Notes under the pieces: model-generated
Told to the model about the DNA's origin: nothing
The model's input: the letters and a program-made list of their open reading frames with translations, nothing else
Database searches by the model: none
Source of the DNA: Candidatus Pacearchaeota archaeon CG06_land_8_20_14_3_00_35_12
GTDB taxonomy: Archaea; Nanobdellota; Nanobdellia; Pacearchaeales; PEVX01
Direction: 5' to 3'
Assembly (NCBI GenBank): GCA_002780285.1
Contig: PEVX01000017.1
Coordinates: 1 to 37,146, forward strand
DNA: 37,146 bases
Program-made: the position numbers and the translations under genes
Part shown: positions 1 to 37,146 of the stretch, piece after piece
How the letters are laid out: every line of letters starts with the position of its first letter
Position numbering within the stretch: the first letter of the stretch is position 1

Positions 1-674
1 ATCTCTATGATGTCTACCACATTTATATTTTTAAGCAAAAAAATTCTTCTCAAAAGAGCAAAAAATTCACGGTTAGTAAATCCTGCCGGTTCTGGGCAAC
101 TCACGCCAGGGGCAAATGCTGGATCAATTATATCAACATCTATGCTAATATAGATCTTTTCAAAATTTCTTGAAAATTCCATAATCAAATCTCCTAAGGT
201 GCTTAAATCTGGAAGATTTGCCATATAAAAAGCGCGAATTTTATTTTTCCTGATGAATTCTTCCTCTTCAATCTCAACATTTCTAAGCCCGACAAGAATT
301 ATTCTCTCTGAAGACACTATTTTTTCATCTATGAGCTTGCGAAGCCAGTCTTCATGAGTCTGTTCTTTCATTGAAGGCATTAAATCTGCATGGGCATCAA
401 AAACAACCATACCAGAATTTTTGTTTTTTTGGAAAAATGCTTTTGCAGAGGCATAAGAAACAGAATGATCGCCGCCAACAATTATTGTTTTTTCTTCGAA
501 TCTAACTTTACTGATTATTTCTTTATTTGAATATTCAATATTGCTATTATCAACTGGAACGTTAATGAAATTAAAAGATTTTTTTTTAATTAAATTTTCA
601 AATTCATCGGGGGTTTTTTCACAGCCAGAGGTTCTGCCAAGTCCGCTGATAAAAGGAATTTTATAAATCTTCAT
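1..674 (-). CDS. Arginase/agmatinase/formiminoglutamase (ureohydrolase) family protein, C-terminus cut by window edge
   Basis: Not in the ORF track (no stop inside window). Minus-strand translation from ATG at 674 contains VGGDHSVS, VFDAHADL and SIDVDIIDPAFAPG, the metal-binding motifs of ureohydrolases; 4-nt overlap with the M16 peptidase stop. Confidence 0.88.
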   Translation of the reverse strand, partial: MKIYKIPFISGLGRTSGCEKTPDEFENLIKKKSFNFINVPVDNSNIEYSNKEIISKVRFEEKTIIVGGDHSVSYASAKAFFQKNKNSGMVVFDAHADLMPSMKEQTHEDWLRKLIDEKIVSSERIILVGLRNVEIEEEEFIRKNKIRAFYMANLPDLSTLGDLIMEFSRNFEKIYISIDVDIIDPAFAPGVSCPEPAGFTNREFFALLRRIFLLKNINVVDIIE

Positions 675-1870
675 TTTGGAAGCAGGGCTGAAAAAGAGTA
701 TTTTTTAATTTGTCTTGGAATTTTTCTTACTTCTTCTAAATCAACTTCTGAAATTCTTTTAATGTAATTATAATATTCCTCTGCCCCGTTGGCAATTTCC
801 TCATAAATTAACTCTTTTGCAACAATCTCGCTTTTTTCTCTTGAAAGTTCAAAAGAGCCTATCAGTTTTTCTTTTGTTTCAGCAAGCTCTTTTTTAGAAA
901 TTGTCTTAAGACTATTTATTTCTTTTAAAATTAAGGATTTTATGAGTTTTACTTTATCTGGAGAGGTTCCAGCATAAATTATTTCCATCCCATATCTTGT
1001 GCCAGAATCATATAATCCATCAATATGATATGCAAGTCCTCTTTTTTCTCTTACTTCCTGATAAAGCCGTGAAGACATTCCTTGAATAAGAATAGAATCA
1101 AAGATTTCAGCAGAATATCTTGATTTTTCAATTGCAGTTGGCATATGAAAACCAAAAGCGATTTGGGCTTGATCAATATTTGGCCTTTTTTCTATTGATT
1201 CTGCAGAAATTTTATTAATGTGTGGCTGAAATAAGACGGCATTATTATTTTTAAAAACAAATTTTTTATTTATAATTTCCTCTGCCTCTTTAATAGATGC
1301 ATTTCCAACTACAGAAATGATTAAATTTTTGGGCATGTATGATAAATGCCTTGCTTCAAGCGTTTCTTTATTTATGCGATTAAGCGTTTCAATATTGCCA
1401 ATCATTGGTGCACCAAATGGTGAAGCATAAAGCAAATTAATTAATTTTTTAAGAACATATAGCTGGGGCAAATCATGCTGCATTTTTATTTCTTCAAAAA
1501 TAATCTTTCTTTCTTTTTCTATATCTTCTAAAGAAAAGCTAGGATTCTGAATCATTTCTGAAATAACTTCAATTCCAAGTTCAAGATATTTTGAAGGAAG
1601 CTTCACATAAAAAGTTGTAAGGTCTTGTTCTGTAGAACCGTTTCTTGAGCCGCCAGTTTTTTCAATGATTTCATCAATTTCCTGACTCGTTCTTTTTTTT
1701 GTATTCCTAAATATCATATGCTCTAAAAAATGAGTTATTCCTTTTTCCTGGGCCTTTTCATTAGCTGCGCCCTGTTTTATTGCTGCAAAAATCGCTACAA
1801 GAGGCTGATTTCTCTCTTCAGATAAAAGGGTTATTCCATTTTTCAAGATTCTTTTGTTGAATTCTATCAT
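671..1870 (-). CDS. M16 family zinc peptidase (insulinase / processing-peptidase-like)
   Basis: HFLEHMIF (HxxEH) motif, downstream EEI, C-terminal R-x-x-RGLAYHI motif typical of M16. Confidence 0.9.
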   Translation of the reverse strand: MIEFNKRILKNGITLLSEERNQPLVAIFAAIKQGAANEKAQEKGITHFLEHMIFRNTKKRTSQEIDEIIEKTGGSRNGSTEQDLTTFYVKLPSKYLELGIEVISEMIQNPSFSLEDIEKERKIIFEEIKMQHDLPQLYVLKKLINLLYASPFGAPMIGNIETLNRINKETLEARHLSYMPKNLIISVVGNASIKEAEEIINKKFVFKNNNAVLFQPHINKISAESIEKRPNIDQAQIAFGFHMPTAIEKSRYSAEIFDSILIQGMSSRLYQEVREKRGLAYHIDGLYDSGTRYGMEIIYAGTSPDKVKLIKSLILKEINSLKTISKKELAETKEKLIGSFELSREKSEIVAKELIYEEIANGAEEYYNYIKRISEVDLEEVRKIPRQIKKYSFSALLPK

Positions 1871-1889
1871 TTTAAAGAAAAATCTAAAA

Positions 1890-2960
1890 TTAACGAGTTA
1901 TTGCGTATTGTTTAACTGTTTCATAAAGCTTTTTTGCCCTTGTGTTCTTTTTGAAATAATCTCTCACAGGATTAATCATTTCATTGAGATAAAAAGCTGT
2001 TGCATTTTTTAAATCAAGAGGATGAACATCTCCTTTTAGATATTTTTTTTCTAATTCATTGTAACTAAGTTCAATATTTCCTCCGAATTTTTGGGGTCTT
2101 TCTAGTTTTATTGAAGGATATCTTTTGAAGATAAGATTTTTCAGATAGTCAAATATTGGGTTTCCTTCAACTATTTTTGGTAAGCAAAAAGCTGAAGAGA
2201 TTTTTCTTTTGATTTCTTCTTCTGAATCGTGCATATAAATACATGTTTCGGGCTTGCTTTTTGACATCTTGCTTGCCAAAATAGTCGCTTCCTCATCATC
2301 ACTTTTTTTAATTCCCTGAAGACCAAGAATCATATGGTGATGAACAAGAACGGGTTTTTTCCATTTTAATTTTTCTGCGACTTCTCTTGCAAGTATATTT
2401 GCTCTGCGTTGATCAAGACCGAGCTGACAAATATCTACATCAAGATGAAAAACATCTGTAACCTGCATAGATGGATAAAAAAGTTGGGCCGTGCTTTGAA
2501 TTTCACCCTCTTGACGACCCATTATTGTAGTGGCTCTCATACTTCTTTTTATGGTAGTTTCTTTTGCAACTTTCAATACTTTATCCCAATAATCTAAATC
2601 ATCCATAATTTGACTAGCCCAAACAATTTCAACCTTAGAAGTATCAACACCGCAGGCTTTCCAGACTTCAATAAAATATTCTCCAGCAGTTCTTATCCTT
2701 TCCATATCTCCGCCAAGTTTATTGTTGATAAAAGCAAAATAATCAGCCAGATATAATTTGAATTTAATTCCTGCCTTTAACATATTTTTAAGATTTTCTG
2801 CTCTAAGCAAGCCAAAAGGTATGTGCGCAAGTCCTGAAGGCTCAAAGCCATCATATGCTATGGGCTTGCTTTTTGTTTCAAGAACAGTTCTTAATTCCTC
2901 TTCTGTTATTATCTCTTCACCAACTTCTTTTATCAATCTCAATCTTGTTTCAACATCCAT
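1890..2960 (-). CDS. tyrS: Tyrosyl-tRNA synthetase (archaeal type)
   Basis: AYDGFEPSGLAHIPFGLLRAENL N-terminus, HLDVDICQLGLDQRRANILAREVAEKL, ASKMSKSKPET (KMSKS). Confidence 0.95.
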   Translation of the reverse strand: MDVETRLRLIKEVGEEIITEEELRTVLETKSKPIAYDGFEPSGLAHIPFGLLRAENLKNMLKAGIKFKLYLADYFAFINNKLGGDMERIRTAGEYFIEVWKACGVDTSKVEIVWASQIMDDLDYWDKVLKVAKETTIKRSMRATTIMGRQEGEIQSTAQLFYPSMQVTDVFHLDVDICQLGLDQRRANILAREVAEKLKWKKPVLVHHHMILGLQGIKKSDDEEATILASKMSKSKPETCIYMHDSEEEIKRKISSAFCLPKIVEGNPIFDYLKNLIFKRYPSIKLERPQKFGGNIELSYNELEKKYLKGDVHPLDLKNATAFYLNEMINPVRDYFKKNTRAKKLYETVKQYAITR

Positions 2961-3010
2961 ATTTTTTCAAATGGGAGAAATTACTTAAATCTTTCTGCCC
3001 ATAAGATCTT

Positions 3011-3346
3011 ATGAATCTGCTGAAAATAGCATTTTTGGCAACAGTTATAGGAATACTTATTTTAGCAATTTTATCTCAGAATTTAGAGCCAAAAAGCATC
3101 TCAATTTCAAAAATAGACTTGAAAATGCTTGATAATTATGTTAAGATAAGCGCCTCAATAAAAGAAGTGATTAAAACAGACAGCATTACAATTCTGACAA
3201 TTAAAGATTTAGCAGATAATTCTGAAATAACTGCAATCATGGATAAAGGAGATGTATTGAAGGGAGAAAATGTTGAAATTATTGGCCGAGTGATTGAATA
3301 TAATGAAAGTCTTGAAATTGAGATCGAAAAATTAAAAATAATTTAA
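3011..3346 (+). CDS. Small secreted/membrane-anchored OB-fold-like protein
   Basis: N-terminal hydrophobic segment followed by OB-fold-like beta pattern (VKISASIKEVIKTDSITILTIKD...GDVLKGENVEIIGRVIEYNESLEIEIEKLKII). Confidence 0.55.
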   Translation: MNLLKIAFLATVIGILILAILSQNLEPKSISISKIDLKMLDNYVKISASIKEVIKTDSITILTIKDLADNSEITAIMDKGDVLKGENVEIIGRVIEYNESLEIEIEKLKII

Positions 3347-3347
3347 A

Positions 3348-4544
3348 ATGATTCTTTCAATTCTTATTGCCCTTAGCTTTGGAATTCTTGCTGGAATTTT
3401 AACAGGCCTCGCTCCAGGAATTCATATAAATCTTGTGGCATTATTTTTATTTATAATATCCACGACACTTTTGAAGTTTACGACACCAATTATTCTTGTG
3501 GTCTTTATTATTGCAATGACAATTACACATACCTTTTTTGATTTCCTTCCATCAATATTTCTTGGAGCGCCTGATGAATCTACAGCTTTATCTGTTTTGC
3601 CAGGACACAGCATGTTGCTTGAAGGAAAGGGATATGAAGCGATAAGAATTACTACTTTTGGAAGCTTAATTGGCGTATTTTTAATTCTGGCAATAAGTCC
3701 TTTTTTTGTTTTAGTTTTACCATGGTTTTATGATATTACTAAAAAAATAATGTTCTTTATTTTAATTGGTGCTTCTGCATTTCTCATATTAAATGAAGAA
3801 AAAGGAAAAAAGTTTGGAGCTTTTTTAATTTTCATGCTTGCAGGGATTATTGGAATTTTCAGTTTGAATTTTTATGTGGTTAAACAGGCTCTTTTTCCGA
3901 TGCTTACTGGCTTATTTGGAGCAAGCATGCTTGTAGGAAGTATTAACAAAAAAGTAAATCTCCCAAAACAGAGTCTGACTTTTGAAAAAATAGAGAAAAA
4001 AGAAATTGTAAAGGCTACGTTTTCAAGTATAATTGCAGCACCATTGTGTTCTTTCTTGCCAGGAATTGGCGCGGCACAAGCTGCAGTTATTGGAAGTCAA
4101 TTTTACAAAATAAAACAAAAAACATTTCTCTTAATGCTTGGAATAATTGGAACACTGGTTGCAGGGCTTAATTTTGTTGCTCTTTATGCAATTGGAAAAC
4201 CCCGAAGTGGGGTTTCTGTCATTGTTGGAAAATTGCTTGAGATAAATCTGAGTCAATTAATTTTGTTGCTTATCATAATGCTTGTTTCGGGGGTTATAGC
4301 AACGTTTCTTGTATTAAGAATTTCCAAGAAATTCATATTTTTCATTGAAAAAATAAATTATCCCAAACTTTGCTTCTGGATTTTAGTTCTACTTTGTTTT
4401 TTAACGATAGCAATAAGTGGGGGGTTTGGGCTTTTGATTCTTGCGACAGCAACATCTCTTGGAATCTTGACAAATCAGATGGGAATAAAGAAAATGCACC
4501 TGATGGGTTGCTTATTATTGCCGATAATTTTGTTTTATATTTAG
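3348..4544 (+). CDS. TctA-like / archaeal tripartite tricarboxylate permease family membrane protein
   Basis: Polytopic membrane protein with GILTGLAPGIHINL and LPGIGAAQAAVIG glycine-rich motifs typical of the TctA family. Confidence 0.75.
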   Translation: MILSILIALSFGILAGILTGLAPGIHINLVALFLFIISTTLLKFTTPIILVVFIIAMTITHTFFDFLPSIFLGAPDESTALSVLPGHSMLLEGKGYEAIRITTFGSLIGVFLILAISPFFVLVLPWFYDITKKIMFFILIGASAFLILNEEKGKKFGAFLIFMLAGIIGIFSLNFYVVKQALFPMLTGLFGASMLVGSINKKVNLPKQSLTFEKIEKKEIVKATFSSIIAAPLCSFLPGIGAAQAAVIGSQFYKIKQKTFLLMLGIIGTLVAGLNFVALYAIGKPRSGVSVIVGKLLEINLSQLILLLIIMLVSGVIATFLVLRISKKFIFFIEKINYPKLCFWILVLLCFLTIAISGGFGLLILATATSLGILTNQMGIKKMHLMGCLLLPIILFYI

Positions 4545-7500
4545 AACCACTTCTGTATAGCTTGTTGTTTTTCAAGCTCTTTTCCAAAGATGCTTTCAAT
4601 ATATCTTTTTGTAATCTCTAAAGATTGTCTAACATATGCTGGAACATTATATTTTTGTGCAAGCTGAATTGCTGGTTCAAGATATTTGACAATCGTTCCT
4701 TCAGAGATTGTAAAAACGATATGCCCCCCACAATTATTGCAGACTCCAGATAAAGGCGGACGACGATATTTAGTATTGCATTTAACACAACGAAATTGCT
4801 GCATTGAAAATTTTCTGAGATTTCCCCTTATATCTCTGATTAAATGTCTTTCAATAACAAGTCTTGCAACATCAGCTTCATCAACAGCGCGAATTCTTTC
4901 GCAAAGCAACATTTGTTCCTGAACTTTTTCCTGCATTGTGGCTAAAGTTTTGTAAACAGAGCATGTTATGCCTTCATTGATGTCATTTGTATCAAATAAG
5001 AAGTTTAAATTTACAAATGCGCTATTCTCGTTAACAAGCCGATCCTTTATCTTTTCTATTTTAATAGAAGAGGGGGATTGAAAATTTTCTGCAGCATTAT
5101 AAAAAGCCAAGGGAAATTCGGAAACTGTTTCTATATCAAAAATCATATCGTCGACTTCTCCCGGATGAATTCTTGCATTCAAGATTAGAGGAGCATCTTG
5201 GGTTCCTCCGCGATGTGCTGGCAGGAAAGAACGAGAAAAATTAAGAAGAGCATCAAGCAGAAACATTATTGCCGCTTCATCACCATCACAATCTCTTCTC
5301 ATCGCTGCATGGACATATGGAGATGCTAGAATCGCCTGGAGCTTGCTAAATCCAATAATTCTTCCTACAACTCCTGCAGAATTATGTGGAGCAATGCAAA
5401 GCAGTAAATGTCCTACAAGATCTTGTTTTGATTTTATATTAAAAAAAGGTTTTAGATCATAAAATCTAACTAATAAATTATCAATAAAATTTGCAACATT
5501 TATAAGCACAGTGTCTGCAGTTTCATCAAGAGTTTTTATTGGAGAAGGCAAAACAATGTCGTGGGGTTTAATTTCTAAGATTTGATCTACATTTTCAAGA
5601 TTTTTCCCATGTATGTCTTTTGTATAACCCATTTCTTTTAATTTTTCAATATCAGTTCCTATTTCTTTTGGCTTGAAATGAGTTAATGGCAATTCTGTAC
5701 AGTCATATCTTATTGTTCCATCTTTATTTACAGTCAAGCCAAACATCGCACGGATTATTCCTTTCGCAATGTGTTCTGGAATATGGTCTGCAGATGTTGT
5801 TCCTCTGACACCCTTAATCAATGGTGGAAGTTCTTGTTTCTGAATCTTCAATTTTTCCATAGCTTTATCTAAAAGATGATTGATATTGATTCGTCTTGTT
5901 AGATATGATTGAACCTTTCCATGAGAAGAACAACTTGACTCAAAAGATTTTTTATCACAAAGAGGACAATAATACATCTTTTTTGTCTGATTGCCGCAAT
6001 TTTCACATTTAAATGTGATTGTTTCACTTTTACAATTATCACACCAATAAATTGGAAAATCTGCTTTTACAAATTCTACATTTGAAGCTTCATTAACGCT
6101 TCTAAGGCGTCCGCCTTCTTCACCAACAGGAAAAATAACATTTGGAGAGCCAGTTAATTTTCTCAATTTTGCTTTTTCAGGTCTGCCCATTCTTGCACCA
6201 ATAAAGGTGCCGGCTTTATCTTTTATTTCAAAGGCTGATAATTTATTTATGAATTTAAGAAGGTCTTCTCCTCGTTCCTTCATCTCAACTTTTAAAAGAC
6301 AATCATTGATTGCTTCTGTATTATTTTGTTTAAGCTCAAGATTTATTCCTAAATTCAAAAGCAAGGCCCTGCTTTTTTGCTCATTAAGGACAACATTTTC
6401 AGTTGTAACTGAATGTTCAATTCCAAGCAGTTCTAAAGCTCTTTTCCCTTCTGCAAATTCTGGAATTTGTGTTTTTGAGAAAGGAAAGATGATTTTATTT
6501 TCAAATCTGGCTTTTTTAAGCCAAGAAATTAATGAATAAAATTGAGGAAAAGTAATCTGATTCCAAAAGAAAATAAACTTGGGATAAAGAGGAATTTTAA
6601 AATTTTCACTAAATGTAATTGCTTCATCAAGGTTCATTTCTTTAATTAGATTAAAATTTATTTTCTGATGATCCTGAATGCTCTCTTTCAATAATTGAAT
6701 CCAAACCTCTTCTGTGAATCCCTGAGGCATTAATGCACTATTCCTATTTAAAAAATCACCATAACTGATTAAAATATCTCCAAGGTAAATGATTTCTTTT
6801 ATTTGTTTATTAATTGCTTGTGCTTTTTCAAAATCATCAAGTTGTATAACACTATCATCTTCAAGTTTAACTATTGGTCCGTCTATAGTTGAACAAGCAC
6901 TCACAGCTGCTGATTTTCCAGGACGCTCTGTTCTTATTTGTGTTCCAATCCCAATAAATCCATTTAGAGCGACCATTGTCGCAGGATGAATAGAAACTGC
7001 ACTAAATCCCGAAATTCTAGATCTGCCATATCTTAAACGAAATCCTCCTGGACGAGAAGGATATGCCAAAACAGGACGGCCTGCGACAATATCTTTCATG
7101 AAAACAGCTGAAGCTGAAGGCTTGGATTTAACTTCTTTTTTTTGGCATTTCAAAATATCATTCATGAAATCCCAGCATTCTAATTTAATTCCTTTTTCTT
7201 TTAAATTATTTATATTTTTCAAAACTTTTGGCGCTTTTTGCAATAAACCATCTGCAAGAACAATGCAAAAACCATTCCTCAGGCGATTTGTTTCTATTCT
7301 TGGTAAGTCCATGTGATTTGAAACCTCTCTTTCTTCAGAAGGCTCGCCAGTAATTTGTACAGGCAAATTTCTTACAAGAATATCTATTTCTTTCTCACTT
7401 GGCAAGTATTGTAGATTTGTGATTCTTTCATGATAATCATTAATCTCTGTTACAGCTCTCTTTATTTCTTGTTCTGTTGCATCATATTTTGCATATCCAA

Positions 7501-8026
7501 ATCTTTGTCTTAAAAAATCCGCAAGCAGGACAGATAATGCTGCGGCTGTCGCTCCAGATGATCTTATTGGTCCAGAATAATAAATAGCAAAATAATCTTC
7601 CCCTTTTGCTGTTTTTTTCAAAGCAAGTTGAGTAAATCCTTCAAGTGGGGAAGATATGACTCCTAAAGTCAGATAAGCTAAACCAATTCTTATTCCCGCA
7701 TCAATTGCTTCAAGCTGATCTCTGAATTTGCAGAATTTTTCCAGGGCAGTTTCTTCAGCAATTTTAATGGCAACCGCAAAATCTAAACTGCCAAATTCTT
7801 TTTCTAATTCTCTTATTCTTTTTTCAATTCCTGAATTAAGAGTTTGGGGATATTTTACAGAAACAAGCCCAGTAACACGTTCTGCAAGGCTCATTGCAAG
7901 AGGAATTTCTACGATTGAATTTGGGTCAAGCCCTCTTGCCCTTGCTGCACCAGCAATATCATATAATATTCTTGTTTTTCTCTCAATTTCTAAAAAATAT
8001 TGTTGCATTTTATTCGTTAAAATCAA
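4541..8026 (-). CDS. polC: DNA polymerase D (Pol II) large subunit DP2
   Basis: 1161 aa; PolD large-subunit motifs such as YFAIYYSGPIRSSGATAAALSVLLADFLRQ, GRPVLAYPSRPGGFRLRYGRSR, MRRDCDGDEAAIMFLLDALLNFSRSFLPAHRGGTQDAPLIL; zinc-finger cysteines near C-terminus; C-terminal QQAIQKWF. Confidence 0.97.
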   Translation of the reverse strand: MILTNKMQQYFLEIERKTRILYDIAGAARARGLDPNSIVEIPLAMSLAERVTGLVSVKYPQTLNSGIEKRIRELEKEFGSLDFAVAIKIAEETALEKFCKFRDQLEAIDAGIRIGLAYLTLGVISSPLEGFTQLALKKTAKGEDYFAIYYSGPIRSSGATAAALSVLLADFLRQRFGYAKYDATEQEIKRAVTEINDYHERITNLQYLPSEKEIDILVRNLPVQITGEPSEEREVSNHMDLPRIETNRLRNGFCIVLADGLLQKAPKVLKNINNLKEKGIKLECWDFMNDILKCQKKEVKSKPSASAVFMKDIVAGRPVLAYPSRPGGFRLRYGRSRISGFSAVSIHPATMVALNGFIGIGTQIRTERPGKSAAVSACSTIDGPIVKLEDDSVIQLDDFEKAQAINKQIKEIIYLGDILISYGDFLNRNSALMPQGFTEEVWIQLLKESIQDHQKINFNLIKEMNLDEAITFSENFKIPLYPKFIFFWNQITFPQFYSLISWLKKARFENKIIFPFSKTQIPEFAEGKRALELLGIEHSVTTENVVLNEQKSRALLLNLGINLELKQNNTEAINDCLLKVEMKERGEDLLKFINKLSAFEIKDKAGTFIGARMGRPEKAKLRKLTGSPNVIFPVGEEGGRLRSVNEASNVEFVKADFPIYWCDNCKSETITFKCENCGNQTKKMYYCPLCDKKSFESSCSSHGKVQSYLTRRININHLLDKAMEKLKIQKQELPPLIKGVRGTTSADHIPEHIAKGIIRAMFGLTVNKDGTIRYDCTELPLTHFKPKEIGTDIEKLKEMGYTKDIHGKNLENVDQILEIKPHDIVLPSPIKTLDETADTVLINVANFIDNLLVRFYDLKPFFNIKSKQDLVGHLLLCIAPHNSAGVVGRIIGFSKLQAILASPYVHAAMRRDCDGDEAAIMFLLDALLNFSRSFLPAHRGGTQDAPLILNARIHPGEVDDMIFDIETVSEFPLAFYNAAENFQSPSSIKIEKIKDRLVNENSAFVNLNFLFDTNDINEGITCSVYKTLATMQEKVQEQMLLCERIRAVDEADVARLVIERHLIRDIRGNLRKFSMQQFRCVKCNTKYRRPPLSGVCNNCGGHIVFTISEGTIVKYLEPAIQLAQKYNVPAYVRQSLEITKRYIESIFGKELEKQQAIQKWF

Positions 8027-9608
8027 TTATGTTAATTTTGTTTGTTTTCAAATTCATGATTGGCACCTTGCAGGTATCGGGTTCATGTCCAACCTTTTCT
8101 TGAAATGCTGTTTTTGATTGCCAACAAGAACAACAAATCGTTGTAATTTTATTATGGCTTGAAATCGCACTTTTATGCATGTGCGCAGACACCAGGATAT
8201 CCGGAGCTTCTGTTAAGAGCAATGGATCAATTTCACTTGGAAAATAGAGGGTTGAAGTGTGCATTGGAGCGAGATGCCTCTTTTTCAATAAAAATTGTAC
8301 AATTAGATCTGGTTTTTTGAAAGCTCCTGAAAGTCTGAGATGTTCTATATCCCCAGCATAATGGTCAAAAGAATAACCATGATACATTAAAACAGAAAAA
8401 CCCTTGCAACTATTTGAATTTCCAATAGTCACAGTTGCAGGGTTGCTTAATAAAATGAGATTGTCTATGTCTTGCAAAGCTTCTGCAAATCTTTTATCTA
8501 AAAATGGTTGAGGCTCTGCAATCCTCACGGCATCGTGATTCCCCGGACAGAGAAAAATAATAATATCTTTACGAATTTTAGAGAGGAGTTCGGCAGCCTT
8601 GGCATATTGTTCTCTAATGTCTTTGATTATAAGTTCGTCTTCCTGGCCAGGATATATCCCAATTCCATCTACGACATCACCAACAACAAAAAGATATTTC
8701 ACTTTCTTAGCCATTTCTCTTTGCTGTTCATCTCCAAGTTCACAATTTAGCCATTTTATAAATTTCAACAATGGCTCTTCAAGGAATTTTAATGAGCCAA
8801 TGTGTAAATCCGCAATAAATGCTGCAGATTCTTCTTTTTCAACCTTGCCTGGCAAAGAATTCATTATATCTGGATAAAAAAAATCGTTTGCAAAGATAAT
8901 CTCTGAGTTTCCTGTTCCTGTAACTGCAATAATTTCATCAGGAACTAGTTCCTTTGCTTTTTCGTAAACTTCTTCTTTGTTCTTATGTATTAGAACAGAA
9001 ACTTTTCCAGTAATATCTTCTACTTGTAGAATTATATTTTTATTTTTTGTTGTTTTTTTATCAAAAACCAGCCCGATTATAGAAACACTCTGTTTTAATT
9101 TAGAAATTTTGTTTATTGATGTCAGATTAGTAAGACTTGTGTTTTCTTGAAGAAAACCTTTAAGAATATTATAACGACTTCTAAAATAATTAACAAAATC
9201 TTGCACTTCAATCTTTTTAGTTGGAAGATTCCAATTTTTTACAACCTTAAATGTTTTCAATTTAGAGGCGGTTTTAAGAATTGATTCTTTTTCTTTTAGT
9301 TCTTTTTTAATTTCAAGTTCTTTGGGTTTAATATGGAGATTATTCATGCTTAAAAGAGAAATAAAATTCTGAATTGCTATTTTCTTTGTATTATCTGCAG
9401 ACCTTTCTAAATTTTTAAGAGAAATGTTTATTCTGTCAAAATGCGTCATAAGAAAATCTTTTGAAAGAATCTTTTCTTTTGTTTCAAGAGCTTTAATAAT
9501 TTCAACCAAATCTAAAATTAATATGTCATCGGTCTGATTAAGAACATTAAGCATATCTGATTTTATCAAAAATCCATTCCTTAAAAAATTTAGGATTGTT
9601 TCTTTCAT
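8010..9608 (-). CDS. polB: DNA polymerase D (Pol II) small subunit DP1, with intact phosphoesterase/exonuclease motifs
   Basis: OB-fold region plus calcineurin-like motifs AFIADLHIGS, VVGDVVDG, CPGNHDAVR, SAHMHKSA; overlaps the DP2 start. Confidence 0.95.
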   Translation of the reverse strand: MKETILNFLRNGFLIKSDMLNVLNQTDDILILDLVEIIKALETKEKILSKDFLMTHFDRINISLKNLERSADNTKKIAIQNFISLLSMNNLHIKPKELEIKKELKEKESILKTASKLKTFKVVKNWNLPTKKIEVQDFVNYFRSRYNILKGFLQENTSLTNLTSINKISKLKQSVSIIGLVFDKKTTKNKNIILQVEDITGKVSVLIHKNKEEVYEKAKELVPDEIIAVTGTGNSEIIFANDFFYPDIMNSLPGKVEKEESAAFIADLHIGSLKFLEEPLLKFIKWLNCELGDEQQREMAKKVKYLFVVGDVVDGIGIYPGQEDELIIKDIREQYAKAAELLSKIRKDIIIFLCPGNHDAVRIAEPQPFLDKRFAEALQDIDNLILLSNPATVTIGNSNSCKGFSVLMYHGYSFDHYAGDIEHLRLSGAFKKPDLIVQFLLKKRHLAPMHTSTLYFPSEIDPLLLTEAPDILVSAHMHKSAISSHNKITTICCSCWQSKTAFQEKVGHEPDTCKVPIMNLKTNKINIIDFNE

Positions 9609-9626
9609 TTTATATCAATCAATGAA

Positions 9627-10835
9627 TCAAGATTTTAAGGCAAGAGTCTCCTCAAGAATCGCCTTAACCTTTGGAATAAGATTCTGAGGAATGGCGAGAC
9701 TTATTTCTTTAGTCCTGCCATATCTCCCCTTAGATATCACTGTTGAATTTATCAGTCCAAACATTGCCCATTCTTCAATAATATCTCCTACTCTTCTCTG
9801 AGTTAATACTTCTGTGTTTACTTTTTGGCAAAGCTGGGAATATGTATTGTATATCTCGCTTGTAGAAATTTTTTTATTTCCATCTTTTAATAAATCAAGG
9901 ATTGTAAGCAAAGTTATCTGAAATTGCTTTGGCTCTGTTTGAACAACATCTAAAATTTTATCCCGTTCAATCTCATTATTCGCTTTATCAACATAATGCA
10001 TAGAAACTTTTTTTTGACCTTCTCTTTCTGCCAATTCTCCAGAAATTCTTAATAAATCTAACGCACGTCTTGCATCTCCATGCTCTAAGGCAGCAAGAGC
10101 TGCAGCTTTTTCAAGAACGCCTTCTTCAAGTGCTCCTTTTTTAAAAGCTTCTTTTGCTCTTTCTCTAAGGATATCTTGTAATTGAATTCCATTATAGGGC
10201 GGAAAAGTAATCTCTTCCTCGCCAAGCGAGCTTCTAACGCGAGGATCTAAATTATCTAAAAAAGTAAGATCATTACTGATCCCAATAATTACTATTTGCG
10301 TTTTCTCAAGTTCAGAATTTAATCTTGTTAAATTATATAAGAATTGATCTCCAATTCTCTTTACAGCCTCATCAATTTCATCTAAAATTAAAAGAATTAA
10401 TTGCTTTTTTTGTTCAATCAAATCTATAAACCGATTATAGACTTGATTTGTAGGAAGTCCTGTTGTGGGAACTTCTCCACCCAATTTTCTTATTAACTCA
10501 GCAAGAATTCTATATTCAGTATCAGAGATTTTCCTTAATTTACAATTAAGATATTCTATTGCAAGAGGAACTTTAAACTCTTTACTTTTCCGGAGGAGTT
10601 CATCTCTGATATAGAGAATGCTTAATGTTTTTCCTGTTCCAGTTTTTCCATAAACAAAAAGATTAGAACTCCTTTCCATTTTTAAAGCAGGAGCAAGAAT
10701 AGAGGCAATCTTCTTTATTTGCTCATCTCTATGAGGTATTGTTTCGGGAGTATAGTTTGTCTGAAGCTTAGATTTATCCTTAAAAATTTCCCCTTTAGAG
10801 AAAGCATCAAAAATTTTATCTAGTTTTATTGCCAT
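9627..10835 (-). CDS. cdc6: Orc1/Cdc6 replication initiator
   Basis: AAA+ Walker A VYGKTGTGKT, Walker B LILLILDEIDEA, sensor region, C-terminal winged helix; lies beside ORB-like motifs. Confidence 0.95.
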   Translation of the reverse strand: MAIKLDKIFDAFSKGEIFKDKSKLQTNYTPETIPHRDEQIKKIASILAPALKMERSSNLFVYGKTGTGKTLSILYIRDELLRKSKEFKVPLAIEYLNCKLRKISDTEYRILAELIRKLGGEVPTTGLPTNQVYNRFIDLIEQKKQLILLILDEIDEAVKRIGDQFLYNLTRLNSELEKTQIVIIGISNDLTFLDNLDPRVRSSLGEEEITFPPYNGIQLQDILRERAKEAFKKGALEEGVLEKAAALAALEHGDARRALDLLRISGELAEREGQKKVSMHYVDKANNEIERDKILDVVQTEPKQFQITLLTILDLLKDGNKKISTSEIYNTYSQLCQKVNTEVLTQRRVGDIIEEWAMFGLINSTVISKGRYGRTKEISLAIPQNLIPKVKAILEETLALKS

Positions 10836-10935
10836 TTTCCTCTTTTTTCCCTGTTTTCTTACTTACTTTCTTTCCTTCTTTTTAAAAAAGGTTGTCCTCT
10901 TTTTATAAAGATTATTCAATCAGAAAATAATGATA

Positions 10936-10960
10936 CAGACCTATATTTCCAATGGAACTA
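10936..10960 (-). promoter_or_regulatory. ORB-like origin recognition box 1
   Basis: Minus strand TAGTTCCATTGGAAATATAGGTC resembles the euryarchaeal ORB core TTCCANTGGAAAC followed by a G-stretch. Confidence 0.6.
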
Positions 10961-11140
10961 ATTTTTAATTGAAACAGAGTTTAAAAATTAATCTTATTTG
11001 AAAAGAGATGTCTTTAAATGATTAGTTATAATGCTTATTATTATAATATAATTAATATATAATATATAATATATAATATAAATATTTAAAAAACAAAAAT
11101 ATAATATCGACGAGAAAAAACCCAAAGCTTTTAAAAATCT

Positions 11141-11167
11141 TTCTCCATTGGAAACAAGAGGGTGACC
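11141..11167 (+). promoter_or_regulatory. ORB-like origin recognition box 2
   Basis: TTCTCCATTGGAAACAAGAGGGTGACC; good match to ORB core plus G-rich tail; shares TCCATTGGAAA with box 1 in inverted orientation. Confidence 0.7.
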
Positions 11168-11354
11168 CCTTTTCCGATAGAAAAGCTTATTTCTATATTC
11201 TCCTTTTCTCTCTTAAATTTAAGAAAAAAGGTTAAAAATCCATTAAAATACCTCCTCATTGAATTCTTTTCTTACCTTTTCTCTTTCTTTTTCCTTATAG
11301 TTATACTATTAGAGAATAGAAAAATTTATAAATAAATTATTTATCTAATGAAGC

Positions 11355-11615
11355 ATGGCAATCGAAAAAAAACCTTCCAAAGAAATCATTGGAAAGAATA
11401 TTGTAACCAAAGAAGGGAAAAGATTAGGGGTCGTCAAAGACATTATCTTTGAAACCAGAACAGGGGAGCTTCTTCAGATTGTAGTTATGACTCCTACAGA
11501 ATTTGCATTATCTCTCAATATTGAAAAAACCCAGAAAAAAGAACTATTAATTCCTTATAATTCAGTTCTAGCCATTGGTGATTTTGTAGTTGTTTCTGAG
11601 GAAGACCTAATTTAA
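11355..11615 (+). CDS. PRC-barrel domain protein
   Basis: MxxKEIIGKNIVTKEGKRLGVVKDIIFETRTGELLQIVV...LLIPYNSVLAIGDFVVV. Confidence 0.85.
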   Translation: MAIEKKPSKEIIGKNIVTKEGKRLGVVKDIIFETRTGELLQIVVMTPTEFALSLNIEKTQKKELLIPYNSVLAIGDFVVVSEEDLI

Positions 11616-11636
11616 TTTTGAATTTCCTTAACTAAA

Positions 11637-12068
11637 ATGTTGAAGATAATTGATCTCTTTTTTTCTAAAATCTCTGCTGAAAGATTTAAAGAGTTTGCCA
11701 GTTTCCAAGGAGAGACCCATATAAACTCCGATATTCAGATAAAAGAATTGGAGAAAAGAGATATTGAAAGTCAAAAAGACAAAAAAATTCTTGAAATCTT
11801 TTTTACTTTTGACGTAGTCTATCATCCTAATCTGGCTAAGTTAAATATTGAAGGAAAAATTATTGCTGGAGCTGAGAAAGAGGAGGCAGAGAATATCTTT
11901 AAAGAATGGAAAAAATCCAAAAAAATAGAAGATCTGCGAGTCCTTAACACAATTCTGCATAAATGCAACCTTAAGGCGCTTCAATTAGAAGAAGAATTAA
12001 AATTGCCTTCTCATATCCCTCTTCCAACACTTACTCCAAAAGTTATTGAAGAGAAGAAGAGATCTTAG
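11637..12068 (+). CDS. Conserved hypothetical protein, possible SecB-like fold
   Basis: Beta-rich N-terminus (FTFDVVYHPNLAKLNIEGKIIAGA), then helix ending CNLKALQLEEELKLPSHIPLPTL, similar in layout to SecB-type proteins; homology unconfirmed. Confidence 0.45.
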   Translation: MLKIIDLFFSKISAERFKEFASFQGETHINSDIQIKELEKRDIESQKDKKILEIFFTFDVVYHPNLAKLNIEGKIIAGAEKEEAENIFKEWKKSKKIEDLRVLNTILHKCNLKALQLEEELKLPSHIPLPTLTPKVIEEKKRS

Positions 12069-12489
12069 AGAATAATTTTTTCTGATCTGGCCAGCTTATT
12101 TTCTTCAAAGCATTCTTTCTATCAAACCAAGCATAATTAAAATGTTCTTTTTTATCGATTCTTATTTTAGGATTGAATACTTTAACAATAAAAATTTTAT
12201 TTTCTGCACCAGAATAGTTTTCTTTATCTTTTTTGTATTCTTTTTGGTAATTAAATGAATGAATAATCCTTGTTTTTTTGGCAATATAATCCCCGGGTTT
12301 TTTTCCAATCTCCTCTTTTATTTCTCTTTTTAATGTTTTTATCTCATTTTCTCCTTGTCTTCTCCCGCCCTTTATCCATTCCCAACCTTTCCAATTCTGC
12401 TTTCTTTTCAGCAGGAGAAATTTTCTTCTATCTCTGTCTTCAATATAGACAATTGCAGCAATTCCTTTTCTTATACTGCTCTTTTTCAT
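12043..12489 (-). CDS. NUDIX hydrolase
   Basis: WIKGGRRQGENEIKTLKREIKEEIGK approximates the Nudix box Gx5Ex7REUxEExGU. Confidence 0.85.
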   Translation of the reverse strand: MKKSSIRKGIAAIVYIEDRDRRKFLLLKRKQNWKGWEWIKGGRRQGENEIKTLKREIKEEIGKKPGDYIAKKTRIIHSFNYQKEYKKDKENYSGAENKIFIVKVFNPKIRIDKKEHFNYAWFDRKNALKKISWPDQKKLFSKISSSLQ

Positions 12490-12510
12490 TTTAATTTCAT
12501 CTTTCTTTCC

Positions 12511-12535
12511 AGGCTTTCTTTTTTAAAGAAAGCCT
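12511..12535. repeat. Perfect 10-bp inverted repeat (hairpin) just 3' of the tRNA-Ser gene
   Basis: AGGCTTTCTT-TTTTA-AAGAAAGCCT. Confidence 0.75.
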
Positions 12536-12536
12536 A

Positions 12537-12619
12537 CGCCGGGAACAGGATTCGAACCTATAAGTCCTTGCGGACATCGGTTTTCGGGACCGACCCAATA
12601 ACCACTCTGGCATCCCGGC
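12537..12619 (-). tRNA. tRNA-Ser (anticodon CGA)
   Basis: GCCGGGA...TCCCGGC acceptor, D arm CCA/TGG, anticodon stem TCGGT/ACCGA with loop CCCGAAA, long variable arm (TCCGCAAGGA), T arm ATAGG-TTCGAAT-CCTGT, discriminator G. Confidence 0.93.
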
Positions 12620-12645
12620 ATAAAATAAAGAGGTAGAAAGAGGTT

Positions 12646-13368
12646 TTAAATATTTTTCAACTTGCTGAACTTATAAACTTTGTCTGCAACAATAAAAACT
12701 TCAAAGTTCCTAAGATTTTGCTTCAAGTAAGGTGAGAGAACCCTTTCTTTTTTTATATCAGAGCCCTCAATAATTGGAAGAAAAGAAGGCATGACTACAA
12801 GTTTGTTGCTTTTGAATTTTCCAAGCAGAAAGCATTTGTAAAGTTCGCTCTTTGCTCCTTCCCGCAAAGAGACTGCAGGATGTTCATGAGCTATAATTAA
12901 GATTTTTGCTTTTGAGGTTTCAGGATTTATCAAGACTTTTTGCCCGTGCAGGATACAAATATCGCCCATACAATAAAAATCAATAATCTTCAAACCTTTT
13001 CTTTTTGCAATTGGCTCAAGAATTGTATCATGATTTCCTTTGATTAAGATGATTTCTTTGCATTTTTCCTGCAAAATATCTAAAATCTTTGATGTTTCAT
13101 TCCATTCTTGCCTTGAAATTTCTCCAAACTCATGTTTTAAGTCGCCGTTTATTATAATTTTGCTAATCTTTTGTTTTTTTAATTCAATTTCTTTGAAAAT
13201 TTTGTTCAAGTCATTTGATGTCTCTTGAAATTGATGCCTTGGAACAAGAACGCCTTGGGCGTTCAGGCATTCTTCATAGCCGAGATGCAAGTCTGCAATA
13301 ATCAAGATTTTTTCCTTGCTAAGCCACAAAGATTTTCCAATTATTTCAATGTCTTGATATATTTTCAT
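12646..13368 (-). CDS. Calcineurin-like metallophosphoesterase (archaeal family adjacent to Lhr helicase)
   Basis: IIADLHLGYEE, IINGDLKHEFGE, LIKGNHDTIL, IIAHEHPAV motifs; 4-nt overlap with the helicase ORF. Confidence 0.9.
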   Translation of the reverse strand: MKIYQDIEIIGKSLWLSKEKILIIADLHLGYEECLNAQGVLVPRHQFQETSNDLNKIFKEIELKKQKISKIIINGDLKHEFGEISRQEWNETSKILDILQEKCKEIILIKGNHDTILEPIAKRKGLKIIDFYCMGDICILHGQKVLINPETSKAKILIIAHEHPAVSLREGAKSELYKCFLLGKFKSNKLVVMPSFLPIIEGSDIKKERVLSPYLKQNLRNFEVFIVADKVYKFSKLKNI

Positions 13369-16037
13369 TTTTCCTTCCGCAAAAACCCCTGGTCTTTGGA
13401 GTCCTGAAAATCTTCAGATTTTCTTGATTCTCCTATTTTTTCCAGAATTGCTTTATGCATTCTCTGCAAAAATGCAATTTTGTCTTCCATTTTCATTAAA
13501 TCTGCATGGCCTTGAATAATTAAGTTCAAACAAAATGGGCTTGGCAAACTTGTGTGGATTGTTTCAATTTTAATTTTGTTTTCTTTGATGCCCCTTAAGA
13601 TAAGTTTTGCGTTTTCAATATCCATTACATCTTCCAAAACTTCTCGCTTTGTTTCTTTTAGGATTGGAAAGTTTTCAGAGGTTTTTCTTGCTGCTGCAAG
13701 AAGAAAGCCAGAACTCATCTGCTGTTTGCCTACAGATTTTGTTCTTCCTTTGTAATTTCGCAGAATCATCAGGCTTCTTGAAGCACAATGCCTGAAATGG
13801 CGCTTGAACATTTCTGTTTTTTCAATAGCTGGTTCTAAAACTTCTCTAAGATTTTTTTCATTCAGCATATTCAGTGCCTTCTCAACAGGAAGTTTATCTA
13901 ATGAAGCAAGAAAAAAACCATTATCTGAAATTCCTATTTCCAAATCTCTTGCCTGAATCTGTCCAACAAGGTATGCAAGCGCTCTTGACAATGCATCATT
14001 GACTCTTCTGCCGAACAAGCTATGAAAAACAACATAATGTTTTCCCCTATCATTAAAATGCTCTATTAGCAAGCGATTGAGATGAGGTATTCTCGCATAT
14101 TTGAATTGCTCACGAAAATAATCATAGATTGAATTTGCAGAGGGCTCATCAACATATAAATAATTTTGAATAAACTCCTTAATTTCTTTTGGAGTTCTTT
14201 TCACCTGAAACTTTTCATTCATAAGCTTTCGAAATTTTTGGATTGAAATCGCCAAATCAAATGAAAGAGGCAGCATTTCTGAGAACCAGCTGGGAATTGT
14301 TGGGGGTCTGCTGACAGAACCTTTGACATAAGCATTCATTCCTCTCGTATAAAGAAACTCATATCTGCTTCCACCTAGCACAAAAACATCCCTTGGCTTC
14401 ATGCGTTCAAGAAATCCCTCATCAATCGCGCCTATTTTCATTCCTGATGGCTGTAAAATGACATTGACAAAACTTTCATCAGGAATTGTTCCTATGTTTG
14501 TCATGTAAATAACCCGTGCCATCTTTCCGCGCTTGCCAATTTCTCGGGTTATCGGATCAAACCATATTTTTGCATAAACATTTCTTGCTTCTAAGGCATA
14601 TTCTCCGGATAAATAAGAAATTACAGAATCAAAATCTTCGCGAGAAAGAGAATTATAACAAAAACTTTTTTTGATAATGTTGAATAAAGCATCAACATTC
14701 CATTTTTGACAGATTGCCATGCCGTAAATGTGCTGTGACAAAACATCAAGACAATTTTTCGGAATCTGAATCTTGTCAATCTTCCTTTCTTTAGCATCTT
14801 TCATTAAAACAGAGCATTCTACCAGGTCATCTTGATCTAAAACAATCATTCTTCCTTCTGCTGTCTCGTGAAGCTTGTGTCCTGCCCTGCCTATCCTTTG
14901 TAATGCCCTTGCAATTGATTTAGGTGAGCCAAGCAGGATAATCAGGTCAATATAGCCGATATCAATTCCAAGTTCAAGACTTGTTGAGGTAACAACAACC
15001 TTCAACTTGCCTTCACGCAAACGCTGTTCAATATTAAATCGCATTTCCTTGCTTAAAGAAGAATGATGAGCGCCAATATCTTCTGTGTATTGCTGGGGAA
15101 ACATCTCTTTTAAATGATGAATTACTCTTTCTGTCGCGCTCCGTGTGTTTGTGAAAATGACCGTAGTTTTATGCTCCTGAATTAATTTGTCAATTAACTT
15201 GTAAAAACTTGAATGCATAATTGCCGCCTCTGATTCTATGATGTCCGGAACAGGGCAGAGAACCTGAATATTCAACTTTTTAGTGAATTGAACATCTGCA
15301 ATAAGACAATCACTATTTTCAAATTTCTTACTTTCTAGAGAATATTCGCAACCGACAAGATATTTTGCAATTTCATCTAAAGGAGAGATGGTTGCTGAAA
15401 GTCCAATACGAACAGGAGGAATCTTGCTTGCTTCCTGCAAACGTTCTACTGATAAAGAAAGATGAACCCCGCGCTTGTTGCAGGCAAGAGCATGAATCTC
15501 ATCAATAATTAAGAATTCAACAGCCCTGAGCCGTCCTATGAACTTTGTGCTGCTGAGAACAATCGCCAGAGATTCAGGAGTAGTGATCAGAATATGTGGA
15601 GGATGTTTCAACATTTTTGTTTTTTCTTGCGAAGTTGTATCCCCCGTTCTTACTCCAACACGAATTTTCTGAAGTTTGATTCCTTTTTTATCTGCGATTT
15701 CTTCAATTTCTTTCAAAGGATTCAGAAGATTGACTGCAATATCATTGTTAAGTGCTTTAAGTGGGGAAATGTAGACTGCATAAACCTTATTTTCAAGCTC
15801 TTGCTTTTCTGCAAGACTTACAAGATAGTTTAGAATAGATAGGAAAGCTGTTAATGTTTTAGTTCCTCCAGTAGGTGCACTGATTAAAATGTTCTTTCTT
15901 TCATAAATAGGCATCACTCCAAACAACTGAGGCAAACTAAATTCCTTAAACTTGGAGAAAAACCATTCTTTGACAAGAGGATGCAACACAATTTTCAGTT
16001 CCTCAGGATTTCGTGGAGATGTTATTTGATGAATCAT
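13365..16037 (-). CDS. lhr: Lhr-type large superfamily 2 DEAD/DEAH helicase
   Basis: ISAPTGGTKTLTAFL (motif I), LIIDEIHAL (DEIH), GLSATI, TNTRSATERVIHHL, STSLELGIDIG, QRIGRAGH; ~890 aa Lhr-core architecture. Confidence 0.92.
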   Translation of the reverse strand: MIHQITSPRNPEELKIVLHPLVKEWFFSKFKEFSLPQLFGVMPIYERKNILISAPTGGTKTLTAFLSILNYLVSLAEKQELENKVYAVYISPLKALNNDIAVNLLNPLKEIEEIADKKGIKLQKIRVGVRTGDTTSQEKTKMLKHPPHILITTPESLAIVLSSTKFIGRLRAVEFLIIDEIHALACNKRGVHLSLSVERLQEASKIPPVRIGLSATISPLDEIAKYLVGCEYSLESKKFENSDCLIADVQFTKKLNIQVLCPVPDIIESEAAIMHSSFYKLIDKLIQEHKTTVIFTNTRSATERVIHHLKEMFPQQYTEDIGAHHSSLSKEMRFNIEQRLREGKLKVVVTSTSLELGIDIGYIDLIILLGSPKSIARALQRIGRAGHKLHETAEGRMIVLDQDDLVECSVLMKDAKERKIDKIQIPKNCLDVLSQHIYGMAICQKWNVDALFNIIKKSFCYNSLSREDFDSVISYLSGEYALEARNVYAKIWFDPITREIGKRGKMARVIYMTNIGTIPDESFVNVILQPSGMKIGAIDEGFLERMKPRDVFVLGGSRYEFLYTRGMNAYVKGSVSRPPTIPSWFSEMLPLSFDLAISIQKFRKLMNEKFQVKRTPKEIKEFIQNYLYVDEPSANSIYDYFREQFKYARIPHLNRLLIEHFNDRGKHYVVFHSLFGRRVNDALSRALAYLVGQIQARDLEIGISDNGFFLASLDKLPVEKALNMLNEKNLREVLEPAIEKTEMFKRHFRHCASRSLMILRNYKGRTKSVGKQQMSSGFLLAAARKTSENFPILKETKREVLEDVMDIENAKLILRGIKENKIKIETIHTSLPSPFCLNLIIQGHADLMKMEDKIAFLQRMHKAILEKIGESRKSEDFQDSKDQGFLRKEK

Positions 16038-16115
16038 TTTTTCAATGTTTTGTTTAATTCTTTATACCGAATACTTTTTAAATGTAACTTATTTTCCTTA
16101 TCTTCTGATTGAAAA

Positions 16116-16382
16116 ATGAAAATTTCAAAGCAAAAAGAGGATAAAATAAGCGAACAAATTTTGCTTTTTTTATTTTCCCAATCACCTAAGGCAATTTTTA
16201 CAGCCCACATTGCTAGAGAACTTGCTCGCGATGAGGAATTTATCAAGAAATTATTGCTTGAACTTGAGAAAAAAGAGCTTGCTGTTCAGATAAAAAAGAA
16301 CAATGAGGGCGTCGATTATTCAAGAAGAATGCGCTGGAGATTAAGCACTAAGGCTTATGATGCATATAAAAAACTGCAATAA
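16116..16382 (+). CDS. Small winged-helix-like DNA-binding protein
   Basis: 88 aa with helix-turn-helix-like pattern (AIFTAHIARELARDEEFIKKLLLELEKKELAVQIKK...RMRWRLSTKAYDAYKKLQ); promoter-like CTTTTTAAATG upstream. Confidence 0.6.
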   Translation: MKISKQKEDKISEQILLFLFSQSPKAIFTAHIARELARDEEFIKKLLLELEKKELAVQIKKNNEGVDYSRRMRWRLSTKAYDAYKKLQ

Positions 16383-16406
16383 TCTATTTAAACGAAAAAA
16401 AGTTAG

Positions 16407-17117
16407 TTGAAAAACCAAAAAAGAAAGAAAATGACAGAAGAAGACGCAATACGCGAAGCATTTTCGCGCATAAAACAAGATATCCTTGAATTAAAACAAG
16501 AAATTAGCCTATTAAAACAGGAAATTTATGCTATAAAACAAGATAAGCTTGAAAACCCAACAGATCTCCAACAAATAGCCATAACTGAAGAAAGACCCCA
16601 ACACATAAATCAAGGAGATAAGCCTTATCTCTTAAGTTCCATAGGAAATGATGGGGTTCCAACAGACAAACAGACAGACAACAAACAGACCAACAGACAG
16701 GTTTCTGAAGCATATTTTAAGCTGAATAACTATGCTCCTGAAAAGCAATTTACCGACGATAAACAAGACAATATGTGCCAAAAAGACAACCTAATGGCCT
16801 TGGTTTCAGGGTTAAAAGAAGAATTAAGGCAGAGCTTCCTTAAACTGACAAAACAAGAGTTTCTAGTGTTCTCAGTCATTTATGGCCTTGATGATCAGGG
16901 AGTTCAAGTTACATATCCCGTCGTCGCTGAGAAAACAAAGCTTTCTGAGAGCTCAATACGAGATTATATTCTGAGGATTATGGGAAAAGGCATACCTTTA
17001 GAGAAGCAGAAAATCAACAATAAACAAGTCATAATTAAAGTAAAACCAGAGCTTAGGAACCTTACAACCTTAGATTCTTTGATAAAATTAAGAGAATTTG
17101 GCTTAGATAAGCCTTAG
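16407..17117 (+). CDS. Coiled-coil / Q-T-rich linker / C-terminal HTH protein (paralogue A)
   Basis: Four heptads IKQDILE-LKQEISL-LKQEIYA-IKQDKLE, polar linker TDKQTDNKQTNRQ, C-terminal LTKQEFLVFSVIYGL...VTYPVVAEKTKLSESSIRDYILRIMGKGIPL HTH-like region. Confidence 0.7.
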   Translation: MKNQKRKKMTEEDAIREAFSRIKQDILELKQEISLLKQEIYAIKQDKLENPTDLQQIAITEERPQHINQGDKPYLLSSIGNDGVPTDKQTDNKQTNRQVSEAYFKLNNYAPEKQFTDDKQDNMCQKDNLMALVSGLKEELRQSFLKLTKQEFLVFSVIYGLDDQGVQVTYPVVAEKTKLSESSIRDYILRIMGKGIPLEKQKINNKQVIIKVKPELRNLTTLDSLIKLREFGLDKP

Positions 17118-17429
17118 AAAGCCCTTTTTTTAATCATTTACTATATAAAACAGTCTCATCTTTACGTTATACCGAATATCTTTTAAGAACTATTGATTAT
17201 TGATTTTTTTGCCTTTTTAAGCCTTAATTAACCTATTTTTTGCATTTCTTTTGATGAATTTTAAAGCTTTTTCTCACACTTTTACTTCAACTCTTTCTTT
17301 TTCCCCTCAAACAGTCTTTTTTCTATTTTCTGGCCTTTTACCCCTTTTTCTCTATTTTTTTAATTTTCAGGTCTTTTTAGCCATATCTAATAACTCTCAC
17401 TTTTTCTTTTTCCAGGCTTTTTAGAATTG

Positions 17430-17444
17430 TTAAAGCGAACCTTT
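17430..17444 (+). repeat. Direct repeat TTAAAGCGAACCTTT copy 1
   Basis: Identical 15-mer at 17430 and 17471. Confidence 0.8.
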
Positions 17445-17470
17445 CATAATATTTTTTGCCTTTAAATTCA

Positions 17471-17485
17471 TTAAAGCGAACCTTT
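17471..17485 (+). repeat. Direct repeat TTAAAGCGAACCTTT copy 2
   Basis: Identical to 17430-17444; spacing 41 bp. Confidence 0.8.
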
Positions 17486-17523
17486 ACACCCTCACTTTTC
17501 TATTTTTTACCTATTTTTCTAGA

Positions 17524-18141
17524 CTATTTCTTCATGCTTTTACCTGTTTTTAAGTTCGTTTTAATAGTCTTTAATATCATGGACTTCATTTCATCTGAAA
17601 TGAATATTCGCTTCTTGCCATTTTTCTCAACCATTTCTTCAACTAATCCTTCACTTTTCTGTCTTATGCTGTTTATCTGGCCACGAATAGTTGCTTTATC
17701 TTTTCCCATCAAAGAAGCAACATCTTCATAGCTCAATTTCATGTTTGTATTCAGAAGCACCCAGACAATAGATCTCTCCATTGAAGATAAATTTCTCATT
17801 ACCCCTGTTTGAACAGCTGTTTGAACAGCTGTTTGAACACCTTGAACAGCTGTTTGTTTATGAACAGCTGTTTGTTCATGTTTAAACGGCTGTTTAAAAC
17901 CACGAGTTCCAAACAAAGAAATAAAACTTTTAAGCTCTTCAAATTCAGATTCTACCGTCGACAAACGTTCTCTGAGCTCTTCAATATCTTCAGTATGCCC
18001 CAAAGTGCGATTATTTAGATGGCGGATCCATTCTGCTGTTTTTTTTAAGTCATCTTTAACAGCAGAAAAAGAGTTTTTTATGCCATCTTTGAGCTCATCA
18101 AGGTCGTCATCTCTCTTTTTTCCAAAAAACAACCAGGCCAT
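17524..18141 (-). CDS. Coiled-coil / QTAV-repeat linker / C-terminal HTH protein (paralogue B)
   Basis: N-terminal charged coiled coil, linker HEQTAVHKQTAVQGVQTAVQTAVQTGV, C-terminal LSSMERSIVWVLLNTNMKLSYEDVASLMGKDKATIRGQINSIRQKS HTH-like region alignable by eye with paralogue A; TATA-like TTTATATA upstream. Confidence 0.7.
   Translation of the reverse strand: MAWLFFGKKRDDDLDELKDGIKNSFSAVKDDLKKTAEWIRHLNNRTLGHTEDIEELRERLSTVESEFEELKSFISLFGTRGFKQPFKHEQTAVHKQTAVQGVQTAVQTAVQTGVMRNLSSMERSIVWVLLNTNMKLSYEDVASLMGKDKATIRGQINSIRQKSEGLVEEMVEKNGKKRIFISDEMKSMILKTIKTNLKTGKSMKK
17811..17898. repeat. Intragenic iteron array: GAACAGCTGTTT palindromic units plus TTTAAACGGCTGTTTAAA
   Basis: Exact units at 17811-17822, 17823-17834, 17844-17855, 17862-17873; degenerate unit at 17835-17843; near-perfect 18-bp palindrome at 17881-17898. 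Each exact 12-bp unit encodes QTAV on the minus strand. Confidence 0.9.
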
Positions 18142-18233
18142 AATATTTTATTCTTAACAGCGTATATAAATCTTTTTATTTTCACAAGAATTAAAAACTT
18201 CAAGCACCCATTATTAGCTGTAAAAAAGGGATT

Positions 18234-18296
18234 GAACAGCTGTTTGGAATTGCATTTTACCGACGAAAAAGCACTTAAACAGGTGTTTAAACAGCC
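18234..18296. promoter_or_regulatory. Matching iteron-like motifs in the divergent intergenic region
   Basis: GAACAGCTGTTT at 18234-18245; TTAAACAGGTGTTTAA at 18275-18290 running into TGTTTAAACAGC at 18284-18295, matching 17879-17890 (TGTTTAAACGGC) except one base. Confidence 0.75.
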
Positions 18297-18339
18297 TTTT
18301 TTGATATGCTTAAAACTTTCAAGCAGGGCTTTAGTTAAA

Positions 18340-18609
18340 ATGGACAAAAAACTACGAGAAAAGCTGCGTTATTTTCATGGCATTTCTAATACTGATAACT
18401 TGCCTCCAGCACCACCCCTTCCAAAATCACCAGTAGATGCAACTTTTCTTTATAGAGCGCCTCGCATAGTTGAGATTGAAGGAAAGATCTACGAAACAGC
18501 TTATGATTATTACATTAGAAAAAGAGATAATGGAGAAGAGATACTTATAACTCAAAAAGCACCATTTCTAAATTATATTGGCTTGGTTCAGAAAATAGAG
18601 AATGCTTAA
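18340..18609 (+). CDS. Small hypothetical protein (start revised from track 18232)
   Basis: ORF from ATG 18340: MDKKLREKLRYFHGISNTDNLPPAPPLPKSPVDATFLYRAPRIVEIEGKIYETAYDYYIRKRDNGEEILITQ...; sequence upstream of this start is iteron-like and AT-rich. Confidence 0.5.
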   Translation: MDKKLREKLRYFHGISNTDNLPPAPPLPKSPVDATFLYRAPRIVEIEGKIYETAYDYYIRKRDNGEEILITQKAPFLNYIGLVQKIENA

Positions 18610-18693
18610 ATCTTTTAGGCGATGCTTGAAACTTGCGAGCGAGAATAATAATGCTTAAATATCTTAATTCTTAAAGGTTTTAAGCAAGGAAGA

Positions 18694-19056
18694 ATGACAT
18701 ATCTTACTAAAAATAATGCTGGTTTGTTAAAAAGAGGAGATTTTCTTAGGGTATTTTATGATTGTGGTGGAAGGAGAATAGATATTCATAAACAATTCAT
18801 CAAAGTTTTTGGTGTAGACTTAGAAAAAGGTAAGGTATATGGAACAAAGCCTTTTTATAGGGGATGCAAACCTAAAAAATACAGAGTCGGCTATTCTATT
18901 GATGATTATGTTGGGGGCCATGCTTTGATTATTCCAGCAGCTAAAGCAAGAGAAAGAAGACTACAAGGAAAAGTAGTTCCTGGATGGAGAATTATCAGAA
19001 AGAATGGAGAAATAACAGGCTATCAACTTGTTTGTGCGCCTTATGGGTGTAATTGA
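18694..19056 (+). CDS. Hypothetical protein
   Basis: 120-aa ORF preceded by promoter-like AAAGGTTTTAAGC (18673-18685); no recognised family. Confidence 0.5.
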   Translation: MTYLTKNNAGLLKRGDFLRVFYDCGGRRIDIHKQFIKVFGVDLEKGKVYGTKPFYRGCKPKKYRVGYSIDDYVGGHALIIPAAKARERRLQGKVVPGWRIIRKNGEITGYQLVCAPYGCN

Positions 19057-19107
19057 TTAAAACTTTTAAGCGGCGCTCAAAGGTTTTAAGCGGTTGAATT
19101 AGTTCAA

Positions 19108-19212
19108 TTTTGAGGCAAGGGCAGACGTCAGGGCCCTTGAAGCGCTTGATGGGAGGCGTGGGGGTTTGGGGAAATTTGATTGACGCGAGCCAGCAGGCGA
19201 GCGGCATGAGGC
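19108..19212. other. GC-rich intergenic island, possible structured ncRNA
   Basis: Visibly G-rich compared with the surrounding AT-rich DNA; hairpin AAGGGC-N10-GCCCTT at 19117-19138; no convincing ORF. Confidence 0.35.
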
Positions 19213-19351
19213 AAAACCTTTAAGCGACCTAGAAAATAGCCTTAAAGGTAAAAAAGCCTTTAAAGTTCGCCTAAGATATAATAAAAGTAGTTCTAAATAG
19301 GTTTAAAATATGTAAGCGAACGTTTTTATACTCGAACTTGCTTAAAACATT

Positions 19352-19798
19352 ATGGCAGTCATCAAATGTGCAAAATGCGGAAAAATGGCTGAGCATCACG
19401 CCAAGGGTTTATGTGATCATTGCTATAAACATCAATGGGCACCTACAAAAATCATAACCTGCAAACATTGTGGCAAACAGAAAATTCATCATGCTTTTGG
19501 ATTATGTAAAAATTGCCATCTTAAGATTCATCATTATGACAAAGTTAAGGCATTCAATTATCGAAAATGGCATAACCTCTCCATAGAAAGTTATAGGAAG
19601 GTAACAAAATCATGTGCAGCCTGTGGATTTGACAAGGTTGTTGATTTACATCATCTAGATGGCAACCACAAAAACAGCTCAGAATCAAATTTAATTGGTT
19701 TGTGTCCTAATCATCATAAAATGTGGCATATTGAAAAATTCAGGGCAGAAATTGAAGCGCTTTTGAAACAAAAATTAAATGCTGAGAGGTCAGAATAA
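19352..19798 (+). CDS. HNH endonuclease with two N-terminal zinc knuckles
   Basis: CAKCGKMAEHHAKGLCDHC and CKHCGKQKIHHAFGLCKNC repeats, then CAACGFDKVVDLHHLDGNHKNSSESNLIGLCPNHHKMWH (HNH). Confidence 0.85.
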   Translation: MAVIKCAKCGKMAEHHAKGLCDHCYKHQWAPTKIITCKHCGKQKIHHAFGLCKNCHLKIHHYDKVKAFNYRKWHNLSIESYRKVTKSCAACGFDKVVDLHHLDGNHKNSSESNLIGLCPNHHKMWHIEKFRAEIEALLKQKLNAERSE

Positions 19799-19809
19799 TT
19801 TTATTATAA

Positions 19810-20400
19810 TTATCTCAACCCAACAATTGCAAGAAAAACCGCTTCTTTTTCATTGATTATCTGATCTGAAAACTTTCCATGTTTTCGGTAGTTTTTCGCA
19901 ACTTTCATGAAACTTTCTAAGGCAATTTTTGCATGCCATGCCGCAGCACAAAGTTTTGCTTGATCCTTATACCAAGTTTCAGTGCGATTTCTCCCCCAAT
20001 CCCATCTTAACCTTAATGCATTTCTTAATGTTCTTTTGAAATAATAGTCAAAATCAAGAGATTCAAGATACTTTAATCTATCAGAATGAATCTTTACCCT
20101 GAATTCTTCAAGTCCCCTTTTATTTGCATAATTTTCTGGTTTGAAGTCTTCTTCAGGAATTTTTTCTTTTCCAATAAGTTGAGCCATTAAATCAAGGCAG
20201 TTAATGATATATCCCTGAATTTCACTGTACATTTTGAAAGAATGATGGTAAACCCTATAAAGCCCATCAATTTCTCCCCATTTCATAATTCCCTTGTCTG
20301 CATTATATCTTTCTAGGATTTTTGGAAAATTCTTTTTCATAACTTCAAGAGTTAAATGAATTTTTTCTTCTCTTTCTCTGATGTGCTCTTCTAAACTCAT
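19810..20400 (-). CDS. Hypothetical alpha-helical protein
   Basis: 196-aa ORF, helix-rich, no recognised family. Confidence 0.6.
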   Translation of the reverse strand: MSLEEHIREREEKIHLTLEVMKKNFPKILERYNADKGIMKWGEIDGLYRVYHHSFKMYSEIQGYIINCLDLMAQLIGKEKIPEEDFKPENYANKRGLEEFRVKIHSDRLKYLESLDFDYYFKRTLRNALRLRWDWGRNRTETWYKDQAKLCAAAWHAKIALESFMKVAKNYRKHGKFSDQIINEKEAVFLAIVGLR

Positions 20401-20471
20401 ATTATGTTGAGTCTTTTCAATTATAAAAATCTTAAGAAAGATTTTAAATAGGAGTTTGCTTTAATTAGGAT

Positions 20472-21287
20472 ATGATAGACCTTGAAAAATTAAAAACTGA
20501 GATGAAATTGAGAGGATTTACAGATAAAACCATTTCAACATATTTATTTTTCAATGAAAAATTTCTGAATTTTATTGGGAAACAAGAAGCAGAGATAGTT
20601 GGTGATGATATCAAGAAATATTTTGCTTCATTAATGGACAAAAAATCAAGAAACACCATGATGATTGCATATTCTGCATTAAAGTTTTATTATGACGAGA
20701 TCTTGAAAAAAAGCATTTTTCCAGACATTAAATTACCTAAAAAAGAACAGACAATGCCAAATGTCCTTACAAAAGATGAACTCAAAAAACTCATTGATTC
20801 AAGCCAAACAAGAAAAAGTAAATTTATCATTTCATTTCTGTATGCAACAGGCATGAGGGTTTCTGAACTTGTCAATCTGAAAAAAGAAGACATAAATTTA
20901 CAGGAAAAGGTTGGATGGGTTAGAAGAGGAAAAGGCAAGAAAGATAGATTATTTATTATTCCTGAAAAGCTCGTTCCAGAAATTCAATTCTTTATTGACA
21001 ATTCAAAAACACCCTTCCTTTTTTCTAGCAGTAATAAAGATGAGCATTTAACTGCAAGAAATATTCAAAAAATTTTAAAAACAACTGCAAAAATTGCAGG
21101 AATAAGTAAAAAAGTTTCCCCACATACGCTGCGTCATTCATTTGGGACTCATTTGCTTGATTCTGGTGTCGATATTCGCAGAATACAGGAACTATTGGGT
21201 CATTCAAGTCTTCAAACCACACAGATTTACACACATATTTCAACAGAAGAAATTAAAAAAATAAAAAGCCCTTTTGAAGAATTGTAA
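20472..21287 (+). CDS. xerA: Tyrosine recombinase/integrase, XerA-like
   Basis: ATGMRVSELVNLK, HTLRHSFGTHLLDSGVDIRRIQELLGHSSLQTTQIYTH: R...HxxR...H...Y catalytic residues. Confidence 0.92.
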   Translation: MIDLEKLKTEMKLRGFTDKTISTYLFFNEKFLNFIGKQEAEIVGDDIKKYFASLMDKKSRNTMMIAYSALKFYYDEILKKSIFPDIKLPKKEQTMPNVLTKDELKKLIDSSQTRKSKFIISFLYATGMRVSELVNLKKEDINLQEKVGWVRRGKGKKDRLFIIPEKLVPEIQFFIDNSKTPFLFSSSNKDEHLTARNIQKILKTTAKIAGISKKVSPHTLRHSFGTHLLDSGVDIRRIQELLGHSSLQTTQIYTHISTEEIKKIKSPFEEL

Positions 21288-21342
21288 AAAGATTTAAATA
21301 TGATGCGGGAATTTTTAATTAATAATCAACCTTGTAAGGAAA

Positions 21343-21762
21343 ATGACTGATAAAAATGCGATTGGTAAAAAAAACGAGGGAAATATCGCTTTGGTAGGCT
21401 TTGGAAGTCTTGAGCCGATGGAACTAGATATTATAAGCAAAATTGCAGGAGCTTATGCAGGGAAACTCCAAGAAAGAGGAAATTATGTATCAATGCGGCT
21501 TGTTTTACATTCTCATAAACATGCCCAGTCCTTTATCCATGAACTTAAAGCAGAAGCATATATGAAAAAAGGAAAAGGTGCTACTTCTGGGAAAGAAATA
21601 ATCTTGTCTGCAAGCATAACAGATAGAAATCTGTTTTCAGCGCTTTCAGAGGTAATGGAAATGCTGTTGCATGAGGCAGAACATAAGTTGAGGACATCAG
21701 AAGATGTTGGAAAAGATATGTTAAGAAATCAGAAAAAAAACAAACGACGCCTCGAAGAATAA
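21343..21762 (+). CDS. Conserved hypothetical; possibly HPF/S30EA-like ribosome-associated fold
   Basis: Alternating beta/alpha pattern (YVSMRLVLHSHKH..FIHELKAEAYMKKGKG..KEIILSASITDRNLFSALSEVMEMLLHEAEHK) upstream of a ribosomal operon; inference only. Confidence 0.4.
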   Translation: MTDKNAIGKKNEGNIALVGFGSLEPMELDIISKIAGAYAGKLQERGNYVSMRLVLHSHKHAQSFIHELKAEAYMKKGKGATSGKEIILSASITDRNLFSALSEVMEMLLHEAEHKLRTSEDVGKDMLRNQKKNKRRLEE

Positions 21763-21845
21763 GCTTTAAATACTGTCTTTTTTTTAAATTTTAATCTTTT
21801 AAACTATTATATTGTTTAAATATCAAAGGCGAAATAAGAAGAAAA

Positions 21846-22106
21846 ATGTTGAAACGGAAATCAATGAGGCAAAAGGGAAAGAATCCACTTTCTCATATTT
21901 TGCAGGAAATTAAAATTGGCGATTATGTAGCCTTAAAAGCAGAGCTAAGCCGGCAAGTTCCATTTCCGAAAAGAATGCAGGGAAAAACTGGGATAATTAC
22001 AGCAAAACGCGGAGAAGCATGTATTGTTAAAGTAAATGATGGAAACAAAGAAAAGACATATATCGTCCCCGCTATACATTTAAAAAAGCTGAAAATGTCA
22101 AAATAA
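21846..22106 (+). CDS. rpl21e: Ribosomal protein L21e
   Basis: Basic N-terminus, IGDYVALKAELS...PFPKRMQGKTGIITAKRGEACIVKVNDGNKEKTYIVPAIHLKKLK. Confidence 0.9.
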   Translation: MLKRKSMRQKGKNPLSHILQEIKIGDYVALKAELSRQVPFPKRMQGKTGIITAKRGEACIVKVNDGNKEKTYIVPAIHLKKLKMSK

Positions 22107-22125
22107 AATTCAAGAACATATCAAA

Positions 22126-22443
22126 ATGATAAAAAGTAAAGAACCAATAACCTTGGCAGAAGTCAGAGACATATGCAAGGATAAAGAAGAAAATGAGAAA
22201 GCAAAGCAAATTTTGAGCTATGCAAAACAATTTTCAAAATTAAAAACAGAAGATGCACTTAAGCTCAAAAAAGAGCTTCAAGAACTTGGAATAGCAAAAC
22301 TTAGAGCTCTTCACATCGTTAAGATTATAGATGTTATGCCTGAAGATGCAGATGATGTAAGAAAAATCTTTGTGGATGATATCAGTCTAAATCAAGATGA
22401 AATCTCAAAAATACTTGAAACCGTTAAGAAATATAACGAATAA
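22126..22443 (+). CDS. rpoF: RNA polymerase subunit F (Rpo4)
   Basis: PITLAEVRDI... HRDC-like KLKKELQELGIAKLRALHIVKIIDVMPEDADDVRKIF. Confidence 0.88.
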   Translation: MIKSKEPITLAEVRDICKDKEENEKAKQILSYAKQFSKLKTEDALKLKKELQELGIAKLRALHIVKIIDVMPEDADDVRKIFVDDISLNQDEISKILETVKKYNE

Positions 22444-22448
22444 AGAAA

Positions 22449-22991
22449 ATGATGAAAGAAAAAGAAGAAAAAGCCATAGTATTGGATTTCCTACACCACG
22501 GATATCCTCTGGAGGGGAAAATGCTTCCAGTAGCTCAGGCTCTCGGAACCACATATTTCACTCTTTTACAACTTGTTCCCCGTTATGGTGTTACATTAGA
22601 ACTTAAAGAAGAAGTTTATATTGGAGCTGGAAAACGTGACAAAATTCATTATATTCTCGGAAGGCTTCCAAGGGAAAAATTAACAGAAACTGCCAAGATG
22701 CAGCTTTCAGAATTTGTTGAAAAGATTGTTCCAGAACAAGAGAAAAAGTTTGTTGAATTTTTCAACTCATCTCAGCCGATAAATACAAGATTGCATCAAT
22801 TAGAACTTTTGCCAGGCTTTGGAAAAAAACACACTCAAGCAATAATTGAAGAAAGAAAAATCAAACCTTTTATTTCATTCGAAGACATTAAACAAAGAAT
22901 TAAAAATCTTCCAGACCCAAAAAAAGCAATAGAAAAAAGAATATTGCAGGAACTTGAAGAAGAAGAAAAATATCATCTTTTCGTAGATTAA
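22449..22991 (+). CDS. DUF655 family protein (helix-hairpin-helix nucleic acid binding)
   Basis: AIVLDFLHHGYP..., LGRLPREKLTETAKMQL, LHQLELLPGFGKKHTQAIIEERKIKPFISFEDIKQRI. Confidence 0.88.
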   Translation: MMKEKEEKAIVLDFLHHGYPLEGKMLPVAQALGTTYFTLLQLVPRYGVTLELKEEVYIGAGKRDKIHYILGRLPREKLTETAKMQLSEFVEKIVPEQEKKFVEFFNSSQPINTRLHQLELLPGFGKKHTQAIIEERKIKPFISFEDIKQRIKNLPDPKKAIEKRILQELEEEEKYHLFVD

Positions 22992-22992
22992 A

Positions 22993-23568
22993 ATGGCAGC
23001 AGAACAAGAAAAAAAGCCAGAAATTGAAATAGAAAAAAAATCAAAATCTATTGGAAAAGGAAAAAAGCCACGCGAATTCAAAGAAAAAGAATTAGAAATA
23101 GATTCTTCATCCTTAATTAGAATTTTAGGAACAGATATTCCTGGAGAAATGAATGTTTATACTGGCCTTACAAGAATAAAAGGCATTTCCTGGAGTTTTT
23201 CAAATGCCGTTTGCAATATGCTTGCATTGAATAAGATGAAAAAAATATCCACCCTAAGCCAAAAGGAAATTGACGATATTATTTCATTAATTAAAAAACC
23301 AAACTTTCCAATTTGGATGATGAATAGAAGAAAAGATCTTGAAACAGGAGATAATAAACATTTAATTACAACAGATTTAGATTTGCAGAAAGAATTTGAT
23401 ATTAGAAGACTGAAAAATTTGAAGACTTACAGAGGATGGAGGCATGCTCTAGGACAGCCAGTAAGAGGGCAGAGAACAAGAAGTCATTTCAGAACAGGAA
23501 GAGCGGTTGGAGTTCAAAAAACAAAAGCTGTAAAGGCTGCTTTAGCAGAAAAAGAAGAAAAAAAATAA
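22993..23568 (+). CDS. rps13: Ribosomal protein S13
   Basis: ILGTDIPGEMNVYTGLTRIKGISWSFSNAVC...LKTYRGWRHALGQPVRGQRTRSHFRTG. Confidence 0.95.
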   Translation: MAAEQEKKPEIEIEKKSKSIGKGKKPREFKEKELEIDSSSLIRILGTDIPGEMNVYTGLTRIKGISWSFSNAVCNMLALNKMKKISTLSQKEIDDIISLIKKPNFPIWMMNRRKDLETGDNKHLITTDLDLQKEFDIRRLKNLKTYRGWRHALGQPVRGQRTRSHFRTGRAVGVQKTKAVKAALAEKEEKK

Positions 23569-23576
23569 ACTAAAAA

Positions 23577-24023
23577 ATGAGAAGACAACATAAAAAATAC
23601 CGAAAACCAAAGAACTCTTTTGACAAAGAGAGAATTGAAGAAGAAAAAAAGATAGTTCAGAAATATGGTTTGAAAAACAAAAGAGAGATTTGGAAAGCTG
23701 ATGCTTTTATTGATAAAATTAGAAAAACCGCAAAAAAACTTTTAACAGCAGAAGCAGAAAAACAAGAAGCTTTTCTTGAAAAAATAATAAAATTAGGACT
23801 CACAGGAAAAAATTCAAAAATTGATGATATTTTAAGTTTGAAAAAGGAAGATATTCTTGAAAGAAGACTTCAAACAATTGTTTTCAAAAAAGGTCTTGCT
23901 AAAACTCCAAATCATGCACGTCAATTGATAACCCATAAACACGTTGCTGTTGAAAACAGTTTAGTAAATATTCCATCTTTCATTGTCCCTATTTATCTGG
24001 AAGATAAAATAAGATTAAAATAA
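23577..24023 (+). CDS. rps4: Ribosomal protein S4
   Basis: RRQHKKYRKPK..., LERRLQTIVFKKGLAKTPNHARQLITHKHVAVENSLVNIPSFIVP (S4 domain). Confidence 0.95.
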   Translation: MRRQHKKYRKPKNSFDKERIEEEKKIVQKYGLKNKREIWKADAFIDKIRKTAKKLLTAEAEKQEAFLEKIIKLGLTGKNSKIDDILSLKKEDILERRLQTIVFKKGLAKTPNHARQLITHKHVAVENSLVNIPSFIVPIYLEDKIRLK

Positions 24024-24024
24024 A

Positions 24025-24480
24025 ATGGCAGAAGAAAATCAAAATAATATTGAAATAAAGGAAAGCAGAGAACCTGCACAAGAAAAGAAAAGAGAAAGAT
24101 TTGTCAGCAATGCCGGCATCGCTTATATCTTTTCTAGCTATAATAATACAATTGTGCATATAACTGATTTATCAGGACATACAATTGTCAGAATTACTGG
24201 CGGACAAATAACAAAACATGATAGATTAAAAGCAAACCCCACAGTTGCAATGTTTGCAGCAAAAAAAGCCGCAGAAGCGGCTAAAGAGCAAGGAATAAAT
24301 AGTCTGTATGTTAGAGTAAAAGCAAAAGGCGGGCTTCAAGTAACGCCTGGTCCTGGCGCCCGCGCAGCAATTAAAAGTCTTTCAAAAGAAGGAATTAAAG
24401 TAATAAATATAATTGAAACAACTCCTTTCGCAAGAGGGGGTTCAAAATTAAAAGGGGGTAAAAGAGGAAGACGTGTATAA
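24025..24480 (+). CDS. rps11: Ribosomal protein S11
   Basis: AYIFSSYNNTIVHITDLSGHTIVRITGG...GPGARAAIKSL..TPFARGGSKLKGGKRGRRV. Confidence 0.96.
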   Translation: MAEENQNNIEIKESREPAQEKKRERFVSNAGIAYIFSSYNNTIVHITDLSGHTIVRITGGQITKHDRLKANPTVAMFAAKKAAEAAKEQGINSLYVRVKAKGGLQVTPGPGARAAIKSLSKEGIKVINIIETTPFARGGSKLKGGKRGRRV

Positions 24481-24494
24481 ATAAAATTTAAAAA

Positions 24495-25280
24495 ATGGTT
24501 AAAATACTTGTTTTATCAAAAGGAAAAAATGCAAATGAACTCTCTTTTATAATCAAAGGAGCAACAAATCATTATGTAAACTCTCTGAGAAGAAGCATCT
24601 TAGAAATTCCAATTCTTGCAATAGATATTGTTGAATTTTTGAAAAATGATTCAGCACTTTATGATGAAGTTATTGCACACAGGCTCGGGCTTGTTCCTCT
24701 GAAAACGGATAAAAGTTTTACTTTGCCAGAAGAATGTAATTGTGATGGTAAAGGATGTATTAAATGCAATGCTGCATTGAAACTTTCTGCAAAAGGCCCA
24801 GGCACAGTTTTTTCAAAAGATCTAAAATCAAAAGCTGTTGAAATAGTATATGATGATATCCCAATTGTCTTGCTTGAAAAAGGGCAGGAACTTGAACTAA
24901 TCGCCACAGCCAGAGTTGGAAAAGCAATTGAACATGCAAAATTTTCTCCAGGTCTTGCCTGGTTCAGAGCATATCCCATAATTGAACTAAATAAAAATAA
25001 AATTTGTGATGAATGCATTCCAAATCTCCCCGAAAATATCTTAGATTTTGAAGATAAAAAAATTCTTTTAGAAGAACTTTCAAAAATCAAACTTTGCAAA
25101 AATTGTTCTGAATTATTGAAAAAAGGAAAAGAAATTACTCTTTCACCAAGCGAAACAGATTTCATTTTCACGATAGAGAGCTGGGGGCAGATTCCTGCAA
25201 AAGAAATTTTCATTGAAGCATGCAAAGTTCTTGAAGAAAACTTAGAACTTACTTCAAAAGAACTCGAAAAAGCAAAATAA
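24495..25280 (+). CDS. rpoD: RNA polymerase subunit D (Rpo3) with cysteine-rich insert domain
   Basis: NHYVNSLRRSILEIPILAIDIVEFLKNDSALYDEVIAHRLGLVPL; eight Cys in CNCDGKGCIKC, CDEC and CKNC. Confidence 0.95.
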   Translation: MVKILVLSKGKNANELSFIIKGATNHYVNSLRRSILEIPILAIDIVEFLKNDSALYDEVIAHRLGLVPLKTDKSFTLPEECNCDGKGCIKCNAALKLSAKGPGTVFSKDLKSKAVEIVYDDIPIVLLEKGQELELIATARVGKAIEHAKFSPGLAWFRAYPIIELNKNKICDECIPNLPENILDFEDKKILLEELSKIKLCKNCSELLKKGKEITLSPSETDFIFTIESWGQIPAKEIFIEACKVLEENLELTSKELEKAK

Positions 25281-25325
25281 GTTTGAAAGATTTATAAATA
25301 ACTTAAAAGCTTTTTATGATTGTTT

Positions 25326-25409
25326 GCGGGAGTGCCGGAGTGGCCAAACGGGCTAGCTTAAGGAGCTAGTAGCTTAGTGCTTACACAGGTTCGAATCCTG
25401 TCTCCCGCA
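25326..25409 (+). tRNA. tRNA-Leu (apparent anticodon AAG)
   Basis: GCGGGAG/CTCCCGC acceptor, D arm CCG/CGG, anticodon stem CTAGC/GCTAG with loop TTAAGGA, long variable arm, T arm ACAGG-TTCGAAT-CCTGT, A73. Confidence 0.92.
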
Positions 25410-25443
25410 TTTACTATCAAACATTAAAAAACAACGGAGAAAA

Positions 25444-25809
25444 ATGATAAACAAAACAAGGATGAGCAGAAGAATAGAGATGAAAACAGATCCTAAACTG
25501 AGAAATCTCATAATTTTGCTTAAAAAACAGAAAAAAGCATTTTGGCTACGTATAGCTCAGCTTCTAGCAAGGCCAAAAAGCAAAACTGCAGAAGTAAATT
25601 TTGAAAAATTAAACAAAATGACCTCAGCAAATGAAACAGTAATTGTTCCAGGAAAACTTTTAGGAACCGGCAAATTAGAACACCCTCTTACAATCGCAGT
25701 GTTTAGTGTTTCAAACAAGGCGAAAAATGAAAAAAATGCTAAACTAATCAGCATTGAACAACTTTTAAAAAATAATCTCCAAGGGAAAAACATTAAAATT
25801 ATAATTTAA
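25444..25809 (+). CDS. rpl18e: Ribosomal protein L18e
   Basis: DPKLRNLIILLKKQKKAFWLRIAQLLARPKSKTAEVNFEKLNKM...VIVPGKLLGTGKLEHPLTIAVFSVS. Confidence 0.93.
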   Translation: MINKTRMSRRIEMKTDPKLRNLIILLKKQKKAFWLRIAQLLARPKSKTAEVNFEKLNKMTSANETVIVPGKLLGTGKLEHPLTIAVFSVSNKAKNEKNAKLISIEQLLKNNLQGKNIKIII

Positions 25810-25810
25810 C

Positions 25811-26218
25811 ATGGCAGAACAAATAGTTATTGATGCAGAGAATGGAACAATTGGAAGAATTGCCGCCTTTGCTGCAAAGCAGGCTCTCCAAGGAAATAAA
25901 ATTGCAATTGTCAATTGTAATGATGCAGTTATTTCAGGCAAAGAAAAATTTACTCTTGCAGAATACAATAAGAAATTTGCCCGTGGTAAAAGAAGACAGG
26001 TAGGTCCTTATTATACGAGAACCCCTTCAGGAATAATGAGGAGAACAGTTAGAGGAATGATTCCATACAAGCAGTATCGAGGAGAAAATGCATTCAAAAA
26101 TATAAGATGTTATGATGTAGTTCCTCAAGAATTTCAGTCTTCAAAAAAAATACAAATAAAATCAACAGTAATACAATCCTTAAGCCTAAAAAGGCTTTGC
26201 GAATTGATTGGAAAATGA
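25811..26218 (+). CDS. rpl13: Ribosomal protein L13
   Basis: VIDAENGTIGRIAAFAAKQALQGNKIAIVNCNDAVISG...GPYYTRTPSGIMRRTVRGMIPYK. Confidence 0.95.
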   Translation: MAEQIVIDAENGTIGRIAAFAAKQALQGNKIAIVNCNDAVISGKEKFTLAEYNKKFARGKRRQVGPYYTRTPSGIMRRTVRGMIPYKQYRGENAFKNIRCYDVVPQEFQSSKKIQIKSTVIQSLSLKRLCELIGK

Positions 26219-26652
26219 CTAAACAAAAAATCACAAAAATAGAAAGCAAAAACCTTGTTGTTTCAGGCAAAAGAAAAACAGCAATTGCAAAAGCAACAAT
26301 TAAACCAGGAACAGGAAAAATCTTGATAAATCATAGGCCCATTGCAGTCTTAGGATATTTCAAATATCTTTCAATTCAAGAACCTCTGAAAATCGCAGAA
26401 GATATTTTAAAAGAAAAATCCAACACCTATGATATTAACGTGATTGTTACTGGTGGAGGCGTTCAGAGCCAAACAGAAGCTTCAAGACTCGCAATTGCCC
26501 GAGCTCTCGTACAAGTAACAGGCAACGAAGAGCTTAAAAAAGCCTTTTTACATTATGATAGATCATTGCTCGTTGCCGATGTTCGAAGAAAAGAACAAAC
26601 AAAGCCAAATGATTCAAGGGCAAGAGCCTCAAGACAAAAATCCTACAGATAA
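26215..26652 (+). CDS. rps9: Ribosomal protein S9 (start revised from track 26197)
   Basis: ATG at 26215 overlaps the L13 stop; VVSGKRKTAIAKATIKPGTGKILIN...GGGVQSQTEASRLAIARAL...ADVRRKEQTKPNDSRARASRQKSYR. Confidence 0.94.
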   Translation: MTKQKITKIESKNLVVSGKRKTAIAKATIKPGTGKILINHRPIAVLGYFKYLSIQEPLKIAEDILKEKSNTYDINVIVTGGGVQSQTEASRLAIARALVQVTGNEELKKAFLHYDRSLLVADVRRKEQTKPNDSRARASRQKSYR

Positions 26653-26655
26653 AAA

Positions 26656-26853
26656 ATGATAATTCCAGTTAGATGTTTTACATGCGGAAAACCCATAGCT
26701 CAGCTCTGGGAAAAATTCAAAGAAAGAGTTAAGAAAGGAGAAGATCCTGCAAAAGTTCTTGATGAATTGGGTTTGAAAAGATATTGCTGCCGTGCAGTAT
26801 TTTTAGGACACGTAGATTTGTTAGGAATGGTTTCAAAATTCAAGAAATTCTAA
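26656..26853 (+). CDS. rpoN: RNA polymerase subunit N (Rpo10)
   Basis: [21 protein letters not shown]...[22 protein letters not shown] zinc-binding CxxC...CC. Confidence 0.96.
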
Positions 26854-26873
26854 TCCTGCTTAAAATAATAAGC

Positions 26874-26984
26874 GAAGACAGCTTTTATGTTTCCCTTCTT
26901 TCGAAAGTACCACATAAAACGCAAACAGCTTAACTTCTCTGATCTGACGGGAAGAGGTGTTTCCTGTTTACATTGACCGTCTTC
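26874..26984 (+). ncRNA. Candidate structured ncRNA between rpoN and tRNA-Leu
   Basis: Complementary ends GAAGAC (26874-26879) / GTCTTC (26979-26984); hairpin TTTTATGT (26883-26890) / ACATAAAA (26912-26919) enclosing CTTTCGAAAG; hairpin GACGG (26946-26950) / CCGTC (26977-26981). Strand is assumed. Confidence 0.35.
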
Positions 26985-27034
26985 AAAAATTTCAAACTAT
27001 GAAGGTTTTTAAATCTTATTCTTATTAAGAAATT

Positions 27035-27102
27035 CATAAGAAACTTTGGTTTCCAGAAGAAATCAAAAGATTTCTTATGTCCCGAAAACATTATGGTTTT
27101 CG
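27035..27102 (+). other. Hairpin-rich leader upstream of intron-containing tRNA-Leu
   Basis: CATAAGAAA (27035-27043)/TTTCTTATG (27071-27079); GGTTTC/GAAATC nested; alternative GAAATC-AAAA-GATTTC; CGAAAAC (27083-27089)/GTTTTCG (27096-27102); promoter-like GGTTTTTAAATC just upstream. Confidence 0.45.
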
Positions 27103-27112
27103 CGATTATTAT

Positions 27113-27242
27113 GCGGGGATGCCGGAGCGGTCAAACGGGCTAGCCTCAAGAGAGCCTTCTTTAGAGAAGAAGCCTCGGGAAGAAAAATCCTAAGAAAGCT
27201 AGTAGCTTAGTGCTTTCGCAGGTTCGAATCCTGTTCCCCGCA
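27113..27242 (+). tRNA. tRNA-Leu (anticodon CAA) with intron, ~46 nt at 27151-27196 if spliced at 37/38
   Basis: GCGGGGA/TCCCCGC acceptor; anticodon stem CTAGC...GCTAG interrupted after CTCAAG; removing 46 nt leaves an 84-nt tRNA parallel to the other tRNA-Leu. Confidence 0.9.
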
Positions 27243-27264
27243 CTTCAAAAATAATAATGATAAA

Positions 27265-27780
27265 ATGAAACAAAGTAAAAGCCAGCAGATAAAAAATAAA
27301 GCTCGAAGAAGTTTGGGCATGAAAATGAATCAAAAATACGGGAATTATGTAGTTGATACCAGTGCAATTATCAACCAATTTTTAAGAAAATTAATTCATA
27401 AAGGGCTTCAGGGAAAAATAATGATTCCAAATGCTGTTATGGCAGAGTTGGAGAATCTTGCAAATAGAGGAAATGAGGCAGGCTTCAGAGGCTTGGATGA
27501 AGTTTCAAACCTTCATCAATTGAAAAAAACCCATAACTTTATAATCTTCTTTGAAGGTCTTCGCCCAACCGAACACCAAATCAAATTTGCAAAATCAGGA
27601 GAAATTGATGCGTTGATAAGAGAAATTGCAATTAAAAATCATGCAGCTCTAATTACTGCAGATTTAGTTCAAGCAAAAACCTCCCAAGCATACAATATCC
27701 CTGTTCTTTTTATGAAGCCGCGCCCGATTCAAGAAAAAAAGAAAAAATTCTTCTTTTTCAAATTTAAAAAAAGAAACTGA
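27265..27780 (+). CDS. Stand-alone PIN-domain protein (resembles the PIN domain of archaeal PIN-ATPase proteins, no ATPase domain)
   Basis: YVVDTSAIINQFL...VMAELENLANRGNEAGFRGLDEV...SGEIDALIREIAIKNHAALITADLVQAKTSQAYNIPVLFM; acidic PIN residues present. Confidence 0.85.
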   Translation: MKQSKSQQIKNKARRSLGMKMNQKYGNYVVDTSAIINQFLRKLIHKGLQGKIMIPNAVMAELENLANRGNEAGFRGLDEVSNLHQLKKTHNFIIFFEGLRPTEHQIKFAKSGEIDALIREIAIKNHAALITADLVQAKTSQAYNIPVLFMKPRPIQEKKKKFFFFKFKKRN

Positions 27781-27789
27781 TTTTAAAAA

Positions 27790-28686
27790 ATGACTGTAAA
27801 TGCCTCTCCAGAGTATATAGCTGCTGAAAAAGAGTATCTTTTTGCAAGAACAAATGAAGAAAAGATAGCTTGCCTTGAAAAAATGATTTCTTTTGTGCCA
27901 GGGCATAAGGGCGCTGAGAATTTAAGGGCAAATTTAAGGGCAAGAATTGCAAAATTAAAAAAAATTCAGGAGGAAAAAAGAAAAAAGAAGAGTGGTGGTT
28001 CTAGGGGGGTAAAACGTTCTGGAGATGCACAAATTACAATCATTGGATTTACAAATATTGGAAGAAGTTCTTTGCTTGCTGCATTGACAAATGCAACTCC
28101 AAAAATTGCAGAGTTTGAATATACTACGCTGCATCCAGAAATAGGAACCTTCGAATATGAGGGTTGCAAGATTCAAATGATAGAGCTTCCAGCGCTAACA
28201 GGAGATCTAGAAAGAGACTCTGAAAATCTTTCTATTGCAAGAACTTCAGATCTTATTTTAATCTTGGTTATTTCTAATGAAGATATTGACAGGATTTTTG
28301 AAGAGCTCAAACGAGTGAAGATTTCAACCCCAAGATTTGTTATTGCAAACAAATCAGACATTTATGCAAAAGCAACAAGGGCAGACTTGTTTATTTCCGT
28401 GAAAACCGGGCAAAATATAGAAAGATTAAAAAAAGAAATTTTTGAGAGATTGAATATTTTAAGAATTTATACAAAAGAGCCCGGGAAAAAACCGAGCGAA
28501 AGACCTCTCGTTTTGAAAAAAAGGGCAAATATTAAAACATTGGCAAAACATATAAGAGAAGATTTTGTAGATAGATTTGATTTTGCTTTAATATGGGGAC
28601 CAAGCGCAAAATTTCCAGGGCAAAAATTTGGCATAGATCATGAATTAAAAGATAGAGATGCTGTTGAAATTCATCTTAAAAAGTAA
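27790..28686 (+). CDS. DRG/Obg-family GTPase-like protein with C-terminal TGS domain
   Basis: ITIIGFTNIGRSSLLAALTNATPKIAEFEYTTLHPEIGTFEYEGCKIQMIELPAL...NKSD; TGS-like VEIHLKK end. Confidence 0.85.
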   Translation: MTVNASPEYIAAEKEYLFARTNEEKIACLEKMISFVPGHKGAENLRANLRARIAKLKKIQEEKRKKKSGGSRGVKRSGDAQITIIGFTNIGRSSLLAALTNATPKIAEFEYTTLHPEIGTFEYEGCKIQMIELPALTGDLERDSENLSIARTSDLILILVISNEDIDRIFEELKRVKISTPRFVIANKSDIYAKATRADLFISVKTGQNIERLKKEIFERLNILRIYTKEPGKKPSERPLVLKKRANIKTLAKHIREDFVDRFDFALIWGPSAKFPGQKFGIDHELKDRDAVEIHLKK

Positions 28687-28690
28687 TTGT

Positions 28691-28767
28691 GGGCCTGTAG
28701 CTCAGCCTGGAATCAGAGCAGAGGCATCCTAAGCCTAAGGTCACAGGTTCAAATCCTGTCAGGCCCG
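28691..28767 (+). tRNA. tRNA-Arg (anticodon CCT)
   Basis: GGGCCTG/CAGGCCC acceptor, D stem GCTC/GAGC, anticodon loop ATCCTAA, T arm ACAGG-TTCAAAT-CCTGT, G73. Confidence 0.92.
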
Positions 28768-28820
28768 CTTTTTAATTTCTACAGAAAGTTTATTAAAACA
28801 ACTAAATTTCACTTTTCCAA

Positions 28821-28892
28821 GCGCTGGTGGTCCAATGGCTAAGACTTCAGCCTTCCAAGCTGATTATCCGGGTTCGAATCCCGGCCGGCGCA
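28821..28892 (+). tRNA. tRNA-Gly (anticodon TCC)
   Basis: GCGCTGG/CCGGCGC acceptor with one G-U, anticodon stem TCAGC/GCTGA, loop CTTCCAA, T arm with TTCGAAT, A73. Confidence 0.93.
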
Positions 28893-28948
28893 TTTTTTTG
28901 TTTTTTCGTTGCGAAAAAGTATTTAAATGACTAAAAGTTGCTTTTTTT

Positions 28949-29890
28949 ATGACTCCTGAAGAAATCAATAAATCGCCAAAAACAATGAATTTTGAAAATC
29001 AGAAAGCTATTAGAAAATATCAAATAACTCTTATAATTACCTTATGCATAGTTGCTCTTTCTTTAGCATATTTAGTTTATTTTCATGCTAAAACAGGCGA
29101 CATAATGTACAAAGATGTTAGCCTAACAGGTGGAGCAGTTTTCACTGTTTATACAGATAAACAAGTAGATAATCAGCAGCTTGAAGATGCAATAAGACAA
29201 TCTCTCCCCTCATTAGGAGAAAAAGATATTCTCATTAGAAGGATAACTGAAATCCAAACAGGCAAGCAACTCGCAATTTCTTTAGAAGCTAAAATTCAGA
29301 CAGAGGATGATGTAATCAAATTAAAACAGACATTAAGTGGTTTTCTTGGTTTTGAAATAAATGATGTTAATTCAAGTGCAGAATTTACAGGCTCTGCTCT
29401 TGGAAGCTCATTTTATAAGGAAATTTTGAATGCCTCTCTTCTTGCATTTATTTTTATGGCTATTGTTGTGTTTATACAATTTAAAAGTTTTATTCCAAGC
29501 TTTGCAGTGATTTTATGCGCTTTTACAGATATCGCAATTACCTTAGCAATTGTAAACATGATAGGTTTGCCGCTCTCAATTGGAGGGGTTTCAGCATTCC
29601 TCATGCTAATAGGTTACAGTGTTGATACAGATATCCTTTTGAATACACGGCTTTTAAAAAGACGAGAACCTGGAATCGAAGAGAGACATAAGAGTTCAAT
29701 AAAAACAGGGCTTACCGAAACTATCACATCTATCGCGTGTGTTTTAATAGGATATTTCATAGTTAGCTCTCCTATTTTAAAAGAAATTTTCCTTGTCCTT
29801 TCAATAGGTCTTTTTGTTGACTTATTTGGAACATGGCTTCAAAACTCTTCAATACTCAGATTATATTGCTATAAAAAGAACATAAACTAA
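28949..29890 (+). CDS. secF: Protein translocase subunit SecF
   Basis: DVSLTGGAVFTVYT and GYSVDTDILLNTRLLKRREPG motifs; six-TM layout. Confidence 0.92.
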   Translation: MTPEEINKSPKTMNFENQKAIRKYQITLIITLCIVALSLAYLVYFHAKTGDIMYKDVSLTGGAVFTVYTDKQVDNQQLEDAIRQSLPSLGEKDILIRRITEIQTGKQLAISLEAKIQTEDDVIKLKQTLSGFLGFEINDVNSSAEFTGSALGSSFYKEILNASLLAFIFMAIVVFIQFKSFIPSFAVILCAFTDIAITLAIVNMIGLPLSIGGVSAFLMLIGYSVDTDILLNTRLLKRREPGIEERHKSSIKTGLTETITSIACVLIGYFIVSSPILKEIFLVLSIGLFVDLFGTWLQNSSILRLYCYKKNIN

Positions 29891-29891
29891 A

Positions 29892-31616
29892 ATGGCAAAA
29901 ATAACTTTCAAAATATGGCTTTTAATCATTTTCCTAATAGCATTTACTCTTGCAATTAATCCTTCTGGATTTTTTAAACAAGGAGTTCTTGTAAAGGATA
30001 TTGATCAAAATTCTTCAGCTTCTTTGTCAGGGCTTATGAAAGGAGAAATAATCACAGAAGTGAATGGAGAGAAAATCAAAAATATTGATGATTATAATTC
30101 AGCAATCAATAAACTTACAATAGCTGATGCTCAATTTATAATCAAAACAAGTGATAAAACTTTCATTTATAATGGCACAACTCTCGATTTCTCTTTAACG
30201 AATAAAACCGTTTCTTTTATAACAGGAAAAGCATATGAATCGGGATTAAGAGAAGGGATGAATGTTTCTTCAATAAATGGAGAGATTTTAAATGAAACAA
30301 ACTTTCAAGAAATTGAAAATAATGTAGAGTCAAAAATAAAGATAATCCTTAAAACTGAGAAAAATGAATATATTTTCCTCATATCAAAAAATCCAGGAAT
30401 TGTTGTTTCAAGCATTCCAAAAACAAACATTCGGACTGGACTTGACTTGCAGGGCGGTTCTCGTGCTTTAGTAAAACCAGAGGTTCCTCTAAGTGTCAAA
30501 GAATTAAATGATTTAGTTTCTGTAATTAATAACAGACTTAATGTTTATGGAATTACTGATATGAAGACAAGAGTAGTTTCTGATTTAAGCAAAAATAATT
30601 ATATTTTAATAGAGCTTGCAGGAGCAACTCCTTCTGAATTAAGAGATCTTGTAAGCAAACAGGGAAAATTCGAAGCAAAAATTGGGAATGAAACTGTTTT
30701 TATCGGAGGAAAAAATGATATTACCTTTGTTTGCAGAGGAGACGCTTCTTGCTCTGGAATTAGGGAATGTTATGCTACAAAAGAAGGATATTACTGTAAA
30801 TTTCTATTTGAAATCAGGTTATCAGAGGCAGCAGCCAAAAAACAAGCAGATGCTACTGCTAATTTAACAGAAAATGTTTCTTCTTCTGGCGAATCCTATC
30901 TGAGTGAACAGCTGGATTTATTCCTTGATGATAAAATTTATGATTCCTTGAATATAGCCTCTGATCTCAAGGGACAAGTTGCAACTCAAATTTCAATTAG
31001 TGGGCCAGGTGTTGGAGCTACGCAAAAAGAAGCATATGATAATGCGCAATTAAATATGAAAAAACTTCAAACAGTTTTAATTACCGGAAGCCTTCCATAT
31101 AAATTAGAAATTGTAAAGCTTGATAGTATTTCTCCTGCTCTTGGAAAAGAATTTGTGAATAATATCTTTTTTGTAATAATCGCTGCATGGATTGGAGTTT
31201 TTGTTGTTCTTTTCGTAAGGTACAGAAAATTTGCCCCTGTTTTGCTTGTAATGTTCATCTTAACAACTGAAATTTATCTTACTGTTGGAATGGCTGCATT
31301 CATTAAATGGAATCTTGATTTAGCAAGCATTGCAGGAATTATCGCAGCTATTGGAACAGGCGTAGATGATCAAGTAGTTATAATTGATGAAGGAAAGATA
31401 GGAAAAACCTACAGCTGGAAAGAACGCATTAAACGTTCTTTTGGAATAATTCTTGGAGCATGGGCAACAGTTTTTGTTGCAATGCTGCCTCTGGGATGGG
31501 CTGGAGCAGGACTATTCAAGGGTTTTGCCATAACAACAATTCTTGGAATAAGCGTTGGTGTTTTTGTAACTCGCCCAGCATTTTCTGATTTGTTAGAAAT
31601 GATTACAAAAGAATAA
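29892..31616 (+). CDS. secD: Protein translocase subunit SecD with two PDZ-like repeats in the N-terminal region
   Basis: TGLDLQGGSRALVKPE, INNRLNVYGITDMKTRVV, SGPGVGATQKEAYDNAQ, IAAIGTGVDDQVVIIDEGK; PDZ-like GVLVKDIDQNSSASLSGLMKGEIITEVNGEKIKNIDDYNSAINKL after TM1. Confidence 0.92.
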   Translation: MAKITFKIWLLIIFLIAFTLAINPSGFFKQGVLVKDIDQNSSASLSGLMKGEIITEVNGEKIKNIDDYNSAINKLTIADAQFIIKTSDKTFIYNGTTLDFSLTNKTVSFITGKAYESGLREGMNVSSINGEILNETNFQEIENNVESKIKIILKTEKNEYIFLISKNPGIVVSSIPKTNIRTGLDLQGGSRALVKPEVPLSVKELNDLVSVINNRLNVYGITDMKTRVVSDLSKNNYILIELAGATPSELRDLVSKQGKFEAKIGNETVFIGGKNDITFVCRGDASCSGIRECYATKEGYYCKFLFEIRLSEAAAKKQADATANLTENVSSSGESYLSEQLDLFLDDKIYDSLNIASDLKGQVATQISISGPGVGATQKEAYDNAQLNMKKLQTVLITGSLPYKLEIVKLDSISPALGKEFVNNIFFVIIAAWIGVFVVLFVRYRKFAPVLLVMFILTTEIYLTVGMAAFIKWNLDLASIAGIIAAIGTGVDDQVVIIDEGKIGKTYSWKERIKRSFGIILGAWATVFVAMLPLGWAGAGLFKGFAITTILGISVGVFVTRPAFSDLLEMITKE

Positions 31617-31623
31617 ATATAAA

Positions 31624-32067
31624 ATGTTACCTAAATGGCATTTTTTAGCAGCTCTCATATTGTCTATTATGCTTTGGCCAATTTTCAAACTTGGGGTTTT
31701 TGCCATAATCTTCATTGCAGTTTTTATTGATATTGATCACTATCTCACCTATGTTTTTTGGAAAAAAGATTTTAACCTTACTAATGCATATCATTTTTAC
31801 ATTAAAAGAGGAGCAACATATAGAAAAACTGGAAAAATAGATAAAAAATATTCTTTATGTATTTTTCATACAATTGAATTTTTATTATTATTTTCAATTT
31901 TAGCATTAATATTTAAATTTTTTCAAATATTATTTATTGGTTATGCTCTTCATTTTTTTCAGGATTTATTTAGTGAATTTTTTTGTTTTTTTAATGGTGG
32001 CAGAAAAAGTGTGAGAAAACTTTCATTGATTGGATATGTTTATCAATTAAGAAAAGGTACATTATAG
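31624..32067 (+). CDS. Small integral membrane protein with His/Asp motifs (possible membrane-bound metal-dependent hydrolase)
   Basis: AVFIDIDHYLTYVFW, IFHTIEFLLLF, GYALHFFQDLFSEF; family assignment tentative. Confidence 0.45.
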   Translation: MLPKWHFLAALILSIMLWPIFKLGVFAIIFIAVFIDIDHYLTYVFWKKDFNLTNAYHFYIKRGATYRKTGKIDKKYSLCIFHTIEFLLLFSILALIFKFFQILFIGYALHFFQDLFSEFFCFFNGGRKSVRKLSLIGYVYQLRKGTL

Positions 32068-32068
32068 C

Positions 32069-33589
32069 ATGGCTAAAAATAAATATTCTGACAATTTAAG
32101 AAATCGCGCAGCTAGTAATAGTTTCTATACTATTCTCACAAGCATAATAAATAAAATTGGTGCTGTTATCTTTACAATAATTGTTGCACGAATCTTGCAA
32201 CCAACTCTTTTTGGAGTATATGGACTTGCAACAGCAACAGTTGCAATTTTTCTTTCTTTTGCAGATTTAGGCATAAACGCCTCTTTGATAAGATACTCTG
32301 CCTATGCTTTTGAAAAAAGCAAGCGAAAAGTAGCCTCTTATTTTCAATATCTCTTAAAAATAAAATCCCTTCTCATAATCATACTCTCAATTTTGCTAAT
32401 TATTCTTGCAAAACCAATATCTGAACTTGTTTTTCATAAAGCTATCTTGTTCTGGCCATTGATTTTATGTTCTTTGTATCTCATTACATCTTCATTTCTT
32501 GATTTTATCTGTTCAATTTTTTATAGTCTTGGCAAAGTGAGATATGTTGCAATTAGAGAGATTATTGCTCAGGTTGGGAGAATCCTGATTTTCTTGCTCT
32601 TGGCCTTTTTTCTGCTAAAATCCTTTCTAGTTATTGACGCCTTATTGGCGATATCCCTCGCTTTTTTATTTGCTGCCATTTTTTTAGTTTTTGTCTTATT
32701 TAAAAAATATCATTTTTTGTTTGAGCGAACTGGAAAATTAAATTCTGCTGAAAAAAGGGTTCTTTTTTCCTTCATATTTATTCTTGCAATTGGCGGAATT
32801 TTTGGAATTTTTAATAGTTCAGTAGATACCTTACTTCTCGGCATTTTCCTGCAAGATACTGCTAATATAGGACTCTATCGCTCTGCATTGTTGATTACCT
32901 CAAGCGCAGTGGGCATAATCGCGCTTGGAAATGTTTTTCTTCCAATATTTACTCAACTAAAAGGCATTCAACTTTCAAAATCTTTTGAAAAATTATTCAA
33001 TTATTGCATCATTCTTTCATTTCCAATCGCTTTTGGTATTGCAATGATTTCAACAGCTATAATGACTTTGATTTATGGCATAACTTACAGTTCCGCAGCA
33101 ATCCTCTTGTCAATAACTGCATTTACAATAATTCCGTCAACGCTTTCATCAATTTTTGGATTGCTTTTTTTTGCAAAAGGAAAACCGCTGAAACCAACCA
33201 TTATAGTAATAATTGCAACAGGAATAAACACTCTGCTAAATTTATTTTTAATAACTCTGTTGCTTAAACAAAGTGAATTCTTAGCTACAATAGGTGCAGC
33301 AATTGCAATTACAATCAATAGCTATCTTTCTTTAGTCTTTATGGCAATGTTGACTAAAAAAGAATTTAATATTAAGATTAAAAAAACCACTTTTGTTAAG
33401 GTTTTATTTTCATGCCTGATTATGGTTTTTATCTTATTTTTATTCTCTATATTTTTTAAACAAATTTCTCCTCTAAATTTGATATTAGAGATGATTCTTG
33501 GCCTAGCGACATATATTGGAATAATGCTTTTATTAAAAGGCATTAAAAAAGAAGATTTTGAATTAATTAAACGAATGATTAAAAAATGA
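32069..33589 (+). CDS. Oligosaccharide flippase (Wzx/MOP superfamily)
   Basis: SFYTILTSIINKIGAVIFTIIVARILQPTLFGVYGLATATVAIFLSFADLGINASLIRY; ~12-14 TM. Confidence 0.9.
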   Translation: MAKNKYSDNLRNRAASNSFYTILTSIINKIGAVIFTIIVARILQPTLFGVYGLATATVAIFLSFADLGINASLIRYSAYAFEKSKRKVASYFQYLLKIKSLLIIILSILLIILAKPISELVFHKAILFWPLILCSLYLITSSFLDFICSIFYSLGKVRYVAIREIIAQVGRILIFLLLAFFLLKSFLVIDALLAISLAFLFAAIFLVFVLFKKYHFLFERTGKLNSAEKRVLFSFIFILAIGGIFGIFNSSVDTLLLGIFLQDTANIGLYRSALLITSSAVGIIALGNVFLPIFTQLKGIQLSKSFEKLFNYCIILSFPIAFGIAMISTAIMTLIYGITYSSAAILLSITAFTIIPSTLSSIFGLLFFAKGKPLKPTIIVIIATGINTLLNLFLITLLLKQSEFLATIGAAIAITINSYLSLVFMAMLTKKEFNIKIKKTTFVKVLFSCLIMVFILFLFSIFFKQISPLNLILEMILGLATYIGIMLLLKGIKKEDFELIKRMIKK

Positions 33590-34035
33590 AAATTTGCATA
33601 GCATCATCTGCAGGAGGACATTTATCTGAAAGCTTAAAGCTTCTGCCAATTTTGAAAGGGCACAATGTTTTTTTCTTTACTTTTCATTCAAAACACATTG
33701 GAAATTCTATCCTAGGACATAAAGTCTATTATACTGTTGATCCAAAACGCAACATAATAAAATTTTTCAATGTTTTTTCAGATAGTTTTAAGGTATTTGG
33801 GAGGGAAAATCCAGATTTAATTATCTCTACAGGAGCCAATGTGGCAGTTCCAATATCTCTTATCGGAAAATGTAATGGGAAGAAATTAATTCATATTGAA
33901 TGCGGAGCACAGGTTAATACTCCCTCTTTAACAGGAAGAGTCCTTTATCCATTTGCAGACCTTTTTATTGTTAGATGGAGAGCATTGCTTCAAAAATATG
34001 GAAAAAAAGCAATTTATGGGGGGTTGTCAATATGA
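33586..34035 (+). CDS. Alg14/PssD-like glycosyltransferase subunit
   Basis: ICIASSAGGHLSESLKLLPIL..., ENPDLIISTGANVAVPISLIGK, LIHIECGAQVNTPSLTGRVLYPFADLFIVRW. Confidence 0.9.
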   Translation: MKICIASSAGGHLSESLKLLPILKGHNVFFFTFHSKHIGNSILGHKVYYTVDPKRNIIKFFNVFSDSFKVFGRENPDLIISTGANVAVPISLIGKCNGKKLIHIECGAQVNTPSLTGRVLYPFADLFIVRWRALLQKYGKKAIYGGLSI

Positions 34036-34511
34036 TCCTTGTAACAGTTGGAGCTTCTAGGCAATTTGATAGACTGATAGAATCAGTTGATAAATTAATT
34101 GCAGAAGGCATTATCAAAGAAAAAGTGATTATGCAGATAAATAATGGAAAATATATTCCTAAGAATGCTAAATGGTTCAGATTTAAAAAACAAGACAATT
34201 TAATTAAACTTGCAAAAAAAGCGAGGTTTTTGATTGTTCACGGCGGAATTGGAAGTGTGGGGCTTGCAATCTCATTACGAAAAAAAGCAATTGCTGTTCC
34301 AAGACTTAAAAAGTTCGATGAAGCGATAAATGATCATCAATTTCAAATCATAAAAGAATTTGCAAAGGAAAAAAAAATTATTCCCTCTTATGAAGTTGCT
34401 GATTTAAAGGAAGCTATTGGAAAAATAAAAACATTTAAACCAAATTTTACAAAAGAAGAAAATAAACTACGGGGATTAATACTGCAATTTATTGCTAAAA
34501 TGCAAAAATGA
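34032..34511 (+). CDS. Alg13/PssE-like glycosyltransferase subunit (start revised from track 33975)
   Basis: MILVTVGASRQFDRLIESVDKLI...FLIVHGGIGSVGLAISLRKKAIAVPRLKKFDEAINDHQ; ATG overlaps the Alg14-like stop. Confidence 0.9.
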   Translation: MILVTVGASRQFDRLIESVDKLIAEGIIKEKVIMQINNGKYIPKNAKWFRFKKQDNLIKLAKKARFLIVHGGIGSVGLAISLRKKAIAVPRLKKFDEAINDHQFQIIKEFAKEKKIIPSYEVADLKEAIGKIKTFKPNFTKEENKLRGLILQFIAKMQK

Positions 34512-35227
34512 AACCAAAAATCTCAATTGTGATAGTAACCTTCAAAACAGATGACAAAGTGATGAATGCTTGCCTGAAAAGCATTTACTCTTCTTCGCTT
34601 AAATCAGTAGAATTGATAATTGTTAACAATAGCCCAAAAGAACTTTTACAAGGATTTAATCTTAAAAAAAGCACAAATCTTAGAATAATTCAAAATAACA
34701 AAAATTTGGGCTTTGGAAAAGCCAACAATCTGGGAATCAGGATTGCAAAAGGAAAATATATTCTTGTTTTAAATCCAGACATCATCCTCATGAAAAACAC
34801 CCTCTCTAAACTCTTCAATTTTATGGAAAAATTCAAAGATGCAAACATGGCGGGTTGTAAGCTTATTAATCCAATGACCAAAAAAATAGATGATTCTGCA
34901 AGAAAATTTCCAACTTTTGGCTCTCTTATTCTGAGAAGACTTGGTTTAAAAAAAGAAAAGGGTTATCCTCTAGCAACAATTAAGCAGCCATTAAAAGTTG
35001 ATTGGCTTTCCGGAGCATTTTTATTCATGCGTAAAAAATATTATTTTGATGAAAATTATTTTTTATATTTCGAGGATACTGATTTAAGCAGAAAAACTGG
35101 CAAGGTTTATTATTTGCCTCAAATAACAGCATTTCATCTCGGAAAAAGAATGAGCAGAAAAAATTTAAAATATTTATTGATACATTTAAGGAGCATGTTT
35201 TATTATTTTAAAAAATGGAAGACTTAA
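34508..35227 (+). CDS. Family 2 glycosyltransferase
   Basis: ISIVIVTFKTDDKVMNACLKSI...NKNLGFGKANNLGI...YILVLNPDIIL...WLSGAFLFMRKKYYFDENYFLYFEDTDLSRK. Confidence 0.93.
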   Translation: MKPKISIVIVTFKTDDKVMNACLKSIYSSSLKSVELIIVNNSPKELLQGFNLKKSTNLRIIQNNKNLGFGKANNLGIRIAKGKYILVLNPDIILMKNTLSKLFNFMEKFKDANMAGCKLINPMTKKIDDSARKFPTFGSLILRRLGLKKEKGYPLATIKQPLKVDWLSGAFLFMRKKYYFDENYFLYFEDTDLSRKTGKVYYLPQITAFHLGKRMSRKNLKYLLIHLRSMFYYFKKWKT

Positions 35228-35922
35228 TTTTAAATCCAGACCCTTTTGGATCTCATAATCAGATAATAAAGAGAATAACCCCCAATTCGATTATCCTTGA
35301 TGTCGGTTGTTCAAATGGGGCAATTGGAGAATTTTTAATTAAAAATAAAAAATGCAGGGTTTATGGCGTAGAACTTCTTAAAAATTCAGCCAATATCGCT
35401 TTGAAAAAAGGCTATGCAAAAGTTCTTATTAAAAATTTGAATCAGATTGATAACCTGCCATTCCCCCCAAAATTTTTTGATTTTATAATCTGCGCTGACG
35501 TTCTAGAACATTTAGAAAATCCGCTTAAAATGCTTAAGATTCTGAAACCTCATCTGAAAAAAAAAGGATTCATAATTGCTTCAATTCCAAATATTGCCAA
35601 TTGGTATTCGCGTTTAAGATTATTATTTGGAAACTGGGAATATGGTGGAGCAGGATTATTTGATGAAACCCACCTGCGCTTTTTTAATTTAAAAACAGCA
35701 AAACAGCTTTTCATTGCTGCAGATTTTAAAATTAATGAAATTGATTATACTTCAAATCTAAATCCTCAAACATTTGCATTAATATTCGAACAGCAAAAAT
35801 CTAAATCTTCATATTCTGCTTTGAAAAAAAAGATAATCCCTCTCTTAAAACTAAGATATAATTTAATGAGAATTTATCCAAGGCTATTTGCAATACAATT
35901 CATAATTAAGGCCCAAAATTAA
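35215..35922 (+). CDS. Class I SAM-dependent methyltransferase
   Basis: SIILDVGCSNGAIGEFLI motif I, FDFIICADVLEHLENPLKML. Confidence 0.9.
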   Translation: MEDLILNPDPFGSHNQIIKRITPNSIILDVGCSNGAIGEFLIKNKKCRVYGVELLKNSANIALKKGYAKVLIKNLNQIDNLPFPPKFFDFIICADVLEHLENPLKMLKILKPHLKKKGFIIASIPNIANWYSRLRLLFGNWEYGGAGLFDETHLRFFNLKTAKQLFIAADFKINEIDYTSNLNPQTFALIFEQQKSKSSYSALKKKIIPLLKLRYNLMRIYPRLFAIQFIIKAQN

Positions 35923-36912
35923 TTATAGAAAAGGTATGAGCACGATAAATGCAAGAATTGCTTCTGATATTAAAAGAGCATTAACCACATCTTTTTCATA
36001 AACTTTGTGACTTGGTTTTATTTTTTTTAAGAGCGCTATAAATACATGAGTTAAACTGTACATTTTTTTATAGGGCAATTCAAGACTATTGTCTTTCTTG
36101 GGTATTCCAAAGTTTTCAGCCTGAAACTTGATTCTAGCTTTTAGAAATCCTTCAATTATGAATGGGATGAAAAGAATTAGGGCTATTTTCTCCATATTTC
36201 CAAGAATTGCAAAACAGGAGATTAATGCGCCCATGCAGTAAGTTAGCGTATCTCCAGGAAAGACTTTTGAAGGATATTTATTGAAAACAAGAAAAGCAAG
36301 CAATGATGCGATAATTATTGCTGCAATCAAAGCAAGCCACACATTTCCATTTAAAAAAGCCACAATTCCCAAAGCTGCAAAAATAATTGAAGCAAATCCA
36401 GCTTCTAACCCATTGTATCCTGCAAGCAGATTAAATCCGTTTGTTGTGCCTACAATAGCTATTGGAATGATTACTAATGGATAAAGCAAGCCAAGTTCAA
36501 TGCCTGCCATATTACTAATCCCTGCATTAATTACAATCAACGGAATTGCTACAGGAATTGTTAACAAGATTTTTTGAATCTGTCTAATTCCTTTTTTCCA
36601 CCCCAATATATTATCTGTAAATCCAATTAATGCTGCGAAAAACATTGTTAATAATAATGCAAATGTTTCAATAAGATGAGTCATTGTTTGAAGAATAAAT
36701 GTTTTAAAGAAAACATACATAAGAATTGAAATTGTTATCCCAATAACAACCGCAATTCCTCCACCTTCTGCAACTATTGGTTTATTGTATTTATTCATAT
36801 CTCTGCCTTCAAGTTTATTTTTATGGGCAATGTTAATCCAAGATTTCGTGGCAATCAAAGTTACAAATACAGAAATTGCGATGCTCAAAATCAAGATTAT
36901 TATGTCAATCAT
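35923..36912 (-). CDS. UDP-GlcNAc:(poly)prenyl-phosphate GlcNAc-1-P transferase family (MraY/WecA/AglH-like; start revised from track 36975)
   Basis: KYNKPIVAEGGGIAVVIGI, GTTNGFNLLAGYNGLEAG, KVFPGDTLTYCMGALI; ATG at 36912 avoids overlap with the upstream ORF. Confidence 0.9.
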   Translation of the reverse strand: MIDIIILILSIAISVFVTLIATKSWINIAHKNKLEGRDMNKYNKPIVAEGGGIAVVIGITISILMYVFFKTFILQTMTHLIETFALLLTMFFAALIGFTDNILGWKKGIRQIQKILLTIPVAIPLIVINAGISNMAGIELGLLYPLVIIPIAIVGTTNGFNLLAGYNGLEAGFASIIFAALGIVAFLNGNVWLALIAAIIIASLLAFLVFNKYPSKVFPGDTLTYCMGALISCFAILGNMEKIALILFIPFIIEGFLKARIKFQAENFGIPKKDNSLELPYKKMYSLTHVFIALLKKIKPSHKVYEKDVVNALLISEAILAFIVLIPFL

Positions 36913-36913
36913 T

Positions 36914-37144
36914 TTACCAAAGTGCAAATGGAAGAGGACTTTCTTTTTGAAGATAATCTTCCCTGAGTTGTTCACTTATGCTGAAGTTTTCAGGATAATC
37001 TATTTTCCATATTTTTATTGGACCAAATACATTCGTATTATACATAACAAAATCCTCAATATTTAAATTATACATCGAATTTAATGAACTTATCAATGGG
37101 CTTTCTTCAGAATGAACCATTTTGAAATTAACAGATTCATTCAT
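36914..37144 (-). CDS. Hypothetical protein, possibly N-terminally truncated by window edge
   Basis: 76-aa ORF running to the window end; no recognised motif. Confidence 0.4.
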   Translation of the reverse strand: MNESVNFKMVHSEESPLISSLNSMYNLNIEDFVMYNTNVFGPIKIWKIDYPENFSISEQLREDYLQKESPLPFALW

Positions 37145-37146
37145 TA

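Follow-up and report, generated by a model that had tools for sequence, protein, structure and literature searches.

Palindrome arrays and a putative Orc1/Cdc6 box inside two facing genes of Pacearchaeota: a candidate site of replication control

Replication sites described inside and outside coding sequence

The origin of phage lambda is located inside gene O, where nearly palindromic repeats serve as binding sites for dimers of the gene's own product (PMC5043065). For repABC plasmids, oriV was found to reside within repC, meaning that a cis-acting site is part of the coding sequence and sensitive to silent mutations (PMC3155836). Work with Sulfolobus oriC1 revealed that an extra sequence-specific protein, UBP, which acts at ucm beside the ORBs, is needed (PMC12141716), and for Haloarcula hispanica oriC2D a separate extra-ORB region was described, whose 11 intergenic ORBs lower initiation (PMC3936714). 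For bacterial oriC, a basal unwinding system with DnaA-trios is reported, in which the initiator box is followed closely by short tandem repeats (PMC6669920).

The window considered here is a stretch of 37,146 nucleotides of a chromosomal contig from a Candidatus Pacearchaeota archaeon, and it holds two facing genes, A and B, whose linker-coding DNA carries repeated sites. To our knowledge, the start and control of replication in DPANN archaea are almost unknown; a literature search returned no dedicated study of Pacearchaeota or Woesearchaeota replication origins and none on intragenic iterons or ORBs in archaea or on DPANN winged-helix segregation proteins. With lambda O the locus shares the repeated sites inside the genes, in the linker between structured domains, and as to this layout the analogy drawn in the first-pass annotation was upheld. 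The differences are that A and B match no known initiator family above cut-off, that their winged helix is C-terminal and follows a coiled coil, that no adjacent AT-rich element was found, and that they form a conserved archaeal chromosomal locus of two facing genes with a putative Orc1/Cdc6 box. Like the oriV of repABC plasmids, the locus comprises a replication-type site in coding sequence, but repC has an AT-rich region and is devoid of iterons whereas A and B possess iterons and no AT-rich region. As there is no homology and no AT-rich element at the array, and as the genes face each other on a cellular chromosome and carry an archaeal initiator box, the A/B locus is a member of neither the lambda O nor the repABC type.

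Compared to Sulfolobus oriC1, the same kind of ORB is found and A and B would be the additional DNA-binding proteins beside it; the ORB of the A-B locus is, however, intragenic, single or tandem and not flanked by a DUE, and while UBP binds hundreds of sites, the strong sites of A are mostly local. The likeness to oriC2D lies in extra ORBs which are placed apart from oriC and close to the initiator gene, the difference being that the A-B locus has one or two ORBs inside a gene, accompanied by partner arrays. The order of elements in B, an ORB and then short tandem repeats, resembles that of the DnaA-trio system, but the B repeat unit is mostly 4 bp long, differs between lineages and goes along with the HTH of its host gene.

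The palindrome array in the linker of gene A

Gene A (17524 to 18141, minus strand) encodes a protein for which the AlphaFold prediction yields a coiled coil (residues 7-78) and a MarR-like winged helix (residues 113-204), joined by a disordered linker (residues 79-112), with which the array coincides. According to Foldseek, the winged helix of A falls near MarR-like regulators and that of B likewise among MarR-like winged helices. For both proteins no Pfam or NCBIfam model was reached above its cut-off, PHROGs gave no convincing match and a PDB sequence search assigned neither protein to a family above cut-off; relatedness to known initiator families was sought in Pfam, NCBIfam and PHROGs and none was found above cut-off.

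The array of AACANNTGTT palindromes extends from 17811 to 17898 (minus strand) and is composed of QTAV units and of a near-palindrome written in another frame as KQPFK. Four exact GAACAGCTGTTT units, each read in the minus-strand ORF as CAA ACA GCT GTT (QTAV), are located at 17811-17822 and 17823-17834, which form a tandem pair, and at 17844-17855 and 17862-17873; between the second and the third of them sits a degenerate unit, GAACACCTTGAA, and the 18-bp near-palindrome TTTAAACGGCTGTTTAAA occupies 17881-17898. These intragenic units and their QTAV reading had been listed in the first-pass annotation and were all recovered at their positions, but two sites upstream of the gene had been overlooked, namely a fifth exact AACAGCTGTT copy at 18235-18244, 94 bp before the start codon of A, and AACAGGTGTT at 18278-18287, which lies within TAAACANNTGTTTA. 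The array is far beyond chance: AACAGCTGTT is present five times in the window as compared to 0.03 expected copies, and none of 100 shuffles reached five. Two copies exist elsewhere in the 566-kb genome, beyond the A locus (C32:553 and C35:5555); they fall into unrelated regions, fit chance and were set aside. Across loci, 14-mer sites of the TAAACA(G/C)NTGTTTA type were found 50-300 bp upstream of A in 50 of 81 cases and are rare at other flank distances, and the strong A-type sites of the whole genome cluster at the A locus in several of the 13 genomes checked.

The codons of the linker were analysed in 79 homologous A genes, whose products are roughly 45-60% identical to that of the window, by shuffling synonymous codons within each gene in 500 permutations, with kinship addressed solely via a codon control on HTH residues. 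The linkers contain 169 AACANNTGTT palindromes versus 33.3±4.9 after permutation (maximum 47 among the 500) and 233 ACANNTGT sites versus 87.7±6.9, while the remainder of the same genes holds only 5 of the latter. The linker codons are frozen so as to keep the palindrome AACANNTGTY, which a second reading frame encodes as well, giving the peptide KQ[LV]FK, and codon choice depends on where in the palindrome a codon falls and not on the residue. Gln is encoded by CAA in 204 of 213 instances within QTxV and by CAG in 42 of 44 within KQxF, the split being 60/40 elsewhere, and Leu is CTG in 13 of 15 KQLF instances versus 4% elsewhere. Invariant HTH residues of the same genes possess scrambled codons (Gly: GGA 21, GGG 20, GGT 18, GGC 17, the modal codon accounting for 28%; Gln: 59% CAA, versus 99-100% CAA for linker Gln), and because of this shared ancestry is not the cause of the frozen codons; synonymous permutation and the scrambled HTH codons together rule out codon bias as well as shared ancestry. 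Homologues combining the same linker peptide with randomised synonymous codons were looked for and did not occur. The array behaves as had been proposed from the single sequence, where DNA-level selection had been suggested and the retention of the palindromes in homologous linkers put forward as a check: codons are frozen in the linker only and in several frames, and the array constitutes a set of putative protein-binding sites under selection at the DNA level.

A further check put forward there was whether the repeat co-varies with the recognition helix, and such co-variation was observed when the remaining orders of the class were included. A genes of the RRH type (RRHIN in place of RGQIN) carry CGTTCA/TGAACG in 13 of 13 cases and no ACANNTGT, with 108 observed versus 17.5±4.2 expected occurrences and CGTTCA being read in all three frames, whereas those of the RGQ type carry ACANNTGT sites in 6 of 6 cases (17 observed versus 4.7 expected) and no CGTTCA; the 13 and the 6 genes share descent, so that these counts represent few independent helix/array switches.

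Within the order A is present in 173 of 207 genomes, almost always once, a class-wide sample of 383 genomes contained relatives in 152, and its chromosomal neighbourhood is conserved, the loci stemming mostly from draft metagenome-assembled genomes. One record titled Patescibacteria group bacterium KA32 (JAHYJW010000005.1; locus L121) has a Pacearchaeota A/B locus and is probably mislabelled or a mixed bin. Another genome (G473, locus L193), which is filed under another order of the class, has a Pacearchaeota-like A/B locus close to that of L069, with contamination or misplacement as possible reasons.

The facing gene B and the surroundings of orc1/cdc6

Gene B (16407 to 17117, plus strand, ATG at 16431) is convergent with A in 81 of 81 loci and encodes a coiled coil, a disordered linker (50-117) and a winged helix, for which profile models across B relatives returned generic winged-helix matches only, including a weak DnaD_N. 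In 80 of 81 loci its linker DNA carries an archaeal ORB (TTTCCANAGGAAATGAAGGGGTT) followed by ACAG repeats, the consensus across loci being aTTTCCAnaGGAAATgaaGGGGTTcCaACAGACAgACAgACAgAC, of which the first part fits the archaeal ORB consensus, published as CTTCCAGTGGAAACGAAAGGGGT (PMC4153887) and as TCCA[CG]T[TG]GAAA[TC][GA]AAGGGGT (PMC4164010). In the window, the ORB TCCATAGGAAATGATGGGGTT matches the published consensus and is located within the coding sequence at 16638-16658 (plus strand, peptide SIGNDGV); immediately after it, at 16659-16699 on the same strand, ACAG/ACAGAC direct repeats of period 4 encode the peptide PTDKQTDNKQTNRQ. Measured against TCCANNGGAAANNNNGGGG, the B ORB is free of mismatches in 74 of 81 loci and has at most one in 80, the remaining locus having B cut by a contig end. 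The ORB 21-mer TCCANNGGAAANNNNGGGGTT was detected in 141 of 192 genomes of the order as compared to 0 for the reversed control, mostly at one place per genome; where a second place exists, it is often at orc1 or at a distance of 43 bp. The 43-bp copy, seen in about a dozen loci, is read in another frame (VPQEIEGLK versus SIGNxGV). The ORB codons are frozen as well (Ser TCC 96%, Gly GGA 100% and GGG 100%), and ACAGAC occurs 447 times in B linkers versus an expectation of 139±10.5. Judged by its match to the ORB consensus, the B element is a putative Orc1/Cdc6 docking site.

In other orders the ORB of B is kept and the repeats after it become TCAC, GCGA, TTCA, AAGC or AATC tetramers or 10-bp units, whereby the B motif SSIRDY pairs with ACAG-type repeats and other helices pair with other units, a rough correspondence that is based on small numbers. 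An AT-rich unwinding element was sought by the B ORB and its repeats and through the A gene, and no AT peak emerged; an inverted ORB pair flanking an AT-rich DUE is absent at B, where the ORB is single or tandem. The convergent intergenic region between B and A (17118-17523) has a mean A+T content of 73% over the loci, is T-rich on the B strand and gives no strong unwinding-element signal. Two TTAAAGCGAACCTTT copies are located in it at 17430-17485, and some relatives have a similar TTAAAACGAACTTTT in their B linker, where it reads LKRTF.

The orc1/cdc6 initiator gene of the window (9627-10835, minus strand; Cdc6_C, Cdc6_lid) is adjoined by a probable conventional oriC at 10836-11354, in which inverted degenerate ORBs at 10938-10956 (minus) and 11144-11162 (plus) surround an AT-rich part at 11037-11089 that consists of a TATAATA repeat tract, a layout which recurs in similar form in many other Pacearchaeota loci. 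In the 700 bp before orc1 of 31 loci, an 80-bp window of 88-100% A+T was identified, together with inverted degenerate ORBs (at most two mismatches) in 17 of the 31. The A-B locus of the window lies about 6 kb from this orc1-linked oriC; it lies 3-20 kb from orc1 in several genomes, orc1 being found within 6 kb of A/B in 33 of 81 loci, a count partly limited by contig ends, and on another contig in G192. By its sequence features the A-B locus appears as a further Orc1-type site distinct from that oriC, with an ORB that is the better of the two but lacking an AT-rich element, and since a conventional oriC-like region adjoins orc1, it need not be an origin. GC/AT skew of three single-contig genomes, computed in 20-kb stretches, gave no usable origin signal: two genomes were uninformative and the third has its extremes away from both A/B and orc1. 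The first-pass annotation, though right about the array in A, had missed both the facing gene with its ORB and ACAG repeats and the separate oriC-like region by orc1/cdc6.

Several neighbours accompany the locus. Gene C (16116-16382, plus strand), which encodes a small winged-helix protein of 88 residues, is situated directly upstream of B and is present in 69 of 81 loci. A protein of 143 residues (11637-12068) is without NCBIfam match and has a relative near A/B in 44 of 81 loci and apparently in other orders too. A tyrosine recombinase gene (20472-21287; Phage_integrase, Phage_int_SAM_4; XerA-like) resides a few kb from A and is a neighbour in 35 of 81 loci; in one locus of another order (L188) such a gene is directly upstream of A. 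At 25325-25410, ARAGORN called a tRNA-Leu with the anticodon AAG, which is unusual in an archaeon.

Function of the A-B locus

Based on these features, a model is suggested in which the array sites are placed in the DNA encoding the disordered linker of A, where any sequence would be tolerated because the linker peptide is disordered. The winged helix of A most likely binds the palindromes as a dimer, in its own gene and upstream of it, and that of B probably reads the direct repeats in its own linker DNA, while Orc1/Cdc6 would dock on the ORB inside B. A, B and Orc1/Cdc6 may thus assemble on both genes into an intragenic nucleoprotein complex, whose most likely task would be the control of replication initiation, by initiator loading, by titration or by handcuffing of the nearby oriC, and A may in addition autoregulate its own expression through the upstream sites. 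Taken as a whole, namely that A and B each bind the array of their own gene, form a control complex of chromosome replication with Orc1/Cdc6 and that A is autoregulated, we judge this model to be reasonably probable from the sequence comparisons. Both modes of control have precedent, since the extra-ORB region of H. hispanica and the extra binding protein at Sulfolobus oriC1 are known. An ORB cluster of the titration type was not found at the A-B locus, which has one and sometimes two ORBs, and with only about one to two ORBs strong titration is doubtful.

The main rival to replication control is chromosome segregation, in which A and B would be centromere-binding proteins, the intragenic arrays an origin-proximal site resembling parS/parC and the ORB-bound Orc1/Cdc6 the coupling to replication. 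Direct and inverted site arrays in or beside the gene of the putative binding protein, the long coiled coil, the origin-proximal position and the single copy throughout the order would fit this, as would the tyrosine recombinase gene within a few kb in 35 of 81 loci; yet the ORB is a box for the replication initiator, and inspection by eye of the 30 commonest neighbour clusters and of conserved neighbours within 6 kb revealed no ParA-like ATPase. Segregation is considered rather unlikely. That the arrays serve autoregulation only, being operators which repress transcription of A and B with the ORB allowing Orc1 to regulate B, is in keeping with the MarR-like folds, with 50 of 81 loci having sites between -50 and -300 ahead of A and with most strong sites being at the gene itself. 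It is nevertheless regarded as improbable, because upstream sites are missing in 31 of 81 loci and in most genes from other orders, while the intragenic array is nearly always there, and because several deep intragenic operators and a near-perfect ORB in the facing gene exceed the needs of an autoregulator.

The first-pass annotation had also entertained a replicon, integrated or domesticated, to which the array would belong as an intragenic site. The layout does resemble lambda O and RepA_N-type rep genes, and an integrase-family gene is nearby; the patchy distribution of a recently integrated mobile element is, however, not seen, A being present in single copy in 173 of 207 genomes of the order with synteny in 81 of 81 loci, a conserved chromosomal neighbourhood, relatives across the class and no convincing PHROG match. 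Recent integration was rejected on these grounds and a plasmid or viral origin, ancient capture included, is very improbable. Least credence, next to none, is given to an element acting as RNA or to a repeat that is kept purely as peptide and shows codon bias: QTxV and QTDR are indeed conserved as peptide repeats, but codon choice is frozen there in comparison with the remainder of the gene, the sites are written in two or three frames as different peptides, they form palindromes and are present upstream as well, in either orientation, and the ORB is found outside coding sequence too, beside orc1.

Returning to replication control, a broader formulation is that Nanoarchaeia possess a hitherto undescribed locus, for replication control or as origin/segregation site, which is wholly contained in two facing genes, with the ORB and lineage-specific repeats in B and dyads in A, each co-evolving with its own winged helix; we consider the case for it about evenly balanced, and give the same even chance to its corollary that the A and B linkers are essentially DNA elements which happen to be translated. 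The locus shows initiator-type sites, identified by consensus, hidden in the coding DNA of a cellular chromosome, and also how a disordered linker can be shaped by selection on DNA rather than on protein. Ori-Finder 2 reads intergenic sequence only and therefore does not scan such intragenic sites (PMC4164010), and if the reading is true, origin finders with this restriction would miss the two-gene locus. Iterons in coding sequence are already known; the A-B locus would be a new kind if an ORB-linked role in replication were proven. Three concrete protein-DNA pairs are predicted from sequence alone and can be checked in vitro, and the orders provide a natural series of co-evolved protein/site variants. 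An A-like protein of genome G292 (locus L203) differs in its helix (TVKNQIN), and neither an array nor an ORB could be recognised in its vicinity, possibly reflecting loss or a paralogue. In genome G247 (locus L206), two ORBs 335 bp apart are followed by TCAACAATCT repeats of 10 bp, located within or next to coiled-coil/HTH genes that share one strand, which represents a tandem variant of the A/B plan.

Follow-up and report, generated by a model that had tools for sequence, protein, structure and literature searches.

Plasmid partition systems such as ParR–parC and TubR–tubC rely on a small adaptor protein whose DNA sites cluster at the operon encoding it, where autoregulation is expected. The iterons of the phage lambda origin are located in codons between the two domains of the O protein. 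They are four in number, each 19 bp long, and place the sites of the initiator O midway along the O gene itself (PMC3985674). In archaea, origin recognition boxes (ORBs) follow the consensus TCCA..GAAA....GGGGT (PMC4164010), while Sulfolobus UBP, which has more than 300 genomic binding sites, ties a non-Orc1 protein and a sequence motif (ucm) to the origin (PMC12141716).

The locus described here lies in the 566-kb genome of a member of the Pacearchaeales (DPANN), and was analysed in a window of 37,146 nucleotides, the whole stretch of DNA under study. Its nearest precedent is lambda ori in the O gene (PMC3985674), where repeated sites likewise sit midway along the gene of the DNA-binding protein that recognises them, self-recognition being very probable in the present case. 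Unlike O, the present protein, a putative initiator at most, is a predicted winged-helix protein of an archaeal cellular chromosome, its sites would be 12-bp palindromes with extra copies upstream, and it is accompanied by a second gene, which has repeats of its own as well as an Orc1/Cdc6 box. As at an archaeal oriC, the ORB (TCCA..GGAAA....GGGGT) fits the consensus and lies close to orc1/cdc6, but it is written in conserved codons of another gene, is usually single, and exists besides an inverted pair upstream of cdc6. Like Sulfolobus UBP/ucm (PMC12141716), the locus links a non-Orc1 protein and a sequence motif to an origin, but unlike those of UBP the predicted sites do not extend beyond a single locus and the gene of the protein itself. 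In contrast to ParR–parC and TubR–tubC, there is no linked motor ATPase, and the sites are mostly in coding sequence. With Lrs14/AbfR2 and MarR-type regulators the likeness is at the level of the winged-helix fold only, and we know of no counterpart among them to the long N-terminal helix, the disordered linker and the intragenic array.

Palindromes in and upstream of gene 1

The two genes and the palindromic elements are as follows.

17524..18141, minus strand: gene 1, a 205-aa protein with an N-terminal helix (5-78), a linker (about 78-118) and a winged helix (120-204)
16407..17117, plus strand: gene 2, a 236-aa protein with a helix (11-49), a disordered linker (50-118) and a winged helix
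17811-17822 and 17823-17834, in gene 1: two abutting GAACAGCTGTTT palindromes, from sequence and codon bias
17844..17855, in gene 1: GAACAGCTGTTT palindrome, from sequence
17862..17873, in gene 1: GAACAGCTGTTT palindrome, from sequence
17881..17898, in gene 1: TTTAAACGGCTGTTTAAA palindrome, read as FKQPFK in a frame other than that of the QTAV copies
18163..18170, minus strand: TATA-like TTTATATA at 22-29 nt upstream of the gene 1 ATG, from sequence only
18234..18245, upstream: GAACAGCTGTTT, identical to the intragenic unit and some 100 nt ahead of the gene 1 ATG
18274..18291, upstream: palindrome CTTAAACAGGTGTTTAAA, roughly 140 nt from the gene 1 ATG, containing TTAAACAGGTGTTTAA (18275-18290) and AAACAGGTGTTT (18277-18288)
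18286-18296, after the upstream palindrome CTTAAACAGGTGTTTAAA: degenerate half-copy TTTAAACAGCC

Structure prediction gives the gene 1 product an N-terminal helix, a disordered linker with QTAV repeats and a C-terminal winged helix. The gene 2 product is predicted to have a similar layout. The closest folds, by structure comparison, are MarR/Lrs14-type DNA-binding proteins, and the gene 1 protein has the predicted winged-helix fold of that superfamily. At the sequence level it could not be placed in a MarR/Lrs14 family: no Pfam family scored above cut-off, and the top DNA-binding match in a PDB sequence search was Lrs14-like, with an E of 0.05. Homologues of gene 1 in contigs were found by alignment search, a single-protein search having given none. 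The gene is single copy in 48 of the 55 genomes of its order, and gene 2 is convergent with it in all 96 loci. An 89-aa ORF without a Pfam match (18340-18609) is divergent from gene 1 in the window; the divergent partner differs from species to species.

The linker codons of gene 1 carry five palindrome copies besides the upstream ones. Allowing up to two mismatches, GAACAGCTGTTT has 19 matches in the window against 4.7 expected, a number reached by none of 100 shuffles, and 14 of the 19 fall at the gene 1 locus (seven sites, each counted on both strands). With up to three mismatches, all eight matches to TTTAAACRGCTGTTTAAA in the window are at this locus (0.3 expected). Throughout the 566-kb genome exact GAACAGCTGTTT occurs in five copies, all at gene 1, and of 11 AACASSTGTT sites six are there. 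Similar distributions were observed in single-contig relatives: four of six AACASSTGTT sites are at the locus in G004 and five of 11 in G039, while G015 has the form CAAACASSTGTYCAAACA at the locus, a pattern found nowhere else in its genome. Thus, the palindromes are confined to, or strongly clustered at, the gene 1 locus in four genomes. A chance origin was rejected, the counts being far above expectation in window and genome; so was a regulon elsewhere in the genome, since the five other AACASSTGTT sites of the host sit within unrelated ORFs.

The initial annotation, which proposed iteron motifs in this interval, gave correct positions and sequences for GAACAGCTGTTT (18234-18245) and TTAAACAGGTGTTTAA (18275-18290), and for TGTTTAAACAGC (18284-18295), which does differ from intragenic TGTTTAAACGGC (17879-17890) at one position; the TATA-like TTTATATA that it named for the minus-strand gene is at 18170-18163. 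Its half-sites AACAGC (18156-18161) and AGCTGT (18216-18221) are also where it placed them, but as six-base matches they are at chance level and were not counted as sites. A dedicated operator or iteron in and upstream of gene 1, as it suggested, is well supported by limitation to the locus, DNA-level constraint in the coding part, upstream recurrence and co-change with the recognition helix; the genome-wide scan it called for found the sites limited to the locus rather than common throughout the genome. It overlooked TTACCGACGAAAAA (18257-18270), a second locus-specific motif of the same interval, as well as the intragenic Orc1/Cdc6 box and the proximity to orc1/cdc6.

Codon constraint and the recognition helix

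The peptide QTxV is conserved in the linker across the homologues of the order, and one might suppose that the QTAV repeats are selected as a peptide, the DNA palindromes being a by-product of codon habits. We consider this highly improbable. In 96 genes, the threonine of the repeat is encoded by ACA in 93% of cases versus 46% elsewhere in the same genes, the valine by GTT/GTC in 97% versus 49%, and the codon of the A/P/G residue ends in T in 96% versus 36%; the bias is thus measured against the genes' own usage, although the 96 homologues are related and such codon statistics overstate independence. At the variable position A, G or P predominates and R also occurs; these are the residues of SST codons, an interchange expected from the palindrome ACA-SS-TGT. 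The same palindrome is also read in a second frame, as KQVF or KQLF (45 cases versus 198 in the QTxV frame), and 42 of the 96 genes use both frames. Further against a peptide-level cause, copies are found in noncoding upstream DNA, the motif switches along with the recognition helix, and the linker is predicted to be disordered. Selection on the peptide was rejected on the codon bias and the two-frame use. Compensatory third-base changes (ACG with NNC) were seen in two cases only, too few to serve as evidence. Judged from these codons, the linker palindrome ACA-NN-TGT is maintained at the DNA level across 96 homologues. More distant homologues have a linker without repeats, so the array is not required throughout the family.

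The palindrome changes with the predicted recognition helix. AAACANNTGTTT/CC is present in the coding sequence of 97 of 100 loci with the helix RGQ, while CGTTCATGAACG is found in the gene in six of eight loci with the helix RRH and in none of the 100 with RGQ; the alternative helix is represented by these eight loci only. The RGQ helix (TIRGQIN or TVRGQIN) is seen in four homologues from other families, which retain AAACAGCTGTCC arrays, and the eight with the helix TVRRHIND have a different linker (VQSFMNV). Because helix and linker palindrome change together, the gene 1 protein very probably binds its own gene and recognises the sites within it. This joint change is the best support for self-binding that comparison of the sequences offers.

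An origin recognition box in gene 2 and the probable oriC

Further elements of the locus and of the region around orc1/cdc6 are listed below.

9627..10835, minus strand: presumed orc1/cdc6 gene, named by sequence similarity and general knowledge; its homologue in G004 is 65% identical, and it is kept as a neighbour in 45 loci
10836..11354: probable canonical oriC, with an inverted ORB-like pair (10936-10956, minus strand; 11144-11164, plus strand) around an AT-rich core
17118..17523: convergent spacer, AT-rich, with strand-specific AAAAGTGAG(AG)TTA repeats, whose complement lies at 17392-17406 and 17489-17500
17430-17444 and 17471-17485: two TTAAAGCGAACCTTT copies in the convergent spacer, from sequence
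18257..18270: element TTACCGWCGANAAA, here TTACCGACGAAAAA, with more copies at 17953-17965 (gene 1) and 16750-16763 (gene 2)
16661..16700, plus strand: ACAGAC-type repeats directly 3′ of the ORB, which the gene 2 protein probably binds
16638..16658, plus strand: ORB TCCATAGGAAATGATGGGGTT in gene 2 linker codons (S-I-G-N-D-G-V), exact match to the consensus from PMC4164010

Motif comparison showed that the gene 2 box, of the form TCC-AYA-GGA-AAT-NNN-GGG-GTT, agrees with the ORB consensus. Of 96 homologues, 95 retain it with no more than one mismatch, 85 of them perfectly. The box also lies within gene 2 in other orders, in frame 0 (SIGNxGV) or frame 2 (VPQExKGS), and its in-gene position across different frames argues for selection at the DNA level. 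Several Pacearchaeales have a second ORB 43 bp before the first, 43 being no multiple of three. The gene 2 ORB is usually single, and an inverted pair around an AT-rich core, as in oriC, was not found at gene 2. In Pacearchaeales the ORB is followed by ACAGAC repeats; elsewhere the repeat is CTCACTCAC or TCAATCA, and the gene 2 helices differ. It is very probable that Orc1/Cdc6 recognises the ORB inside gene 2, and likely, on fewer data than for gene 1, that gene 2 follows the self-site pattern as well.

Genes that we presume, from similarity and general knowledge, to be orc1/cdc6 and DNA polymerase D were frequent near the gene 1/gene 2 pair in a neighbourhood survey. Upstream of cdc6, an inverted ORB-like pair surrounds AT-rich DNA in 37 of 45 loci, which probably marks the canonical oriC; any replication role of the gene 1/gene 2 locus may then be indirect. 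The gene 1 palindrome is in none of these 45 cdc6 upstream regions. The inverted pair makes it less likely that the gene 1/gene 2 locus is the sole oriC; we regard the region as probably a site linked to the origin that carries one or two ORBs. The cumulative GC skew of the window has its minimum at about 18 kb, but the skew is noisy, and its extremes in single-contig genomes fit in G004 and are ambiguous in two others; it decides neither for nor against an origin here.

In the convergent spacers, which are 72% AT, AAAAGTGAGAGTTA repeats are on a single strand only, and AAAGTGAG occurs at 5.4 per kb on one strand (229 copies versus one complement in 96 spacers). The AAAAGTGAG(AG)TTA repeats are found in the convergent spacer of nearly all Pacearchaeales, and ACCGAATA in 40 of 96 spacers, frequently inside a TTCGGTATAACGAA-like palindrome. 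TTATACCGAATA is present at 16062-16073, before the gene 2 operon, and at 17167-17178, directly after gene 2. At the locus the element TTACCGWCGANAAA shows a 15- to 60-fold enrichment, and across 96 relatives it is almost confined there; a tie to oriC, raised by one relaxed copy in the window, was rejected, relaxed matches being found in only five of 45 cdc6 upstream regions. A Xer-type tyrosine recombinase gene lies at 20472-21287 of the window and is a conserved neighbour in 41 loci of the order.

Possible roles in autoregulation, replication and partition

The upstream copies raise the question of whether the gene 1 protein, at upstream and intragenic operators, simply represses its own gene, and perhaps the divergent one, or loops DNA to do so, the gene 2 ORB and the nearby oriC being separate matters. 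In 49 of the 96 loci the 300 nt upstream contain TAAACANNTGTTTA with one mismatch at most (0-1 in shuffled sequences; 0-2 loci in four other flanking windows), and depending on the pattern used 49-63 of the 96 homologues have upstream copies, about half to two thirds of the order. The closest upstream gene varies, 31 of 88 being without a relative in the set, and the upstream sites therefore belong to gene 1. Such regions are divergent promoters in 67 of 75 cases, and the site is at no other promoter of the host genome, all of which would suit autoregulation. The sites are 50-280 nt before the ATG; with none closer than 50 nt the core promoter is free of them, and the coverage expected of a simple repressor is not seen. 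Moreover, other orders keep the intragenic array essentially without upstream copies (none of eight loci with helix RRH, one weak match among four with RGQ), so promoter looping cannot be the general function. Autoregulation as the whole story also leaves the intragenic ORB, the gene 2 repeats, the other locus-specific motifs and the origin link unexplained, and we consider it unlikely. The looping autoregulation proposed by the initial annotation is accordingly possible, but improbable as the main function. The distribution suggests that the array inside the gene probably came first, as the core, with outlying members in the upstream interval; in Pacearchaeales, autoregulation through upstream occupancy is plausible as a side effect.

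Two further readings take the origin link into account. The gene 1/gene 2 region, with its ORB, iterons, AT-rich spacer and strand-specific GTGAG repeats, could be a second or alternative start site, intragenic like that of phage lambda. The near-universal retention of a consensus ORB, the spacer composition and the skew minimum near 18 kb fit this, but the ORB is usually single rather than an inverted pair, the classical oriC arrangement sits upstream of cdc6, and the skew is noisy; a second origin seems to us rather improbable. The proteins of genes 1 and 2 might instead be adaptors with sites in or before their own genes that tether or separate origins at a centromere-like partition site, as in plasmid par. 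The locus is origin-linked and single-copy, has dedicated clustered sites and predicted N-terminal helices, and neighbours the Xer-type recombinase gene in 41 loci, and the order has ParA-type and SMC ATPases. However, no ParA-type or SMC-type ATPase gene is among the conserved neighbours, and the ParA-type genes of the order are located elsewhere in the genomes. A linked ParA/ParM/TubZ-type NTPase, as in plasmid-type partition, was likewise not found among the conserved neighbour clusters (AAA_31 genes lie elsewhere), and we view a partition site with similar doubt.

The reading we favour, with some confidence, is that palindromes, gene 2 repeats and ORB together form an origin-linked multi-site nucleoprotein complex of the locus's own winged-helix proteins and Orc1/Cdc6, which would control initiation or origin handling. 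Its support from the sequence is DNA-level selection in two genes, dedication to the locus, the intragenic ORB and the linkage to cdc6 and the origin; binding by own product, oligomerisation and the replication role are what we infer. The palindromes (core ACA-NN-TGT, best form TTAAACAGCTGTTTAA) would be sites for the winged-helix protein of the gene that contains them, with AAACAGCTGTTT as the predicted target of the gene 1 protein. The core of the array would be written in the codons of the disordered linker, the two full upstream sites being outlying members of the same array. Together with convergent gene 2, its repeats and its Orc1/Cdc6 box, this array may assemble a multi-site nucleoprotein complex beside oriC, in which the two proteins, joined through their N-terminal helices, could bring the sites together. 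With both proteins and Orc1/Cdc6 on the locus, initiation of replication or the handling of the newly copied origin might be controlled, and feedback on own expression would probably follow from upstream occupancy. More tentatively, and at somewhat less than even confidence, this two-gene module beside oriC in a DPANN class, with self-sites in linker codons and an Orc1/Cdc6 box in one gene, may act as an intragenic, bipartite origin or centromere of a cellular chromosome, with coding sequence and protein specificity evolving jointly.

Control of replication and segregation in DPANN archaea is little understood, and in the open-access papers searched the origin of replication of Pacearchaeota is mentioned only in passing. 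The gene 1/gene 2 locus suggests that one or other of these processes has a control site not described before, and the origin-linked pair, with its self-sites and intragenic ORB, provides two candidate proteins with exact DNA targets. It also illustrates with unusual clarity how selection on DNA can dictate protein sequence, and the joint switch of helix and site would allow DNA recognition to be read off genomes.
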